This document shows, piece after piece, positions 1 to 64,000 of a stretch of 64,000 nt of DNA (positions are counted from its first letter, which is position 1; each line of letters begins with the position of its first letter). The notes below the pieces were generated by a model. It ran no database searches and had not been told where the DNA came from. It worked only from the letters and a program-made list of their open reading frames with translations. A program made the translations under genes and the position numbers. Source of the DNA: Chitinophagaceae bacterium (lineage in GTDB: Bacteria > Bacteroidota > Bacteroidia > Chitinophagales > Chitinophagaceae); assembly GCA_019752045.1 (NCBI GenBank), contig JAIEMP010000004.1, positions 124,001-188,000 of the forward strand. Direction: 5' to 3'.

Positions 1-1077
1 GAAATTGAAAATCATGTTATTTATACTATCAACAAAGATGTTCATCCTGTTTTTCAAGTGTCTAATTTAAAGGGTGCCAAAAGTGAAACAGTTTTTTATT
101 ATTCTTCCAAATGGAACTTCTATCATACTGTAAAACAACTTGCCAAGTTGCTGCCTGATGAAAAGGCAATTATTGTTGCGCATGACTGGCTGGAGTTAGG
201 GATGGTGAGTCAACTTGGTTTGCAAAATCCGGTTGTTTTTTTTGTGCACGGGGATTATGAGTATTATTATCAGCTGGCTGTAAAACACTTTCGTTCCATT
301 GATGTGTTTATATGTGTATCTGCATCCATTACAAACAGACTAAAGGAGATGCTTCCTGCGGAAGCAGCGAATATTCAAAATGCCCGTTTTCCTGTGCCTT
401 ATGCCTTTAAAAGTGCTCAACGTTCAAATGTTATTTTGCAGCTAATTTTTGTTGGCAGATGCGAAGAGGCAAAAGGGTATTACCTGCTGACGGAAATAGA
501 ACGGAAGCTTGAAGATTTGGGAGTAAAAGTTGCATGGCATATAGCCGGTGAAGGCTCTGATCAGCCTCATAATCAGGTTTGCTGGCCAGCTGATTCAGAT
601 GTTTATTTTTATGGTAAAGTATCGCAAAGTGAACTGTCTCAACTTCTTCTTAAAGTGGATCTGCTTGTGTTGCCATCCCTTGCAGAGGGGATGCCTGTTT
701 CTATTGTTGAAGCAATGAAGGCAGAGGTTGTACCTATTGTAAATAATCTACCCGGAGGGATACAAGAGATTGTTATTAATGGAACAACGGGGTATAAAAT
801 CGATCAGAACTTACCTGCTGAATTTGCAATTATTATTAAACAATTAAATGAAGATCAAGACTTGCTGCATACGTTGCGAAAAGAAGCGGCGTCGGTTGCC
901 AATCGTTTATTTGATCCTTTGCTTAATACAAATTCGATAGAGGCAATTTTATTACAATCTCTCCTTCAAAATAAGTCTAAAAGCTCATTTAAAACATATG
1001 GAAGCCGGTTAGATCAAAGATGGATTCCTAATGTTTTTGTAAACTGGGTGCGGATTGTTTTTCGTTCCTTTAAATGA
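1..1077 (+). CDS. Glycosyltransferase family 4 protein, 5' end outside the window
   Basis: The frame is open from base 1, so the gene begins upstream; the GTG at 58 is only the first in-window candidate start. The C-terminal half has a GT-B fold donor domain: the segment LIFVGRCEEAKG (about 430-470) opens the nucleotide-sugar domain, and EGMPVSIVEAM (about 685-720) is the E-x7-E type motif of GT4 retaining enzymes. It probably transfers a sugar from a nucleotide donor to a lipid-linked glycan on the cytoplasmic face of the inner membrane. It is the first of a long plus-strand series of glycosyltransferase genes. Donor and acceptor cannot be told from the sequence. Confidence 0.85.
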   Translation, partial: EIENHVIYTINKDVHPVFQVSNLKGAKSETVFYYSSKWNFYHTVKQLAKLLPDEKAIIVAHDWLELGMVSQLGLQNPVVFFVHGDYEYYYQLAVKHFRSIDVFICVSASITNRLKEMLPAEAANIQNARFPVPYAFKSAQRSNVILQLIFVGRCEEAKGYYLLTEIERKLEDLGVKVAWHIAGEGSDQPHNQVCWPADSDVYFYGKVSQSELSQLLLKVDLLVLPSLAEGMPVSIVEAMKAEVVPIVNNLPGGIQEIVINGTTGYKIDQNLPAEFAIIIKQLNEDQDLLHTLRKEAASVANRLFDPLLNTNSIEAILLQSLLQNKSKSSFKTYGSRLDQRWIPNVFVNWVRIVFRSFK

Positions 1078-1121
1078 GATAATTGGTTTTTTGATAGAAT
1101 TACTAAAGAACTAAACAGATA

Positions 1122-1979
1122 ATGGAAACTCCTTTTTTTTCTGTTTTAATGACGGCCTTTAACCGAGAGCAATATATTGCTGAGGCGATTGAAAGTGTTC
1201 TGGTGCAGAACTATACCAGTTTTGAGTTGATTATTTGTGATGATTGTTCAACTGATAACAGCTTTTCTATTATCCAATCTTATGCAGAAAAGGATGAACG
1301 TATTAAAGTTCACCGAGGGGAAAAAAATATCGGTCAGTTTCCAAACAGGAATAAAGCCGCTTCTCTGGCAATAGGGCATTTGCTTGTATTTGCCGATTCT
1401 GATGACAGCTTGAAGCCTGATGCACTGCATTATCTTTCAAAAGTCTACAGCGAGCATCCTAATGCTGATTTTTGGCTGGTTTATTATGGTAAAGCAGAAC
1501 GCCCTTTATTCTTGGAGTCGAAGGCTGCAATTGATAAGCATTTTTTTGAACAGGGCTTTCTTCATATCGGGCCTGGAGGTACTGTTATTACAAAGAAGCT
1601 ATTTGATGAAATTGGAGGCTTCCCCACTAAGTATGGGCCGGCAGGTGATATGTTTTATAATGTTAAAGCTGCAAGTAATGGTAGCGTATTGTTACTACCA
1701 TATATTTATTCCAATTACAGAAGACATGAAGGGCAAGAATTGAATAATCCGTTTTCTTATTTGTATAATACCTATAACTATTATAATGATTTATTGAGAC
1801 TACCTGAGATCCCATTAAGTTTCGAGGAGCGAGAATTTTTATCATTGAAGAGCAAACGACGTTTTGTAGTAAATACTTTCATGTATTTTGTTAAAACTGG
1901 AAATCTTTACCAAACATTAAAAGCTTTTTATTTGGCCCGCTTCGGGTTTAAAGATTTTATTAAAGGAATTATTCATTAA
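1122..1979 (+). CDS. Glycosyltransferase family 2 protein
   Basis: 285 residues with a GT-A fold. The N-terminus has the GT2 signature (VLMTAFNRE near residues 8-16), the UDP-binding acidic pair D40-D41 in ICDDCSTDN, and a DxD-like metal site DSDD at 92-95. An inverting transfer of a sugar to a growing polysaccharide is the usual role of the family. The ATG at 1122 follows an A-rich leader. The stop TAA shares one base with the ATG of the next gene, so the two are probably translationally coupled. Substrate unknown. Confidence 0.9.
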   Translation: METPFFSVLMTAFNREQYIAEAIESVLVQNYTSFELIICDDCSTDNSFSIIQSYAEKDERIKVHRGEKNIGQFPNRNKAASLAIGHLLVFADSDDSLKPDALHYLSKVYSEHPNADFWLVYYGKAERPLFLESKAAIDKHFFEQGFLHIGPGGTVITKKLFDEIGGFPTKYGPAGDMFYNVKAASNGSVLLLPYIYSNYRRHEGQELNNPFSYLYNTYNYYNDLLRLPEIPLSFEEREFLSLKSKRRFVVNTFMYFVKTGNLYQTLKAFYLARFGFKDFIKGIIH

Positions 1980-3328
1980 TGAAAGTTATACATGTTCTTA
2001 CTCATTTTATGCCAGATCAGGTAGCTGGAACAGAGATGTATGTATACGCATTGCAGTCGTATTTGCAGAAAATTGGATTTACAGGAGCTGTTTTAATACC
2101 TGATTATAAATTGAATCAAACTTCAGAATATTTTTATCGTGATATAAGAGTTATTCAATATCCCGAAAATGACAAACCAGGTCCGTTAATAATAAAAGGA
2201 CTTGATTCGCCTGAAGGATTAAGTTTATTTAAGAAACTATTAGAATATGAAAGACCTGATATTGTTCATTTTCATGAAATATCTGGAAGTAACGGGATAA
2301 CAATGAATCATATTGAAGCGGCAAATGAGTTAAACATACCGGTTTTTTTAACGATGCACCTGGTAGGTTATATATGTAATACGGGAACTCTATTAAAAAA
2401 CGGAGTAAAAAAGTGCAATGGGTCAATAGCTTCATCAACCTGCACTTCATGTTCTTTAGTTGCAAAAGGATTACCGGTTCCTGCAGCAAATATTATCGCA
2501 AGTTTATCAAGAATCATAAATGCAACAGGTTTTAAAACATATAAGATAAATCATAAGGTTATGACTGCATTGTCTTTTGCTGAAGTTATAAGCCGACAGA
2601 AGGAACGTTTACAAAAGTTAAATATACTATGTGATAAAATAATTGTATTGAATAGCTGGTTTAATAAAATGTTATACACTAACGGAATTGCACAAAAAAA
2701 GCTAGTAATAATATCTCAGGCTCTACCTTTTGAATACGAAAATATTAAACCCAGTTCACCTGCCTTGCTCTATAAAGGCAAGCTAAAAATTATATTTGTT
2801 GGTCGTGTATACAAAGCCAAAGGCTTACACCTTCTTCTTAGTGCGTTAGCTAATATTGATCCTAATTTTTATGTTCTTGATATCTATGGTCCTTCAAATG
2901 ATATTGAATACCAAAATGAGTGTGTAAAAATAATTGGAAGTAATACTTCAATACAATGGAATGGAATTATTCCTCCAGGCGAAACAGTTGGTGTAATTAA
3001 AAAGTACGATTTAATGTGTTTGCCATCTACGGTTACTGAAATGAGCCCTTTAGTAATACAGGAGGCATTTGCAGCAGGTGTACCTGTTCTTGCTAGCGAT
3101 GTATACGGTAATGCCGAACCTATAAAACACAATGTAAACGGTTTGTTGTTTCGCTTTAAAGATATTTCTTCACTAAAAGAACAACTATTGCGATGCATTA
3201 ATGAACCGGCACTTTTGCAGGAATTAAAAATGAATATAATGCCGCCACGGAGTTTTAGAGAAGTGGGAGATGCGTATGCCGACTTATATAACGAAGTGCT
3301 TTTTAAAAAAGAGAAAGATCATCACTAA
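1979..3328 (+). CDS. Glycosyltransferase family 4 protein
   Basis: 449 residues, GT-B fold. The N-terminal acceptor domain starts HVLTHFMPDQVAGTE, and the C-terminal donor domain has IIFVGRVYKAKGLHLL and the EMSPLVIQEAFAAG motif with the two GT4 glutamates. A cysteine-rich stretch (CNGS...CTSCS, about 144-158) lies in the acceptor domain and resembles one seen in some GT4 proteins with long N-terminal lobes. The gene overlaps its upstream neighbour by one base. By eye it is more AT-rich than the genes around it, with many ATA and AAT codons, which may mark separate acquisition of this cassette. The downstream 200 bp hold repeats, so an operon may end here. Confidence 0.88.
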   Translation: MKVIHVLTHFMPDQVAGTEMYVYALQSYLQKIGFTGAVLIPDYKLNQTSEYFYRDIRVIQYPENDKPGPLIIKGLDSPEGLSLFKKLLEYERPDIVHFHEISGSNGITMNHIEAANELNIPVFLTMHLVGYICNTGTLLKNGVKKCNGSIASSTCTSCSLVAKGLPVPAANIIASLSRIINATGFKTYKINHKVMTALSFAEVISRQKERLQKLNILCDKIIVLNSWFNKMLYTNGIAQKKLVIISQALPFEYENIKPSSPALLYKGKLKIIFVGRVYKAKGLHLLLSALANIDPNFYVLDIYGPSNDIEYQNECVKIIGSNTSIQWNGIIPPGETVGVIKKYDLMCLPSTVTEMSPLVIQEAFAAGVPVLASDVYGNAEPIKHNVNGLLFRFKDISSLKEQLLRCINEPALLQELKMNIMPPRSFREVGDAYADLYNEVLFKKEKDHH

Positions 3329-3536
3329 CGTCATTTCGAATGCAGCCTGAGAAATTTTACATATTACACGCTTTTTATGGCGGAATGAGAAATCTTAACG
3401 TTTCGGAGCAGGTAGTAAGAATAAGATTTCTGAGTCGTGGATCTGTCACGCTTATTGCATGACCCCACTCCTTCCCCGCCTGAACGGACAGGCAGGGAAA
3501 TGACGGCCATCATTCAACATTCAGTTTATAAAATTT
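3329..3536. repeat. Intergenic repeats: CGTCATTTCGA-type unit plus GC-rich palindrome
   Basis: The 208-bp gap holds no gene. At 3329-3358 is a unit beginning CGTCATTTCGAATGCAGC and running into GAGAAAT, also present at 38616-38640. At 3472-3499 is a GC-rich inverted repeat with arms TTCCCCGCCTG and CAGGCAGGGAA (one mismatch) and a 6-base loop. It resembles the palindromes found in the tRNA copies and inside cobT in this window. No T-run follows it, so it is not a typical intrinsic terminator. Confidence 0.7.
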
Positions 3537-4559
3537 ATGCGGATATTAATAGTCATGGATCCCGGTATTCTTGTTCCGCCAAAAGGTTACGGCGGGCATG
3601 AGCGTTTAGTATACATGTTTGCAAAAGAATATGCAAGACTGGGGCACGAAGTACATTTGCTTGTAACAGCAGGTTCAGTTGTAGAAGGCTGTACTGTGCA
3701 TCCGTTTGGGAAAGAAGGGTTCCCGCCAAAAAAATGGGATGCCCGTATAGCTATCCCCACTGCATGGAAATTTTTATGGAAACACCGGAATCAGTTTGAT
3801 TTGATTCACAACTTTGGGCGATTGGCCTATTTACTTCCTATTCTCAATCATCCCATCAAAAAGATCATGAGTTACGGAAGAACCATTGATGGGAGAAATA
3901 TTAAGACGATTAATCAGTTGCCCAACAAAAACATTGTATTCACTGCCCCAAGTGATTGGTGTGTAAATACGGGTAATACGGCCGGGCGCTGGGTAACCGT
4001 TTACAATGCCATTGACTTTAGCAGCTACACTCCCCGCACAGAAGTGCCGGCTGATGCGCCACTTATTTTTTTAAGCAGGCTCGAAAAACTCAAAGGTGCA
4101 CACGAAGCCATTCAGATTGCTTTGCAAACCAATGAAAAATTAATTCTGGCAGGAAATATTTCACCTTTAAAAGAAGAGCAGGAATATTATAAAAATGAAA
4201 TTGAACCGTTCATCGACGGAAAACAGATTGTTTATGTAGGAACATTGGATGATGAAGGAAAGAATAAATATCTGGGCCAGGCAAAAGCAATGTTGTTTCC
4301 TGCAAGAACCGGTGAAGCATTCGGAATGGTAATGGCAGAAGCAATGGCTTGCGGAACTCCTGTACTTGCTTATAATCATGCAGCCATGCCGGAGGTAGTT
4401 ACAGATGCTGTTACAGGATTTATTATAGAAAATGCTGAAGAAATGAAGCTGGCACTTAAAAAAATCAGCACGTTAAACAGAAATACAGTTCGTAAAGTAG
4501 CCGAAGCATCTTTTGATGTGAAAGTGTTAGCCGCAAAATATTTAAATCTATTTCAATGA
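3537..4559 (+). CDS. Glycosyltransferase family 4 protein
   Basis: 340 residues. The N-terminus has the glycine-rich loop VPPKGYGGHERL (about 13-24), typical of GT4 acceptor domains. The donor domain has IFLSRLEKLKGAHEAI and ends in GEAFGMVMAEAMACGTPV, the conserved E-x7-E region. The family makes retaining glycosidic links with nucleotide sugars at the cytoplasmic membrane. It starts after a repeat-containing gap and overlaps the next gene by 4 bases (ATGA), so it probably heads a new coupled group within the polysaccharide locus. Sugar specificity unknown. Confidence 0.9.
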   Translation: MRILIVMDPGILVPPKGYGGHERLVYMFAKEYARLGHEVHLLVTAGSVVEGCTVHPFGKEGFPPKKWDARIAIPTAWKFLWKHRNQFDLIHNFGRLAYLLPILNHPIKKIMSYGRTIDGRNIKTINQLPNKNIVFTAPSDWCVNTGNTAGRWVTVYNAIDFSSYTPRTEVPADAPLIFLSRLEKLKGAHEAIQIALQTNEKLILAGNISPLKEEQEYYKNEIEPFIDGKQIVYVGTLDDEGKNKYLGQAKAMLFPARTGEAFGMVMAEAMACGTPVLAYNHAAMPEVVTDAVTGFIIENAEEMKLALKKISTLNRNTVRKVAEASFDVKVLAAKYLNLFQ

Positions 4560-5314
4560 CGCATCCGTTAAATACATTTTTTGATAAAGTATTTATTATT
4601 TCTATCAAGCGAAATGAACAACGATTACAATCTTTTTTGCAACAGAACCCCGATTTAAAAGTAGAAATATTTGATGGGGTTGATGGCAGGATGCTTTTCC
4701 CTGAAATTGATCAGGTATTCAAATTTCCATTATATTTTTTTGAACAAAATAAGTTGTCATATGAAAGGTGTAAACGATGGAATAAAGGACAGTTAGGTTG
4801 TGCAATGAGTAATCTTTTTTTGCAGAAAAAAATAGTAAGTGAACAGATAGGCAAAGCATTAATAATGGAAGATGATGCATTTATTAAAACTGAATCGCTA
4901 CTTTTTTTTCAAAAAGCGTTGCTTGAACTGCCTAAAGATTGGGATCTGTTTTATATGGGTTATAATCCTCCTTCCCGTTGGTCGGAAAACCTATTTACCC
5001 GCCAGCTTTTAAGAATAAAACATTTCATCAAGCCAGCTTTTTCTGAAGGGTTGTCTTCGGGTGCTTTAGGGAAACGTTACTTTTCGGAGTCATTTTCTTC
5101 ACATTTAAACAAGCCCGGAATTTATGGAGGTACACATGGTTATGCATTAAGTTATGAGGGAGCAAAAAAAATTCTTACAATTGATACTCCATTACAGTTT
5201 GGTTTTGATACTACATTAATGTACGCAAATTATCATAAGCTGTTAAATAGTTATTCGCTTAAAAAGCCACTCATTATTCCCAATTCTGATTTTGTAACTA
5301 GTTTAATTAATTAA
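4556..5314 (+). CDS. Glycosyltransferase family 25 (LPS-type) protein
   Basis: 252 residues. The N-terminal signature FDKVFIISIKRNEQRLQSF and the later GKALIMEDDAFI acidic motif are characteristic of the GT25 family, which includes LPS galactosyltransferases such as LpsA/LgtB. Further on, GTHGYALSYEGAKKIL is the family's C-terminal conserved patch. It overlaps the upstream GT4 by 4 bases and lies 6 bases before the FkbM methyltransferase gene, consistent with one transcript. Role inferred: side-chain decoration of a surface glycan. Donor sugar not predictable. Confidence 0.85.
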   Translation: MTHPLNTFFDKVFIISIKRNEQRLQSFLQQNPDLKVEIFDGVDGRMLFPEIDQVFKFPLYFFEQNKLSYERCKRWNKGQLGCAMSNLFLQKKIVSEQIGKALIMEDDAFIKTESLLFFQKALLELPKDWDLFYMGYNPPSRWSENLFTRQLLRIKHFIKPAFSEGLSSGALGKRYFSESFSSHLNKPGIYGGTHGYALSYEGAKKILTIDTPLQFGFDTTLMYANYHKLLNSYSLKKPLIIPNSDFVTSLIN

Positions 5315-5320
5315 TCATTT

Positions 5321-6052
5321 ATGAAAACCCAAATCATTCTTCTCTTCAAATACATGCACCGGTTTGGAGTTGTAAAAGGCTTCCTCCTATTTATACAGTT
5401 AAGATATATAAACAAAGAAGAAATCTATCTGAGTGAATTTGGAAAAGTTCATTTACGAAGAAACACAAGTGATTTTGATGTGTTTAATCAAGTGATGGTT
5501 TCGAAAGAATACGACCTGGCTTTGCCGGATAATCCTGCCTTTATAATCGACGGAGGGGCTAATATCGGGCTTACATCAATGTATCTCTCACATAAATACC
5601 CACATGCTACAATTGTTTCAATAGAACCGGACGAAAAAAATTTTTTACAGCTAAAGAAAAATACTGCAGGCTATTTAAATATTCAGCCGCTTAAAAAAGC
5701 GCTTTGGGGTAAAGAAGAAAATGTATATATATCAAACAGCAATTCAGCCGATTCGCACACAGTTAACAATAACGACAAAGGAGTAGTAACTGAAACAGTT
5801 ACTGTTTCATCTTTATTAAATGAATACAAATACGGTATTGTTGACCTTCTCAAAATGGATGTTGAAGGCGCCGAAAAAGAAATCTTTGAAACTCTTCCAT
5901 TAGATTGGCTGTCTAAAGTTAAGGTGCTGGCAATTGAAGTGCACGATCGGTTTAAGCTGGGTTGTGCAATGAGTGTATTTAAAGCGTTAACTGATTACAA
6001 ATACACGCTTGCAATAAAAGGAGAGCTTTTAATCATTCATTTTTTACATTAA
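5321..6052 (+). CDS. FkbM family SAM-dependent methyltransferase
   Basis: 243 residues. It carries the SAM-binding motif I segment FIIDGGANIGLTSMYLS (about 70-86), the acidic motif II IVSIEPDEKN, and the FkbM hallmark LLKMDVEGAEKEIFE (about 185-199). FkbM proteins in polysaccharide loci usually O-methylate a sugar hydroxyl. The gene follows the GT25 gene by 6 bases. Downstream is a 130-bp gap with a degraded acyltransferase start. The predicted function is methyl capping or modification of the glycan; the position of methylation is unknown. Confidence 0.88.
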   Translation: MKTQIILLFKYMHRFGVVKGFLLFIQLRYINKEEIYLSEFGKVHLRRNTSDFDVFNQVMVSKEYDLALPDNPAFIIDGGANIGLTSMYLSHKYPHATIVSIEPDEKNFLQLKKNTAGYLNIQPLKKALWGKEENVYISNSNSADSHTVNNNDKGVVTETVTVSSLLNEYKYGIVDLLKMDVEGAEKEIFETLPLDWLSKVKVLAIEVHDRFKLGCAMSVFKALTDYKYTLAIKGELLIIHFLH

Positions 6053-6063
6053 ATCACTGCTGT

Positions 6064-6141
6064 TTGAAGGACCAACTGTTTTTTGACCGACTGGATGTTT
6101 ATCGTTTTGTTGCAGTAGCATTTGTATTGATTTCACATTGA
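6064..6141 (+). pseudogene. Remnant of an acyltransferase 3 (OafA-like) gene, N-terminus only
   Basis: A 25-codon open stretch from TTG 6064 to TGA 6141 reads MKDQLFFDRLDVYRF followed by VAVAFVLISH. The segment F-x-R-L-D-x-x-R-F-x-A-V-x-x-V-x-x-S-H matches the start of membrane acyltransferase family 3 proteins, where SHW usually follows. Here the TGA replaces the Trp codon and no family sequence follows before the next gene at 6185. This looks like the leftover of a deleted O-acetyltransferase gene. Call rests on pattern recognition of a short peptide. Confidence 0.55.
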
Positions 6142-6184
6142 TTCAAGTTTATAATAAGGAATGTCATTATTGGCGAATTAGAGA

Positions 6185-7423
6185 ATGCATTCAAGAAAAA
6201 TAGTTTTAATTTCTTCCGGTCAGCCTTCTGCTAATCCCCGGCTAGTGAAAGAAGCTGTATCATTATTCAACAACGGTTATCATGTAAAAGTGATTTACTG
6301 TTCTTTATCTCCTTGGGCTGATATATTTGATAAAGAACTTTTTCAGAGATATGCTCAAATTGAATGGATCAAAGCGGGCTCACATCCTGTAAACCAAAAA
6401 GAGGCCTATCTTTTTGCCAGGTTACGAATGAAATATTTTGATGTGGTCTTTCGTTTGCTTGGTCATAGGTTTGATGCAGCCATCAAATCAATGGTGTTAT
6501 ACAGTCAGGAGCTGCTGCAAACTGCAATAAAACAGAAAGCAGATATTTACATTGGTCATAACCTGGGAGCCTTGCCTGCTGTTGTTAAAGCGGCCCGATT
6601 TCATGGAGCAAAAGCAGGGTTTGATTTTGAAGACTTTCACAGAGGTGAAGCCGAAGAAGGATCACCTGAAATGATGAAAACAAGGATGATTGAAGAAAAG
6701 TATGTGGCAATGCTTGATTATTTTTCTGCAGCCAGTCCGCTGATTGAGAAAGCATACAATCAGCTCTTCCCAGCCATTCCTTCGTTAACCATTAATAACT
6801 GTTTTCCTTCAGCCTATGCTGTGTCTGAAATAAAGGAGCCGGATAGCCGGGTATTAAAACTTTTTTGGTTTTCGCAAACCATTGGTAAAAAACGTGGTCT
6901 TGAAATTGTGTTACAAGCTATGAGTTTGTTAGAGAAAAATATTGTTACCCTTACACTTCTTGGAAATTGCACAGTCGAAATGAAAATGTATTTTACAGCA
7001 CTTACACAACAGTTGAACTTAGCGCCTGAACAATTAATTTTTGTTTCGCCTGTAAAAGAGGGAGAACTTGTCGAGATTGCGGCTGCACATCATATTGGTA
7101 TTGCAACTGAGTTGCCGCATATCGCAAACAGAGAGCTTTGTCTTACAAACAAACTATTTATTTATTTGCTTGCAGGAAATGCAATTTTGTTTTCAAATAC
7201 AAAAGCACAAGAACATTTTTTTAATAACTACCCTACTGTGGGATCTTTATTTGATGCAGAAAATGTACAGGCATTAAAAAAGGTATTGGAGAATTATATA
7301 CTAAATCCTCACTTACTGCATGCTCAAAGAAAGCAGGCATTAAAATTGGGAAAGGAAAAAATGAACTGGGATGAAGAACAACTTGTGTTTTTAAACAACA
7401 TCGAAAAACTATTACAGCATTAA
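6185..7423 (+). CDS. Glycosyltransferase, GT-B fold (GT4-like)
   Basis: 412 residues. It opens with IVLISSGQPSANPRLVKEA, the start of a GT-B acceptor domain seen in Bacteroidota polysaccharide loci, and contains DIYIGHNLGALPAVVKAA and GFDFEDFHRGEAEE in the interlobe region. The donor domain segment LFWFSQTIGKKRGLEIVLQAM is clear, but the C-terminal glutamate pair is less regular (GIATELPHIANRELCLTNK). The ATG start follows the acyltransferase remnant. A 29-base gap separates it from the next glycosyltransferase gene. Substrate not predictable. Confidence 0.8.
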   Translation: MHSRKIVLISSGQPSANPRLVKEAVSLFNNGYHVKVIYCSLSPWADIFDKELFQRYAQIEWIKAGSHPVNQKEAYLFARLRMKYFDVVFRLLGHRFDAAIKSMVLYSQELLQTAIKQKADIYIGHNLGALPAVVKAARFHGAKAGFDFEDFHRGEAEEGSPEMMKTRMIEEKYVAMLDYFSAASPLIEKAYNQLFPAIPSLTINNCFPSAYAVSEIKEPDSRVLKLFWFSQTIGKKRGLEIVLQAMSLLEKNIVTLTLLGNCTVEMKMYFTALTQQLNLAPEQLIFVSPVKEGELVEIAAAHHIGIATELPHIANRELCLTNKLFIYLLAGNAILFSNTKAQEHFFNNYPTVGSLFDAENVQALKKVLENYILNPHLLHAQRKQALKLGKEKMNWDEEQLVFLNNIEKLLQH

Positions 7424-7452
7424 ATAGTTATTTGTAAGAAAAAATCAATCGG

Positions 7453-8721
7453 TTGAAACGTATCCTCATCATCACCCCGCATTATCCGCCTTCCAATTTA
7501 GCAGCGGTGCACCGCAGCCGTTTGTTTGCACAGCACCTACCTGCATTTGGATGGCAACCGGTTATATTAACTGTGCATGAAAATTATTACGAAGAGGCGT
7601 TGGACTGGAACCTGCATCAACTGCTACCCGACGGTCAACGGATTGAAAAAGTAAATGCATTTACTGTAACTAAACCCAGGTTGATTGGTGATATTGGTCT
7701 GCGTGCTTTTTTTCAGCTGCGAAAAAAAGCGCTGGAGCTGGTGCAGAAAGAACAGATTGATTTTGTGTATATCCCCATTCCATCTTTTTATATTTCATTA
7801 ATTGGTCCGTACCTGCACCGCAAAACAGGCGTAAAGTATGGCATTGATTATATTGATCCATGGGTGCATCAGTTTCCGGGATCGGATAAAACATTTTCCC
7901 GTCATTGGTGGAGTACGAAGCTTGCAAAATGGCTGGAGCCTAAAGCAGTGAAACATGCTGCATTGATTACAGGGGTAGCTGAAGGTTATTATACAGCCGT
8001 GCTGGAACGCAATCCTCATTTAAAACAGAAATGTGTTACAGGCGCTATGCCTTATGGAGGTGAAGCAGCAGATCATGAAGGGTTAAAAGCATTGACGTTA
8101 AAACCATATCTGTTTCAGCAAAATAAAAAACTGCAATTCGTTTATGCAGGTGCCATGTTGCCCAAGGCTTATGCACCACTTGAAGCCATCTTTCAATCCA
8201 TTGCTGCAAACAGAGAGCAGTTTCATGAAGTTGAATTTCATTTCATCGGCACAGGGAAAACGACGCATGATGATCATGGGTATAACATCAAACCACTGGC
8301 GGAAAAATATGGTTTGTGGCAATCAGTTGTGTTTGAATATCCCAAACGTATTCCTTACCTCGATGTATTGATTCATCTCGACGCAGCAAATGCTGTATTT
8401 ATATTAGGAAGTACAGAGCCACATTACACACCATCCAAAACATACCAGGGTGTGTTGAGTAAAAAGCCGATACTGGCCGTATTGCATACACAAAGCACAG
8501 CAGTAGAAATTGTACGTTCAACCAAAGCTGGAAAAGTATTGGCGTTTAATGGTGAAGCAGGTGTAGAGGATGTAAAACAGGAGTTCAGTCAGTTGTTTAA
8601 AGAATTTGTCGCATTCAGTAACAGCTATCAACCAGAACAGGTAGATACTACCCTCTTCAATCAATACTCCGCAAAAGAAGTTACACGAAAACTTGCAACA
8701 TTGCTATCCTCAATGCAGTGA
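7453..8721 (+). CDS. Glycosyltransferase, GT-B fold
   Basis: 422 residues from a TTG start; KRILIITPHYPPSNLAAVHR is a typical GT-B N-terminus and no in-frame ATG gives it. The mid region has YIPIPSFYISLIGPYLHRK and YGIDYIDPWVHQFPGS, found in glycosyltransferases of Bacteroidota capsule loci. The donor side is LQFVYAGAMLPKAYAPLEAIF and the acceptor/donor cleft is near TPSKTYQGVLSKKPILA. The last four bases (GTGA) are shared with the GTG start of the following gene, which implies coupled translation. Likely a cytoplasmic membrane-associated sugar transferase. Confidence 0.82.
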   Translation: MKRILIITPHYPPSNLAAVHRSRLFAQHLPAFGWQPVILTVHENYYEEALDWNLHQLLPDGQRIEKVNAFTVTKPRLIGDIGLRAFFQLRKKALELVQKEQIDFVYIPIPSFYISLIGPYLHRKTGVKYGIDYIDPWVHQFPGSDKTFSRHWWSTKLAKWLEPKAVKHAALITGVAEGYYTAVLERNPHLKQKCVTGAMPYGGEAADHEGLKALTLKPYLFQQNKKLQFVYAGAMLPKAYAPLEAIFQSIAANREQFHEVEFHFIGTGKTTHDDHGYNIKPLAEKYGLWQSVVFEYPKRIPYLDVLIHLDAANAVFILGSTEPHYTPSKTYQGVLSKKPILAVLHTQSTAVEIVRSTKAGKVLAFNGEAGVEDVKQEFSQLFKEFVAFSNSYQPEQVDTTLFNQYSAKEVTRKLATLLSSMQ

Positions 8722-9869
8722 AGAAATTAGCCATCATTACAACTCATCCTATTCAGTACAATGCTCCTTTGTTTCGTTTATTAAATGAAAGGAACAGGAT
8801 TGCAGTGAAAGTATTTTATACATGGAGCCAGTCAGAAAAAGAAGTGTATGATGCTAAGTTTGGTTTGCAACGCAGCTGGGATATTCCATTACTCGAAGGA
8901 TACGATTATGCGTTTGTAAACAATACATCAAAACATCCTGACTCCAACCGTTTTTTTGGAATACAGAACCCCGGCTTTCTGCAACAACTGAAAAAAGAAC
9001 AGTTTGATGCAGTGTTGGTTTACCGTTGGAGTGTATTCAGTCATTTAAATATCATGCAACGCTTAGGTGGCCGGACAAAATTATTTTTCAGAGGTGATTC
9101 ACATGTGCAGAATGATACTGGCGGCATCCGTTCAATCATAAAAAAAGCAGTACTTAAATGGGTGTACAGGAATGTGGATATTGCATTTTATGTGGGCAGA
9201 TATAATAAAACGTATTTGCAGAAGTACGGATTGAAAGAACAGCAGCTGATAGCAGCGCCACATGCAATAGATAACAATCGCTTTACAACAAATGATCAGG
9301 AGTTGGAACTACGGGCTGCAACTGAACGGGAACAACTAAACATTCCTGCAGATGCTGTTGTGTTTTTATATGCCGGCAAATTTTATGCACTCAAGCAATT
9401 GGATTTGCTCATTCATGCATTTAAACAATTATCAGGAGAACAATACAGGCTATTGTTATATGGCAATGGTGAACAGGAAGAACAATTAAAAGAAATGGCC
9501 AAAGCAGATCATCGGATTCTTTTTCAACCTTTCCGGAATCAATCGGATATGCCATGGGTCTATCGTGTGGGTGATGTATTTGTATTGCCCAGTAAAAGTG
9601 AAACATGGGGATTGGGGGTAAACGAAGCAATGGCCTGCAGCCGGACTGCATTAGTAAGTGATCAATGCGGTTGTGCGCCTGATCTCATTGTTCAACAGCA
9701 AACAGGATTTGTATTTCAACATAAAAGCGAAGCAGATCTGTTGAAACGTATGCAGCAATTTTCTAGTAAAAAAACAGCAAAGCAAATGGGTCAACAGGCT
9801 TTTACACATATCAGTCAGTATTCATTACAACAGGTTGCTGAAGCCATTGAAGCGGAGGTGTTGCGTTGA
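8718..9869 (+). CDS. Glycosyltransferase family 4 protein, first of a tandem pair
   Basis: 383 residues from a GTG start inside a GTGA overlap with the previous stop. The N-terminus KKLAIITTHPIQYNAPLFRL is almost identical to that of the next gene, so the two are paralogues from a tandem duplication that have since diverged. The donor domain shows FLYAGKFYALKQLDLLIHAF, and the GT4 motif is SETWGLGVNEAMAC. Two related transferases in a row often add consecutive or alternative residues of the same repeat unit, which is inference here. Confidence 0.88.
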   Translation: MKKLAIITTHPIQYNAPLFRLLNERNRIAVKVFYTWSQSEKEVYDAKFGLQRSWDIPLLEGYDYAFVNNTSKHPDSNRFFGIQNPGFLQQLKKEQFDAVLVYRWSVFSHLNIMQRLGGRTKLFFRGDSHVQNDTGGIRSIIKKAVLKWVYRNVDIAFYVGRYNKTYLQKYGLKEQQLIAAPHAIDNNRFTTNDQELELRAATEREQLNIPADAVVFLYAGKFYALKQLDLLIHAFKQLSGEQYRLLLYGNGEQEEQLKEMAKADHRILFQPFRNQSDMPWVYRVGDVFVLPSKSETWGLGVNEAMACSRTALVSDQCGCAPDLIVQQQTGFVFQHKSEADLLKRMQQFSSKKTAKQMGQQAFTHISQYSLQQVAEAIEAEVLR

Positions 9870-11023
9870 AGAAGCTGGCCATTATTACTTCACACCCTAT
9901 TCAGTACAATGCGCCCTTGTTTCGTTTATTAACGGAACGGAACAACATCCACCTGAAAGTTTTTTATACCTGGGGTCAAACAAAAGACGGACTGGTATAT
10001 GATCCCGATTTTAAACAAACATTCAAGTGGGATATTCCTTTGCTGGATGGTTACGATCAGGAGTTTGTAGAAAATATTTCAGCAAATCCCGGTGCCGGTC
10101 ATTTTAAAGGGATCATCAATAAAGATTTGATAGAAGGGATTGACCGGTACAACCCGGATGCTTTATTGGTTTATGGCTGGGGTTTTAAAAGTCATCTGCA
10201 GGTATTAAGACATTACAAAGGAAAAAAACAGATCCTCTTTCGGGGCGATTCTACACTCTTAGATGAACCTCCCGGTTTTTCATTTAAAAAAACAGCGAGG
10301 AGAATTTTTTTAAAGTGGGTATATCGCCATATTGATATTGCACTTTATACCGGCGAAGCCAACCGGCAGTATTATTTAAAGCATGGCATGAAGCCGCAAC
10401 AGTTACAGTACGCACCACATGCCATCGAGATTGAACGTTTTTTTGATGCAGATCATCAACATGAACAAAAAGCAAAACAATGGCGAAGGGATTTGGATAT
10501 TGCGGAAGAGGCCCTTGTTTTTTTGTTTGCAGGGAAGCTGGAACCAAAAAAAGATCCGCAGTTATTGATTGATAGTTTCAAAACATTGGAAGGGAAAAAT
10601 CTGCGTTTGATTATTGCAGGGAACGGTGTGCTTGAGCAGGAAGCGAAACAACATGCAACAGACGATGATCGGATATTGTTTCTTGATTTTCAGAATCAAC
10701 AACAGATGCCGGCAGTTTATCGTTTGGGTGATGTGTTTGTGTTGCCATCCAAAGGCCCGGGTGAAACATGGGGTTTAAGTGTAAATGAAGCGATGGCTTG
10801 CGGAAAACCGGTGATCGTCAGTAACCGTTGTGGTTCTGCAATGGATCTGGTAAAAGAAAACGGGTTTATTTTTACAGCGGGAAATAAAAACGAACTTACA
10901 AGTGCAATGCAGCAGTTGATAGGAAATAATACATTAAGGACAGCAATGGGCGAAAAAAGTGCTCATCACATTAAACAGTTCTCTTTTCTTAAAATAGCAG
11001 AGCAAATAGAATCGGTTATATGA
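9866..11023 (+). CDS. Glycosyltransferase family 4 protein, second of a tandem pair
   Basis: 385 residues from a TTG in a TTGA overlap. It begins KKLAIITSHPIQYNAPLFRL and tracks the preceding protein along most of its length (for example FKWDIPLLDGYD against SWDIPLLEGYD). The donor domain is FLFAGKLEPKKDPQLLIDSF, and the catalytic-region motif is GETWGLSVNEAMACGKPV. It overlaps the polymerase gene that follows by four bases (ATGA). Function: retaining glycosyl transfer in surface glycan assembly; acceptor unknown. Confidence 0.88.
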   Translation: MKKLAIITSHPIQYNAPLFRLLTERNNIHLKVFYTWGQTKDGLVYDPDFKQTFKWDIPLLDGYDQEFVENISANPGAGHFKGIINKDLIEGIDRYNPDALLVYGWGFKSHLQVLRHYKGKKQILFRGDSTLLDEPPGFSFKKTARRIFLKWVYRHIDIALYTGEANRQYYLKHGMKPQQLQYAPHAIEIERFFDADHQHEQKAKQWRRDLDIAEEALVFLFAGKLEPKKDPQLLIDSFKTLEGKNLRLIIAGNGVLEQEAKQHATDDDRILFLDFQNQQQMPAVYRLGDVFVLPSKGPGETWGLSVNEAMACGKPVIVSNRCGSAMDLVKENGFIFTAGNKNELTSAMQQLIGNNTLRTAMGEKSAHHIKQFSFLKIAEQIESVI

Positions 11024-12396
11024 ATCTCTCAAAGATTATTTATACGATCATAGCAGTTTTGAGCGGAGTGTTTTTTACACTCAATGAAAAATTCATGATT
11101 GAGGAAATTGTTGCAATAGGATTATTTGTTTTTTTTCTGCTGAATTTTATTGACTCCATCGGTAAGTCGTATAACCCCCTGGATATTCCTATTTTACTCG
11201 CTTTGTTTCAATGTATGCTGATGCCCTCCATTGTATTTCATGTGTACAATGAAGATGCATTGGTAGTGGCTTTAAAATATGATATGGGTGTAACAGCCGA
11301 AACCTACTTTAGTTATATGTTTCCCGCCATCCTGGCAATGATTGCAGGAATTAAATTACCCGAACTCCTGCAATCATCGTACAAAACAAAATTTTCAGTT
11401 GCGGTTCAGGCATCAAGAAAGTACCTGGTGGGCAAGGGAAATATTGGTGTATTACTTATCATTATTGGAGTGGTAACGGGTTTTATGCAGATTTTTATTC
11501 CCGGTGAGTTGAGGTATATCGCATACTTATTTGGGAAGCTTTTGTATGTGGGTGTTTTATACACGTTTTTCTCTGATTCAAAAAGCAGGTCTTTGTATCT
11601 GATGATTGGTGTTGTTTCTATTCTTGCACAAGCCATTGCAGGGGCCATGTTTGGCGAACTGGTGTACACCCTTGCATTGGGTGTTATTTTGCTTTTACTT
11701 GGGAAAAAAATCAGTAATTCGTTCAAGTTCAGTATAGCAACGGTCGGGTTTATTTTTGTTTTGCTCATCCAGAGTATTAAAAGTGATTACCGTGCTATTG
11801 CATGGCAGGGTGGAAGCGAGCAGTCGGATAATACACAGGCATTCTTCACTTTGTTGGCAGATCGTATAGCAAGTCCCGGTCGTTTCTTTGACTGGACGCT
11901 CATGTTTCCTACTGTTACACGTTTTAACCAAGGAATGATTGTGGGAAAAGTGATGGTGCATGTGCCAAGTCAGGAGCCTTTTGCTGAAGGCGAAACGATT
12001 TTTACAACTTTGGCGGCTTCTTTTGTGCCTCGGTTGTTCTGGCCCGATAAACCGATGGCAGGCGGTCATGAAAACATGTTGCGCTTTACAGGTTATAAAA
12101 TTGAAGGGTATAGTATGAACATCAGCCCCATGGGGGAGGCCTATGCTAATTTTGGTGTGGGGGGTGGTGTTTTCTTTATGTTTTTTTATGGCCTTTTTTT
12201 CTCGCTGGTAATTTTATTCTTATTGCAGAAGATTAAAACAAGGCCCACCATTATTTTATGGTTTCCCGTTATCTTTCTAAACTCCATTCAAATTGAAACG
12301 GATATATTAATGTGTGTGAATTCACTCATTAAGAACCTCATCTTTCTTTGGTTCTGTTATTGGGCCGCCGACCGTTTCCTGAAAATAAAATTATAG
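11020..12396 (+). CDS. O-antigen/oligosaccharide repeat-unit polymerase (Wzy-like)
   Basis: 458 residues made of about ten to twelve hydrophobic segments, with a large loop around residues 255-350 (for example SDYRAIAWQGGSEQSDNTQ and PRLFWPDKPMAGG). Wzy-type polymerases share this architecture, with long periplasmic loops and low sequence conservation, and join undecaprenyl-linked repeat units in the periplasm. The D-K-P motif in a late loop (FWPDKP) is common in Bacteroidota polymerase-like proteins. It lies among glycosyltransferase genes and overlaps its upstream neighbour by four bases. No Wzx flippase is seen in this window, so it may lie upstream of base 1. Confidence 0.78.
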   Translation: MNLSKIIYTIIAVLSGVFFTLNEKFMIEEIVAIGLFVFFLLNFIDSIGKSYNPLDIPILLALFQCMLMPSIVFHVYNEDALVVALKYDMGVTAETYFSYMFPAILAMIAGIKLPELLQSSYKTKFSVAVQASRKYLVGKGNIGVLLIIIGVVTGFMQIFIPGELRYIAYLFGKLLYVGVLYTFFSDSKSRSLYLMIGVVSILAQAIAGAMFGELVYTLALGVILLLLGKKISNSFKFSIATVGFIFVLLIQSIKSDYRAIAWQGGSEQSDNTQAFFTLLADRIASPGRFFDWTLMFPTVTRFNQGMIVGKVMVHVPSQEPFAEGETIFTTLAASFVPRLFWPDKPMAGGHENMLRFTGYKIEGYSMNISPMGEAYANFGVGGGVFFMFFYGLFFSLVILFLLQKIKTRPTIILWFPVIFLNSIQIETDILMCVNSLIKNLIFLWFCYWAADRFLKIKL

Positions 12397-13554
12397 TTGT
12401 TGAAAAAAAGGCTGCTTCTGTTTTATGATCATTTTTATCCTTCTTTTAAAGCAGGTGGTCCTACTCAATCGTTGGTCAACCTCGTTCGGGAACTGCACGA
12501 AGATTATGAAATTTCAGTTGTATGCAAGCATCATGAAATGGGCGAAATCCAACCCATGAAAGGAATTGAAGTGAATACATGGATCAATTGGGAATCGAAA
12601 GCAAAGGTTTATTACTGGAAGTATGGATGGAATGAGAAAGATCAATTAAAAACAATTTTCTCAACGGTTGACCCTGATGTGGTGTTTATCAACGGTATTT
12701 ACTCTTTGTATTTTAATCTGCTGCCACTTTGGTACGCAGTTGGGTATAAAAAAATAAAACCAACTCTGTCTGTCATTCTTTCTGCAAGAGGAATGTTACA
12801 TGCAGGCGCTTTATCACAAAAATCATTCAAGAAAAAAATATACCTGCATTTATTTCGTCTCTTGGGTTTACACAAAGCAGTTACATGGCATGCAACGGAT
12901 GCGAATGAAGCAGCCTACATTCGTGCAACAATGGGAGCAAGTGTTCTTGTAAAAGAAGCTGCAAATTTTCCCAACCTCTTGCCTGTTGTTCAAGGCCCTG
13001 AAAAAAAAACAGGTGAGCTTTTTTTGGGAACAATTGCCTTGATCAGCCCCATGAAAAATCATCTGGAAGTATTGAAAGCCTTGGCTGTCTGTAACAACCC
13101 GGTTACATGGCATATCTTTGGACCGGTAAAAGACGAGGGTTACTGGAAGCTTTGTAAAGAACAGATTAGTCAACTGCCTCAGCATATCAGTATCAATTAT
13201 CACGGAGAGCTGACTCCGCATTTATTGAAACAGGCAATGCAACAGTTCCAGGTTTTTATCATGCCCAGTAAAAGTGAAAACTTTGGTCATGCTTTAGTAG
13301 AAGCCCTGAGTGCAGGTAAACCGGTCATCACCACCACCACAACTCCTTTTGCTGATCTGGAGCAGAATGGATGTGGAATGGCCATTGATCCGGCAGAGGT
13401 ACAAAATGGATTAATCAACAGCATCCGTTTTTTTGCAGAGATGAACAAAACAGATTTTGAAAAAAGCAGTGCTGCTGCTGTTACATATATTCATCAAAAA
13501 ATGAATCCTGAACAGTTGAAAAAAACATACGATCAGATTTTTGCAGGTGCATGA
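12397..13554 (+). CDS. Glycosyltransferase family 4 protein
   Basis: 385 residues. It begins directly after the polymerase stop at a TTG-TTG pair, giving LKKRLLLFYDHFYPSFKAGGPTQ; the AGGPTQS loop is the GT4 glycine-rich acceptor-lobe loop. The donor lobe reads LGTIALISPMKNHLEVLKAL, and the conserved motif is SKSENFGHALVEALSAGKPV. The stop overlaps the ATG of the acetyltransferase gene by four bases. It probably adds one sugar of the repeat unit in the cytoplasm. Sugar identity unknown. Confidence 0.88.
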   Translation: MLKKRLLLFYDHFYPSFKAGGPTQSLVNLVRELHEDYEISVVCKHHEMGEIQPMKGIEVNTWINWESKAKVYYWKYGWNEKDQLKTIFSTVDPDVVFINGIYSLYFNLLPLWYAVGYKKIKPTLSVILSARGMLHAGALSQKSFKKKIYLHLFRLLGLHKAVTWHATDANEAAYIRATMGASVLVKEAANFPNLLPVVQGPEKKTGELFLGTIALISPMKNHLEVLKALAVCNNPVTWHIFGPVKDEGYWKLCKEQISQLPQHISINYHGELTPHLLKQAMQQFQVFIMPSKSENFGHALVEALSAGKPVITTTTTPFADLEQNGCGMAIDPAEVQNGLINSIRFFAEMNKTDFEKSSAAAVTYIHQKMNPEQLKKTYDQIFAGA

Positions 13555-14105
13555 AAACAAACTTAGAATCATATAACAACAGCTGGTACTCAACAGGACG
13601 ATCTGCTGTTGTAAGGGCGTTGTGGTTTCTTACAAGTGCTTTGTTTGTGCAATGTAACTGGAACCCGTCATCTGCTGTGCGTGTTTTTTTATTGCGTCTC
13701 TTTGGTGCAAAGATTGGCAAAGGAGTGGTGATAAAACCTGCTGTTGAAATTAAATATCCGTGGTTACTGATTGTTGGTGATTATGTGTGGATTGGCGAAC
13801 AGGTGTGGATTGATAACCTGGCGATGATTGAAATTGGAAGTCATGTTTGTATATCACAAGGCGCTTACCTGCTTACCGGAAATCATGACTACTCTAAACC
13901 AACGTTTGATTTAATGGTAAAACCAATCCGGTTAGAAGAAGCTGTTTGGATTGGCGCAAGAGCAATTGTTTGCCCCGGAGTTATTTGCCAGTCGCATGCA
14001 GTATTAACAGCCGGATCAGTAGCCAGGAAAAACCTAGATGCATATACAATATACAGCGGTAACCCTGCATTGCCGGTAAAACAACGGTTGATCAGCGAAG
14101 CATGA
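13551..14105 (+). CDS. WcaF-like hexapeptide-repeat O-acetyltransferase
   Basis: 184 residues. After an N-terminal helix (RSAVVRALWFLTSALF) comes a left-handed beta-helix of hexapeptide repeats (IGKGVVIKPAVEIKYPWLLI, then IGEQVWIDNLAMIEIGSHV). The motif GNHDYSKPTF contains the catalytic-type His of the CysE/LacA/WcaF family, and IGARAIVCPGVICQ closes the helix. The family uses acetyl-CoA to O-acetylate a sugar or lipid-linked intermediate. The context, just before a GT2 gene and the GDP-fucose genes, matches colanic-acid-like loci. It overlaps both neighbours by four bases. Confidence 0.85.
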   Translation: MKTNLESYNNSWYSTGRSAVVRALWFLTSALFVQCNWNPSSAVRVFLLRLFGAKIGKGVVIKPAVEIKYPWLLIVGDYVWIGEQVWIDNLAMIEIGSHVCISQGAYLLTGNHDYSKPTFDLMVKPIRLEEAVWIGARAIVCPGVICQSHAVLTAGSVARKNLDAYTIYSGNPALPVKQRLISEA

Positions 14106-14866
14106 AGATTTCCATTATTACAGTAGTTTATAACTGCGAAAAAACAATTGAACGTACCATTCGTTCCGTGTTAAGTCAATCGTATAAAAATATTGAATAC
14201 CTGATTATTGACGGAGCATCAACCGATGCAACGATGCAGGTGGTGAACCGGTATAAAAATCAGATATCAGTCATTCTAACAGAAAAAGATAAGGGCATGT
14301 ATGATGCGTTGAATAAAGGCATTCGCTTGTGCACAGGAGATGTAGTAGGTATTTTACATGCAGATGATGAATTTGCATCAACACAAAGTATACAGCTCAT
14401 TGCAGAGCGGTTACAAAGTAACCCGGTGATTGATGCTGTGTATGGCGATGTTGGTTTTGTAAAAGAAGAAGAACCGGATAAAATTGTACGTTATTATTCA
14501 TCGGCCATCTTTAATACCAATTTATTCAAGTGGGGATTTATGCCTGCACATCCTACCTTCTTCTGTTATAAAAAATATTTCGATTTGTATGGAGTATACC
14601 GCACAGATCTGGATATTGCGGCCGATTTTGATTTACTGGCCCGTTTTCTGCGCAGGCATCAACTGCATACATCTTACATTCCTGAGATGTTGGTGAAGAT
14701 GAATCTCGGCGGAAAAAGTACAAGAGGCATCAGCAGTACCATTCAGATCAACAAAGAAATCAAACAGATATTAACTGAACAGAAAATGCCATCGAGCTAT
14801 CTGCGGTTGTATGCACGTTATTTTATTAAAGTGCAGGAATTCTGGAAAAAGAAAAAGCAAATATAA
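14102..14866 (+). CDS. Glycosyltransferase family 2 protein (WcaA/WcaE-like)
   Basis: 254 residues, GT-A fold: [20 protein letters not shown] at the N-terminus, the base-binding [10 protein letters not shown], and a HADDEF metal site around residue 89. The pattern [13 protein letters not shown]-like ([14 protein letters not shown]) is typical of the GT2 subgroup that includes WcaA and WcaE. It sits 5 bases before gmd, so it may use GDP-fucose or GDP-mannose, but that is inference from neighbours only. It overlaps the acetyltransferase gene by four bases. Confidence 0.88.
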
Positions 14867-14871
14867 ATTGT

Positions 14872-15984
14872 ATGAAGAAAGCATTGATCACCGGTATTAC
14901 CGGTCAGGATGGAGCTTATCTCTCCGACCTGTTATTAAAGAAAGGGTATGAAGTACACGGTATTAAACGCAGAACATCATTGTTTAACACCGATCGTATT
15001 GATCATTTGTATGAAGATCCGCATATCAACAACCGTCACTTTGTACTTCACTACGGCGATTTAACAGACAGCACCAATCTCATCCGTATCATTCAGGAAG
15101 TACAGCCCGATGAAATTTATAATCTCGGTGCCATGAGTCATGTAAAAGTGAGTTTTGATACACCTGAGTATACTGCCAACACCGATGCTGTTGGAACACT
15201 TCGCATTCTGGAAGCTGTACGTTTGCTGGGCTTAACCAATAAAACAAAAATTTATCAGGCTTCTACTTCTGAGCTATATGGTTTGGTACAGGAAGTGCCG
15301 CAATCAGAAACTACACCGTTTTATCCACGCTCACCGTACGGTGTTGCAAAAATGTATGCTTACTGGATCACCGTAAACTATCGTGAAGCCTACAACATGT
15401 TTGCATGCAATGGAATTTTGTTTAATCATGAATCACCTTTACGTGGAGAAACATTTGTTACAAGAAAAATCACCAGAGCGGTTGCAAAAATTGCGATGGG
15501 CATGCAGGATAAATTATGGCTGGGTAACCTCAACTCAAAAAGAGACTGGGGACATGCGAAAGATTATGTTGAAGCCATGTGGCTGATGCTGCAACAGGAG
15601 AAACCCGAAGATTTTGTGATTGCAACAGGTGTAACCACTGAGGTAAGAGAATTTGTTCGCATGGCGTTTGCACAGGTAGGAGTTGAAATTGAATTTACAG
15701 GCGCTGATGAAGAAGAAAAAGGATTTGTAAAATCGGCTTCGCATCCCGATTATCAGGTAGCCGTTGGAACAGAAGTAGTAGCCATTGATCCAAGATATTA
15801 CCGCCCTACTGAAGTGGATCTGCTGATTGGTAACCCGGCAAAAGCCAATCAGAAATTAGGATGGAAACCAAAATATGATCTGCAAGGTTTAGTAAAAGAA
15901 ATGGTAGCTGCAGATATTGATGTGTTTAAAAAAGAAAAATTATTAAAAGACAGTGGTTTTAAAATAAAAAATCAATTTGAGTAA
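14872..15984 (+). CDS. gmd: GDP-mannose 4,6-dehydratase
   Basis: 370 residues. The first step of GDP-L-fucose (or GDP-rhamnose) synthesis: converts GDP-D-mannose to GDP-4-keto-6-deoxy-D-mannose with bound NADP. The N-terminal Rossmann motif is [20 protein letters not shown], the catalytic T/E site lies in STSELYG, and the SDR Tyr-Lys pair is in [26 protein letters not shown] is the strongly conserved Gmd stretch. Length matches the family. It is followed with one-base overlap by the GDP-fucose synthase gene, so the end product is probably GDP-L-fucose. Confidence 0.97.
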
Positions 15985-16913
15985 TGGAGAAGAATGCAAG
16001 GATATATGTAGCAGGTCATCGTGGAATGGTGGGCTCGGCCATTGTAAGAAAACTGCAGCAGGAAGGATATGAAAACCTGCTGCTGCGTACTTCAGCTGAA
16101 TTGGATTTACGCAATCAGGAATCAACTGAACAGTTTTTTAAAGAGCATAAACCCGATTACGTTTTTTTAGCTGCAGCAAAAGTGGGAGGTATTGTTGCCA
16201 ACAATACTTACCGTGCAGATTTTTTATATGAAAATCTGATGATTCAAAACAATGTGATTCATGCTGCGTTCAAACACAGCGTTACAAAATTGTTGTTTCT
16301 CGGGTCATCCTGCATTTATCCAAAATTTGCAGATCAACCTATACAGGAAAGTGCATTGCTTACAGGTACGCTTGAACCAACCAATGAACCGTATGCTATT
16401 GCAAAAATTGCAGGATTAAAATTGTGCGAAGCATACAGAGATCAGTATGGCGCCAATTTTATTTCGGCCATGCCTACCAATCTGTATGGTCCAAACGATA
16501 ATTACGATCTCAATAACTCACATGTGCTTCCTGCATTGTTACGCAAAATGATTGTGGCAAAGCGTACCAATCAACCTGTTGTTGAAATATGGGGTACGGG
16601 CACCCCCCGCCGTGAGTTTTTGCATGTAGATGATTTAGCTGATGCCTGTTATTTTTTAATGCATCAATACAATGGAAGAGAGTGGCTGAACATTGGTGTG
16701 GGGGAAGATATTTCCATTAAAGAACTGGCCGAACTTATAAAGCACATTGTTGGATATGAAGGAGAATTGCAGTTTAATACCACTAAACCCGATGGTACTC
16801 CACGCAAACTGCTGGATGTATCAAAACTGCAATCGCTTGGATGGAAAGCAGGCATTGGATTACAGGAAGGTATTGAAAAAGTTTTCCAGGAAATAAAATC
16901 GCTTCCTTTTTAA
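15984..16913 (+). CDS. fcl: GDP-L-fucose synthase (GDP-4-keto-6-deoxymannose epimerase/reductase)
   Basis: 309 residues, SDR fold. The NADPH site is [16 protein letters not shown] (about residues 9-24); [14 protein letters not shown] and [10 protein letters not shown] are diagnostic of Fcl/WcaG; the catalytic Tyr-Lys pair is in EPYAIAK. It carries out 3,5-epimerisation and 4-reduction of the Gmd product to give GDP-L-fucose for the local glycosyltransferases. Its ATG shares one base with the gmd stop, and the next gene starts one base after its own stop, so all three are probably on one mRNA. Confidence 0.97.
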
Positions 16914-16914
16914 G

Positions 16915-17664
16915 ATGTTTGGTTTATTTAAAAAAAAGTCTGCTGTATCTGTTGCTGCTGAAATTAATTACGGTGGTTTAAAAACAGATATGCATTCTCA
17001 TCTCCTGCCGGGTATTGATGATGGCTCGCCCGATGCAGCAACTTCTGTTGCGTATATAAAAGCAATGATGAAGCTTGGCTATGAGAAGTTTATTACAACA
17101 CCGCATATTTATCCTGATCTCTATCCAAATACCAGAGAAACTATTCTGGCAGCACATGGTGTTCTGAAACAAAAGCTGAAAGAAGAACAGGTAGATGTGG
17201 AAATTATTCCTGCTGCCGAATATTTTATTGATGATTTGTTTGCAGACCGTTTAAAGAACAAGGAGCCCTTACTCACTATTCATAAAAACTGGGTGCTGGT
17301 TGAAATTTCTTTTATGACTCCACCACCCGATTTAAATAATATTCTGTTTGATTTGATTGTACATGGCTATCAACCCGTGCTTGCTCATCCGGAGCGCTAT
17401 AGTTTTTATCACAATCAAAAAGAAATTTTTCACCGGTTTAAAGATCAGGGCTGTTTGCTGCAAATCAACCTGCTTTCATTAAGCGGATATTATGGCCGTG
17501 GTGCACAGGAAGCCGCACAATATATGCTGCAGGAAAAAATTGTTGATCTGATGGGCACTGATCTGCATCACCAGCGACACCTCGATGCAATGCATCATCC
17601 TGCTTTGTTTGCAGATGTGCAAAAAGCGTTGCAAACAAATACGATTCTTAATTCTTCACTTTAA
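16915..17664 (+). CDS. CapC/CpsB-type PHP-fold tyrosine-protein phosphatase
   Basis: 249 residues. A PHP metal-binding fold is visible: DMHSHLLPGIDDG (H27, H29) near the N-terminus, TPHIYP in the middle, LAHPERY later, and GTDLHHQRHL near the C-terminus. In capsule loci these manganese-dependent phosphatases dephosphorylate the BY-kinase (Wzc/CpsD-like) that controls polymer length and export. No BY-kinase is visible in the window, so its target may lie elsewhere. The ATG follows the fcl stop by one base. The gene is followed almost directly by a TTG-started glycosyltransferase gene. Confidence 0.9.
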   Translation: MFGLFKKKSAVSVAAEINYGGLKTDMHSHLLPGIDDGSPDAATSVAYIKAMMKLGYEKFITTPHIYPDLYPNTRETILAAHGVLKQKLKEEQVDVEIIPAAEYFIDDLFADRLKNKEPLLTIHKNWVLVEISFMTPPPDLNNILFDLIVHGYQPVLAHPERYSFYHNQKEIFHRFKDQGCLLQINLLSLSGYYGRGAQEAAQYMLQEKIVDLMGTDLHHQRHLDAMHHPALFADVQKALQTNTILNSSL

Positions 17665-17665
17665 G

Positions 17666-18895
17666 TTGCCGGTTCAAAAACCCCGTTTGCTGATTCTTTT
17701 AAACAGGCTTGCTGTTGGTGGTCCTGCTATTAACACATTATCTGTTGCAGCCATTCTGTGTAACAGGTTTGATATTTTACTTGTTGCCGGTGAACCGTTG
17801 GCAGACGAACAGCCTGCAGATTTTTTATTAGAACAATACAAAGGCTTTGAGGTGAAAAAAATTAAATCGCTTCAACGTTCTGTATTGCCGTTGAAGGATT
17901 TGCAGTCCTTTGTTCAGTTAAAGAAAATCATCAAAACTTTTCAGCCGCAGATAGTTCATACACATGGAGCTAAGCCGGGTGTACTGGGGCGTATAGCTGC
18001 ATGGCAGTGCAATGTGCCTGTTGTTGTTCATACGTTTCACGGTCATGTATTTCATTCGTATTTCAGCCGGTTTTTTTCAAAACAAATTATCCGGATTGAA
18101 CAACTGCTTGCACGTATTTCCACAGCCATCATTGCTATCAATGAAAAGCTGCAGCATGAGTTGATGCATCAGTACAGAATTGCAGCAGCGGAAAAAGTGC
18201 AGCTGATAAGGCTTGGCATCAACACAGAACAGTTTGCAGATCCTGATCTTGAAAAAAGGAAACGGTTTAGAAATGAATTTTCAATTGCTGAAACTGATTT
18301 TGTAATTGGTATTGTGGGTAGACTGGTGCCTGTTAAGCAACATCGTCTCTTTATTGAAACTGCAGAATTATTGTTACAGAATAAGGGGATAACAAAAACT
18401 CTCCGTTTTTTTATTATCGGAGACGGTGCAGAAAACGAAATGCTCATGAACACGCTGCAGAAAAAAAATATTTCTTATACACAAAGCGGGCATGTATTCA
18501 ATACATCAGCATCATTTGTGTTTACATCCTGGCGTAATGATATGGATGCTGTGTATGCAGGTTTAGATCTTGTGATGTTAACTTCACTTAACGAGGGAAC
18601 ACCCGTTTCTGTAATGGAAGCAATGGCCGCAGGCAAAGCAGTTGTTTCAACCAATGCCGGCGGCATTGCAGAGATGATTGTGGAAGGGCAAACAGGTTCT
18701 ATAGCGGAAGGTGCTGATGCATTGTCCCGGGCTGTATTGAAGCTGATAGAAAACAATGAACTCCGGAAAGAAATGGGACGGAATGCATCTGCTAATGCTG
18801 CACTTCATTTTTCAAAACAGGCTGAAACAGACCGTTTGTGCAGCTTGTACAACCAATTGTTACAGCAAAAAACAGCTTCTGAAACAGAATTTTAA
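17666..18895 (+). CDS. Glycosyltransferase family 4 protein
   Basis: 409 residues if translation starts at TTG 17666, two bases after the upstream stop. An earlier in-frame ATG would lie inside the phosphatase gene and add unrelated residues. The acceptor lobe starts RLLILLNRLAVGGPAINTL, and VHTHGAKPGVLGRIAA and HTFHGHVFHSYFS are typical of GT4 enzymes acting early on lipid-linked sugars. The donor lobe is IGIVGRLVPVKQHRLFIETA, and the catalytic motif is NEGTPVSVMEAMAAGKAV. It is the last gene of the polysaccharide locus before the B12-binding regulator. Confidence 0.88.
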   Translation: MPVQKPRLLILLNRLAVGGPAINTLSVAAILCNRFDILLVAGEPLADEQPADFLLEQYKGFEVKKIKSLQRSVLPLKDLQSFVQLKKIIKTFQPQIVHTHGAKPGVLGRIAAWQCNVPVVVHTFHGHVFHSYFSRFFSKQIIRIEQLLARISTAIIAINEKLQHELMHQYRIAAAEKVQLIRLGINTEQFADPDLEKRKRFRNEFSIAETDFVIGIVGRLVPVKQHRLFIETAELLLQNKGITKTLRFFIIGDGAENEMLMNTLQKKNISYTQSGHVFNTSASFVFTSWRNDMDAVYAGLDLVMLTSLNEGTPVSVMEAMAAGKAVVSTNAGGIAEMIVEGQTGSIAEGADALSRAVLKLIENNELRKEMGRNASANAALHFSKQAETDRLCSLYNQLLQQKTASETEF

Positions 18896-18953
18896 CAATG
18901 AACCTGAACATTTTAATGCGGGGATTGTAATTATCACAACATTAATCTGAGAG

Positions 18954-19838
18954 ATGAATAAGTTTACTATCAAAGATCTTGAAAATCTGAGCGGTATTAA
19001 GGCGCACACCATTCGTATCTGGGAGCAGCGTTATACCTTTCTGAAGCCACAACGTACGGCTACTAATATCCGTTACTACAGCAATCAGGAATTGAAAGTG
19101 TTGCTGAATATTTCATTGCTCAATAAGTACGGGTTTAAAATTTCTCATATTAACCGTATGAGCAATGATGAACTGCGTGAAAAAACACTTACTCTCACCA
19201 ACGGACAAGCACAGCAGGAGCGGATTGTAAACGAACTGATCCAGCATATGATTGATCTGGATATTGAAGCGTTTGAATATGTGTTAGATCAGTTTATTGC
19301 TTCCAGAGGAATTGAAAAAGCAATCACTTTTATCATATTCCCTTTCCTTGAGCGTATTGGTATATTGTGGCTCACAGATCACATCAATCCTGCACAGGAG
19401 CACATCATCACCAATATCATCCGTCAAAAAATTCTGGTTGGAACTGAAAATATTGTAACTCCTTTTTCACTCAAAACCAAAGTGCTCCTTTTCATGCCGG
19501 AGAACGAACATCATGAATTAGGGTTATTGTTTTTGCAGTATCTTTTAAAAAGCAGAGGAGTAAAAATTATTTATCTGGGTGCTAACGTTCCGGTGAAAGA
19601 TCTTGAATTTGTGGTACAGCTAAAGAAACCGGATTATGTATATACCCACCTTACTACAGTAATGAAGGAGTTTAATTTTGATAAATTCCTGAACAACCTG
19701 AAAACAAAGTTGCCTAATTCAAACATTCTTATTTCCGGTTTACTTACTCAAACTTTTGAAGGAAAAGCGGCTACAGGAAACATCCGTTTTCTTAAATCGC
19801 TGGCGGAGGTAACGGAGTTTATTTCCACTCTTAAATAA
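18954..19838 (+). CDS. CarH/LitR-like MerR-family regulator with B12-binding domain
   Basis: 294 residues. An N-terminal MerR helix-turn-helix (FTIKDLENLSGIKAHTIRIW, residues 4-23, then RYYSNQEL) is followed by a helical B12-binding cap and a Rossmann-like cobalamin domain. The cap carries W139-x9-E149-H150, the W-x9-E-H signature of the adenosylcobalamin photoreceptor CarH, and the lower-ligand motif ExHxxG is E185-H187-G190. In Thermus CarH, His132 directly after the Trp binds cobalt after illumination; here that position is Leu140. Known CarH proteins repress carotenoid genes in the dark and release DNA in light. The neighbours here are a sigma factor and a carotenoid operon, so the same role is likely. 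Photochemistry is untested. Confidence 0.9.
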   Translation: MNKFTIKDLENLSGIKAHTIRIWEQRYTFLKPQRTATNIRYYSNQELKVLLNISLLNKYGFKISHINRMSNDELREKTLTLTNGQAQQERIVNELIQHMIDLDIEAFEYVLDQFIASRGIEKAITFIIFPFLERIGILWLTDHINPAQEHIITNIIRQKILVGTENIVTPFSLKTKVLLFMPENEHHELGLLFLQYLLKSRGVKIIYLGANVPVKDLEFVVQLKKPDYVYTHLTTVMKEFNFDKFLNNLKTKLPNSNILISGLLTQTFEGKAATGNIRFLKSLAEVTEFISTLK

Positions 19839-19862
19839 ATTTTCACACGATAAAATCTGCAG

Positions 19863-19890
19863 AATCCCCCGTTATCGGGGGATTTTTAAT
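19863..19890 (+). terminator. Intrinsic terminator after the CarH-like gene
   Basis: An 8-bp stem AATCCCCC / GGGGGATT with loop GTTATC is followed by a T-rich run (TTTAATTT). It lies 25 bases past the stop of the regulator gene and separates it from the sigma factor and carotenoid genes, which therefore need their own promoter. Confidence 0.85.
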
Positions 19891-19913
19891 TTCTAAAAGA
19901 TTGAAAATTAAAA

Positions 19914-20000
19914 TGTTTAACATTCATATAATAAAAATTAAACAAAAATTTGTTGTTACGAATTATTATTGTTTAACTTTACAGCATAAATAATTAAACA
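19914..20000. promoter_or_regulatory. Two identical-geometry inverted repeats, candidate CarH operators
   Basis: TGTTTAA at 19914-19920 pairs with TTAAACA at 19938-19944. The same pair recurs at 19970-19976 and 19994-20000. Both have exactly 17 bases between arms, and the two sites are offset by 56 bp. The left arm of the second site overlaps the probable -7 box, and its right arm ends 7 bases before the sigma-factor ATG, so binding would block the promoter. MerR/CarH proteins bind inverted or repeated sites as dimers or tetramers. Operator function is inferred from position and symmetry. Confidence 0.6.
19949..19981 (+). promoter_or_regulatory. Probable Bacteroidota promoter for the sigma/carotenoid genes
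   Basis: TTTG at 19949-19952 and TAACTTTA at 19974-19981 are 21 bases apart, close to the Bacteroidota pattern TTTG-N19..21-TAnnTTTG (last base A instead of G). The ATG of the sigma gene is 26 bases further on. The -7 box lies inside the second inverted repeat. Confidence 0.55.
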
Positions 20001-20007
20001 GTATTTT

Positions 20008-20508
20008 ATGTCTGCAGTTGAATTCAACCAAATGCTTTTAAATAATACCGATTTTTTAAAGCCATTTGCTTTTACGCTTACCAGAGATAATGAAACGGCC
20101 AAAGATCTCCTGCAGGAAACCATGTTCAGGGCATTGGCCAATCGTGAAAAGTACAATGTTGGTACCAACATCAAGGCATGGCTGTACACCATCATGCGGA
20201 ACATTTTTATTAATAATTACCGCAGAAGGGCGAAACAAAACACCATTTTTGATTCAACTCCAAATGAATTTTTTCTCAATTATCAGCAGGCCACTGTGAG
20301 TAATACTGCCGAGACCAGCATGAAGATGAAGGAGATCCAGACAGCCATACATCAGTTGCCGGAGATTTTTAAAAGTCCATTTATGCTCTATTTTGAAGGC
20401 TTTAAATATCAGGAAATAGCATATATTCTTCAGGAGCCTTTAGGCACAATTAAGAGTCGCATCCATTTTGCCCGTAAATTGCTCAAAGAACAAATCAGCA
20501 GGTATTAA
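20008..20508 (+). CDS. ECF-type RNA polymerase sigma factor
   Basis: 166 residues. Region 2 spans about residues 18-75 with the core-binding DLLQETMFRAL and the -10 recognition helix KAWLYTIMRNIFINNYRR; region 4 spans about 112-162 with GFKYQEIAYILQEPLGTIKS, a helix-turn-helix. It lacks regions 1 and 3, as ECF sigmas do. No anti-sigma gene is next to it, so control is probably transcriptional through the upstream inverted repeats and the CarH-like regulator. This parallels LitR/LitS pairs of actinobacteria, in which a B12 regulator controls a sigma factor that drives carotenoid genes. The start of crtI follows 11 bases after the stop. Confidence 0.93.
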   Translation: MSAVEFNQMLLNNTDFLKPFAFTLTRDNETAKDLLQETMFRALANREKYNVGTNIKAWLYTIMRNIFINNYRRRAKQNTIFDSTPNEFFLNYQQATVSNTAETSMKMKEIQTAIHQLPEIFKSPFMLYFEGFKYQEIAYILQEPLGTIKSRIHFARKLLKEQISRY

Positions 20509-20519
20509 ATATTTATTCA

Positions 20520-22019
20520 TTGAGGCAGAAAGCTATTGTTATCGGAAGTGGGTTTGCGGGCATGTCGGCTGCATCATTTTTAGCCCGTGATGGCTGGGAT
20601 GTAACTGTACTTGAAAAGCATGACATGCCAGGCGGACGTGCCAGAAAAATGGAAATGGGTGGTTTTACTTTTGATATGGGCCCGAGCTGGTACTGGATGC
20701 CCGATGTATTTGAACGTTATTTTCAACAGTTCGGAAAATCTGTTTCTGATTACTACACACTCCAACGCTTAGATCCATCTTACAGAGTTTATTTTACGGA
20801 AGACGCTCATGACATTCCTGCTTCATACGATGCGTTGTGCGAATTGTTTAATCGTTTAGAACCCGGCAGCGCTGCTATGCTTAACCGTTTTATGGAAGAG
20901 GCTGCTTATAAATATCAGGTAGGAATAAACAAACTGGTATACAAACCCGGTCAATCGCTTACAGAATTTGCAGATTGGGATTTACTCAACGGATTGTTTC
21001 GGTTAGATGTATTTACTTCGGTTAAAGCACATGTACAAAAACATTTCAAAGATTCAAGATTAAGACAGCTCATGGAGTTTCCGGTTTTGTTTTTAGGCGC
21101 ACTGCCCGAAAAAATTCCGGCTTTATACAGTCTGATGAATTATGCTGATGTTAAACTCGGCACATGGTATCCCAAAGGTGGTATGTATAAAATTGTGGAA
21201 GGCATGTATCAACTGGCGGTTGAACTGGGAGTTAAGTTTGAGTTTAATAAAGATGTACAAAAAATACAAACGCATGGAGGCAGGGCAAAAGCGGTTATTG
21301 CAAATGAAGAAACATATACAGCCGATGTGGTGATCAGCGGAGCTGATTATTACTTTACCGAAACTAAATTGCTTGCAGCACATGAACGCTCTTATTCAAC
21401 TGCTTATTGGGATCAGCGGGTGATGGCTCCTTCCTGTTTGTTGTATTATGTGGGAATTAATAAGAAATTAAACAACTGTATACATCACTCCTTATTTTTT
21501 GATACCGATTTTGATTTACACGGAAAAGAAATTTACAATAACCCTCAATGGCCTGCAAACCCGCTCTTTTACGTAAGTGCAACTTCTGTTACAGATCCTG
21601 AAGCAGCACCTGCAGGTCACGAAAATCTGTTCTTTTTAATTCCGGTAGCCGCAGGTTTAACCAACGATACGGAAGAACTGAGGGAACGGTATTTTCAGCA
21701 AATTGTAAAACGGTTTGAAGAACGTACAGGAGAAACCATCCTTGAAAATATTGTTGTAAAAAAATCTTATTCAGTGAGCGATTTCGTAACTGACTACAAT
21801 GCTTTTAAAGGAAATGCTTACGGGTTGGCGAACACTTTGATGCAGACAGCTGTTTTAAAGCCGGGATGTAAGAGCAGCAAGCTGGGTAATTTGTTCTACA
21901 CCGGTCAGCTCACCGTACCGGGACCGGGCGTTCCTCCAAGCCTTATCAGCGGAGAGGTGGTTGCAAACCTGATAAAAAAAGAGTTTTCAAAATCACTACA
22001 AACCAGTGCAAGCGTATGA
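20520..22019 (+). CDS. crtI: Phytoene desaturase, CrtI type
   Basis: 499 residues from a TTG start that gives RQKAIVIGSGFAGMSAASFL, the FAD-binding GxGxxG motif (G9, G11, G14). PGGRARKMEMGGFTFDMGPS is the conserved CrtI stretch, and the C-terminal GPGVPPSLISGEVVANLI is the family's second FAD contact. It desaturates phytoene stepwise, in bacteria usually to lycopene, at the membrane surface. It overlaps crtB by four bases (ATGA), the common crtI-crtB order. It is the first structural gene after the sigma factor. Confidence 0.95.
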   Translation: MRQKAIVIGSGFAGMSAASFLARDGWDVTVLEKHDMPGGRARKMEMGGFTFDMGPSWYWMPDVFERYFQQFGKSVSDYYTLQRLDPSYRVYFTEDAHDIPASYDALCELFNRLEPGSAAMLNRFMEEAAYKYQVGINKLVYKPGQSLTEFADWDLLNGLFRLDVFTSVKAHVQKHFKDSRLRQLMEFPVLFLGALPEKIPALYSLMNYADVKLGTWYPKGGMYKIVEGMYQLAVELGVKFEFNKDVQKIQTHGGRAKAVIANEETYTADVVISGADYYFTETKLLAAHERSYSTAYWDQRVMAPSCLLYYVGINKKLNNCIHHSLFFDTDFDLHGKEIYNNPQWPANPLFYVSATSVTDPEAAPAGHENLFFLIPVAAGLTNDTEELRERYFQQIVKRFEERTGETILENIVVKKSYSVSDFVTDYNAFKGNAYGLANTLMQTAVLKPGCKSSKLGNLFYTGQLTVPGPGVPPSLISGEVVANLIKKEFSKSLQTSASV

Positions 22020-22852
22020 TGGAGTTGTTTCATGAAATCAGTCAGTTGTGCAGCCGTAATACAACGGAGCGGTACAGCACATCTTTTTCATCAGCTATTA
22101 AGTTGTTGAATCAGGATCTGCGCCAGCCCATCTATAATATTTACGGACTTGTTCGCTTTGCTGATGAAATTGTTGATACATTTCATGATTATGATAAAGC
22201 AACTCTCATTGCTGAATTCAGAAAAGAAACCTTTGCAGCCATTGAACGTGGCATCAGCCTCAACCCCATTCTCAACAGTTTTCAGTTAACCGTTAATCAA
22301 TACAGGATTGATCATGAACTGATTCATGCTTTTTTCAACAGCATGGAAATGGATCTTGATCAGAAACAGTACAACCACAAAGGTTATAACGATTACATCT
22401 ACGGAAGCGCCGAAGTAGTGGGCTTAATGTGTTTGTATGTATTTCTTGAAGGCAATCAACAGGTGTATGAAATACTGAAACCTTCGGCAAGATCATTAGG
22501 AGCTGCTTTTCAAAAAGTAAATTTTTTAAGAGATGTGAAAGCAGACTATAATCATTTAGACCGTACTTATTTCCCAGGTCTTGATTTTTCCAATTTCACT
22601 GAGCTTCAAAAACAGGAGATAGAAGACGACATACAAAAAGATTTTGACGAAGCTTATGCCGGCATTATGCAACTTCCTGAAAAAGCGAGATTCGGTGTGT
22701 ATGTTGCTTACAAATACTACCTCTCCTTGTTCCGTAAAATAAAAAAGCTGCAGCCTGCAAAAATCATGGAAGAGCGTATCCGCATTCCAGACTATCATAA
22801 GGTAATGATTCTTATCCGTGCAGGTGTTCGCAATCAGTTGAACATTATGTAA
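22016..22852 (+). CDS. crtB: Phytoene synthase (squalene/phytoene synthase family)
   Basis: 278 residues. It condenses two geranylgeranyl diphosphates to phytoene, the committed step of C40 carotenoid synthesis. The two aspartate-rich metal sites are present: D50-E-I-V-D54 and D173-V-K-A-D177. YGLVRFADEIVD and NFLRDVKADYNHLDRTYFP are highly conserved in CrtB. The start is an ATG-ATG pair overlapping the crtI stop. Its own stop codon lies in the left arm of a long hairpin that separates it from idi. Confidence 0.95.
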   Translation: MMELFHEISQLCSRNTTERYSTSFSSAIKLLNQDLRQPIYNIYGLVRFADEIVDTFHDYDKATLIAEFRKETFAAIERGISLNPILNSFQLTVNQYRIDHELIHAFFNSMEMDLDQKQYNHKGYNDYIYGSAEVVGLMCLYVFLEGNQQVYEILKPSARSLGAAFQKVNFLRDVKADYNHLDRTYFPGLDFSNFTELQKQEIEDDIQKDFDEAYAGIMQLPEKARFGVYVAYKYYLSLFRKIKKLQPAKIMEERIRIPDYHKVMILIRAGVRNQLNIM

Positions 22853-22910
22853 TACCATCTTGATTTGCTGTTTAGCTCAAAGTGCTTAGTGCAAATCTTA
22901 GATGGTATTA
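22850..22910. promoter_or_regulatory. Long two-part hairpin between crtB and idi
   Basis: Outer arms TAATACCATCT (22850-22860) and AGATGGTATTA (22900-22910) are perfectly complementary over 11 bp. Just inside them GATTTGC (22862-22868) pairs with GCAAATC (22891-22897). The left arm includes the crtB stop codon. No T-run follows, so it is not a classical terminator; mRNA processing, stability control or a short mobile palindrome are possible. Confidence 0.7.
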
Positions 22911-22982
22911 TGCCGATATAAATAAAATTAAACCATCGAATTCTGCAATTCGGTATAACCTGCAATTGATTATTTTTGACTG

Positions 22983-23519
22983 ATGCACGAAGTTATCCTT
23001 GTAAATGAACAGGACGAAGTAACCGGTTCCATGGAAAAAATGGAAGCACATGAAAAAGCACTGCTGCACAGGGCGTTCAGTATTTTTCTGTTTAATAAAA
23101 ACGGACAGATGCTCCTGCAAAAAAGAGCAGCAACAAAATATCACAGCCCGTCACTATGGACCAATGCATGTTGCAGTCACCCTGCTCCGGGCGAAACAAC
23201 CGAACAGGCAGCGTTGAGAAGATTAAAAGAAGAACTGGGAATTACTGCTCAACTTACAAAAGCATTTCACTTTACATACAAGGCTGCGTTTGATAACGGA
23301 CTTACAGAGCATGAATTTGATCATGTATTTATTGGCGAATACGATGGTGAACTTTTTTTAAATGAAGAAGAAGTAAGTGAAGTTGATTATAAACCAATGG
23401 CTGTAATCAAAGAAGAAATACAATATCAGTCTGCTCTTTATACTGAGTGGTTTAAAATCGCATTCCCTTTACTTGAGCAATGGCTCAACAATAAATTAAA
23501 AACCAATGAAACAGCGTAA
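22983..23519 (+). CDS. idi: Isopentenyl-diphosphate delta-isomerase, type I
   Basis: 178 residues, Nudix-like fold. It interconverts IPP and DMAPP and so feeds the prenyl diphosphate supply of the carotenoid genes. The catalytic Cys is in TNACCSHP (C63 or C64, with H66 as a metal ligand), further metal ligands are H23 and H29, and the ExE pair is E109/E111 in TEHEFDH. The Nudix-like box APGETTEQAALRRLKEELG is clear. The end overlaps the next oxidoreductase gene by 14 bases. A TATTTTTG box lies just before the ATG but is too close to serve this start. Confidence 0.95.
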   Translation: MHEVILVNEQDEVTGSMEKMEAHEKALLHRAFSIFLFNKNGQMLLQKRAATKYHSPSLWTNACCSHPAPGETTEQAALRRLKEELGITAQLTKAFHFTYKAAFDNGLTEHEFDHVFIGEYDGELFLNEEEVSEVDYKPMAVIKEEIQYQSALYTEWFKIAFPLLEQWLNNKLKTNETA

Positions 23520-24999
23520 AGCAGCTGTTATTGGCAGCGGAGTAGCCGGCCTTGCAAGTGCTGTACGCCTTGCTGTGCAGGGTTTTGAGGTGCATGTGTA
23601 TGAAAGGAATGCTTACCCCGGCGGTAAGTTAACTGTCTTTGAAAAAGGTGGTTTCCGGTTTGATGCAGGTCCTTCCTTGTTTACGCAACCGCATTATCTG
23701 CATGAACTTTTTTCTTATGCAGGCGAAAACCTCGATGAATATTTTCAATACAATCAGGTAGATCTTTCCTGCAAATATTTTTATGAAAACGGCAAAGAAG
23801 TAAATGCATGGACAGATGAAGACAGACTTGCAGAAGAATTACATGAACATTTAGGCGAGTCGCCTGCTGCTGTTAGAAGCTATCTGCAAAGAAGCAAAAC
23901 ACTCTATCAAAATATCGGAACCATTTTTCTGAATCATTCACTGCATAAACGATCTACCTGGTTACAGAAGTCTGTATTGAAAGCGTTGCAAACTGTTCGG
24001 TGGCCGTATATAGCAGGTTCGCTGCATCTGTATAACCGTTCAAAATTTCAAACGCCGGAAGCTGTTCAGTTGTTCGATCGTTTTGCAACTTACAACGGAA
24101 GTAATCCTTATCAAACACCCGGTATGATGAGTATGATTCCTCATCTTGAATTAAACGAGGGAACTTTTTATCCAACAGGAGGAATGATCAGCATCACCAA
24201 TGCATTGATGGCACTGGCCAAAAAAAAAGGAGTGCACTTTCATTTTAATACAGCAGTTGACCGGATTATTCAGCATGCGGGTAAGGTAGAAGGAGTGGTT
24301 GTTCAAAACGAAAATGTTGCAGCGGATGTAGTGGTAAGCAATGCAGATGTTTATTTTACGTATCGCAGGTTACTGCAGGATGATGATAAAGCTAAACAGT
24401 TGTTGAAACAGGAGCGCAGCTGCAGTGCTGTGATCTTTTACTGGGGCATGAACCGGGAGTTCAGTAACCTGCATCTGCATAATATTTTTTTCAGTAAAAA
24501 TTATGCTGCAGAGTTCAACAGTATTTTTAAGTTGAAAACGACTTATGCTGATCCTACGGTGTATCTCAACATTACTTCAAAAATGGAAGAAGGTCATGCA
24601 CCTGCAGGAAAAGAAAACTGGTTCTTATTAATCAATGCTGCTTCGGATAGTGGTCAGGACTGGAACAGCCTTCGTTTAAAACTGCGGCAACAGGTGATTG
24701 ATAAACTGAGCAGAATGCTGCAGACAGATATTGCATCGGCCATCGAAACTGAAGAGTATCTGGATCCGGTTCGGATTGAAACACTAACACAATCTTACAA
24801 AGGATCGTTATACGGAACCAGCAGTAACAGTAAAATGGCAGCGTTTCTCCGTCATCCAAATTTTAAAAACAGTATAAAGGGTTTGTATTTCTGCGGAGGC
24901 AGTGTGCATCCCGGTGGTGGTATACCCTTATGTTTTAAAAGTGCACAAATTGCAACTGAATTGATTGCACAACAATTCTCAAACAACAGTAAGCATTGA
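23506..24999 (+). CDS. crtD: CrtI-family carotenoid desaturase, probable CrtD (3,4-desaturase)
   Basis: 497 residues with FAD motif G10-S-G12-V-A-G15 and the family segment PGGKLTVFEKGGFRFDAGPS. It is a clear paralogue of the upstream crtI but diverges in the middle. Paired with a CruF-type hydratase, the second CrtI-like enzyme in Bacteroidota carotenoid operons is usually the 1-hydroxy-carotenoid 3,4-desaturase. The C-terminal YFCGGSVHPGGGIPLC matches CrtD-type proteins. It starts within the end of idi and overlaps the cruF TTG start by four bases. A ketolase or oxygenase role (CrtO-like) is an alternative but less likely. Confidence 0.82.
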   Translation: MKQRKAAVIGSGVAGLASAVRLAVQGFEVHVYERNAYPGGKLTVFEKGGFRFDAGPSLFTQPHYLHELFSYAGENLDEYFQYNQVDLSCKYFYENGKEVNAWTDEDRLAEELHEHLGESPAAVRSYLQRSKTLYQNIGTIFLNHSLHKRSTWLQKSVLKALQTVRWPYIAGSLHLYNRSKFQTPEAVQLFDRFATYNGSNPYQTPGMMSMIPHLELNEGTFYPTGGMISITNALMALAKKKGVHFHFNTAVDRIIQHAGKVEGVVVQNENVAADVVVSNADVYFTYRRLLQDDDKAKQLLKQERSCSAVIFYWGMNREFSNLHLHNIFFSKNYAAEFNSIFKLKTTYADPTVYLNITSKMEEGHAPAGKENWFLLINAASDSGQDWNSLRLKLRQQVIDKLSRMLQTDIASAIETEEYLDPVRIETLTQSYKGSLYGTSSNSKMAAFLRHPNFKNSIKGLYFCGGSVHPGGGIPLCFKSAQIATELIAQQFSNNSKH

Positions 25000-25691
25000 T
25001 CAGCTTCAGTTCCATATCAGCACAAAAAAAAGCAACAGTTGTAGCTGTTGTATTTCATCTCATCGGGTTGCTCGGTATTTTATTTTACGATCGTACGCTG
25101 ATTGCATCACTCACACCTTTTAATCTGTTGCTGTCTGCTGCATTGTTAATTTATACACAGAAAGAAAAAACCAAAGCCTTTTTTTTATTTGCAACAGTCT
25201 GTTATATGGTTGGTTTTGCTGTGGAATATGTTGGTGTAAATTTTCAGTGGTTGTTCGGATCATACAACTATCTGCCTGCAATGGGTATACAGTTGAAAGG
25301 TGTGCCACTGGTAATTGGTGTTAACTGGTTTATAGTAATGTATTGCTGCGGGGTAAGTATACAGATGCTGTTGAACTTTCTCTGGAATAAATTAAAAAAT
25401 GAAGACCAGCCAAAACGAAATAATGTAGGATTTATAGCTGTGATACTTGATGCGGGGCTGCTGGCTACTTTTTTTGACTGGCTGATGGAACCGGTAGCGG
25501 TAAAGCTTGGCTACTGGCAATGGCTGGGCGATGGATCTATTCCCCTGTTCAATTATATCAGCTGGTTTGGTGTGAGTTTAGTGTTAATGCTGCTGTTCCG
25601 ACTGTTATCGTTTCACAAACAAAACCAATTCGCCGTAAATTTGTTATTGATTCAGTTCATGTTTTTTCTCATCTTACGTACTTTTTTATGA
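24996..25691 (+). CDS. cruF: Carotenoid 1,2-hydratase, CruF type (DUF422 family)
   Basis: 231 residues, six to seven transmembrane segments. It starts at TTG overlapping the crtD stop (TTGA). Characteristic CruF features are AVEYVGVNFQWLFGSYNY in the middle and FDWLMEPVAVKLGYWQW toward the C-terminus. The family adds water to the terminal psi-end double bond, giving the 1-hydroxy group that CrtD then needs. The stop overlaps crtZ by four bases. Together these predict a carotenoid with one acyclic hydroxylated end. Confidence 0.88.
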   Translation: MISFSSISAQKKATVVAVVFHLIGLLGILFYDRTLIASLTPFNLLLSAALLIYTQKEKTKAFFLFATVCYMVGFAVEYVGVNFQWLFGSYNYLPAMGIQLKGVPLVIGVNWFIVMYCCGVSIQMLLNFLWNKLKNEDQPKRNNVGFIAVILDAGLLATFFDWLMEPVAVKLGYWQWLGDGSIPLFNYISWFGVSLVLMLLFRLLSFHKQNQFAVNLLLIQFMFFLILRTFL

Positions 25692-26170
25692 GTCTGTTAA
25701 TTTATATACTACTTGCATTCGCTGTTTTTTTTACCATGGAAGGCATCACTTGGCTTACCCATAAGTATGTGATGCACGGTTCGCTCTGGTATCTGCACGA
25801 AGATCATCATCAGCCACGGGGTTCTTTTTTTGAAAAGAACGATGCGTTCTTTCTCATCTTTGCTATCCCCAGCTGGCTTTGTATTATGCTGGGATTAATG
25901 AATCAGGTATATTGGGTGGTAAGTATCGGCGCAGGTATTGCCATGTATGGCCTGGCTTATTTTATTGTACATGATATTATTATTCACCAGCGTTTTAAAA
26001 TTTTCAGCAGATGGAACAATACCTATGTAAGAGCCATTCGCTGGGCGCATAAAATGCATCACAAACATTTAGATAAAGAAGATGGTGAAAGTTTCGGGAT
26101 GTTGTTTGTGCATAAAAAATACTGGGAGAAAGTAAGGAAAGAAAAAGAACTCAATCCGAATATTAAGTAA
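25688..26170 (+). CDS. crtZ: Beta-carotene 3-hydroxylase
   Basis: 160 residues from the ATG at 25688, which overlaps the cruF stop (ATGA). An upstream in-frame extension would run inside cruF and is not used. All histidine clusters of the di-iron hydroxylase are present: H25-x4-H30, H37-x2-H40-H41, H95-D-x3-H100, and H121-x2-H124-H125. There are about four membrane helices. It adds a 3-hydroxyl to a beta-ionone ring using O2. With a single cyclised end the product would be a 3-hydroxy-beta,psi-carotenoid. Confidence 0.93.
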   Translation: MSLLIYILLAFAVFFTMEGITWLTHKYVMHGSLWYLHEDHHQPRGSFFEKNDAFFLIFAIPSWLCIMLGLMNQVYWVVSIGAGIAMYGLAYFIVHDIIIHQRFKIFSRWNNTYVRAIRWAHKMHHKHLDKEDGESFGMLFVHKKYWEKVRKEKELNPNIK

Positions 26171-26193
26171 GGCCGTTATTTTAAACCAAACAT

Positions 26194-26913
26194 TTGAACG
26201 CACACTTCACTTACTTTCTGATATTGGCTGCTTCTTTTACAGGCCCGTTGCTGCTAAGTTTTGATAAAAAGGTAGCCTATTATAAAAAATGGAAGTATTT
26301 ATTTCCTGCCATTCTGTTTCCTGCTTTGTTTTTTTTAGTGTGGGATGAGTTGAAAACAAGAGCTGCAGTCTGGAGTTTTAATGATGCATATATTACAGGG
26401 GTTAAAATTTCTTCCCTGCCAATTGAAGAGGTACTTTTCTTTTTTATTGTTCCTTATTGCTGTGTGTTTGTATACGAGTGCATCATCTCCTATTTCCCGG
26501 TAGTGAAGAATAAAAACTGGGGACGATCATTATTGATTTTTTCAGCTGTTTGTTTTTTTGTAGCTGCATTGCTTACTTACGGCAAAGCATATACGTTTTA
26601 TACATCGCTGTTTAATGCTCTTTTTATTACAGCACTGGTTGTGTTTAAAAAATGGTTCAAAGGGTTTGATGCCGCTTCATTTTTTGTTTCATATCTGGTG
26701 GTGGTGATTCCGTTCCTTATTGTTAATGGATTTCTCACCGGCATACCTGTAGTGTTGTATAATGATGCGGAGAACCTGGGTGTGCGGATATTTTCTTTTC
26801 TTCCCTGGCCAATGAATAATATTCCGTTCGAAGATATTTTTTACGGCATGCTGCTCACACTGATGAATATTGCTTTGTTTGAAAAATTCCGCAACAAATC
26901 AACTGCAGTTTAA
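26194..26913 (+). CDS. Lycopene cyclase, fused CrtYc-CrtYd type
   Basis: 239 residues from TTG 26194, about seven transmembrane helices and two homologous halves. The first half carries LPIEEVLFF (P76-E79), the second IPFEDIFYG (P211-D214); the PxE(E/D) motif is the hallmark of this heterodimer-derived cyclase family. It forms a beta-ionone ring from the psi end of lycopene or a derivative. It is the last gene of the carotenoid operon, and its stop overlaps by four bases the stop of the convergent DUF6089 gene. Confidence 0.92.
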   Translation: MNAHFTYFLILAASFTGPLLLSFDKKVAYYKKWKYLFPAILFPALFFLVWDELKTRAAVWSFNDAYITGVKISSLPIEEVLFFFIVPYCCVFVYECIISYFPVVKNKNWGRSLLIFSAVCFFVAALLTYGKAYTFYTSLFNALFITALVVFKKWFKGFDAASFFVSYLVVVIPFLIVNGFLTGIPVVLYNDAENLGVRIFSFLPWPMNNIPFEDIFYGMLLTLMNIALFEKFRNKSTAV

Positions 26914-27764
26914 TATCCTTTTACTCTGCTTCCGGGACAGCCTACTTTTTTATTCTTTTTAAATGATGCAATACCCGATGTGCGTTCGTACCAGTCTACA
27001 AAAGGTCTCCATGTAAAAGTGAGTTGCAGAAAATAATACGCATCCTTGTTTTTTTCATTACCTCTTAACGAACCTGCAGCAGGGTAAGCACCCGGCCCAC
27101 GGTATGCCATTGCAACGGCTTGCGGACCTCTTGCTGCCAGTAATATATTTTGATCTGCATAAGTGGTACTCACATCATCAATATAATCTGTAAAAGTTTT
27201 CCGGTAACCGAACTCTAATCCTACACGCAGATCTTCGTTTAATGCATATTCTGCACCAATGCCAAACGGTATGGCAAACTGTGTAAGTTTATAATTTTTT
27301 TTACCGGGAATGACTCCTTGTCCTTCCGTGCTCAACGGTTTCAGAAAAACACGATTGCCTGCATTATCTAAAGCAGAAGGTTTAAAATGAAACAAGGCAC
27401 CGCCTGCAAAAACATAAGGTGTCCACCATTTATCATTCAAGCTGAAAATATTATACTGAGCTCCCAGTTCCCACTCAAACAAGCTGGTTTGAAAACTGAA
27501 GTTGCGGCTTTTTAAAGATGCATTTTTATTTTTTGCATCATCTGCACGTAGTGATCCAAGGCTGAGATGTGAGCGTAATAAAAAATGTTCGGATAAATCA
27601 TAACGGGCGCCTAAGCTTCCAACAAATTTTGCCTGTTTCAGTGAAAATGCATTTTGTTTTAGATCGCCCTGATAGTTTGCAAATCCCGCCCTGAAAGAAA
27701 GGTGAAAATTCTGTGCATTCAACAGGAGCGGAAAGAAAGCCAGAAGCAGTACTGTTTTTTTCAT
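26910..27764 (-). CDS. DUF6089 outer-membrane beta-barrel protein (PorG-like)
   Basis: 284 residues with a signal peptide (KKTVLLLAFFPLLLNAQ). The mature part has alternating beta strands; YQGDLKQNAF, WTPYVFAGGALFHFKP and YRKTFTDYIDDVST are the conserved DUF6089 segments, shared with the second family member at 36963-37700. It ends in a GCPGSR motif close to GCPPVR of that paralogue's type. PorG, in this family, is an outer-membrane partner of the PorK/PorN ring of the type IX secretion system, and gldKLMN lie in this window. Whether this copy or the other serves secretion is unknown. Confidence 0.82.
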   Translation of the reverse strand: MKKTVLLLAFFPLLLNAQNFHLSFRAGFANYQGDLKQNAFSLKQAKFVGSLGARYDLSEHFLLRSHLSLGSLRADDAKNKNASLKSRNFSFQTSLFEWELGAQYNIFSLNDKWWTPYVFAGGALFHFKPSALDNAGNRVFLKPLSTEGQGVIPGKKNYKLTQFAIPFGIGAEYALNEDLRVGLEFGYRKTFTDYIDDVSTTYADQNILLAARGPQAVAMAYRGPGAYPAAGSLRGNEKNKDAYYFLQLTFTWRPFVDWYERTSGIASFKKNKKVGCPGSRVKGY

Positions 27765-27822
27765 ATGTGAATAATTGGATGAAGCAGTGTAACAAAGAAC
27801 GGCAAAAATGTGCTGAAAGTAT

Positions 27823-27849
27823 AAAACCGACCTGAAAGGGGTCGGTTTT
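27823..27849 (-). terminator. Bidirectional-type terminator ending the tRNA/GIY-YIG array
   Basis: Perfect 10-bp arms AAAACCGACC and GGTCGGTTTT around a 7-base loop, with terminal U-tracts on both strands. On the minus strand it lies just beyond the last broken tRNA copy, so it can end the array transcript. It also lies upstream of the DUF6089 gene. Confidence 0.8.
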
Positions 27850-27857
27850 ATTTGTTG

Positions 27858-27952
27858 TGGCCTCGCCAGGAATCCCCGCCCGTACCGAACGTAACAACTG
27901 ATAATGTTTGAAATTTATTTTGGTACGTTCGGGCGGGGAACCTGAATCTGGA
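27858..27952 (-). pseudogene. Broken tRNA-Arg copy A, 3' part with a 63-bp palindrome in the T-loop
   Basis: The + strand reads TGGCCTCGCCAGGAATC, then a 63-base insert (27875-27937), then GAACCTGAATCTGGA. Without the insert this is the 3' half of the intact tRNA at 28654-28725, with one change. The 5' half (acceptor, D arm, anticodon) is gone and replaced by the end of the GIY-YIG gene. The insert is a palindrome with CCCGCC/GGCGGG outer arms and CGAACGTA/TACGTTCG inner arms. Confidence 0.85.
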
Positions 27953-27953
27953 A

Positions 27954-28196
27954 TTATATGGTAATAATTTTTTTCAAAAATCTTCTTCCGGCTGCGGACT
28001 TGAAATATTTTTCTCTGGAAATTGCTTCCATCTCTGTTTCGAACTGTTCAATATAAATGATTTGGAATGGAATGTATGGTCTGATGGATGCCGTCATTCC
28101 CGAGTTATGTTGAGCTAATCGTTTTTCAAGATCTTGACAATGACCTTTGTAAAAATAATCATGTGCAATGCTTTTTAGAACATAAGCAAAATACAT
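27954..28196 (-). CDS. GIY-YIG nuclease-domain protein, copy 2
   Basis: 80 residues from the ATG at 28196, 17 bases after the end of tRNA copy B. The GIY-YIG fold is complete in miniature: Y5-V-L, Y16-K-G, catalytic R26 and E62 (in REKYFKS). It is almost identical to copy 1 (28394-28636): residue 49 is Ile instead of Phe, and the last residues are IITI instead of MIAS because the junction with the next tRNA remnant differs. A longer frame begins inside the tRNA copy and reads AGIPGEATT through it, but that is tRNA sequence. Small stand-alone GIY-YIG proteins act in DNA cleavage and repair, and some are homing-like. Role here: possible selfish element at tRNA-Arg. Confidence 0.85.
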   Translation of the reverse strand: MYFAYVLKSIAHDYFYKGHCQDLEKRLAQHNSGMTASIRPYIPFQIIYIEQFETEMEAISREKYFKSAAGRRFLKKIITI

Positions 28197-28213
28197 GCAT
28201 GAAAATTTAGTAG

Positions 28214-28399
28214 TGGCCTCGCCAGGAATCCCTGCCCGATCCAAACGTTCCAAATGTTGATTATTTGAAATGAAGTTGATGCGTTTGGGCGGGGAACCTG
28301 GATCTGGAGCCCGTCCGAATATTTCGTCCGGGCGGACTTCGGAAACTCTTATACTATCCCCGTCCGACTGGCGTCAGCCGGGGGGGCATTGTACTACGA
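28214..28399 (-). pseudogene. Broken tRNA-Arg copy B with three palindromic insertions
   Basis: Removing three inserts restores almost the whole tRNA-Arg(CCG) sequence except the first bases of the acceptor stem. The inserts are 28231-28293 (63 nt, T-loop), 28310-28336 (27 nt, 3' side of the anticodon stem) and 28360-28387 (28 nt, D-loop). Each is GC-rich and palindromic, with CCCGYCCG-like starts and G-rich ends, and the tRNA bases on either side join exactly. The 5' edge fuses to the GIY-YIG copy 1 gene, whose TAG stop is the tRNA's own TAG at positions 8-10. It cannot yield a functional tRNA unless inserts are removed. Confidence 0.88.
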
Positions 28400-28636
28400 T
28401 GCAATCATTTTTTTCAAAAATCTTCTTCCGGCTGCGGACTTGAAATATTTTTCTCTGGAAATTGCTTCCATCTCTGTTTCGAACTGTTCAAAATAAATGA
28501 TTTGGAATGGAATGTATGGTCTGATGGAAGCCGTCATTCCTGAATTGTGTTGAGCTAATCGTTTTTCAAGATCTTGACAATGACCTTTATAAAAATAATC
28601 ATGTGCAATGCTTTTTAGAACATAAGCAAAATACAT
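28394..28636 (-). CDS. GIY-YIG nuclease-domain protein, copy 1
   Basis: 80 residues, ATG at 28636, 17 bases after the 3' end of the intact tRNA-Arg and on the same strand, so it may share the tRNA's transcript. Motifs: Y5-V-L, Y16-K-G, R26, N31, E62. The ORF ends in the 5' part of tRNA copy B, which supplies its stop codon. Length fits the small UvrC-N-like/YhbQ (UPF0213-like) group. Near identity with copy 2, including most silent positions, shows a recent tandem duplication of the unit tRNA plus nuclease gene (440 bp between copies). Confidence 0.87.
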   Translation of the reverse strand: MYFAYVLKSIAHDYFYKGHCQDLEKRLAQHNSGMTASIRPYIPFQIIYFEQFETEMEAISREKYFKSAAGRRFLKKMIAS

Positions 28637-28653
28637 GCATCAAAATTTAGTAG

Positions 28654-28725
28654 TGGCCTCGCCAGGAATCGAACCTGGATCTGGAGCTTCGGAAACTCTT
28701 ATACTATCCATTGTACTACGAGGCC
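28654..28725 (-). tRNA. tRNA-Arg(CCG), intact
   Basis: 72 nt without encoded CCA. The acceptor GGCCTCG pairs fully with CGAGGCC, discriminator A. D arm GTAC/GTAT; anticodon loop TTCCGAA gives anticodon CCG (codon CGG); T arm CCAGG/CCTGG with loop TTCGATT. The anticodon stem AGAGT/GCTCC has one A-C mismatch at its base and one G-U pair. It heads an array with two GIY-YIG genes and two broken copies of itself. Confidence 0.93.
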
Positions 28726-28754
28726 AAAAAAATTTGAAAATTGATTAATTTGAA

Positions 28755-28789
28755 AATTTGAGAATTACGAAAAACATCATTCTCAAATT
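28755..28789 (-). terminator. Hairpin at the end of the marC gene
   Basis: Perfect 11-bp inverted repeat AATTTGAGAAT / ATTCTCAAATT with a 13-base loop, overlapping the marC stop codon. Only a weak T-rich tail follows on the minus strand, so termination efficiency is uncertain. It separates marC from the tRNA gene. Confidence 0.5.
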
Positions 28790-29372
28790 ATTTAATCAAC
28801 CCTCCTGCATTACCAGCAAATATTTTTACGGCAATGGCCAGCAATATTACGCCAAAAAATTTTCGTACAGCAAGTAAACCTGCAGGTCCTAACAGTTTCT
28901 CAATCCACTTTAATGATTTCAATACAAAGAAAACGAGTATCAGGTTTAAAAGAATAGCAATCAGAATCACCAGATCGGAATAATTGGCACCTAACGACAT
29001 AATGGTAGTAAGTGTGCCGCTTCCCGCAATAATCGGGAAAGCAATTGGCACCACAGTTCCGCTTTTTGCATTTTTATCACTTTTAAAAAATTCATGACCC
29101 AATACCATTTCCAGTCCTAATACAAAAATGACAATGGATCCTGCTACAGCAAATGAACGACGATCAACACCCAGCATATTTAAAAAGGATTCGCCTACAA
29201 ATAAAAACAGAATCATTAATGCTCCTGAAATAAGTGTAGCCTTAAATTCACGGATGGCTCCCATTTTATCCTTCATGGCAATTAATAAAGGAATTGAACC
29301 AATGATATCTATCACTGCAAACAATGTAAAGGATACAGTGAGGAGCTGACTGAGATTGAAATCAAGATTCAT
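28788..29372 (-). CDS. MarC family integral membrane protein
   Basis: 194 residues with six hydrophobic helices. FTLFAVIDIIGSIPLLIAM at the N-terminus and VVPIAFPIIAGSGTLTTIMS in the centre are the two conserved MarC/UPF0056 repeats. The physiological role of MarC is not established; the old link with multiple antibiotic resistance is not supported for the E. coli protein. It is transcribed toward the tRNA-Arg gene. It is not obviously linked to the B12 genes upstream, 59 bases away. Confidence 0.9.
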   Translation of the reverse strand: MNLDFNLSQLLTVSFTLFAVIDIIGSIPLLIAMKDKMGAIREFKATLISGALMILFLFVGESFLNMLGVDRRSFAVAGSIVIFVLGLEMVLGHEFFKSDKNAKSGTVVPIAFPIIAGSGTLTTIMSLGANYSDLVILIAILLNLILVFFVLKSLKWIEKLLGPAGLLAVRKFFGVILLAIAVKIFAGNAGGLIK

Positions 29373-29431
29373 AAAACAGGTTTGCGCAAAGATAACTTTT
29401 CTTTTGAGCCGGCATGTTACTGTATGAGTTG

Positions 29432-30040
29432 TTACTGATAGCTGGGCTTGTGTTGTTCAGATGTGCTTTGTATGTTATGTACTACTTCATGCATAAACTG
29501 ATTTTCCTGTAAGAATAATTTTACTACACAACCGTATTGCAGTTTAAATACATTGAATGAATCAATCAAAGCTGTATTGGTAAGATGTGAAAGAATACTC
29601 CGCAACACTCCGCCATGCGAAACAATGGCGGCCGTTTCTTTTTTCTCAGTAATGCTTTGAAATATCTTTGTAGTGCGTGCATACAGATCAAGATAACTTT
29701 CACCGCCGGGAATGCGAACGTTTACAAAATCATTCATCCACGGCATCACCAGTTCCTGCGGAATATCATCCCACTTTTGTAATTCCCATTCACCGCAATT
29801 AATTTCTTTTAACTCCTCGTGAAATGAAATATTATGTGCAGGAAATAAATGCTGTGCCAGTTTACTGCAACGTTGCAGCGGACTGGCATACACCGTTTGA
29901 ATATTTTCAGGTAAATGTTGTTTGATCAATGCAGCTTCATCAAAAAAACTTTCGGTTACATCCAGATCAGCCTGTCCGTAGCAGGTTCCTTTTTCTACTG
30001 CAGGTGTGGTATGACGGATGAGATAAATTTCTGTGTTCAT
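29432..30040 (-). CDS. cobC: Alpha-ribazole phosphatase (histidine phosphatase family)
   Basis: 202 residues. The catalytic phosphohistidine motif LIRHTTP (R9-H10) sits at the N-terminus, followed by YGQADLDVTESF, typical of CobC. VYASPLQRCSKLAQHL supplies the second Arg, and VSHGGVLRSILSHL contains the second His. In the nucleotide-loop pathway it removes phosphate from alpha-ribazole-5'-phosphate or adenosylcobalamin-phosphate. It lies last in the cobalamin operon, 194 bases after cobS; the gap holds two diverged copies of a dispersed repeat. Confidence 0.9.
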   Translation of the reverse strand: MNTEIYLIRHTTPAVEKGTCYGQADLDVTESFFDEAALIKQHLPENIQTVYASPLQRCSKLAQHLFPAHNISFHEELKEINCGEWELQKWDDIPQELVMPWMNDFVNVRIPGGESYLDLYARTTKIFQSITEKKETAAIVSHGGVLRSILSHLTNTALIDSFNVFKLQYGCVVKLFLQENQFMHEVVHNIQSTSEQHKPSYQ

Positions 30041-30051
30041 GTTTTTTGTTT

Positions 30052-30228
30052 AGGCGCAGAGAAAGAAGAACGCAGAGATCAGCGCAGAGTTGAATAATCT
30101 GCGATCAACTCCATTTCTTATTTCTCTAAGCCGGATATTTTTTTGACGCAGTGAAAGAAGACCGCTGAGATCAGCGCAGAGAAGATTGCTCTGTGTTAAC
30201 CTCTTTTTCTCATTTCTCAGTGCCACAA
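30052..30228. repeat. Two diverged copies of the GCGCAGAGAAA dispersed repeat
   Basis: GCGCAGAGAAAGAAGAACGC, followed by CAGAGATCAGCGCAGAG, and a second, weaker copy starting GACGCAGTGAAAGAAG, fill the cobS-cobC gap. The same motif builds the four tandem 124-bp units at 42270-42735. Each unit is a large imperfect palindrome (purine-rich left arm, TTTCTC-rich right arm). Open frames here are shadows. Confidence 0.75.
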
Positions 30229-30234
30229 ATTTTT

Positions 30235-31059
30235 TTAAAAAAGAATATACTCCATTTTCCAAAAAGCAACCAGACTCAGATAACATAACACCTCGGCTAC
30301 CTGTTGTGTTGCACCCAAACAATCGCCTGTATACCCACCGATCCATTTATGAAAATATCTTCTCAACAAAAAAGTGCCTGCTACCGGAAGTATCAACACA
30401 AACAGCATTTCTACACGTTGAATAAACAGCAATGGTGCCAAGCCAAACAACACAGCAGGAATAATTTCATAGGCAGTTATTGATTTGGCCAGTGGTTTTG
30501 CTTTTGCATCATCATTCTCCCGTACATATTTACTGGTTGCAACAACCAACACCGCACACAATCGGGAAAAACTATGTGCAGCAAGTAAAACCATCCACAT
30601 CTGATTGAAAGGTATAGCACTTAATGCAGTAAACTTCAACAGCAACATCAGAAAAATACCGATGGTGCCGTATGCACCAACCCGACTGTCTTTCATGATG
30701 TCGAGAATTTTTTCTTTGGTCCAGCCACCACCAAACGCATCACATACATCAGCAAAACCATCTTCATGAAAAGCGCCTGTTGTAAGTATTCCTGCAATCA
30801 TTGATAACAAAATAGCAATGGGTGCACCAAGAAAAAATTCAGTGCCGGTGTATACCAACGCACAAACGCCGCCAACAATCCAACCCATCAACGGAAAGTA
30901 GCGTGTGGCTTTGTTGAGATATTCGGGATCATGTGTTACCCATTTCGGACAGGGAATTCTGGTGTAAAACATTATGGCTGTTAAAAATATCTCGATTTGT
31001 ACCACCACCCCACCTGAAGGGGGCTTAGCAGCAGTATGATTCGTTGTATCAGTATTCAT
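30235..31059 (-). CDS. cobS: Adenosylcobinamide-GDP ribazoletransferase (cobalamin synthase)
   Basis: 274 residues from the ATG at 31059. Multi-pass membrane enzyme that joins alpha-ribazole to AdoCbi-GDP, the last step of B12 assembly. IFLTAIMFYTRIPCPKWVTH is the family N-terminus, and GAFHEDGFADVCDAFGGGWT contains the conserved Asp/His cluster for metal and diphosphate; TGDCLGATQQVAE marks the C-terminus. The first 20 or so residues (TAAKPPSGGVVV) are not family-like and are encoded by a palindromic element. An alternative internal start could skip part of it. It is 119 bases after cobT. Confidence 0.93.
   Translation of the reverse strand: MNTDTTNHTAAKPPSGGVVVQIEIFLTAIMFYTRIPCPKWVTHDPEYLNKATRYFPLMGWIVGGVCALVYTGTEFFLGAPIAILLSMIAGILTTGAFHEDGFADVCDAFGGGWTKEKILDIMKDSRVGAYGTIGIFLMLLLKFTALSAIPFNQMWMVLLAAHSFSRLCAVLVVATSKYVRENDDAKAKPLAKSITAYEIIPAVLFGLAPLLFIQRVEMLFVLILPVAGTFLLRRYFHKWIGGYTGDCLGATQQVAEVLCYLSLVAFWKMEYILF
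31003..31032. repeat. Palindromic element forming the N-terminal codons of cobS
   Basis: The + strand CACCACCCCACCTGAAGGGG and following GCTTAGC reads, on the minus strand, as the codons for AKPPSGGVVV ahead of the conserved CobS start. CCCC...GGGGG arms flank CCTGAA, the same core as the element in cobT. It lies in frame and contains no stop. Confidence 0.55.
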
Positions 31060-31178
31060 GTTCTTGCAAGTTAAATATTTGAACTGCTTTGGTAAAAGAA
31101 ATGCCGGCAAAACGGTAAGGCGGGAAGTGACTTCGTGTTAATAGTTTTCTTCCGGTCTTCTCGTCTTCCCGGCAAAAA

Positions 31179-32255
31179 TTATTCTTTACCACTCACACCC
31201 GCACTTTCAAAACTGGCCATTTCATTCAGGAATGCAACAGCACTTTGCAATAAAGGAATAGCCAATGCTGCGCCAGTGCCTTCACCCAAACGCATACCTA
31301 ATTGTAAAACAGGTTTTGCGTTGAGATGTTCTAACATTTTAAGATGACCGTTTTCATCAGAACAATGAGCGAATACAAGATGCCTCTCTAAATCCCCGCC
31401 TGAAAGATGCATTCGGGCAGGTCCCCGGAGGGGAGACTTGCTCTGCTGTTGTGCATGCATCTTCTTTGCAATTAACAATGCAGCAGTTGCAATAAATCCA
31501 TCAACAACTATCAACATGTTTAACTCTGCTGCTTTTAAATAAGCACCCACCATCATGGCTATTTCAAAACCACCAATGCGAGTAAGTAATTCATGTGGAG
31601 TGATATCGCTACCATTAAGTTCATGTTTGCGACTTACTTCTTCAAGAGTTGAAAGCTTCAGTATAAGTTGCTCATCGTTGGCGCCCGTACCTCTGCCCAC
31701 ACATTCATTTAACGGAAGCTGCAATACATGATGCATAATGAGTGCTGCTGAAGAGGTGTTGCCAATACCCATTTCGCCAAAGCCAATGGTATTACATCCT
31801 TCATCAAAAATTCCTTGAACAATGCTGCCCCCTTTTTCAAGCGCCGAATTCACTTCATCCATACTCATTGCATGGTATAAACTGTAATCGGCAGTGCCAT
31901 GATTGAGCTTTGCGTGTACAATTGGCAACGAAGCATCAAAATCAACGTTCACACCGGCATCGACTACTGTTAAGCCTATGTTGTTTTGTTTGGTGAATAC
32001 ATTAATGGCAGCACCACCCTGTACAAAATTCAAAACCATCTGTGCAGTTACCGCCTGCGGATAAGGATTTACTTTTCCTGTTGCTGCAATGCCATGATCG
32101 CCTGCAAATACAACAATATGCGGTTTGTTGATAACAGGTGATAAGTTGTTTTGAATCAAACCGACCTTTAATGCCAGTTCTTCCAGCATACCCAAGGCGC
32201 CTAATGGTTTTGTTTTGGTATTGATTTTTTGCCGCAGTTGTTCTTCAGTTGTCAT
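31179..32255 (-). CDS. cobT: Nicotinate-nucleotide:dimethylbenzimidazole phosphoribosyltransferase
   Basis: 358 residues. Makes alpha-ribazole-5'-phosphate from the lower-ligand base and nicotinate mononucleotide. HIVVFAGDHGIAATGKVNPY near the N-terminus, GFGEMGIGNTSSAALI in the centre and MRLGEGTGAALAIPL near the C-terminus (catalytic Glu about residue 325) are conserved. Between residues about 271 and 290 there are about 20 extra residues (SKSPLRGPARMHLSGGDLE) with no family counterpart; they are encoded by a GC-rich palindrome inserted in frame. The flanking FIATAALLIAKK and FAHCSDENGH join normally without them. It starts 3 bases after the DUF71 gene ends. Confidence 0.95.
   Translation of the reverse strand: MTTEEQLRQKINTKTKPLGALGMLEELALKVGLIQNNLSPVINKPHIVVFAGDHGIAATGKVNPYPQAVTAQMVLNFVQGGAAINVFTKQNNIGLTVVDAGVNVDFDASLPIVHAKLNHGTADYSLYHAMSMDEVNSALEKGGSIVQGIFDEGCNTIGFGEMGIGNTSSAALIMHHVLQLPLNECVGRGTGANDEQLILKLSTLEEVSRKHELNGSDITPHELLTRIGGFEIAMMVGAYLKAAELNMLIVVDGFIATAALLIAKKMHAQQQSKSPLRGPARMHLSGGDLERHLVFAHCSDENGHLKMLEHLNAKPVLQLGMRLGEGTGAALAIPLLQSAVAFLNEMASFESAGVSGKE
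31386..31444. repeat. GC-rich palindromic element inserted in frame in cobT
   Basis: About 59-60 bp with CCCCGCCTGAA (31394-31404) answered by TTCGGGCAGG (31412-31421), and a second pair CCCC/GGGG (31423-31434). Flanked by CTCT on one side and GCTCT on the other, which could be a short target duplication. It adds about 20 codons without a stop. Similar GC-rich palindromes occur at 3472-3499 and in the broken tRNA copies. Confidence 0.7.
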
Positions 32256-32258
32256 TGT

Positions 32259-32975
32259 TCAATTTTTTAAGATCAGATCACAAAACCAGAACCCTTTTGT
32301 ACCCACATCATTAATGGGAGTGGGGTGATCACTGGTTTTTATTTCAAGTGCTTTGTATGTTTTTTCACCGGTAGCAACGGGTATTGGTTGCTTAAAGAGG
32401 GGGCCACTAAAACAGAAAGAATGAAACTCACCGTTCTCTCCGCATGGATCAACTGTTGATGGAAGTTGATTGACAAACTGTTGATCAATGGTTCTGCCAA
32501 CCCAGTTTTCATCCAGATAACCATCGTTGATGCAGCAAAGTACAGATTGAAATCCTTTCGCTATAAAATCATTGATCATCCATTGTGTATCCGTTTTCCA
32601 GATGGGGAATACACAGTGCATATCGAGTTCTTTCATTTTGATTTCCCTGTAAGCACGCAGGTCTTCTAAAAAAAGATCGCCATACATTACATGATGGATG
32701 CCTTCTGCTTTTGCCCGAAGCAAAATGCTTTTCATTTGTTGTTCATATTCAGCATTGCTTGCTTCATACACATATGCTTTCAATAAAGGAATGCCAATAG
32801 ATGCAGCTTGCGCTTCAATTAACTCTTCTCTAACTCCATGCATGGATAAACGTTTGTAATTGCCATTGAAGGTGCTGAGTAAATATTTTATATCGTACTC
32901 GCCTTTCTGCAATACTTGATGCAATGCATAGCTGCTGTCTTTTCCGCCGCTCCAACAAAAAATAGCTGGTATCAT
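32259..32975 (-). CDS. DUF71/COG2102 ATP-pyrophosphatase family protein (Dph6-like)
   Basis: 238 residues. The PP-loop FCWSGGKDSSYAL (S9-G-G-K-D-S14) binds ATP and pyrophosphate. The archaeal/eukaryotic relatives (Dph6) amidate diphthine, which bacteria lack; published comparative genomics of DUF71 proposes that a bacterial subgroup works in B12 salvage. The position between cobU and cobT agrees with this. YGDLFLEDLRAYREIKM is the family's second conserved region. The reaction in B12 metabolism is unproven; amide hydrolysis or ligation on a corrinoid side chain would fit the fold. Confidence 0.85.
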   Translation of the reverse strand: MIPAIFCWSGGKDSSYALHQVLQKGEYDIKYLLSTFNGNYKRLSMHGVREELIEAQAASIGIPLLKAYVYEASNAEYEQQMKSILLRAKAEGIHHVMYGDLFLEDLRAYREIKMKELDMHCVFPIWKTDTQWMINDFIAKGFQSVLCCINDGYLDENWVGRTIDQQFVNQLPSTVDPCGENGEFHSFCFSGPLFKQPIPVATGEKTYKALEIKTSDHPTPINDVGTKGFWFCDLILKN

Positions 32976-33038
32976 ATGATGAGTGATGAATAATGAATGA
33001 TGAGTATTCTTACTGATTACTCATCATTCATCACTCAT
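32976..33038. repeat. ATGAGT-type hairpin repeat between cobU and the DUF71 gene
   Basis: The right arm TACTCATCATTCATCACTCA (33018-33037, one more T follows) is complementary to the left arm at 32979-33006 except for a 7-base bulge (TAATGAA). Related hairpins lie at 34383-34433 and inside the cobalamin riboswitch (36584-36655). It overlaps the stop codon of cobU. Confidence 0.75.
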
Positions 33039-33562
33039 TTAATTTTAACTGCAATTCCGCTAATCATAACTACTGCTGTATGTGCCGAAGCCGCAATGTA
33101 TTGATTGGCCCAGCCTTGCAGATCAGTGAACTTACGACCGATTTCTGTATCGGCATGTACACCCATCCCAATCTCGTTGCTGATGATGATAAATGTGCCG
33201 GGCTTTGTAAGCAAAACATCAATTTCTTTTTTCAGCAATAAAAGTGATGCATCCACATCGTTCTTTGTATCCACAAAAAAATTAGTGAGCCACAGTGTTA
33301 CACAATCAATAACGCAAACACGATTCAAAATGGGTAATGCACTAACGTTGCGTTGCTCTTCCAGATTTGTCCAGCGTTCATCCCGATCATTTTGATGACG
33401 CTTAACCCGTTGCTCAAAATCGTTGTCCCACACTTTGGCAGTAGCAACATACACCGGATTATTACTGAGCGATAATGCCAACTCCTGTGCATATTTACTT
33501 TTGCCGCTTCTTGCACCACCTGTAATAAAGATGAGCTGTGTTGAATGATCAGCGTTGCCCAT
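33035..33562 (-). CDS. cobU: Adenosylcobinamide kinase / adenosylcobinamide-phosphate guanylyltransferase
   Basis: 175 residues. Walker A G15-G-A-R-S-G-K21-S22 and the CobU segment VYVATAKVWDNDFEQRVKRH (His of the guanylylated intermediate in KRHQNDR). FIIISNEIGMGVHADTEIGR is a conserved CobU stretch. It phosphorylates adenosylcobinamide and transfers GMP to form AdoCbi-GDP, the CobS substrate. Its start overlaps the CWC gene by 14 bases. The stop codon lies in a hairpin repeat. Confidence 0.95.
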   Translation of the reverse strand: MGNADHSTQLIFITGGARSGKSKYAQELALSLSNNPVYVATAKVWDNDFEQRVKRHQNDRDERWTNLEEQRNVSALPILNRVCVIDCVTLWLTNFFVDTKNDVDASLLLLKKEIDVLLTKPGTFIIISNEIGMGVHADTEIGRKFTDLQGWANQYIAASAHTAVVMISGIAVKIK

Positions 33563-33788
33563 AATAGATCTTTTGTTCTTTGAATAGAAAATAACGCTGT
33601 TTTAGCTGTAACAAACAATTCCGGCAAAGACAATCACTGTAATTACTGCTGATGAATGCTTCTTCTTCCACACTTAATGTAATACCAAAACATTGGCAAT
33701 TGGTTATATCGCCTACTTTACATTCAAACGATTCATTGCAGCGTGGACAATTTTTTTGTTCATGCTTACACATGGGCTGCTGTTTCAA
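33549..33788 (-). CDS. Cysteine-rich CWC family protein
   Basis: 79 residues with nine cysteines, including C-P-R-C near residue 15, C23 in FECK, C-Q-C near 32-34 and C-L-C-R-N-C near 54-59. This is the CWC family pattern (CPRCN-FECK-NCQC), a probable zinc-binding small protein of unknown role. It overlaps the DUF6580 gene by 23 bases and cobU by 14, so translation of the three is tightly linked. Placement in a B12 operon suggests an accessory function, for example in metal handling, but there is no direct evidence. Confidence 0.85.
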   Translation of the reverse strand: MKQQPMCKHEQKNCPRCNESFECKVGDITNCQCFGITLSVEEEAFISSNYSDCLCRNCLLQLKQRYFLFKEQKIYYGQR

Positions 33789-34365
33789 GTGACGGGTTTA
33801 GTTTCTTCATCCATTCAAACAACCCAAACATGATTCCACTGTAAACCAGTGTGCCCAGTAAAAAATTTTTCATGTAAGGTGCACCTTGTGCATAACATTT
33901 GAGGAGACTTGTAAAACTGTGATCCATAGTTTGCCCTGTTGTAATATCAGTACAGCCAAACAGGAACACACCAAAATCAACAATCAGCCAATATACAAGA
34001 GTTGAACCGGCGCCTGTTAACAGAACAGAGGGTACTGATATTTTTTTCAGGAAGAGTCTTCCCAGCAAAACAATCAACACAAAACCACCATATACCCAAT
34101 ACCAACTGCCATACATAATTCCATACTGTCCGTCATAAACAAAAATGTTAATGATGAGGTCGCTAACAAGTAAAGTGAGTATTGGAAAACCAAATGCTTT
34201 CCAGTTTTTACTGAAATAAGCTGCACCAAATAAACCCATGGCTCCAATAGGCGTAAAATTGCTCAACGGCCCAAGCTGGGCGGCATTTGGAATACGCAAG
34301 GCAGCAACTACAATCATGATGATTGCCAATGTTGCAAAACGTGGATTGATTTTTTGTGTTGACAT
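33766..34365 (-). CDS. DUF6580 family membrane protein, probable transport component
   Basis: 199 residues, five to six hydrophobic helices. PLSNFTPIGAMGLFGAAYFS near residues 33-52 is the DUF6580 hallmark. The fold class resembles ECF-transporter substrate-binding (S) subunits, and the family often accompanies btuB and cob genes in Bacteroidota, which suggests movement of a corrinoid or of dimethylbenzimidazole across the inner membrane. No ECF ATPase is encoded nearby. It follows the btuB-like gene after a 75-bp gap holding a 16-bp perfect inverted repeat. Confidence 0.78.
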   Translation of the reverse strand: MSTQKINPRFATLAIIMIVVAALRIPNAAQLGPLSNFTPIGAMGLFGAAYFSKNWKAFGFPILTLLVSDLIINIFVYDGQYGIMYGSWYWVYGGFVLIVLLGRLFLKKISVPSVLLTGAGSTLVYWLIVDFGVFLFGCTDITTGQTMDHSFTSLLKCYAQGAPYMKNFLLGTLVYSGIMFGLFEWMKKLNPSLETAAHV

Positions 34366-34440
34366 GTTTGATGTGTTATGAATGATCAGTAATGAGTAAT
34401 GAGTTTGTTCAACTGTTTACTCATTACTGATCACTGATGA
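34366..34440. repeat. Hairpin repeat between btuB-like gene and DUF6580 gene
   Basis: Perfect 16-bp arms TGATCAGTAATGAGTA (34383-34398) and TACTCATTACTGATCA (34418-34433) with a 19-base spacer. It shares the TGATCAGTAATGAGT theme with the hairpins at 32976-33038 and in the riboswitch. No U-tract follows, so it is not a clear terminator. It may tune expression of distal genes. Confidence 0.8.
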
Positions 34441-36375
34441 TTAAAATTGAACACTTACACCTCCGGTTACATTAAACTTACGGCTGTTATAACCGGGTAC
34501 GTCAAAATATTCCTGGTTAGTGATGTTTCGGAAATCAACAAATACACGCAGGTTCTTTGTTGCCTGGTAACCTGTGTACAAATCAATTGTATAATAGGCT
34601 GGCATTTGTGCAGGTCCCGGATCGTACTGGCCTTTTAATCTTGAACCAATGAAACGGAACGAAGGCATAACAGTTAACCCTTTTACAGGTTCCAGCGTAA
34701 GCACACTGTTGAAGCTGAAGTTAGGGCGACGATACAGGTTCTTCACTTTTACATTATCATTCTTTCCTTCACCATCAACATAAGTGAAGTTGTTAGCCCA
34801 GCTGCCGATCTTACCAAGACCAATACTGCTTTCTACTTCAAAACCATAATCATGCTGTTCATCACGGTTGATGTACTGGCTTGCATATGTAGTCATGTCA
34901 GTATAAAAAATGATCAGGTTTTTAATGTCACGTTTAAACCCGACAAAACGAATGGAATTCTTTTTATCTGCGCTGAACGATTGTACTCCTGCTTCATAAT
35001 TCTGTGTTGCTTCTGGTTTCAATGTTTTATTTCCGTACTCACTGTGCAACTGATATAGCGATGGTATCTTATAGCCGGATGAAATATTCAGAAACACTCT
35101 TGTGTTGTCATCAATATTATAAGAAGGATTAAAGCTGTAGGTAGCGTTTGTTCCGTAAATACTGTGTTTATTTATGCGGAAACCGGCTTCCATATTAAAT
35201 CCGTTTAACTCAGTTGCCAGTAAGGATGCATAAAACGACAGGTTATTTGCATTTGCTGAATCAGATGAAAGCAGAGGTGGTTCGTAAGTGCCATATACGC
35301 TGATGCTTTTGTACGACTGTGTAGTTTTTTGTGTAATAGCCTGCACACCAGCAACCAATGATAACTGATCAATAAAGCGATAGTTACCGCTTAACTCTGT
35401 AATGCTGCTGTTTCCTTGGTAAGAACCTTTTGCGTATTTAGCAAAACCACCAACACTTGCACTGTCATCAAGATAAACTCTTGTATTTGTAAGGAGGTTT
35501 TGTGATAATGTAAGATTCAGTTTTGTTGAATGATACAAAAATGAAAGACCGTTGTTTCTGTTCTTCTGTGTAACATTGTTATCTGCATCATCTTTGTATG
35601 CACCGGCATCAATTCCATTTTTGTATTGGCCAATATTGCTGAACCCTTTTACAGCGAAATGTTTATTGATATCGTATCGGAGGTTTGCAATAAAATTGTG
35701 CTGCTTAAAACCATCCTTGTCAAAATTCTTTGTACCTGATGTATCCTGTGCGGCTGAGAAACCTTTGCTGCCGGTAAAATTATAGTTTACATTATAGGAA
35801 AACGCATTGAGCTTACCGCCCACACCTGCATTTGCACGCAATGTATTGTAGCTGCCATAGCTGAGTAAAGCATTTGTTTCTGCTTTTTTTCTTCCGCCTT
35901 TTTTGGTAATGATATTAATTACACCTGCAACAGCATCACTACCCCATAACGTGCTTTGCGCACCTTTTAAGATTTCAATACGCTCTATCATACCCGTGCT
36001 GATATGATTGAGATCAAATGCATTGTTCACTTGCGATGCATCGCCAACAGGAACACCATCAATGAGGATCAATACATTTCCACTGGTAGCACCACGGAAA
36101 TACACATCCTGGTTGGTACCTGGGGTGTTGTTGGCACCGTTGATGAATACACTTGCCTGTTGATTGATGATTTCCGAAACAGTGCGGCCGGCATTGCGTT
36201 GAATGGTAGCCTGATCAATCACGGAGATGACCTTGCCTGTTGTCCGTTGTTTTTGTTCAATGCGGTTGGCGGTTACAATCACTTCTTCCAGTGATTTTGT
36301 ACTGCTGTCTGTCTGTGCGTTTAGTTGACTGCTGAAAAATAATCCGGCAGCCACTACAAATAAATTCTTTTTCAT
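34441..36375 (-). CDS. btuB: TonB-dependent cobalamin/corrinoid receptor, BtuB-like
   Basis: 644 residues from the ATG at 36375, which gives signal peptide KKNLFVVAAGLFFSSQLNAQ; frames reaching further upstream run into the riboswitch. The plug starts with a TonB-box-like SLEEVIVTANRIEQ, then VFINGANNTPGTNQDVYFRG and IERIEILKGAQSTLWGSDAV. The 22-strand barrel ends with an aromatic residue (VSVQF). It is the first gene after a cobalamin riboswitch and the cob genes follow, so the ligand is a corrinoid. Outer-membrane location. Confidence 0.92.
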   Translation of the reverse strand: MKKNLFVVAAGLFFSSQLNAQTDSSTKSLEEVIVTANRIEQKQRTTGKVISVIDQATIQRNAGRTVSEIINQQASVFINGANNTPGTNQDVYFRGATSGNVLILIDGVPVGDASQVNNAFDLNHISTGMIERIEILKGAQSTLWGSDAVAGVINIITKKGGRKKAETNALLSYGSYNTLRANAGVGGKLNAFSYNVNYNFTGSKGFSAAQDTSGTKNFDKDGFKQHNFIANLRYDINKHFAVKGFSNIGQYKNGIDAGAYKDDADNNVTQKNRNNGLSFLYHSTKLNLTLSQNLLTNTRVYLDDSASVGGFAKYAKGSYQGNSSITELSGNYRFIDQLSLVAGVQAITQKTTQSYKSISVYGTYEPPLLSSDSANANNLSFYASLLATELNGFNMEAGFRINKHSIYGTNATYSFNPSYNIDDNTRVFLNISSGYKIPSLYQLHSEYGNKTLKPEATQNYEAGVQSFSADKKNSIRFVGFKRDIKNLIIFYTDMTTYASQYINRDEQHDYGFEVESSIGLGKIGSWANNFTYVDGEGKNDNVKVKNLYRRPNFSFNSVLTLEPVKGLTVMPSFRFIGSRLKGQYDPGPAQMPAYYTIDLYTGYQATKNLRVFVDFRNITNQEYFDVPGYNSRKFNVTGGVSVQF

Positions 36376-36492
36376 TTTTTTGAAAAATGGTTTGTTGTGA
36401 CTGCTTTCAGAAAAAGAAATAGAAAATATAAAAGCCTGTGAGCCGTTACATCTCCTGCCTTTCACCCGAAAGCAAATGATTAATGAAATAGT

Positions 36493-36738
36493 ACCGGCAG
36501 GTCTTCTGGCTCGTTCGCTGCTGAACACCTTCCCGTTGATGTGGCACGCACCTTTCAACAACAGTGGTTTGTAGAATCAGCAGAATGAGTGATGAATGAT
36601 GAATCATGAGTGGTTGCCGAAGCTTTACTCATCATTCATTACTGATTACTCATTACAAGAACTTACAGCTACGGGGATAGCGCCGGATTTACACCGGACT
36701 TCCCTTTTAATCCCGACTATGAACATCAGGAACCGTTA
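36493..36738 (-). promoter_or_regulatory. Cobalamin riboswitch
   Basis: On the minus strand the conserved blocks appear in order: GGTTCC, GGGAAGTCCGG and TGTAAATCCGG, CCCCGTAGCTGT, then CCACTG, the GGGAAGG block, and GAGCCAGAAGACCTGCC at the 3' end. These are the core elements of the AdoCbl-binding riboswitch. It lies between the promoter at 36744-36775 and the btuB-like gene 118 bases downstream. Cobalamin would lower expression of the whole uptake/salvage operon. The peripheral stem is enlarged by a repeat hairpin (36584-36655). Confidence 0.95.
36584..36655. repeat. ATGAGT-type hairpin inside the riboswitch
   Basis: Left part GAGTGATGAATGATGAATCA, right part ACTCATCATTCATTACTGAT followed by TACTC, with imperfect pairing. 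It sits between the CCCCGTAGCTGT block and the CCACTG block, where cobalamin riboswitches tolerate variable stems. The words match hairpins at 32976-33038 and 34383-34433. Confidence 0.7.
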
Positions 36739-36743
36739 CACCG

Positions 36744-36775
36744 CAAATGTAGGGGAGCTGTTGTGCAGTTACAAA
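36744..36775 (-). promoter_or_regulatory. Bacteroidota promoter of the cobalamin operon
   Basis: On the minus strand TTTG (36775-36772), 20 bases, then TACATTTG (36751-36744), an exact match to TTTG-N19..21-TAnnTTTG. The start of transcription would be about 36737, the first base of the riboswitch region. Confidence 0.8.
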
Positions 36776-36962
36776 TTTGTTTATGTTGAATTGTTCACAT
36801 ACAGCGCTGCAATGAAAAGCTGCTCTTGGCTTCAATTTAACAATTGGCATATACGCATGCTCTTGGCAGCCCGTTAATACAATAACCGCTTGAATCTCCA
36901 CTTTGTTCCATTCTTTACGCTGCTTATCAGAACCATTGATTGCAATCTTAAATTCAATTTGT

Positions 36963-37700
36963 ATGATCCGTATAATCAGTTGTATGCTTATTATCACCTG
37001 TGCGTATGTGCAGGTAAATGCACAAAATAAAAATTCTAAGTACGAAGTGGGTGCAGCCGTTGGGGCATTTATTTACCAGGGCGATCTTGCACCCAGCCGT
37101 TTTGGTTCCTGGAAAACCATCCGGCCGGGTTTGATCTTACACGGATCAAGAAAACTCAATTCAACTTTAGCTGTTCGTTTGAATTTTACATGGGCTTCTT
37201 TAAGTGGCAACGATGCAAAGTACAGCATACCCGATTATCACCGGCAACGCAACTTTAATTTTCGTACACCGCTAATAGAATTAAGTCCGCAAATTGTATG
37301 GAGCCCCATGGGTTGGGATGAAGTGGGCCCGAGAATAACGCCGTATGCCTTTGCCGGCGCAGGTTTAGGCTTTACACGTATCCGGCGTGACTGGAGTAAT
37401 TTCAATCCCGGTCATTTTGGGTTGAATGAAAATTTACCGCAACGTATTGCACAGGATATGACACGCCGCACACCTGTTTTATTACCTGTGATTCCTGTTG
37501 GTGCAGGGATCCGTTATGCCGTATCACCGCAAATTGTATTGAATGCAGAGTTGAATTACCGCACTACGTTTACAGATTATCTCGATGGGTTTAGCCGTGC
37601 TGCAAACCCTGCACGTAAAGATCATTTCTACAGTATTTCTGTTGGAGCCATTTACCGCTTTGGTAAAAAGAACAGTTGGGATTGCCCGCCGGTTAGGTAA
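36963..37700 (+). CDS. DUF6089 outer-membrane protein (PorG-like), second copy
   Basis: 245 residues from the ATG at 36963, giving signal peptide IRIISCMLIITCAYVQVNAQ; an earlier in-frame start at 36903 would place non-signal residues ahead of it. AFIYQGDLAPSRFG, TPYAFAGAGLGFTRIR and NYRTTFTDYLDGFS match the DUF6089 family and the copy at 26910-27764. The C-terminus ends W-D-C-P-P-V-R. It is probably an eight-stranded barrel at the outer membrane. It is transcribed divergently from the B12 operon, with about 190 bases between its ATG and the B12 promoter. Confidence 0.85.
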   Translation: MIRIISCMLIITCAYVQVNAQNKNSKYEVGAAVGAFIYQGDLAPSRFGSWKTIRPGLILHGSRKLNSTLAVRLNFTWASLSGNDAKYSIPDYHRQRNFNFRTPLIELSPQIVWSPMGWDEVGPRITPYAFAGAGLGFTRIRRDWSNFNPGHFGLNENLPQRIAQDMTRRTPVLLPVIPVGAGIRYAVSPQIVLNAELNYRTTFTDYLDGFSRAANPARKDHFYSISVGAIYRFGKKNSWDCPPVR

Positions 37701-37850
37701 TAGAATTTGTTGCTGATTTATTTTGGGAAGCTATCCGTGCTATGCTGAGTTGGTAATTCAGGAATAATTAAAAAGGAGGTTTGAATTTCTGTTCAACTTG
37801 TTTGTAGTTGCAAACCAGAGGCAGCATTCAGCCAACATCACGAAAGATGT

Positions 37851-38354
37851 TTATTTGCTTAGCAATGCAATAAATCTTAAGTGTCCCTCTGCCTTGATTG
37901 AAAACGCTCCTTCAAGTGTTTCTCTAACATTTTTCATTAATAGGCAGGTAACAATAATTTCTTGTTTGTTAGAAAGAACAATCTTGCAAAATTCATACTC
38001 TCCGAAAGTATACCATGATCCACGACCATATGAGCCATAATAATGTAGACTTTCTATTTCTGAAAAATCAGCCTCGATGCGTACCCTATTTTTTTGAAAA
38101 ATAAAAGTCTTTTCAAGTCTATTGAATAAGAACTCCGAACCCTTATTCTCTGATAAGTACAGAGTATGGAGTACAAGAACCGGGAGGAGGTTAACAAGAA
38201 AAAAGAAACTAAAATATAAAATGCTTAAATATAACGGTGCTGCACTTCCGATCAGGTAATACCATACTGCAATGCAAAAAATATTAATAATGAGACAAGG
38301 CCATAAAAGTTTTAACTGCCTAGAGAACTTAATTTGATATTTTTCAGGTGCCAT
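37851..38354 (-). CDS. Hypothetical membrane protein with two N-terminal helices
   Basis: 167 residues. Two hydrophobic helices (about residues 16-36 and 41-63: LLWPCLIINIFCIAVWYYL and LYLSILYFSFFFLVNLLPVL) are followed by a soluble beta-rich part (FIFQKNRVRIEADFSEIESL) that resembles bacterial PH-like domains. I do not recognise a specific family. The gene is more AT-rich than the TonB receptor gene beside it and stands alone on its strand. The 150 bp on its 3' side contain nothing clear. Confidence 0.65.
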   Translation of the reverse strand: MAPEKYQIKFSRQLKLLWPCLIINIFCIAVWYYLIGSAAPLYLSILYFSFFFLVNLLPVLVLHTLYLSENKGSEFLFNRLEKTFIFQKNRVRIEADFSEIESLHYYGSYGRGSWYTFGEYEFCKIVLSNKQEIIVTCLLMKNVRETLEGAFSIKAEGHLRFIALLSK

Positions 38355-38674
38355 ACTTTTAGTTATTTCTTCTTCTCGAGCTATCCTGAGTTTACAACTC
38401 AGGATTTGATGAAAATAAAGCTATTGATTTTCTAATAAACCAGGCTATAGTTGCAAATTAACAATACAGACATTTATAGACAGTACTACAAACAGCACTG
38501 TTAACTTCATATTGCTTTGAACAGACACACACTTTGATCTAAGAGATATCTCGTTCCTCGATATGACGATTTAAACAGATGAAGTAAACTCAGAAATGTT
38601 GAAATTTCGGAGTCTCGTCATTTCGACGAAGGAGAAATCTCTAACATTTCATACTCTATTAAAATTCGAATCAA
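38355..38674. other. Intergenic region with a perfect hairpin and a CGTCATTTCGA repeat
   Basis: No gene seen. A perfect hairpin with 10-bp arms ATCCTGAGTT / AACTCAGGAT and a TAC loop lies at 38383-38405, in the leader of the hypothetical membrane protein. At 38616-38640 is CGTCATTTCGACGAAGGAGA, followed by AATCT, the same dispersed motif as at 3329-3358. The remainder is AT-rich and featureless to me. Confidence 0.6.
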
Positions 38675-40747
38675 TTACTTCTTCTTACAAGTCTGAAACA
38701 ACGAAACCCCCGCATAATAATTCCTACCCGGAGCAACATTGTAAAAACGATTGGCTGCTGCGTTAATATCATTTCCTAAACTGTAAGTTTCATTAAAGAG
38801 ATTATCGCCCCCAACAAAAAATTCTGCCTGCAGTTTGCCAAAGAACAGCTGCCTGTAACCCAGACGCATGGCCAGCAAATGAAAATCACCACCATAAAAA
38901 GTATTGGCATCGTTCAAAGGCGTTTTGTCGGTGTATGTATAAGTGATGTTGAGGTATACTCCGGGCTGCAGTAACAAATCAATCCCTGCCGCTACAATGG
39001 TTTTGGGTACGCTTGGTAATTGCTTGCCACTAAAATCATTGGTTAGTTGTTTAAACTCTTTGTAAGTAAAATCGTTGCGGGTATAACTGATCCACACAGC
39101 CGATTGCGACAGAAACTGTTTGGGATTGTCGGTGAGTTTATATTTTGCATACGATTCAAAACCCAGCTGCCTGGTTGATCCTGCATTGGTAAAAAAATCA
39201 GCACCGCCCTGGTCTCTGCGTTGTACAATGGTATTGTTCAGATTAAAATAAAAACCATTGAGATCAACAAACAACTTTTCTTTCCAGTTGTAACGGATAC
39301 CTGCTTCATAGTTCCAACCTTCTTCTGCATTGAGATCAGTAGTAATTACACCGGTTGATGGCAACACTTCGGCAGAAGTAGGTGGGGAAAAACCTTTGGC
39401 AACAGAAGCATACATTGAAAAATCGTTCCCTATTTTTTTTAATATAGAAATTCTTGGTGCCAGTTCATTATCGTAGGTTCTTTTCTGCGGACTAATCGGA
39501 AATTTATTCAACCGTATAATTTCAATGGTATTGTAGTTGCTGCTTACACCTGCGGTAATGATCCAGTTATGTGGCAGTTTCCAATCGGCCTGTACAAATG
39601 CGCTTAATGTAAATGGATTTACTTCATCTTCTGTTTGCAAACTGTCGCTTACACCAAACCGATTTCTGTACACACGGATATTATACCAGCCACGTTGCAA
39701 CTCTGCACCGGCAATCAATTTCAATTCGCCTAAATCAATAGCAGGACTGTAAGAAAAAACTGATCGTCCGCCTGTATGTGGTTCACTTCTGCGTTCAAAA
39801 TTGCGGATGGTAGGATTGGCGAATCTTGAAAAAGCGCCATACAGTGTGGTTGTATTTATTAAATTCTTTGTTATATCAAACAGATGACTGATGCCTGCAA
39901 AAAATGTTTTTTGATTCACCGATGCATTCGCTTGTGCACTGCCGGGATTAGGTCCGGCAGCCGGTCTTGCCTGTTTTGGATTGGCAGCAAACTCAGCAGC
40001 AGTTAATCCGCCGGGTGTTTGGTACGAAAGATCGGCATACATCAGGAATGTATGCAGTGATTGTTTTTGATTGAGGCTCATTTTTGTTTCCCAGCTAAAC
40101 ACATCCCGTTTTAATTTGGTCCATGCACGAAAGCCATCACTTTTTAATTTACTGAAGCTGATGGTTTGTTGTGTGTTGCCATCACCAATTCTTGCAGTGA
40201 TGTTTGTATTGTGCAAACCAAAACTGCCGAATGAATAATCAACACCCACGCCATTTGGTTTATCGTTGCCGGATGTTTTTAACAACACGGTACCGCCTGT
40301 ACCTGTACCGTATAAACTGGAAGCAGGTCCTTTTAAAATTTCAACAGATTGTATATTGTAAAAACCCAATTGATTTAAATAAGTTGATCCGCCCGGTTCT
40401 GTAAAAGGAATATCATTTACATACACTTTTACATTACGTACACCAAACGGAGAACGTAAAGAGCTGCCTCGGATATTTAAACGATAACTGCCGGGGCTGC
40501 GTTCTTCCATCCGCACACCCGGTGCTGCGTTCAAAGCCGGCACCAGCGATGCATTGCCAAACCTTGCCAACTGTTTTTGAGTAAGCACAGTAACAGCGGC
40601 AGGTACGTCCATGAGTTTGCGGTTCTGTTCAAATGCCCTGATGATGACTTCATTTAATTCTTTTGATGTGGAGTCGGGCTGTTCTTGTGCAGCTGAACTG
40701 AGAGTTATTAAGGTTGCTGACAGGAGGGTTAGTAATGGGCTCTTCAT
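38675..40747 (-). CDS. TonB-dependent outer-membrane receptor (siderophore type)
   Basis: 690 residues. Signal peptide KSPLLTLLSATLITLSSAA, then a plug with TonB-box-like KELNEVIIRAFEQNRKL, NIRGSSLRSPFGVRNVKVYV and VEILKGPASSLYGTGTGGTV. A 22-strand barrel follows (for example GFSPPTSAEVLPSTG and NLFNETYSLGNDINAAANR). No N-terminal carboxypeptidase-like domain is present, so it is not SusC type; FecA/ferric-siderophore receptors are the closest class. No regulator or transport partner lies beside it. Ligand unknown. Confidence 0.88.
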   Translation of the reverse strand: MKSPLLTLLSATLITLSSAAQEQPDSTSKELNEVIIRAFEQNRKLMDVPAAVTVLTQKQLARFGNASLVPALNAAPGVRMEERSPGSYRLNIRGSSLRSPFGVRNVKVYVNDIPFTEPGGSTYLNQLGFYNIQSVEILKGPASSLYGTGTGGTVLLKTSGNDKPNGVGVDYSFGSFGLHNTNITARIGDGNTQQTISFSKLKSDGFRAWTKLKRDVFSWETKMSLNQKQSLHTFLMYADLSYQTPGGLTAAEFAANPKQARPAAGPNPGSAQANASVNQKTFFAGISHLFDITKNLINTTTLYGAFSRFANPTIRNFERRSEPHTGGRSVFSYSPAIDLGELKLIAGAELQRGWYNIRVYRNRFGVSDSLQTEDEVNPFTLSAFVQADWKLPHNWIITAGVSSNYNTIEIIRLNKFPISPQKRTYDNELAPRISILKKIGNDFSMYASVAKGFSPPTSAEVLPSTGVITTDLNAEEGWNYEAGIRYNWKEKLFVDLNGFYFNLNNTIVQRRDQGGADFFTNAGSTRQLGFESYAKYKLTDNPKQFLSQSAVWISYTRNDFTYKEFKQLTNDFSGKQLPSVPKTIVAAGIDLLLQPGVYLNITYTYTDKTPLNDANTFYGGDFHLLAMRLGYRQLFFGKLQAEFFVGGDNLFNETYSLGNDINAAANRFYNVAPGRNYYAGVSLFQTCKKK

Positions 40748-40898
40748 TGTTATAAAGTTATAATACTATCTTGATTTGCTTTTAGTTTTTTTAGAACTTG
40801 ATGAGAAAGAAAAAACTATCTTCATCGCATTGTTAAACGAGTGAATAAAATTCATTTGTTGGAATGAACAGATAAACATTGATTTTTTAAATGAACGC

Positions 40899-42227
40899 AT
40901 GAAAACCTCAGTCAATAAACTCAATTTGTTTTCTTTTACCATGATCGTTGTGGGTCTGGTGATCGGCATGGGTATTTTTAGAACTGCTGCCACCAGTGCC
41001 AAAGACGCCATTGATCCTTCTGTATACTTCAGTGCATGGCTCATTGGCGGTTTGGTTGCTCTATGTGGTGCGTTAACGTATGCGGAGATCGGCAGCCGCT
41101 TTCCTGTAACCGGTGGTTATTATAAAGTGTTTGCACAGGCCTATCATCCCAGCATTGCATTTGCTATTAACTGTTTAATTCTTGTAAGCAATGCTGCCAG
41201 TTTAAGTGGAGTGGCATTAATTGGCAGCGGTTATTTATTAAAATTATTTCCCGGTGAGTGGACGGATATACATAAAGCGTTGCTGAGTTGTGTGGCGATT
41301 GCTGTATTTTATTTCATTAATCTGCGTGGATTAAAGATGAGCTCCATGGCGCAGAATATTTTAATGATGATTAAAATAGGAATGATCGTGGTCTTGATTG
41401 CTGCGTTGATCTTTCCGGATAAATATGCAGTGCAGCAAACAACAACTGCTGTAACAACTTTCAGCAATATGGATTGGATCAAAAGTCTTGGTATCAGTTT
41501 AATTGCTGTATCCTTTACGTACGGCGGTTATCAGCAAACCATCAACTTTGGAAACGAAGTACAAAACCCCACAAAAAATATCCCCCGTGGAATTTTTATG
41601 GGTATTGCCATCATCATTGGTTTGTATTTACTGGTGAACATGAGTTATTATAAACTGGTGGGTTTTGAACAGATGAAAGGCGAACGGGAAATTGCATACG
41701 TGGTGATTGATAAGATCTTTGGAACAACCGGTGCCACTGTGTTTTCGGCGTTTTTGTTTTTAGGTGTACTGGCGTATGTAAATGGTTTGTTGATGAGTAA
41801 TCCACGGGTGATGTTTGCCATGGGCGATGATGGAAGCTTGCCGAAAGTTTTTGCAAAACAAAACGAAAAAACCAATGTGCTCACTTTTTCATTAACAGTA
41901 TTTGCTGCGGTATGTATTATTATTTTGTTTTTTGCACAGGAGTTTGAAAAAATATTAGCCTTTACCATTTTTCTTGATTGCTTTGGCATGGTGCTGAGCA
42001 GTGCAACTATTTTCTGGTTCCGCAAAAAAACAAAACATCTGGATGGAACGGGTATTTATAAAATGAAACTGTTTCCGTTGATGCCACTCATTTTTATTGC
42101 CGCCTATTTGTTTGTGGGCACCAGCATTGCCATTGCTGATCCAAAAGCTGCGTTAATTGGGGTTGCTGTACTGACTGCATTTGTAGTGATCTATTTTATT
42201 TTACACAGGAAGAGTTATGCGAAGTAA
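40899..42227 (+). CDS. Amino acid permease (APC superfamily)
   Basis: 442 residues with about twelve hydrophobic helices. The first helix has FSFTMIVVGLVIGMGIFR, the G-x-G-I-F substrate-binding loop of APC transporters; ALCGALTYAEIGSRFPVTGG is the second conserved segment, and SFTYGGYQQTINFGNEVQNP the sixth-helix region. Closest in pattern to LAT/YfnA-type amino acid exchangers. The gene is divergent from the TonB receptor gene (151 bp between starts) and is followed by a tandem repeat block. Substrate cannot be assigned. Confidence 0.88.
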   Translation: MKTSVNKLNLFSFTMIVVGLVIGMGIFRTAATSAKDAIDPSVYFSAWLIGGLVALCGALTYAEIGSRFPVTGGYYKVFAQAYHPSIAFAINCLILVSNAASLSGVALIGSGYLLKLFPGEWTDIHKALLSCVAIAVFYFINLRGLKMSSMAQNILMMIKIGMIVVLIAALIFPDKYAVQQTTTAVTTFSNMDWIKSLGISLIAVSFTYGGYQQTINFGNEVQNPTKNIPRGIFMGIAIIIGLYLLVNMSYYKLVGFEQMKGEREIAYVVIDKIFGTTGATVFSAFLFLGVLAYVNGLLMSNPRVMFAMGDDGSLPKVFAKQNEKTNVLTFSLTVFAAVCIIILFFAQEFEKILAFTIFLDCFGMVLSSATIFWFRKKTKHLDGTGIYKMKLFPLMPLIFIAAYLFVGTSIAIADPKAALIGVAVLTAFVVIYFILHRKSYAK

Positions 42228-42269
42228 GGACAGCGATTGATTCGATAATCAAAATTAAATGCATCGAGG

Positions 42270-42735
42270 TTTCGGCGCAGAGAAAAGAGATGCAGAGATC
42301 AATGCAGAGAGATAAGATTTCCTCTGCGAAAACTCTTTTCCTTCTTTCTCTGCGGTAAAAGAAAAACACACAAAGTAATTACTGATGAATAAGTTTCGGC
42401 GCAGAGAAAAGAGATGCAGAGATCAGCGCAGAGTGACGATAACTCCTCTGCGAAAACTCTATTTTCTTCTTTCTCTGCGGTAAAAGAAAAACACACAAAG
42501 CAATTACTGATGAATAAGTTTCGGCGCAGAGAAATGAGATGCAGAGATCAGCGCAGAGTGATATATTCTCCTCTGCGAAAACTCTTTTCCTTCTTTCTCT
42601 GCGGTAAAAGAAAAACACACAAAGTAATTACTGATGAATAAGTTTCGGCGCAGAGAAAAGAGATGCAGAGTTCGGCGCAGAGTGATGCATTCTCCTCTGC
42701 GAAAACTCTATTTTCTTCTTTCTCTGCGGTAAAAA
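42270..42735. repeat. Four tandem units of about 124 bp (GGCGCAGAGAAA repeat)
   Basis: Units start with TTTCGGCGCAGAGAAA at 42270, 42394, 42519 and 42643. Each runs through GATGCAGAG, CTCTGCGAAAACTCT and TTCTTTCTCTGCGGTAAA, then AAACACACAAAG and ATTACTGATGAATAAG; the last unit lacks that tail. Left CGCAGAGAAA and right TTTCTCTGCG make every unit a large imperfect palindrome. Differences between units are few, so amplification is recent. Diverged copies lie at 30052-30228. The block fills the gap between the permease and the PLP enzyme genes; reading frames inside it are shadows. Confidence 0.9.
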
Positions 42736-42772
42736 AAATAGAACATATCTTACATCAATTTTTTAATTCTGC

Positions 42773-43947
42773 ATGGACCTTTCATACATCATCAACGAAC
42801 TGGGCGAAGACCGTGAGCATTATTTCAATGCTATTGCTCCGCCCATCATACAAACAAGCAATTTCCGTTTTAATAAAGTAGATGAATTGCGTGCTGCTTT
42901 TGCCGATGAAATGAGCACCTATCTCTACAGCCGTGGCATTAACCCAACAGTTGATATTCTCCGGAAAAAATTAGCGGCATTAGATGAGGCAGAAGATTGC
43001 CTTGTTTTTAACAACGGTGCTGCTGCCATCTTTGCCGCCGTATTGGCCAATGTAAAAGCCGGCGATCATATTGTGAGTGTAAGCAAACCGTATTCATGGG
43101 TGCAGCGGATGTTTGATGTCATTCTACCTCGTTTTGGAATTACAACTACTTATGTGGATGGAAGAAAAACAGAAAACTATATTGCAGCAACAAAACCAAA
43201 CACCACATTCTACTATCTCGAAAGCCCCAACAGCTGGGATTTTGCATTGCAGGACATTGAAGCAGTAGCAGCTTTTGCAAAAAAAAAAACATCATCACTT
43301 TAATTGATAACAGCTATTGTACCCCGCTTTATCAACAACCATTGAAGATGGGGATTGATATGGCTATGCAAACAGCAACCAAGTATATCGGCGGACATAG
43401 CGATACACTGGGCGGTGTTTTATGCAGCACGCATGCAATGATTAAAAAAATATTCGACAGTGAATATCTCAACATCGGCAGCGGTATTCAACCCTTTAAT
43501 GCATGGTTGCTCATTCGTGGTTTGCGTACGTTGCCTGTAAGACTCGAACGCATCAATCAAACAACCAAACAAGTGGTGGAGTTTGTTAAGCAACACCCTG
43601 CAGTAAGCCAAATTCTTTATCCGTTTGATGAAAGTTTTGAACATTATGCATTAGCCAAAAAACAAATGAAAGAAGCTCCGGGCTTATTTTCTTTTTACCT
43701 CAAAGCAAATTCAAGACAGCAGATTGTAACGTTTTGCGAAAGTCTGCAACATATACAGATGGCCGTTAGCTGGGGCGGGCACGAAAGTTTGTTACTCCCT
43801 AAATGTACCGGCATAAAAGACGAAGACTTTGATGCTGCAAATCCTGAACACCAACTGATCAGATTGTATGTAGGTTTAGAAGAAGCGGCCTACCTGATCA
43901 ATGATCTGAAACAGGCTTTTGAAAAGGCAGAGTTGGGAAGTACGTAA
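42773..43947 (+). pseudogene. Cys/Met-metabolism PLP-dependent enzyme, frameshifted at an A11 run
   Basis: Residues 1-176 (42773-43303) are the N-terminal half of a cystathionine gamma-synthase/gamma-lyase-like enzyme (AIAPPIIQTSNF, YSRGINPTVDILRKKLAAL, FNNGAAAIFAAVLANVKAGD). After an 11-A run at 43279-43289 the frame ends at TAA 43301. In the other frame the family continues as IITLIDNSYCTPLYQQP and then ATKYIGGHSDTLGG, which holds the PLP lysine. One extra A, or two fewer, would restore about 390 residues. A homopolymer sequencing error, true inactivation, or slippage on A11 are all possible. Both halves otherwise look intact, which argues against old decay. Confidence 0.8.
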
Positions 43948-44042
43948 AAAACTAAGATAAAATTCGTACGAACCTAACCCCGCTGATCAAAAATCAATAT
44001 TTTCGTCGCCCGAAAGTCATTACTTTGTCATTATTTCAATTT

Positions 44043-45488
44043 ATGAAAAAACTTTTACCGCAGATTTCCTGTTCTATTTTAATGGTTTTGATTGTTTCCG
44101 GATTGCAGGCACAGGACAAATGGGATTTACGTCGTTGTGTAGAGTATGCGATTGCCAACAATATTAATGTTAAGCAGGCAGATATTCAGGCAAGGTCTGC
44201 GGCTCTTACTTTAGATCAAAGTAAACTGCAACGTTGGCCAAATGCCAATTTTCAAAACAGCAATGGTTTTCAGTTTGGCCGTTCCATTGATCCTGCCACC
44301 AACGGATTTACCAATCAGCAGATTTCTTTTTCACAGTTTGGATTCTCAAGCAGTGTTACACTCTTCAATTTCCATTCGCAAAAAAATACCATCCTTGGAA
44401 ATGAGCTGGAAGTAAAAGCACAAACAGCAACTGTTGAGCGCTGGAAAAACGATATCTCATTAAATGTAGCAGCGGCATACCTGCAGGCATTGCTTTCAAG
44501 AGAGCAGGTAAATATTACAGTAGTTCAGATTAATCAAACCAGAGATCAACTGGTGAATACAAGAAAGTTGGTTGATGCAGGAAGTTTACCCGAATTAAGT
44601 GCTGCAGAATTAGATGCACAACTGGCAAGAGACAGCAGCTCTTATATTACTGCATTTGCAGGCTACCAAACCAATTTGCTGGCTTTAAAAACATGGATGA
44701 ATGTTGATCCGGCTGTTTCGTTTGAGCTGGATACACCTCCTGTTGATATGATTCCTGTTGAAACATTTGCAGATCTGCAGCCCGATGTGGTGTATCAACT
44801 GGCCATTGCCAATATGCCTTTGCAACGGGTAAATAAGTTGCGGTTACAATCGCTGGAAAAATTTCAGAAAGCAGCCAGAGGAAGCATGTATCCCAGTATT
44901 GGCGCTTTTGGTAATCTCAACTCAGCGTATTCGAGTGCATTAAAAAATTTGCCGAAGGGAACAAATGTTCCGGTAACTATCCCGATTGGATTTACACCTG
45001 CGGGCTCACCATCTAACCCCGATGTGTTTACGCAAACATTTATACCATCAGGTTCACAAAAAGCAAATTTTATCCGTCAGTTAGATTTTAACTTCCGTCA
45101 GTCTGTTGGTGTAAGTATTACCGTTCCTATTTTTAATGGCGGACAGGCAAAAACGGCTTGGTTGAGAAGTAAATTGAATTATCAAAATCAGCAGTTGCAG
45201 GTAGAGCGTGATAATCAAACACTGAAACAGGATATTTACAGAGCGTATAATGATGCTACAGCTGCTTTTCAGCGTTATCAGGCATCCATTAAAAGTGTGA
45301 AAACAGCGGAGTATTCGTATGAACTTTCAAGAAAGCGGTACGAAGCCGGGTTGTTAAGAACCATTGATCTCATCACCAATCAAAACAATTTATTCAGAGT
45401 ACGACTTGAAAAAATATCGAACCAGTTTGATTATGTGTTCCGCATGAAAGTGCTGGAATTTTATAAAGGACTTGGCTTACGTTTATAA
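44043..45488 (+). CDS. TolC-family outer-membrane efflux protein
   Basis: 481 residues from the ATG at 44043, which gives signal peptide KKLLPQISCSILMVLIVSGL; a TTG six codons upstream is possible but less likely. Two OEP repeats are visible: WDLRRCVEYAIANNINVKQA and the long helices around residues 120-215, then the second repeat from about 265 with RQSVGVSITVPIFNGGQAKT. The protein forms a trimeric channel through the outer membrane. The adaptor gene follows after 32 bases. No inner-membrane pump gene follows; a terminator comes after the adaptor. Confidence 0.92.
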   Translation: MKKLLPQISCSILMVLIVSGLQAQDKWDLRRCVEYAIANNINVKQADIQARSAALTLDQSKLQRWPNANFQNSNGFQFGRSIDPATNGFTNQQISFSQFGFSSSVTLFNFHSQKNTILGNELEVKAQTATVERWKNDISLNVAAAYLQALLSREQVNITVVQINQTRDQLVNTRKLVDAGSLPELSAAELDAQLARDSSSYITAFAGYQTNLLALKTWMNVDPAVSFELDTPPVDMIPVETFADLQPDVVYQLAIANMPLQRVNKLRLQSLEKFQKAARGSMYPSIGAFGNLNSAYSSALKNLPKGTNVPVTIPIGFTPAGSPSNPDVFTQTFIPSGSQKANFIRQLDFNFRQSVGVSITVPIFNGGQAKTAWLRSKLNYQNQQLQVERDNQTLKQDIYRAYNDATAAFQRYQASIKSVKTAEYSYELSRKRYEAGLLRTIDLITNQNNLFRVRLEKISNQFDYVFRMKVLEFYKGLGLRL

Positions 45489-45520
45489 ACAACTATTTAT
45501 TAAAGGAACAATAAGAGCAT

Positions 45521-46897
45521 ATGAACAAGAAATTATGGTGGGTTATCGGTATACTGGTTGCAGCAATCATAACCTTAGTTGCCTTAAAAAAAACAGGAGC
45601 AATAGGTAAAGAAGAAGGCATTAAAGTAGCCACTGAAAAAATTACAAAGCGAACAATTATTGAAACAGTAAGTGCCAGCGGTAAAGTATATCCTGAAGAT
45701 GAACGTAAAGTAAGCAGTGATGTAAGTGGCGAAGTGGTGGAGATGAGTGTAGAAGAAGGTGATAGTGTACGCAAAGGCCAGGTGCTTGCAAAAGTATTTG
45801 CCGATGTGTTAACCTCTGCAAGAGACCGTGCATCATCTGTTGTAAATCAGCAGCAGGCGCAGGTGGGTAATACCGAAGCATCTTTGGAAGCGTTTGAAGC
45901 ACGATTAAATCAGGCGAAACTCAATTACGACCGGCAGAAAAAACTGTTTGATGATAAAGTGATTTCACGTGCAGAATTTGAGCAGGCCGAAAGTCAGTAC
46001 TTCACCGCAAAGGCCGATCTCAATGCGGCAAAACAAACTATTCGCAGTGGTAAAGCAAGTGTGCAGAGTGCGCAGGCAAGTTTAACGGAAGCTAACAAAA
46101 ATCTTTCACGTACATCTGTGCTTTCGCCCATGGATGGTATTGTTTCTTTACTTGCAGTAAAAAAAGGCGAACGTGTAGCAGGTAATAGTTTTAGTCTTGG
46201 TACAGAAATTATGCGTGTGGCAGATATGAGTAAGATTGAAGTAAGAGTGGATGTGGGTGAAAACGATATTCCCAAGGTAAAAATCGGCGACAGCGCCATC
46301 ATTGAAGTTGATGCGTATAACGATCGTAAATTTAAAGGAGTTGTTACAAAAATTTCAAGCAGCAGCACTTCGGCTACTGCCATCAGCAATGCAACAAGTG
46401 ATGTAACCAATTATAAAGTGTACATCCGCATAGATCCGGCTTCTTACAGCGATCTCATAGATCCTGCAAAAGGGAAAAATCTTCCTTTCCGTCCGGGTAT
46501 GAGTGCCAGTGCCGATATTATGACAACCATTCATGAAAATATTCTGGCTGTTCCAATTCTTGCAGTAACAACGAGAGATAAAAACGAAAAGGAATCAAAA
46601 GCAAAGGCAAAAGAAGCCGATGATAAGAAAAAAGCACAGGGCCAGGAAGTATCTGTAGAAAATGCAGTGATGACGGATGATATGGAAGAAGTGGTATTTA
46701 TTGTTGCAGCAGATGGTACGGTAAAAAAAGCAGCCATCCGCACCAGTATACAGGATAATGAATACATTGAAGTATTGAGCGGATTAAAAGAAGGCGATAT
46801 GGTGGTGAGTGCTCCATACAATACCATCAGTAAAACATTAAAAGACGGACTGAAAGTAAAAGTAGTACCAAAGGATAAAGTGTACGAAGAAAAATAA
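45521..46897 (+). CDS. Periplasmic adaptor subunit (HlyD/MacA type)
   Basis: 458 residues. One N-terminal membrane helix (KLWWVIGILVAAIITLVAL), then a biotinyl-lipoyl half (VSGEVVEMSVEEGDSVRKGQ, about residues 68-87), a long coiled-coil hairpin (about 105-190), and the second lipoyl half LSPMDGIVSLLAVKKGERVA. The beta-barrel part ends near VPILAVTTRDK, followed by a charged low-complexity linker rich in Lys/Glu/Ala (about 350-375). It would couple the neighbouring TolC channel to an inner-membrane pump, most often a MacB-like ABC transporter for this subfamily; none is encoded in this window. Confidence 0.9.
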   Translation: MNKKLWWVIGILVAAIITLVALKKTGAIGKEEGIKVATEKITKRTIIETVSASGKVYPEDERKVSSDVSGEVVEMSVEEGDSVRKGQVLAKVFADVLTSARDRASSVVNQQQAQVGNTEASLEAFEARLNQAKLNYDRQKKLFDDKVISRAEFEQAESQYFTAKADLNAAKQTIRSGKASVQSAQASLTEANKNLSRTSVLSPMDGIVSLLAVKKGERVAGNSFSLGTEIMRVADMSKIEVRVDVGENDIPKVKIGDSAIIEVDAYNDRKFKGVVTKISSSSTSATAISNATSDVTNYKVYIRIDPASYSDLIDPAKGKNLPFRPGMSASADIMTTIHENILAVPILAVTTRDKNEKESKAKAKEADDKKKAQGQEVSVENAVMTDDMEEVVFIVAADGTVKKAAIRTSIQDNEYIEVLSGLKEGDMVVSAPYNTISKTLKDGLKVKVVPKDKVYEEK

Positions 46898-46916
46898 AAT
46901 GAGAAAAATCAGAAAA

Positions 46917-46950
46917 GAATCCTGCCAACCGGCGGGATTCTTTTTATTTT
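46917..46950 (+). terminator. Intrinsic terminator after the efflux adaptor gene
   Basis: Stem GAATCCTGCC / GGCGGGATTC (10 bp, one G-U pair), loop AACC, then TTTTTATTTT. It lies about 20 bases after the adaptor stop and isolates gpsA. Confidence 0.88.
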
Positions 46951-46971
46951 AGATGTTCTTAAACAGCATAC

Positions 46972-48042
46972 TTGGAAGACTTAACAAATAAATTCGCCAT
47001 TATCGGCAGCGGAAGTTTTGCAACCGCATTGGCAAAAATTTTAAACGGCAACAAAGTGCCCCTGCATTGGTGTGTGCGTAACCAGCACATTATTGATCAT
47101 GTAAAAAAATACAGGCACAACCCCAGTTATCTTCGCTCGGCATCTTTTAAAACGGAACTGCTGGAGCTAAGTACAGATATTGCAGCAACCATACAAGCAA
47201 CAGAATATATTATCCTTGCCATTCCATCTGCTTACACTGAAGCAGTGTTAAAGGAACTGCCTGCAACTATCTTTGAGGGGAAGAAAGTGATTTCGGCCAT
47301 CAAAGGTATTTTGCCCAACACCAACCAATTGCTGAACGATTATTTGAAAGCCGAGTTTGCGTTTGATACCAATGATTATTATACCATCATGGGCCCCTGT
47401 CATGCCGAAGAGGTGGCATCTGAAAAATTATCTTACCTCACTTTTACCGGACTGCACGATAAAACAACACAGTGGATTGCAGATCAATTTAAAAATCATT
47501 ACATCAATACGGTTATTAATGATGATGTATATGGAGTGCAGTTTGCCGCTATCTTAAAAAATATTTATGCTCTGGGCAGTGGCATTGCACATGGGCTTGA
47601 GTACGGCGATAATTTTTTAAGTGTACTCATCGCCAATGCAGCCGATGAAATGGCGGGCTTTCTGCGCAAAGTAGGTATCCGAAACATTGAAGTGGGTGTG
47701 CACAAAGAACCAATTCCCGGAGTGCAGCTCTTGAAAAAATCGTTCCGTAAATCGGCCAACTATGCGGCCAGTGTTTATATGGGCGATCTGCTGGTAACCT
47801 GTTATTCTATGTACAGCCGCAACCGTACATTCGGAAACATGATTGGTAAAGGCTTTACTGTTAAAGCAGCACAACTCGAAATGAATATGGTTGCAGAGGG
47901 ATACAACGCCAGTAAAAGTTTTTTCTTCATTAATAAAGAAGTAGGAGCCGATATGCCGATTGCGACAACTGTTTACAAAATTCTGTGGGAAGATGTACCA
48001 CCTGCCGTGGCTTTTGAACAACTGGAGAATGAGTTGATTTGA
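46972..48042 (+). CDS. gpsA: NAD(P)H-dependent glycerol-3-phosphate dehydrogenase
   Basis: 356 residues from TTG 46972; no in-frame ATG precedes the Rossmann motif FAIIGSGSFATALAKIL. It makes sn-glycerol-3-phosphate from dihydroxyacetone phosphate for phospholipid synthesis. The catalytic Lys region is VISAIKGI, the second active-site Lys is in AAILKNIYALGSGIAHGLEY, and GPCHAEEV is the GPSHAEE-type motif with Cys in place of Ser, common in Bacteroidota. It lies between a terminator and a small membrane peptide gene, so it is probably a single-gene unit. Confidence 0.95.
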   Translation: MEDLTNKFAIIGSGSFATALAKILNGNKVPLHWCVRNQHIIDHVKKYRHNPSYLRSASFKTELLELSTDIAATIQATEYIILAIPSAYTEAVLKELPATIFEGKKVISAIKGILPNTNQLLNDYLKAEFAFDTNDYYTIMGPCHAEEVASEKLSYLTFTGLHDKTTQWIADQFKNHYINTVINDDVYGVQFAAILKNIYALGSGIAHGLEYGDNFLSVLIANAADEMAGFLRKVGIRNIEVGVHKEPIPGVQLLKKSFRKSANYAASVYMGDLLVTCYSMYSRNRTFGNMIGKGFTVKAAQLEMNMVAEGYNASKSFFFINKEVGADMPIATTVYKILWEDVPPAVAFEQLENELI

Positions 48043-48093
48043 TCTAATCCTGTTAAATCTTCCACCCTAAATACTGCGGAAGAAAAGGATGTT

Positions 48094-48101
48094 TACCTTT
48101 G
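48094..48101 (+). promoter_or_regulatory. -7 box before the small membrane peptide gene
   Basis: TACCTTTG matches TAnnTTTG exactly and lies 15 bases before the ATG at 48116. No clear TTTG at the -33 distance is seen. Confidence 0.5.
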
Positions 48102-48115
48102 TAAAAATAATTTCA

Positions 48116-48229
48116 ATGCCGGTTTCATTTACAGGTTTTGGTGGTTGGGCGCTTTTGCTGATGCTTCTTGCTGGTATTGTCCATCATTTGCTTTCGCAAC
48201 ACAAAGCAAAGAAACATTTGGCCAAATAA
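48116..48229 (+). CDS. Small membrane peptide, 37 residues
   Basis: ATG 48116 to TAA 48229 encodes MPVSFTGFGGWALLLMLLAG followed by a His/Lys-rich tail (HHLLSQHKAKKHLAK). One transmembrane helix of about 17-20 residues (roughly 8-24) ends in a strongly basic tail, the usual layout of small inner-membrane peptides. A TAnnTTTG promoter box precedes it at a suitable distance. I do not recognise a family. Coding potential is supported only by the promoter, helix and tail; a chance ORF is possible. Confidence 0.5.
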   Translation: MPVSFTGFGGWALLLMLLAGIVHHLLSQHKAKKHLAK

Positions 48230-48321
48230 TTTTTTTCCTTCCTCTGCAAGTTTCTTATTGCACTTTTGCATACACTTTTACATTGATCTGGATGCTTTTG
48301 TATTTGCCGTTTTGATGATAT

Positions 48322-49476
48322 TTATACAAAAAGATCTGAAGCAATCCTGTCTGCAAATAATTTTCCTTCTCTTGTTAAAACAAGATGATTATTTATTTCA
48401 GTGAGCCATTTCATTTGTTGAAATGTATTGGATGAGGCTTTCAACCGGATGGCTTCAGCTTCTCCAAATTGATCTTGTACAAATTCCAGATCACAACCTT
48501 CTAATAGACGCAGACTCGTCATTACATATTCATTCAACTGCTGTGTTTTTGTGAGTTCTTCTTTTTCAAACGGAATAATATTTTTCGAAAGAGATTGAAT
48601 GTACTGTTGATTGTTTGCTACATTCCATTGTCTGCTGTTGCCGTTGTAAGAATGTGCCGATGGTCCCAATCCCAGGTAATGTGCGCCATGCCAGTAGCTG
48701 CTGTTATGTTTACTCCGGTGACCGGGCTTTGCAAAATTTGAAATTTCATAATGTTCAAAACCCGCCTGTTGCATATAGTCCATCAAAAAAAGAAACTGCC
48801 TGCTTTGCTGCTCGGCATCAATATCGGTTTTTTGAAGCAGACGGATTTGTTTATCTAACGGTGTTTTTTCTTCAACCGTTAATGCGTAGCAGGAGAGATG
48901 TGTTATCTGCTGCTCAATCACCCAGTCAAGATTCTGTTCCCATTTTTCATCTGTTAAACCGGGGGTTCCGTAAATCAAGTCAACAGTAAATGTTTCAAAA
49001 CCTGCATTTCTTGCTTTTTGAATCACTTGTTTGGCCTCTGCTGCTGTATGTGCACGGTTCATCCATTGCAGGTCTTCATCAAACAACGATTGAATACCGA
49101 TGCTTAACCGGTTGATGCCGGCTGTTTTCCATCCGTACAGTTTTTCATCAGTCACGTCATCTGGATTAGCTTCCAATGTGATTTCTGCATTGGGGTTTAC
49201 CTGATACAATGAATGGATGGTATCAATAATTGTTTTTACTTCTTCAGTGGAAAGCAGGCTGGGAGTACCACCGCCAAAGTAAATGGTTTCTACTGTTTGC
49301 TCTAGCAGATAGTTGTGTTGAAATCCTGATTCTGCTGCAACGGAAGATTGAAGTTGCAGTTCTTTCAATAAAGCAGAGACAAATTCGTTTTTATAATGCA
49401 AACTTGTACTGAAATGAAAATTGCAGTAAGTACAGGCCTGCCTGCAAAACGGAATATGAATGTAAATGCCTGCCAA
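48322..49476 (-). CDS. hemW: HemW-like radical SAM heme chaperone
   Basis: 384 residues. The radical SAM cluster motif C-x3-C-x2-C is C12-R-Q-A-C16-T-Y-C19 in YIHIPFCRQACTYCNFH. The extra residue pattern CNF, not CDF, after the motif together with FGGGTPSLL and TLEANPDDVTDEKL fits HemW (formerly annotated as oxygen-independent coproporphyrinogen oxidase). HemW inserts heme into respiratory enzymes rather than oxidising coproporphyrinogen. The C-terminal HemN-like domain (KTQQLNEYVMTSLRLLEGC) is present. It is divergent from the BamA/TamA-like gene. Confidence 0.93.
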   Translation of the reverse strand: MAGIYIHIPFCRQACTYCNFHFSTSLHYKNEFVSALLKELQLQSSVAAESGFQHNYLLEQTVETIYFGGGTPSLLSTEEVKTIIDTIHSLYQVNPNAEITLEANPDDVTDEKLYGWKTAGINRLSIGIQSLFDEDLQWMNRAHTAAEAKQVIQKARNAGFETFTVDLIYGTPGLTDEKWEQNLDWVIEQQITHLSCYALTVEEKTPLDKQIRLLQKTDIDAEQQSRQFLFLMDYMQQAGFEHYEISNFAKPGHRSKHNSSYWHGAHYLGLGPSAHSYNGNSRQWNVANNQQYIQSLSKNIIPFEKEELTKTQQLNEYVMTSLRLLEGCDLEFVQDQFGEAEAIRLKASSNTFQQMKWLTEINNHLVLTREGKLFADRIASDLFV

Positions 49477-49528
49477 AGCTTAATTTTAATAATTGAATCT
49501 GCAAAACTAACTGTTCGTGTATCAAAAA

Positions 49529-51325
49529 ATGAAAGCAAACTGTAAAACTGTTCTTCTGTTATGTATTTGCAGTGTCGTGCTGTTGGTTTGTAAAGCACAG
49601 GAAAAAAAATATCAGTTGCAATATCGGTTTGCAGATACAGTTGATGTGGCTTCATCTCTCGGGCTGCAAACAGGGTTCGAAGACAAAATTGCATGCACGC
49701 AGTATATTTTTCAGTTAACAAATTTGCTTCAGAAAAAAGGATTTATTACAGCTTCGGTTGATTCAGTAAAAATGGATTCATCCATGGCGGAGGTGCTTCT
49801 TTTTCTTGGCAGAAGATATTTATGGACCAAACTTGACATCTCTTCCATTTCTCCCGAATTATTATCTGCCTCGGGCTACCGAGCAAAAAATTTTCAGCAG
49901 CAGCCACTTGATTTTGCAGCAGTACAACTGCTGCAGCAACGGTTGTTAGATAAACTTGAAAACACAGGCTATCCGTTTGCAAATGTTTTTCTCGACAGTT
50001 TTGATTTACAAAACGATTCAGTTCATGCACAGCTTAAAATTGATAAGGGGCCTTTGTATAAAATTGACAGCATCAGAGTATATGGCGATGCAAGAATCAG
50101 CAACCGGTTTCTGCAACGCTTTCTTGAATTACCGCAAGGAGATATTTACCAAAAACAAAAATTATTAAAAATAAGTCCAAAACTCTTGTTGCTGCCATAC
50201 ATAACCGAAGAACAAAAGTGGAACATGAGTTTTTTAGGTACAGGCTCCATTGTAAATCTGTATTTAAAGGATAAAAAAAGCAGTCAGATTAACGGACTGG
50301 TTGGCTTTTTACCAACCACTGATCCAGCCGGTAATAATAAGTTATTGGTAACAGGTGATTTTAATCTGAACCTGCGTAACGGTTTTGGTTTGGGCGAAAC
50401 GTTAGGAATTGTATTTCAGCAAATCCAGGTACAATCGCCGAGACTTCAACTGGCCTATCAGCAGCCTTTTTTACTGGGCTCTGCATTTGGTATAGATTTT
50501 TCGTTTGATGGATTTAAGAAAGACACATCATTCCTCAACATTAATCTGCAGCTCGGTGTTCAGTATTCATTTGGAGGCAATAAAAGCGGAAAGATTTTTT
50601 ATCAGCAGTTTGTTTCTAATTTAATTGATATTGATACCAATGCTATCCGTACCAGTAAACGGTTGCCCGATCAGGTAGATCAACGCACATCGAACATCGG
50701 CATTGAATACGAATGGTATAATACCGATTACCGGTTTAACCCAAGAAAAGGTGTTGATCTCAAGTTTACAGCATCAGCAGGTATCAGAAGAATAAAGCCC
50801 AACGGCAATATTACAGGTATCAAAGATCCGTCAAACCCCGCTTTCAATTTTCAATCACTCTATGATTCACTGGGTACAAAGGCTTACACGTTCCGGTTAA
50901 AAGTAAATGCTGCAAAATTTTTTAAAACCGGAAAGCAAACCAGTTTTAAAACGGCCGTTAATGCAGGTGTTGTGCAGAGCCCACGTATTTTCAGAAATGA
51001 ATTGTACCAGATTGGTGGTTTTCGGTTGCTGCGTGGTTTTGATGAAGAAAGTATTTTCGCTTCGGCCTATGCAGTGGTTACAGCCGAGTACCGCATTCTC
51101 ATTGGCTTAAACAGCTATCTGTATGCTTTTACTGATGCTGCTGCTGTACGTAACAACAGTCAGTTTGCAAATACAAGCAATACTTTTCTTGGTAGTGGTC
51201 TTGGTCTTGCTTTTGAAACCAAAGCCGGCATTTTTAATATTGCTTTTGCGGCCGGTAAACGAAACGATTTGTCTTTTAATCTGCGCCAAAGTAAAATTCA
51301 TTTCGGCTATGTGAATTTTTTCTGA
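49529..51325 (+). CDS. BamA/TamA-like outer-membrane assembly protein
   Basis: 598 residues from ATG 49529 with signal peptide KTVLLLCICSVVLLVCKAQ; a GTG four codons upstream is an alternative. POTRA-like modules are visible (DSIRVYGDARISNRFLQRFL, about 185-205), followed by a 16-stranded Omp85-type barrel with QIGGFRLLRGFDEESIFASA, the conserved R-G-F-x-E motif of loop L6. The length and few POTRA modules point to a TamA-like rather than true BamA role. It acts in insertion or export at the outer membrane. Confidence 0.85.
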   Translation: MKANCKTVLLLCICSVVLLVCKAQEKKYQLQYRFADTVDVASSLGLQTGFEDKIACTQYIFQLTNLLQKKGFITASVDSVKMDSSMAEVLLFLGRRYLWTKLDISSISPELLSASGYRAKNFQQQPLDFAAVQLLQQRLLDKLENTGYPFANVFLDSFDLQNDSVHAQLKIDKGPLYKIDSIRVYGDARISNRFLQRFLELPQGDIYQKQKLLKISPKLLLLPYITEEQKWNMSFLGTGSIVNLYLKDKKSSQINGLVGFLPTTDPAGNNKLLVTGDFNLNLRNGFGLGETLGIVFQQIQVQSPRLQLAYQQPFLLGSAFGIDFSFDGFKKDTSFLNINLQLGVQYSFGGNKSGKIFYQQFVSNLIDIDTNAIRTSKRLPDQVDQRTSNIGIEYEWYNTDYRFNPRKGVDLKFTASAGIRRIKPNGNITGIKDPSNPAFNFQSLYDSLGTKAYTFRLKVNAAKFFKTGKQTSFKTAVNAGVVQSPRIFRNELYQIGGFRLLRGFDEESIFASAYAVVTAEYRILIGLNSYLYAFTDAAAVRNNSQFANTSNTFLGSGLGLAFETKAGIFNIAFAAGKRNDLSFNLRQSKIHFGYVNFF

Positions 51326-51360
51326 GTGATGGACTTGCTTGCATATTTTTGCAGCACCAC

Positions 51361-52260
51361 ATGCGTTTAAATTTATTCATTATTCTGTTACTGGCTTGTT
51401 TCAATGGGTTTGCCCAGGATTCCGCTGTTATTCAAAAACAGGCTGACAGTTTAAATGCATTTCAATCAACCGCAGTAAATCCGGATTCTGCAATAGCATC
51501 ATCAAATAGTAACACACTTTCGTTTGACTCGAGCCGCAGGTATGTATTACAAAAGTTGGTACAGCTCAATTTATTTTCTGCACCGGAATTTTTTATTGAA
51601 AAAGAAAAAGAACTCAATCGAAAGGAGTGGTTGTTTTATTATGTTCTTGGGTTGGTGTTATTATTTGGTTTGTTGAGGCTTTCTTACCAGCGGTATTTTA
51701 ATGATTTATTCAGAGTATTTTTCAGAACATCTTTAAGAGTAAATCAAATCCGTGAGCAACTGGTGCAATCCGGACTTCAGTCATTGCTGTTTAATATCTT
51801 TTTTGCGGTGTCTGCGGGAACTTATGTGTATTTGCTGTGTGCTTATTTTCAGGTTTCTATTCAGGTGCCCGAACTCTTCATTCCTTTTCTGGCGAGTGTA
51901 ATTATTGGGATTTTATATCTGGGAAAGTATTTATTTCTTCGGGTAAGTGGCTGGTTGTTTGGTATGCGTAACGCAACTGAAACCTATTCATTCATTGTTT
52001 TTTTAATTAATAAGTTAATGGGAGTAGTATTGCTTCCATTTATTGTGCTCATAGCATTCGCAGGAAAAGATCTGGCTGCAATAGCTGTAACAATATCGCT
52101 GTCAATGCTAACCGGACTTTTTTTGTACAGGTTTTTAAGAGCCTATTATCCGGTTCAGGCTGATTTAAAGGTGGGGAGATTTCATTTTTTCATCTTTTTT
52201 CTGGCCTTTGAAATCGCTCCTTTGCTGATATTGTATAAGGTCTTCCTTCAGTTTTTATAA
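51361..52260 (+). CDS. DUF4271 domain-containing membrane protein
   Basis: 299 residues from ATG 51361, with signal-like RLNLFIILLLACFNGFAQ. After a Ser/Asn-rich periplasmic stretch (about 20-60) come seven or so hydrophobic helices. EWLFYYVLGLVLLFGLLRLS, YFNDLFRVFFRTSLR and the final LYKVFLQFL are DUF4271 features. The family is confined mainly to Bacteroidota and usually precedes a uroporphyrinogen-III synthase-like gene, as here; its function is unknown. A TAnnTTTG box (51344-51351) lies just 10 bases before the ATG. Confidence 0.85.
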   Translation: MRLNLFIILLLACFNGFAQDSAVIQKQADSLNAFQSTAVNPDSAIASSNSNTLSFDSSRRYVLQKLVQLNLFSAPEFFIEKEKELNRKEWLFYYVLGLVLLFGLLRLSYQRYFNDLFRVFFRTSLRVNQIREQLVQSGLQSLLFNIFFAVSAGTYVYLLCAYFQVSIQVPELFIPFLASVIIGILYLGKYLFLRVSGWLFGMRNATETYSFIVFLINKLMGVVLLPFIVLIAFAGKDLAAIAVTISLSMLTGLFLYRFLRAYYPVQADLKVGRFHFFIFFLAFEIAPLLILYKVFLQFL

Positions 52261-52271
52261 AGATTTGTACT

Positions 52272-52279
52272 TACCTTTG
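52272..52279 (+). promoter_or_regulatory. -7 box before hemD
   Basis: TACCTTTG, an exact TAnnTTTG match, 22 bases before the ATG at 52302. No convincing -33 element was found. Confidence 0.5.
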
Positions 52280-52301
52280 CAGAAATTTTCCAAAAACACG
52301 T

Positions 52302-53087
52302 ATGGAAAAAAACGGCCCAAAGGCAACCAACGACAAGGCTATCAGAAATATTCTTATTACCCAACCGAGGCCCGAATCTGAAAAATCGCCGTATTACGAT
52401 CTTGCCCGGAAGTACAATCTCGAATTGTCGTTCCAGCCTTTTATCCGTATTGAAGGTATCTCCTCAAAAGAATTCAGGAAACAAAAGATTGATATTCCTT
52501 CTTACACTGCAGTTATTTTCACCAGCCGCAACGCCATTGATCATTTTTTCAGAGTATGTGAGGAAATGCGGATTGCCGTTTCGCAGGAAACAAAATATTT
52601 CTGTATTACCGAAGCTGTTGCTCTATACCTGCAGAAATTTATTTTATACCGTAAGCGAAAGGTGTTTTACGGTGCAGACGGAACCAATAAAAGTTTGTTT
52701 GATGTGGTAAACAAACACAAAAGCAACGAAAAATTTCTTTATCCCTGCAGTGAAAATCTGGACAATGAAATTATGGGCTGGCTGAGACACAATCATTGTG
52801 AATTTGCAACACCTATTTTATATAAAACCATCAGCAATGATGTGAAGGATCTGATTACTTCAGGTGATTTTGATGTGATCTGTTTTTTTACCCCCAGCGG
52901 TGTACGCAGTTTGTTTGAAAACCTCCCCAAGTATAAACAAAACGGAACGTTCATTGGCGCTTTTGGTATTAACACGTTTAAAGCCGTTGAAGAAGCCGGA
53001 CTCAAATTAGAAATTAAAGCACCCGATCCGCAAGCTCCAAGCATGGTATCTGCTTTAGACAAATTTCTTGCACAGCAAAACAAGTAA
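52302..53087 (+). CDS. hemD: Uroporphyrinogen-III synthase
   Basis: 261 residues. The two-lobed HemD fold is visible: NILITQPRPESEKSPYYDLA starts lobe one, VIFTSRNAIDHFFRVCEEM its nucleotide-binding-like loop, ITEAVALYLQKF the hinge, and VICFFTPSGVRSLFENL the conserved active-site segment of lobe two. It converts hydroxymethylbilane to uroporphyrinogen III for heme and siroheme. HemD sequences are weakly conserved, but the linkage with DUF4271 is a common Bacteroidota pair. Heme supply and hemW lie in the same region. Confidence 0.9.
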   Translation: MEKNGPKATNDKAIRNILITQPRPESEKSPYYDLARKYNLELSFQPFIRIEGISSKEFRKQKIDIPSYTAVIFTSRNAIDHFFRVCEEMRIAVSQETKYFCITEAVALYLQKFILYRKRKVFYGADGTNKSLFDVVNKHKSNEKFLYPCSENLDNEIMGWLRHNHCEFATPILYKTISNDVKDLITSGDFDVICFFTPSGVRSLFENLPKYKQNGTFIGAFGINTFKAVEEAGLKLEIKAPDPQAPSMVSALDKFLAQQNK

Positions 53088-53159
53088 TCATATTTCCGTC
53101 TCCCGTTTTCTTCATGAAACGATGTAGGTTTGCTGCAGCTATTTTACGGCGTTCATTCT

Positions 53160-55253
53160 ATGCAGCATACAAATCATCTTGCAAAAGAAACCAGTCCTTA
53201 TTTATTGCAGCATGCACACAACCCTGTTGATTGGTATGCATGGAACAGTGAGGTTTTGCAAAAAGCCAAAGAAGAAGACAAACCTGTTCTGTTAAGTATT
53301 GGCTATTCATCCTGCCATTGGTGTCATGTAATGGAACGTGAAAGTTTTGAAGATGAAACAACAGCCGCCATCATGAACAAACACTTTATTAATATTAAAG
53401 TAGACCGTGAAGAGCGCCCTGATCTGGATCATTTGTATATGGATGCCCTGCAGGCCATGACGGGCAGCGGTGGCTGGCCATTAAATATTTTTTTAACACC
53501 CGATTTAAAGCCGTTTTATGGCGGTACTTATTTCCCGCCGGTGAAAGCGTATAACCGTGCATCGTGGAAAGAAGTGTTGTATGGTGTGGCCAATGCTTTT
53601 AGGGAAAGAAGATCAGAAATTGAAGAGCAGGCAAATGAATTAACAGCACATCTGCAAAATGCAAATGCATTCGGCACTAAAAAAATTACGGCTGTCAATA
53701 TCCCAAATGAAGAGTTGTTTTTAAAACATCATGCAGATGAGATAGCAGCAAACATCATGAAGTCTGCAGATAAAGAATGGGGAGGTTTTGGTCAGGCACC
53801 AAAATTTCCGCAAACATTTACCATCCGTTGTTTACTGCAGTATCATCATTATACTAAAAATGAGGAAGCAATTGCGCAGGCTTGTTTAAGTCTGGATAAA
53901 ATGATCGAAGGGGGTATTTATGATCATGCAGGTGGCGGTTTTGCACGTTACAGTACAGACAGGGAATGGCTTGCACCTCACTTTGAAAAAATGCTGTACG
54001 ATAATGCATTGCTTGTAATGGCATTGAGCGAAGCGTATCAAATCACCAAAAAAGAAACTTACCGTAAAACGATTATTGAAACGTTGCAATTTATCAATCG
54101 GGAAATGACTTCTCCGGAAAACGGTTTTTATGCAGCAATGGATGCAGACAGTGAGGGAGTGGAAGGAAAATATTACACCTGGTCTAAACAGGAAATAAAT
54201 GAGCTGCTGAAAGAAGACGCTGATCTGTTTTGCAACTATTATGATGTATCTGAAGAAGGTAATTGGGAGGGCGTCAACATCTTTAGAACATTACAAAGAA
54301 AAGAAGAGTTCTGCAGCAGAAATCAACTGGATATTTCTGCATTTGAAAAGCGCATGCAACATTGCTTAAACATGTTACTTGAAAAACGAACAACACGAAT
54401 TGCTCCGTTGCTCGACGATAAAATTATTTTAAGCTGGAATGCTTTGATGAATACTGCATATTGCAAAGCCTTTGCAGCTTTGGGTATTGAAGCATACAGG
54501 TCGGCCGCTCTAAACAATATGAATTTTCTTTTGCAAAAATTCAGTCATACTCACGGATCCATGGCGCATGTATATAAAGAAGGCGTTACAAGGTACCCTG
54601 GCTTTCTGGATGATTATGCATATACAATACAGGCATTGATAGCTTTACAGGAAATAACATCAGATACTGCATGGCTTGAAAAAGCAAAGCAACTTTCCGA
54701 GTATGTTCTTCTCCATTTTAGTGAGGAAGAAACGGGCTATTTTTTCTTTACCCCTGCAGGTCAGCAAGATATCATCGTGCGTAAAAAAGAAGTGTATGAT
54801 GGGGCGGTGCCTTCCGGTAATGCGGTTATGGCGTTTAATTTAAACTACCTCAGTATTGTATTTGATGCAAAAAGCTGGAAAGAGCAAAGCATTAAAATGA
54901 TTGCAGGCATGCAGGAGGCAATTGTTCGCTATCCCGGCTCTTTTGGAATTTGGGCATCTCTGTTATTAAATTTTATAAAGGGATATAATGAACTGGCTAT
55001 TGTTGGAAACGGGTTTGCAGAAGCACGGGATCTTACAGTAGCTGCTTATATACCGAATCTGGTTCTGCAGGCAGCTGCAGAAAGCAACCGTAATTTCCCG
55101 TTATTAAAAGAGAAAACTACTAAAAATGGGCAAACCACCTATTTCCTGTGCAAGGAATATGTGTGCCTTGCTCCAACCGTGAACCCCTTGATAATACAGC
55201 AACTTCTAAGTGAAATGACTTATGATACAATAAAAGAGATCACAAATCGTTAA
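53160..55253 (+). CDS. DUF255 thioredoxin-domain protein (YyaL/SSP411 family)
   Basis: 697 residues from ATG 53160; a TTG ten codons upstream adds no family-like residues. The N-terminal thioredoxin-like domain has [20 protein letters not shown] and the redox motif C-H-W-C in [14 protein letters not shown]. After it comes a large alpha/alpha-barrel domain of six-hairpin glycosidase type with [13 protein letters not shown] and [15 protein letters not shown]. Physiological substrate of the bacterial family is unknown. The gene sits alone between hemD and the gld operon; transcription may end before gldK. Confidence 0.93.
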
Positions 55254-55317
55254 GAAAAAGTACGCTCAAATCATTTTGAACTTTAAAAAAATAATATTAG
55301 CATTGCGATAAATTGTG

Positions 55318-55348
55318 AAGAATCTCCCTCAGGGAATTCTTACATTTG
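55318..55348 (+). promoter_or_regulatory. Promoter of gldKLMN with overlapping inverted repeat
   Basis: TACATTTG at 55341-55348 is an exact TAnnTTTG box 34 bases before the gldK ATG. Directly in front, AAGAATCTCCC (55318-55328) and GGGAATTCTT (55332-55341) form an imperfect inverted repeat that touches the -7 box, a possible operator. The -33 element is not clear. Confidence 0.6.
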
Positions 55349-55382
55349 TCCAATACCTAATAAGAAAATTAAATTCTTAACA

Positions 55383-56651
55383 ATGAAGAACCAACTGTTA
55401 AGTTGCCTTACAATCGCCGCCCTAACCGTACTTGTTTCAAGTTGCGGGAAATCTAAATCTTCTACCAAGTCTGCAAACAATGGTCAGTTGGTTGGTGCAA
55501 ATTATGGAGCACCTGCCGGTCTTACCAAGCCTATTGGAATGGTGCACATTCCGCAGGGGACTTTTCATATGGGCCCGAGTGATGAGGATATCAACTACGC
55601 TTACACCGCCCGTAACCGTCAGGTTTCAATCAGCGGTTTCTGGATGGATGCAACTGAAATCACCAACAGTGAGTACAAGCAATATGTATTTTGGGTAAGA
55701 GATTCAATTGCAGCAACTGTATTGGGTTATATTGACCCAAAGACAAATGGTATTGACTGGAAAAAAGCCAATGGCATCTGGAAAGAAAAGAACGTGTATG
55801 AAAAACTCGGTTCTATGATGATGGCTCCGGACGACCGTATTTTTGGTAAAATGGAAATAGATCCCGACAAATTGATCTACCAGGAAGAGTATGTGGATTA
55901 TAAAGCAGCTGCTTACCGTAAACCCAATGAGCCACGTTCAAAATTTATCATTAAAAATCCAATTAAGGTTTATCCCGATACATTGGTTTGGGTGCGTGAT
56001 TTCTCTTACAGCTATAACGAACCCATGAGTCAGCGTTACTTTGCACATCCTGCATTTGCAAATTATCCTGTGGTAGGCGTTACCTGGAAACAGGCTGCCG
56101 CATTTTGTAACTGGCGCTCAAGATATCTCAATACGTTCCTTGAAATGAAGAATAAAGCTACCGAATCAAATTTCCGTTTGCCAACGGAAGCAGAGTGGGA
56201 ATATGCAGCACGTGGCGGTCGTTCACAATCAATGTTTCCATGGGGTAACTATTATCTCCGTAACAGAAAAGGATGTTTGATGGCCAATTTTAAACCCGGC
56301 CGTGGTAACTATCCTGAAGATGGAGGTTTCTATACAGTACGTGCCGATGCATACTGGCCAAATGATTTTGGTTTGTATAACATGGCAGGGAATGTTGCAG
56401 AGTGGACGAGCTCTCTTTACTATGAAGGCGGCTACAACTTTGCACATGACATGAATCCGGATATCCGTTACAACGCAAAGGATAGTGATCCTCCCCGTAT
56501 GAAACGTAAAGTAGTACGTGGCGGCAGCTGGCAGAGCGTAGGTTATTTTCTGCAAACCAGTACCCGTAATTACGAGTATCAGGATACAGCAAAATCTTAC
56601 GTAGGCTTCCGTTGTGTGATTGATTTACCGGCTGTAATGCGCAAACGTTAA
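55383..56651 (+). CDS. gldK: T9SS/gliding lipoprotein GldK (PorK)
   Basis: 422 residues. Lipoprotein signal KNQLLSCLTIAALTVLVSSC with lipobox L-V-S-S-C20. The body is an FGE-sulfatase-like fold: IPQGTFHMGPSDEDINYA, LPTEAEWEYAARGG, GLYNMAGNVAEWTSSLYYEG, VVRGGSWQSVGYFLQ and GFRCVIDL. GldK/PorK with GldN forms the periplasmic ring bound to the outer membrane in the type IX secretion system. It heads the gldKLMN operon. Length matches the family. Confidence 0.97.
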   Translation: MKNQLLSCLTIAALTVLVSSCGKSKSSTKSANNGQLVGANYGAPAGLTKPIGMVHIPQGTFHMGPSDEDINYAYTARNRQVSISGFWMDATEITNSEYKQYVFWVRDSIAATVLGYIDPKTNGIDWKKANGIWKEKNVYEKLGSMMMAPDDRIFGKMEIDPDKLIYQEEYVDYKAAAYRKPNEPRSKFIIKNPIKVYPDTLVWVRDFSYSYNEPMSQRYFAHPAFANYPVVGVTWKQAAAFCNWRSRYLNTFLEMKNKATESNFRLPTEAEWEYAARGGRSQSMFPWGNYYLRNRKGCLMANFKPGRGNYPEDGGFYTVRADAYWPNDFGLYNMAGNVAEWTSSLYYEGGYNFAHDMNPDIRYNAKDSDPPRMKRKVVRGGSWQSVGYFLQTSTRNYEYQDTAKSYVGFRCVIDLPAVMRKR

Positions 56652-56766
56652 GTAACCCCGTAACCACCATACATTTTTTTTTAAACCCAATTAATAATAG
56701 ACCAAAAGCAATGCTTTTGAACCTAATCACCACCATTTTAGAATCATCTTTTTAAAACCAACTCTT

Positions 56767-57510
56767 ATGGCAGTTTCAAAATCAACCGAAAAAATCACAA
56801 ACATCATTGTTTCTGCAGGTGCTGCAGTTGTAATCTTTGGAGCATGGGCAAAAATTCTTCACTTACCCATTGCAGATATGATGTTAACAATAGGCCTTTT
56901 AACTGAAGCAGGTATCTTTATGGTATACGCCTATCTTGCCACACAGGGATATGGTTTAAGTGATCATGGTCCGGCACAGGCAAAAGGAACACCGGCACTT
57001 GCTTCATTAGATAAAATGATGCAGGATGCTGAAATTACTCCATCAAGCCTCCGCAATCTGGGCGAAAACTTTTCTAAATTAAACTCTACAGTTGGCGGTA
57101 TTAAAGATGTAAGTGATGTGGTTGCATCAACCGGCGAACTGAGTGCAAAATCAAAAGAAGCTGCAACAGTATTAGGCAGTATGAAAGATGCATACCAACA
57201 GGCAGCTGCAACAGTATCATCATTTAACCTCGCTGCAGAAGGTACAAAAGCGTATCATGAGCAGGTACAGGTAATGACAAAAAATCTCGGTTCTTTAAAT
57301 ACAATCTACGAACTGGAATTACAGGATACCAATAATCATCTTAAAACAATGAACAAGTTCTATGGTAATCTGGCTCAGGCCGGCGAAGCCATGCAGGGAA
57401 GTGTTGAAGATGCGAAGAAAGCACATGATCAAATTTCATCACTCGCTAAAAACCTGGGTACCCTGAATAATATTTATGGTAACATGATCAATGCGATGCA
57501 AGGACGTTAA
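56767..57510 (+). CDS. gldL: T9SS motor protein GldL (PorL)
   Basis: 247 residues. Two hydrophobic helices near the N-terminus (IIVSAGAAVVIFGAWAKIL, about 13-31, and MMLTIGLLTEAGIFMVYAYL, about 39-59), the first with the conserved Lys/His (AKILHLP), the second with the buried Glu residue that is essential for proton-driven rotation. The rest is a long helical cytoplasmic part. GldL forms the pentameric inner-membrane motor with GldM. The gap from gldK is 115 bases without a clear terminator. Confidence 0.97.
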   Translation: MAVSKSTEKITNIIVSAGAAVVIFGAWAKILHLPIADMMLTIGLLTEAGIFMVYAYLATQGYGLSDHGPAQAKGTPALASLDKMMQDAEITPSSLRNLGENFSKLNSTVGGIKDVSDVVASTGELSAKSKEAATVLGSMKDAYQQAAATVSSFNLAAEGTKAYHEQVQVMTKNLGSLNTIYELELQDTNNHLKTMNKFYGNLAQAGEAMQGSVEDAKKAHDQISSLAKNLGTLNNIYGNMINAMQGR

Positions 57511-57565
57511 TTAACAACAGACGAACCAAACTATTACCTGACTTAAAACCAAAATCCGAAACATC

Positions 57566-59095
57566 ATGGCACTACCTAAAGAGCCCCGGCAGAAGATGAT
57601 TAACCTGATGTACCTGGTGTTAACAGCTTTGTTAGCACTGAACGTATCAGCAGAAATCATCAATGCTTTTAAAGTTGTTGATAACAGCCTTACCTCAACC
57701 AATACAGTTGTAGACAGATCAACCGGAACGATCATGGAATCGTTTAAATTAAAATTACAGGCACCGGAATCAAAAGTAAAAGCTGAAGTATGGATGCCTA
57801 AAGCTGAAACTGCTAATCGTTTAACAAAAGATGTATACGATTATATTGAAGCAATCAAAACCAAAATTAAAGTAGAAGCAGGCTTTAATCCTGCCGATCC
57901 TAACTCTACATTTAAAGAAGATAACATTGACATCTCTACACGTATTATGGATAAGCAGGGCGAAGGTGAAAAGCTGAGAACGAAATTAGCTGAGTATAAA
58001 AAAGCCATGCTTGCGATTGATCCTGAAGTGGGAAAGATGTTTGAAAGTAATTTGCCCATCAACACAGAAATACCCAAATTGAAAAACAGCGGACTGGGTC
58101 AAAAATCATGGGCATATGCATATTTTCATATGACTCCAACTGTTGCAGCATTAACGATGCTCAGCAAATTTCAAAACGATGTAAAAACAACAGAGAACCG
58201 GATGGTGAATGAGTTTCATAACCGTGTTGGACAGGTGGTTGTTCGTTTTGATGCGTTTGAACCAATTGTGGGTGCAAGTACAACCTATTTATTCCCCGGT
58301 CAGGAACTGGAAGTAACAGCAGGTTTGGGTGCATTCAGCAAAACAAAACTTCCTACAGTATCTATTGCAGGCAGTCCGGTTTCGTTAAATGAAAAAGGAT
58401 TGGCTGTACGTAAAATTAAAGTAGGCAGCACCAGCGGTTCAGTAAATGTTGTAGTAAACTATACTGATCAGGATGGTAACCCTCAATCAAAAACAACAAC
58501 CATTAACTATACTGTTGGTACAGCTACCGGTGCCTTTGTAAGTGCTGAAAAAGTAAAAGTGCTTTACATTGGTCTTGATAACGAATTAGCAGTAAGTGGT
58601 GGAAGTGTTGGTGATGAAAAAGTAACTGTAAGCATCAGCAATGGTTCATTGAGCAAAATTGGACCGGGCCGTTATATTGCTAGGCCAAGAGATCCGGGTA
58701 AAGCTGTTATTACTGTTAATTCTGATGGTAAACCGAGTAGTTTTGAGTTCCGTGTAAAAAATGTACCTGATCCTACTCCGATGGTTGGCCCGAGCAAAGG
58801 CGGTAGAATTGCAGCCAACGTATTTAAGGCGCAACAGGGTATTCGTGCAGAGTTAGAAAACTTTGTATTTGAAGGGGTAACCTTTACAGTTACGAGTTAC
58901 ACATTCTATGCAACAGGTGCAGGTTTCCCTGATCCTGGTATCGTTCCTGGAATAAGGACTAATAGTTTTGGGCCTGCTCAAAGCGTTATGCAGAAGTGTA
59001 AACCTGGAACAACTGTAATTCTTGACGAAATAACTGCAGTTGGACCGGGTGGTACCACACGAAAACTACCACCAATGGCGTTTAACTTATATTAA
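57566..59095 (+). CDS. gldM: T9SS motor protein GldM (PorM)
   Basis: 509 residues. One N-terminal helix (MINLMYLVLTALLALNVSAE, with the short basic KEPRQK start facing the cytoplasm), then a helical bundle D1 domain and beta-sandwich D2-D4 domains (from about residue 225, VVRFDAFEPIVGASTTYLFP). It spans the periplasm as a shaft that transmits the rotation of GldL to the GldK/N ring. Starts 55 bases after gldL. Confidence 0.97.
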   Translation: MALPKEPRQKMINLMYLVLTALLALNVSAEIINAFKVVDNSLTSTNTVVDRSTGTIMESFKLKLQAPESKVKAEVWMPKAETANRLTKDVYDYIEAIKTKIKVEAGFNPADPNSTFKEDNIDISTRIMDKQGEGEKLRTKLAEYKKAMLAIDPEVGKMFESNLPINTEIPKLKNSGLGQKSWAYAYFHMTPTVAALTMLSKFQNDVKTTENRMVNEFHNRVGQVVVRFDAFEPIVGASTTYLFPGQELEVTAGLGAFSKTKLPTVSIAGSPVSLNEKGLAVRKIKVGSTSGSVNVVVNYTDQDGNPQSKTTTINYTVGTATGAFVSAEKVKVLYIGLDNELAVSGGSVGDEKVTVSISNGSLSKIGPGRYIARPRDPGKAVITVNSDGKPSSFEFRVKNVPDPTPMVGPSKGGRIAANVFKAQQGIRAELENFVFEGVTFTVTSYTFYATGAGFPDPGIVPGIRTNSFGPAQSVMQKCKPGTTVILDEITAVGPGGTTRKLPPMAFNLY

Positions 59096-59106
59096 AGCGA
59101 AATAAA

Positions 59107-60183
59107 ATGAAAATGAAAAACCTTTGTCTTGGTTTATTGTCAGGTTTTCTGATGATTTCTGTAACTCTTTCTGCTCAAACAAAGCCGAAAAAGACTACAA
59201 GAACAAAAACTCAGCGCCCTGCACAAACATCAGGTTATGGTACTACTCCTTCGTCAGGTTATGGTACTCAACCTAATCAGCAACAGACATCAAGTTACGG
59301 TAACAATAACCAACAGCAACAAAGCAACCAACCGGCATCGAATATTCCTATTGTTGTAATTCCTTCAACAGGCAACGTAGCAATGGATACGGTAAAGCCA
59401 TCTTTAAGAAACGATGCGTCTATTGAACGCAATCTCATTAAAGATCGTCAGCCACTGGTATATGAACATATTCGTGAAGATGATGCAGTTTACCGCCAGC
59501 GTGTTTGGCGTGAAATTGATACCCGTGAAAAAATGAATCTTCCATTTCGCTATGCAGCAGATGAAGATAACGGGAACCAGCGTTTTATTTCGATCCTGTT
59601 AAAAGCTATAAGAGACAGAGAAATAACTGCATTTGATCCGGTGGCAGATGACCGTTTTACAACACCTTTAACTCCTCAAAAAGTAATGGAAGCATTTTCC
59701 GGTGGTGTTGATACAGTGCCTGTATATAATTTACAAGGAGATATCGAAAAATATGAAGTGCGTTCAAGAGAAGTGGATCCTGATAGTATTTATCAGTTTC
59801 GTATAAAAGAAGAGTGGGTGTTTGATAAAGAATCATCCAGAATGTTTGTAAGGATTTTAGGCATTTGCCCGGTAAAGCCTCAATACACAACTTCTGGTGT
59901 ATTCATCGGCATGGTTCCATTGTTCTGGGTGTATTATCCCGATTGCCGTCCATTGTTAGCAAAGTATGAGGCCTTTAATGGTAAAAACTTTGGTGCAAGA
60001 ATGACATGGGAAGAATTATTCGAGAACCGTATGTTCAGCAGTTACATAACCATGTCAACGATGGATAATCCTTATAACAGAAGGTTAAAGGATTATATTA
60101 AAGATCCGATCCTCCGTTTACTTGAAGGCGAAAACATTAAAGACAAAATCTTTAACTACGAGCAGGATCTCTGGTCGTATTAA
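59107..60183 (+). CDS. gldN: T9SS/gliding protein GldN (PorN)
   Basis: 358 residues. Signal peptide KNLCLGLLSGFLMISVTLSA, then a low-complexity linker rich in Gln, Ser, Tyr and Asn (about residues 38-78, with SGYGT repeats) that is longer than usual, then the conserved domain with VYRQRVWREIDTREKMNLPF, DDRFTTPLTPQKVMEAFSGG and the C-terminal NRMFSSYITMSTMDNPYNRR. GldN completes the periplasmic ring with GldK. Starts 11 bases after gldM. Followed by an intrinsic terminator. Confidence 0.96.
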   Translation: MKMKNLCLGLLSGFLMISVTLSAQTKPKKTTRTKTQRPAQTSGYGTTPSSGYGTQPNQQQTSSYGNNNQQQQSNQPASNIPIVVIPSTGNVAMDTVKPSLRNDASIERNLIKDRQPLVYEHIREDDAVYRQRVWREIDTREKMNLPFRYAADEDNGNQRFISILLKAIRDREITAFDPVADDRFTTPLTPQKVMEAFSGGVDTVPVYNLQGDIEKYEVRSREVDPDSIYQFRIKEEWVFDKESSRMFVRILGICPVKPQYTTSGVFIGMVPLFWVYYPDCRPLLAKYEAFNGKNFGARMTWEELFENRMFSSYITMSTMDNPYNRRLKDYIKDPILRLLEGENIKDKIFNYEQDLWSY

Positions 60184-60208
60184 CAGCAATAAAATTTAAT
60201 CAATACAG

Positions 60209-60233
60209 AACCACCCGTTTGGGTGGTTTTTTT
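60209..60233 (+). terminator. Intrinsic terminator after gldN
   Basis: Stem AACCACCC / GGGTGGTT with loop GTTT and a T7-type tail, 25 bases after the gldN stop. Confidence 0.92.
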
Positions 60234-60398
60234 ATTCCCTTTATAATTCTTATCCCCTGAGAATCAGGAATAAAACCATCCATCACCTGTAAAAGAATTT
60301 TAAAAGAATTATGAAAATACCCGCTTTGAGGTATTGCTTTTCTACTAAGTGTTTGTATCTTCGTTTCGGTTTTTCATAGGATATTGGATTTTAAAGAC

Positions 60399-60432
60399 GG
60401 GGCTGGATTTCTATCCTGGCCCCATTTTTTTT
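60399..60432 (-). terminator. Terminator-like hairpin after uvrC
   Basis: GGGGCTGGA / TCCTGGCCCC with a small bulge; the minus strand carries few T residues after it, the plus strand ATTTTTTTT. It lies 5 bases from the uvrC stop. It may stop transcripts in both directions. The space 60234-60398 between the two terminators shows nothing else that I can identify. Confidence 0.6.
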
Positions 60433-60436
60433 GCCC

Positions 60437-62251
60437 CTACTTTTCTTTGTCTAATACCGCCCGTAATAATTGAGCTTTTTTTGCCCCAATTAATGTTGTG
60501 ATTTCTTGTTCGGATGCTGCTCGGATATTGGCCAGCGATTTAAATTCTTTCAGCAACAGTTCTATAGTTGCCTCGCCGATACCTTCAATACCGTTTAATT
60601 GAGTTGTAAAAGCTCCTTTACTTCTTTTCTGCCTGTGAAAGCTGATGCCAAAGCGGTGAACTTCATCACGGATTGTTCTTATCAGGTTCAACGATTCACT
60701 GTTGTATGATAGTTTTAATGATTGTTGATCGTCGGTAAAAAAAAGTTCCTCCACATTTTTTGCCAGTCCTACAACCGTCATTTGTTTTTCGAGTTTCAAT
60801 TCCCTGATGCTTTCCATTGCAGATGATAGCTGTCCTTTGCCTCCGTCAATAATCACCAGTTGAGGAAGGGGTTCTTTTTCATCTGTTAATCGTTTATATC
60901 TGCGATAAACAATTTCTTTCATGGATGCAAAATCGTTGATGCCGCTTACTGTTTTAATATTAAACCGGCGGTAATCTTTTTTGCTGGGCTCTCCGTTTTT
61001 AAAACACACCATTGCAGCAACCGGATAACTTCCCTGAAAGTTAGAATTATCAAAGCATTCAATTTGCAACGGAAGTTGCGGCAGTTGTAAATCTTTTTGT
61101 AATTGTAAAAGCAGGTCTTGCTGTTTTTGTTTTTTCTTATCAACCAGGTGTAACGACAACTTGCGTTGATGTTCATCAAAAAAATAGCGCACATTCTTTT
61201 GCGAAAGCTCAAGTAGTTTTTTCTTTTCACCTGCTTTTGGAAGGGTTATTTTTATTTGCTCATCTAACAGCTCAATTTCAACGGGTACAATAATTTCAGG
61301 CGAGATGCTTTCAAATTTATTACGGATATAACTCACTGCAAATTCAAGAATCTCTTTTTCCGTTTCACCTAAATGCGACTGGAGCTGCACGTTTTCTGTT
61401 TGTATAATACTCCCGTTCTGAACCATCATGTAGTTGAGAAAAGCATGTTCACCATGTATAATTATTGAAAACACATCTGCATCCCCCAACCTTGGATTTA
61501 CTACGGTAGAGGTTGCTTTATAGTTTTCAAGATGTTCAATTTTCTTTCTGTTGATTTCTGCTTTTTCAAAACTCAACTCAGCGGCAAACTGTTTCATCTC
61601 TTCTTTTAAATGCCTGATTACGGGCGAGAGATTGCCCTTCAGTAAATTTTTTACCTGTTCCAGATTTGCCTGATAGTCTTCAAGTGTTTGTAAGCCTTCG
61701 CAAGGTCCTTTGCAGTTGCCTAGGTGGTATTCAAGGCACACTTTAAACTTCCCTTTTTTAATATTGCTTTCACTCAGGTTGAGTTTGCAGTTTCTGATGG
61801 GGATATGCTGTCGTATAAAATCAATCAGGTCTCTCACTTTGGCAACAGATGTAAACGGTCCCATGTAATGCGATCCGTCTTGCATTCTTCTGCGGGTTAA
61901 AAAAACCCTGGGGAAAGGTTCATTTTTAATAACAATAAACGGATAGCTCTTGTCATCTTTTAAATCAATATTAAATACCGGCTGAAATTGTTTAATCAGC
62001 GAATTCTCCAGAAAAAAAGCATCCTGCTCTGAGTTTACAACGGTAAACTCAATGTGTTCAATCCGCCTTACGAGTTCCTGTGTTTTATAAGACTGCAGTG
62101 TTTTAGTGAAGTAAGAAGAAACCCTTTTGCGCAGGTGTTTGGCCTTGCCTACGTAAAGTAATTTTTTATCCGCATCAAAATATTTATAAATGCCGGGTTG
62201 TGCAGGTATGCCTGGTAAAACTTTTTTTAATTCTGTTTCCGTCATAATCAA
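60437..62251 (-). CDS. uvrC: Excinuclease ABC subunit C
   Basis: 604 residues, typical length. N-terminal GIY-YIG nuclease (PAQPGIYKYFDADKKLLYVG, about 15-34, for the 3' incision), the Cys cluster C-x-L-x-Y-H-L-x-N-C-K-G-P-C around 180, a UVR domain (about 200-235), the RNase H-like endonuclease domain for the 5' incision (IECFDNSNFQGSYPVAAMVC and VIIDGGKGQL) and a C-terminal helix-hairpin-helix pair (GIEGIGEATIELLLKEF). Acts with UvrA/B in nucleotide excision repair. The start overlaps the stop of the lipoprotein gene by four bases. Confidence 0.97.
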   Translation of the reverse strand: MIMTETELKKVLPGIPAQPGIYKYFDADKKLLYVGKAKHLRKRVSSYFTKTLQSYKTQELVRRIEHIEFTVVNSEQDAFFLENSLIKQFQPVFNIDLKDDKSYPFIVIKNEPFPRVFLTRRRMQDGSHYMGPFTSVAKVRDLIDFIRQHIPIRNCKLNLSESNIKKGKFKVCLEYHLGNCKGPCEGLQTLEDYQANLEQVKNLLKGNLSPVIRHLKEEMKQFAAELSFEKAEINRKKIEHLENYKATSTVVNPRLGDADVFSIIIHGEHAFLNYMMVQNGSIIQTENVQLQSHLGETEKEILEFAVSYIRNKFESISPEIIVPVEIELLDEQIKITLPKAGEKKKLLELSQKNVRYFFDEHQRKLSLHLVDKKKQKQQDLLLQLQKDLQLPQLPLQIECFDNSNFQGSYPVAAMVCFKNGEPSKKDYRRFNIKTVSGINDFASMKEIVYRRYKRLTDEKEPLPQLVIIDGGKGQLSSAMESIRELKLEKQMTVVGLAKNVEELFFTDDQQSLKLSYNSESLNLIRTIRDEVHRFGISFHRQKRSKGAFTTQLNGIEGIGEATIELLLKEFKSLANIRAASEQEITTLIGAKKAQLLRAVLDKEK

Positions 62252-62817
62252 TTATCCTCCCGATCGTCCCAAATGACCCGTTCTGTAATTGTTCTTTCGG
62301 GCATATCTTTTTTTGTTACAGAGGTAATCAGAACAAAGCTTTTGTTATGTTTCCAGAGCATTTGCTGTGTTACTGAAGAATCGCCCTGTTCACTGGAACG
62401 GATCAGGTACAGTTGACTGATTTGTTCTTTTTCCGGATTCACATATACATCAACTCTTGAAACCGGCGATTGTTTATTTGTTGCTTCATACGTGATAGTG
62501 ATGGTATGAATTGTAGCATCTGCAAAAGAGGTTTCCTGAAAATTTTGTTCAAAATTTTTCTTCTCCAGTTCTTCTACAAGAAATTGCCCTGCAATATTTT
62601 TTACCTGTTCTTTTGAAATAAACTGTGAGTCGGTGTACACACTGTCTTTCTCCACCACTTTTAAAAACGCAAAAGGCACACTGTCAATATAACGGAGCTG
62701 TCCTTTTAAGTAAGAACTGATATCAATATAATCTTTTGGTTCCTTTTTGCTGTTTTTGCAACTTGTAAAAGCAGCCATTGATAAAATGGCCGTAACGAAC
62801 AACATGTAGTATCTCAT
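62248..62817 (-). CDS. Hypothetical lipoprotein
   Basis: 189 residues. Signal peptide MRYYMLFVTAILSMAAFTSC with lipobox F-T-S-C20 gives a periplasm-facing lipoprotein. The remainder is mostly polar, with a possible beta-rich fold (DATIHTITITYEATNKQSP, YVNPEKEQISQLYLIRSS). I do not recognise the family. The stop overlaps the uvrC ATG, so it is cotranscribed with uvrC, an arrangement that probably reflects packing rather than function. Confidence 0.8.
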   Translation of the reverse strand: MRYYMLFVTAILSMAAFTSCKNSKKEPKDYIDISSYLKGQLRYIDSVPFAFLKVVEKDSVYTDSQFISKEQVKNIAGQFLVEELEKKNFEQNFQETSFADATIHTITITYEATNKQSPVSRVDVYVNPEKEQISQLYLIRSSEQGDSSVTQQMLWKHNKSFVLITSVTKKDMPERTITERVIWDDREDN

Positions 62818-62874
62818 GCTGTAAAAATATTGAAAACTGCAGATTGTTGAGAAAAAGCCGGGAGATGAATTTTA

Positions 62875-64000
62875 TTATCTCAGCGGTTTAACAATACCTA
62901 TACGGAAACCATAATCTATCAGGTGTTCACGTATGGGGTACACATCCCTTGCGTTTGAAAACAACTGATAACGGATTTGTGGTCCGGCCTGTAACTGAAA
63001 CTTCTTTGCATCCCAACGGATAAATGTTTCAAGAGCCGTGTTAAGGTTAAGGTTAGATAACAAATCAGGAGCTTTAATGTATTTTTTAAAATCATTCGTA
63101 AGCAGGTATCCCGATGCTTTAATGAGATAAGTTGGCTGAACATTGGCTGCCATGCTCCACTGTAATTTCTTTTTACCTGCTAATTTCAGTTCTATACCCA
63201 AGGGTATTGAAACCTGGTAGGTTTCATTTGAAACATCTTTTGAGAAAGTTCCATAATCATTGTTCAGCGATGTTACACGCTGAATACTGGTGTAATTGAG
63301 GCGCACGGTTGTTAATTGCGGACTTGCTTTAAACGCATTTACTGTATAACGTGTATAATTAAACTGCACGCCTGTTCTGAATGCAATTCTTTTTGACAAT
63401 GGAAATATGATGGCCGACCCGGCTTCGAAACCAATCGCAGTTTTATGCGTTACCTGGCTTTCGGGATCCTGCTGCTGCAGGTTGCCAAATGTAAATTTGT
63501 TATCAGCATACAATACACGGTAACTCGCAGATGGTGTAATGTAGTATTGAACCTTGCGTACATCTTTTGGTTTTGTGATAACAGGGATGTTTACTTCGTA
63601 GTTTAATTCAGCATCCGTTTTGAGTGTTGGCGATTCAGGCACAACAGCTACATCTGTTTCTCTTTCTAATACGGGCAAACGTTGTTCAGGAGCTGCTTCA
63701 CCCGGTTTTGGTTTTAGTGACTGGAGAAAAGTACTGTTCTGAGCTTTTTCAATTTGGTATTCAGCCAACTCTTTTTCAACAACAGCAACTGTTTCTGTTT
63801 GGAGGGATGTAATATTATTTTCCTCAACAGTTGCAGCAACCGTTACTGGCAATTGTTCTGCTTCAGTATCAGTTTTTGAACTGATAAATGCATTTTCAGG
63901 AGTTAATTGTTGTACCAATTTCTTTTGGGTACGATTAACTGCAGATGTTGTGTTTACAGCTACCGCTTGATCAACCGAAGCTGCTGTACTTTCATTTAAA
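62875..64000 (-). CDS. Outer-membrane beta-barrel protein, 5' end outside the window
   Basis: The frame is open from the stop at 62875 to base 64000, so the gene starts beyond the window; the TTG at 63918 is only an internal candidate. The in-window N-terminal third is a low-complexity, Thr/Glu/Val/Ala-rich linker (for example EEQLPVTVAATVEE-like), followed by a barrel domain (YYITPSASYRVLYADNKFTF, IGFEAGSAIIFPLSKRIAFR, TGVQFNYTRYTV) ending in VKPLR. Long-linker barrels of this kind in Bacteroidota often have an N-terminal membrane anchor. Function unknown. Confidence 0.78.
   Translation of the reverse strand, partial: LNESTAASVDQAVAVNTTSAVNRTQKKLVQQLTPENAFISSKTDTEAEQLPVTVAATVEENNITSLQTETVAVVEKELAEYQIEKAQNSTFLQSLKPKPGEAAPEQRLPVLERETDVAVVPESPTLKTDAELNYEVNIPVITKPKDVRKVQYYITPSASYRVLYADNKFTFGNLQQQDPESQVTHKTAIGFEAGSAIIFPLSKRIAFRTGVQFNYTRYTVNAFKASPQLTTVRLNYTSIQRVTSLNNDYGTFSKDVSNETYQVSIPLGIELKLAGKKKLQWSMAANVQPTYLIKASGYLLTNDFKKYIKAPDLLSNLNLNTALETFIRWDAKKFQLQAGPQIRYQLFSNARDVYPIREHLIDYGFRIGIVKPLR

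Follow-up and report, generated by a model that had tools for sequence, protein, structure and literature searches.

A candidate family of minimal selfish GIY-YIG nuclease elements at tRNA genes of Bacteroidota

By analogy, SegB of the T-even phages appears to be the nearest described system in kind to the locus reported here, and the mORFs of fungal mitochondria appear nearest in architecture. SegB is reported as a free-standing GIY-YIG homing endonuclease of the tRNA region of phages T4 and T6, often associated with tRNAs and listed with a tRNA-intergenic target; in phage T6 a 718-bp unit of tRNA-Tyr and segB is described as amplifying in tandem by recombination (PMC2988022, PMC13096335). 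Mitochondrial mORFs replace the 3' end of atp6, atp9, cox2 and nad3, and are of the LAGLIDADG type except for a GIY-YIG gene in atp9 (PMC3630166). Our search of the open-licence literature found no description of tRNA-gene elements of the present kind in bacterial chromosomes, which is weak evidence.

Here we report a GIY-YIG gene of a Bacteroidota chromosome that recurs beside tRNA genes of many kinds in related genomes. Like SegB, these genes are free-standing GIY-YIG genes that lie beside tRNA genes in a unit that can occur in tandem; unlike it, they are chromosomal, encode only a catalytic domain of ~80 aa, sit at single tRNA genes, and carry that tRNA a second time, as a spare copy bearing hairpin inserts. 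With mORFs they share an endonuclease ORF placed after a gene with an imported foreign 3' part, the native part being displaced downstream; mORFs belong to mitochondrial protein genes, whereas the present elements occupy tRNA genes of bacterial chromosomes, occur in the mirror-image arrangement too, and have hairpin-tagged copies. Based on sequence comparison, we suggest that these are homing-type selfish nuclease genes spreading between tRNA genes, with the tRNA copies serving as homology arms, and that our locus is a tandemly doubled member of a family of minimal selfish elements that reside at tRNA genes; we put the probability of this reading at roughly 0.6.

The window, a 64,000-nt stretch of contig JAIEMP010000004.1 from a Chitinophagaceae bacterium (genome G000), carries the locus on its minus strand. 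An intact tRNA-Arg(CCG) at 28653-28725 (ARAGORN; Rfam RF00005, 61.4 bits) is separated by a 16-nt spacer (28637-28652) from the start of the first GIY-YIG gene (copy 1, 80 aa, 28394-28636; Pfam PF01541, E 1.5e-12), which has the conserved residues of the linked family. Its stop codon TAG (28394-28396) coincides with positions 8-10 of the tRNA copy that follows. This broken tRNA-Arg, delimited by alignment (28213-28403), is nearly full and agrees with the intact tRNA at 71 of 73 positions, with three GC-rich hairpin-forming inserts: in the D-loop between two conserved Gs (28359-28386), at the 3' edge of the anticodon loop (28310-28336), both with a boundary ambiguity of 1 nt, and in the T-loop (GGTTC^GATTC; 28231-28293). 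There follow GIY-YIG copy 2 (80 aa, 27954-28196; PF01541, E 9.9e-13), a second broken tRNA-Arg, 5'-truncated with its 3' end complete (27857-27953), and a terminator-like hairpin (27821-27851, arms 27821-27832 and 27840-27851). Inverted-repeat search located this hairpin and the T-loop insert of the second broken copy (27875-27937). The two nucleases differ at 4 of 80 residues, and a direct repeat of 268 nt, 97% identical, recurs at a spacing of 440 nt.

The initial annotation had proposed this order of parts, a 440-bp unit, two near-identical nuclease genes (76 of 80 residues are shared) and a stop codon supplied by the tRNA, and all of these were recovered; its 17-base spacer holds if the tRNA is counted as 72 nt and shrinks to 16 nt for a 73-nt tRNA. 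Features that go beyond it are the hairpin inserts, the mirrored layout, the range of tRNA species, the scars and the identity of the intact tRNA with that of the empty allele. The unit has room for the GIY-YIG gene and none for an integrase, and the family's repeats are whole or truncated tRNAs of variable extent, unlike the att repeats of tRNA-integrating islands. The tRNA beside the gene is uninterrupted (ARAGORN), which does not fit a group I or II intron, and in an Rfam scan of 27700-28900 the tRNA alone reached the gathering score.

GIY-YIG enzymes share an active site of conserved Tyr, Tyr-Gly, Arg and Glu. Both window proteins match the catalytic domain (PF01541) and no other Pfam family, and they consist of that domain only. 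Among 79 linked proteins with a length of 70 aa or more, 99-100% have residues Y5, Y16, G18, R26, H30, E62 and K66; with the domain match these residues place the protein in the superfamily. Relatives of copy 1 among solved structures are of the UPF0213 type (1ywl, E 5e-6; 1zg2, E 0.013), and an NCBIfam search with copy 1 gave no match at E <= 0.01. Values of dN/dS fall between 0.05 and 0.18 in 11 of 14 pairs and are undefined in three; five of the 11, with dS above 1.5, are unreliable, and the six pairs with dS below 1 span 0.08-0.18. These ratios indicate that the nuclease genes are under purifying selection. Named close relatives, at 70-83% identity, come from Sphingobacteriales, Chitinophagaceae, Algoriphagus and others. 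Phage and plasmid records contained no close relative, only weak matches at 32-39% identity (Listeria, Aeromonas and Sinorhizobium records), those labelled as phage reaching only 39%, and no match was confirmed in IMG/VR. A phage or plasmid vehicle was set aside on these grounds.

Linkage to tRNA genes is a general property of the family. Matches to the window protein were found in 38 of 59 genomes, G000 included, and all 102 places from that search (L001-L036 and L077-L143, the duplicate L002 omitted) were analysed as 114 profile rows; L109, with two stops, gave none, and broken genes may count as more than one row. We define type A as an intact same-strand tRNA at most 250 nt upstream of the gene and type B as one just downstream. 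There were 57 type A rows, 13 type B rows, 13 close to where the stretch ends (contig ends in 11 cases, the long ORFs L112 and L132 in the other two) and 31 without a tRNA, second members of tandem arrays among them; the tRNA was antisense in 1 of 114. The window genome has 33 full-length tRNA matches in 4.16 Mb, and we estimate from it that a random point would have a same-strand tRNA within 250 nt upstream in roughly 0.1% of cases. None of the 20 rows in a related GIY-YIG clade (SH-aLRT 98), which was delimited on the tree after linkage labels were known, has a linked tRNA (17 without one, three at contig ends). This paralogous clade comes from the same genomes and consists mostly of longer proteins, about 97-116 aa; UPF0213-type proteins (PDB 1ywl, 1zg2) share the domain and size class of the linked family. 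Outside it, 66 of 81 loci in the 59 genomes have a same-strand tRNA, eight are at contig ends, and seven lack one (L024, L100, L102, L103, L112, L115 and L132, of which L112 and L132 are long ORFs of another kind).

Six of seven matches in the window genome, at five places, are linked or belong to a linked array, at tRNA-Arg-CCG (twice), Arg-TCT, Ser-GCT, Ser-GGA and Met; the seventh, L007, falls in the unlinked clade. A later profile search gave eight matches in this genome, and the linkage figure covers seven. Fifteen amino acids are represented among the linked tRNAs: Arg, Ser, Leu, Met, Glu, Lys, Pro, Val, Ala, Asp, His, Phe and Asn, with Cys and Gly added by a wider phylum sample. A profile built from 29 rows of linked proteins matched 154 of 247 phylum genomes at E <= 1e-12, in 85 of 122 genera, a count of proteins and not of linkage. 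In a further sample of 49 loci, made up of 29 best matches (L206 repeats L015) and 20 chosen by hand, some for being arrays, a same-strand tRNA lay at the cluster in 44 (27/29 and 17/20, respectively); L198, L228, L230 and L231 were without a tRNA and L201 was at a contig end. Five-unit arrays occur in G291 (450-nt period, one intact tRNA-Leu) and G225 (period about 365 nt, tRNA-Met). Each genome is a single contig, so a draft-assembly artefact is unlikely.

As a rule, the same tRNA is present a second time across the gene from the intact one. We aligned the intact tRNA to at most 300 nt on the far side and counted scores above all of 60 shuffles, which gave a second copy in 54 of 64 rows of type A and in all 14 of type B; this set also takes in loci of the named relatives. 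The ten type A failures are L003 (the Ser-GCT locus of the window genome), L032, L034, L045, L096, L119, L124, L127, L130 and L041, the last for want of sequence; L014 and L097 only just exceed the shuffles. The two layouts are mirror images. In type A the 3' end of the spare copy is retained and the 5' end is sometimes missing; in type B the 5' end is retained and the copy usually stops short of the gene, L033 being the exception. The end of the gene runs into the downstream tRNA in 11 of the 23 rows that have one.

The protein tree, a quick one of 114 sequences and 83 columns with many forks open, was compared with the tRNA labels on 74 rows, tandem second copies dropped. Amino-acid labels needed 29 changes against at least 45 in 300 shuffles and anticodon labels 38 against at least 55; the linkage label needed 5 against at least 16 (97 rows). 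In some switches the two tRNAs are similar (Arg CCG/CCT, Ser isoacceptors), and the Met clade mixes types A and B. This pattern indicates that nuclease clades follow tRNA species.

Occupied and empty alleles were found at three orthologous loci, the empty alleles being precise and in close relatives. A tRNA-Arg(CCG) stands behind MarC in 15 of 20 loci compared: two are occupied (G000 and G009), 11 are plain, with no GIY-YIG match anywhere in the stretch compared, one is a scar (G010) and one (L150) is undecided, as its contig ends there. In G012, whose MarC is 99% identical, a plain tRNA-Arg is joined to the sequence that follows the window's last remnant, so that the window's terminator-like sequence comes directly after it, and the 3.6 kb of this empty locus contain no GIY-YIG gene. 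By eye, the two intact tRNAs are identical at 73 of 73 positions, and the flank first differs at the 4th nt 3' of the tRNA. At the Arg-TCT locus two genomes are occupied (G000, G007), nine have the tRNA with no GIY-YIG match, and G004 and G008 have no such tRNA. At the Ser-GGA locus two are occupied (G000, G003) and six have an unoccupied tRNA, orthology being less sure for the far relatives. Between G000 and G012, MarC has a dS of 0.28, two elements have 0.21 and the Ser-GCT pair has 0.83; this fits vertical descent for two of the three element pairs, and replacement or separate gain is possible for the third.

Traces of loss and import accompany these alleles. The G010 scar (L151) consists of an intact tRNA, a hairpin and a tRNA 3' half with a different T-stem, the T-arm appearing by eye to have been replaced; a scar in the window genome (L241) consists of a tRNA-Met, about 70 nt, and a hairpin-bearing 3' tRNA copy. 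Neither retains the nuclease, and no GIY-YIG match was found at either. Stop codons lie inside the match at five of the listed homologue places. The intact tRNA of G003 is the same as the empty one in G007 and G001, the last 53 nt of the spare copy there match the G000 tRNA at 53/53 positions versus 48/53 for its own intact tRNA, and the flank shows an early 1-nt indel relative to empty loci (by eye). In G007, also by eye, the intact tRNA is followed by a foreign-looking terminator resembling that of G000, and the broken copy by the native terminator, as found in empty G003. The 3' tRNA part in G003, the terminator in G007 and the T-arm in G010 are thus what co-conversion of donor flanks would leave, from putative donors, and mobility between tRNA genes is supported by these comparisons.

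The initial annotation had proposed tabulating the gene's distance to tRNA genes across Bacteroidota and comparing empty and occupied loci in relatives; the 66/81 and 44/49 linked loci and the three orthologous comparisons show both linkage and empty counterparts. The outcomes it had named as damaging, nuclease genes scattered without tRNA association or a duplication private to this strain with no empty site, did not materialise: 66 of 81 loci are linked, the arrangement recurs elsewhere and the G012 locus is empty. Its term minimal selfish element holds for the tRNA-bound nuclease, the intact tRNA at one edge, the broken copies and the empty counterparts; insertion by the nuclease is something we infer. 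Chance tandem duplication in situ of a tRNA gene with a bystander gene could yield a 97% repeat at 440-nt spacing, but it is contradicted by the survey, with 15 amino acids served, both orientations of reconstitution and empty orthologous sites, and is barely credible; the window layout is more than chance because the same layout recurs in other genomes.

A role for the host at the level of the tRNA, in which the enzyme acts on the adjoining tRNA or transcript (processing, turnover, stress cleavage) and linkage reflects co-expression, would suit the correspondence of clade to tRNA, the overlap of the gene end with a downstream tRNA in 11 of 23 rows, and purifying selection. We regard it as distinctly unlikely: presence is patchy between close species, scars and decayed copies occur, and the second tRNA copy across the gene would be left unexplained.

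Under the selfish reading, an element would comprise one GIY-YIG gene of ~80-90 aa and a copy of part or all of the resident tRNA. The nuclease would break or nick DNA at or near an element-free tRNA gene, and repair by homologous recombination would copy the element in, with tRNA sequence as the homology arm; the outcome seen across loci is one intact tRNA, 5' or 3' of the gene, and a displaced or imported piece. Targeting, as the tree suggests, would lie mainly in the tRNA arms, and lineages would therefore keep one tRNA or switch among similar ones. Hairpins lodged in loops would stop the spare copy from acting as a tRNA and break up the repeat, and loss by recombination between copies should fall. 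The repeats would also permit tandem arrays, decay and scars; arrays, decayed genes and scars are all seen. The nuclease gene is likely to be co-transcribed with its tRNA.

Cutting by the nuclease, its cut site and self-immunity are presumed parts of this scheme, and identity of the intact tRNA with the empty one argues against simple cut-the-tRNA homing. Since the window tRNA equals that of empty G012, and that of G003 equals the empty ones of G007 and G001, an enzyme cutting within the tRNA body would cut its own locus. The cut site would then reach into the flank, or the substrate would be structural; alternatively, self-cutting would be tolerated and repaired, or the nuclease would not drive insertion. 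A rival reading is passive cargo, in which tRNA flanks allow RecA recombination after transformation or conjugation and the nuclease has an unrelated or indirect role. Foreign tRNA pieces and flanks at occupied sites need homologous recombination only, an intact tRNA that matches the empty allele exactly is as expected if the target is not cut, and the protein is a bare catalytic domain; but the same kind of nuclease is carried repeatedly and under purifying selection, and other genes should be carried too, although a second-copy search confined to 300 nt from the nuclease gene would overlook longer or different cargo. On balance we consider passive cargo unlikely. Against the selfish reading we count the protein's lack of anything beyond a catalytic domain, the 10 second-copy failures in 64, the seven unlinked loci, the two G000/G012 pairs with dS near that of MarC, and the want of a close phage, plasmid or IMG/VR relative.

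The hairpin inserts are confined to particular places. We placed 39 inserts of 10-120 nt from 29 loci on the tRNA cloverleaf, requiring matched flanks, and 33 of them self-fold (at least 40% of bases paired). With a boundary slide of 1-2 nt allowed, all 33 lie in or at the edge of loops or junctions (25/25 when each tRNA and site is counted once); 5000 random placements, given an equal slide, put 20.6 of 33 there on average and never more than 30. Both placements in stems are among the remaining six inserts. Most inserts use the D-loop, between its two Gs, or the T-loop, following TTC. Insert sequence varies between lineages, and several insert-bearing copies are otherwise close to 100% identical to the tRNA. 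We suggest that the hairpins would keep the spare copy from being processed as a tRNA, cut again or lost by recombination. Shielding of the mRNA tail from RNase P/Z was rejected as the sole reason because several of the type B copies, which are 3'-truncated and upstream of the gene, have inserts too.

Uninterrupted stems in copies with 33 of 33 self-folding inserts at loops or junctions, several of those copies being near 100% identical to the tRNA, would also be expected of an addiction pair, in which a toxic nuclease is restrained by a structured RNA, the hairpin-studded tRNA copy, and kept by post-segregational killing. However, truncation at the 5' or 3' end, or absence of a pairing acceptor strand, affects many copies, so no common fold is kept across the spare copies, and the scars show that the nuclease can be lost; we hold this to be very unlikely.

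As short GC-rich palindromes, the inserts resemble REP-like sequences (PMC2817692, PMC3733652) and mitochondrial hairpin elements (PMC2800124); REP-like palindromes are dispersed, and window-type palindromes likewise in some genomes, whereas the present inserts lie inside spare tRNA copies, at loops or junctions. In the window genome 21 strict-pattern copies are dispersed, and no tRNA lies on the 3-kb loci examined around them; a G precedes 21 of 21 and follows 19 of 21, and 2 of 21 are at a hairpin loop compared with 27% of random sites. A general loop preference of this palindrome is therefore not supported, and an origin of the inserts from host REP sequences alone was rejected; a G^G preference would account for the D-loop site only. 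In REP/RAYT systems such palindromes flank a Y1 transposase; the same genome has eight Y1_Tnp matches.

Among 14 genus members only G000 and G009 have the Arg-type gene, and these two have the highest palindrome counts (G009, 34 matches at 33 places; G000, 21 matches). Palindromes occur outside the locus in 5 of 11 Arg-type carriers versus 9 of 57 non-carriers (Fisher p 0.04, counted by hand). Against the nuclease as mobiliser of the palindromes, G022 has 18 with no GIY-YIG match, G032 has 11, and 6 of 11 carriers have none outside the element; the idea stands as no more than a weak hint. In three of the 11 carriers (the genomes of L038, L042 and L043) strict-pattern palindromes are found at the element only, as judged by coordinates in draft genomes, so there they probably arrived with it.

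A further-reaching reading, which we offer tentatively and would doubt as a whole, is that these elements, only a few hundred bases in length, form a class of bacterial mobile element of their own, with specificity residing in the carried tRNA copy and not in the enzyme. A near-minimal, possibly structure-preferring nuclease would break DNA, repair would be directed by the tRNA arms to any gene for that tRNA or a similar one, and the loop hairpins would be a working part, protective against nuclease, recombination or tRNA processing, and would travel between genera with the element.

If the selfish reading is right, a common and overlooked selfish element resides on the tRNA genes of many genomes of the phylum, and it would illustrate how a nuclease too small for a DNA-binding domain stays faithful to one target. 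It would account for broken tRNAs beside intact ones and for tRNA pieces moving between species, and would offer a very small model, one gene in size, in which homing in bacterial chromosomes could be studied. Why the hairpin inserts keep to loops is a separate puzzle, open to direct testing.

A GC-rich palindrome of 26-29 nt (CCCGCCCGG...CGGACGGG) is scattered over the source genome of the window in 21 strict copies (L048-L068), each directly preceded by a G (21/21), with a G also directly following in 19/21. Several of these copies appear to lie within coding sequence or within another GC-rich hairpin repeat. The same palindrome is found in two members of the family without the Arg-type nuclease (GIY-YIG genes of the kind in the window): 18 copies are present in G022, which has no GIY-YIG matches, and 11 in G032. 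Because it is frequent in both genomes, palindrome abundance is possible without the Arg-type element.

Within the source genome, we identified a scar at tRNA-Met (L241:300-591, C2), where the nuclease is absent and ~70 nt separate an intact tRNA-Met from a downstream copy of it that lacks its 5' end; this truncated copy carries a hairpin within its anticodon arm. At L039, L040 and L043, an additional broken tRNA copy with a palindrome is located upstream of the intact tRNA, on its promoter side, as if a type A event (intact tRNA upstream of the nuclease gene) and a mirror-image type B event (intact tRNA downstream) had both occurred at the locus.

A type B unit at tRNA-Pro(CGG) was also observed on a metagenome-assembled contig labelled Elusimicrobia (L046:2501-2818), which suggests that the element extends beyond Bacteroidota, unless this contig was binned wrongly. 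Weak relatives (H1-H10; 32-39% identity) occur in records from Listeria, Aeromonas and Sinorhizobium that carry phage or plasmid labels, although some of these records are chromosome-sized. In a clade of ~100-aa GIY-YIG proteins, two members adjoin tRNA-Asn (L141, L143) and two are without a tRNA (L100, L103); this clade is perhaps a lineage with recent gain or loss of tRNA association.
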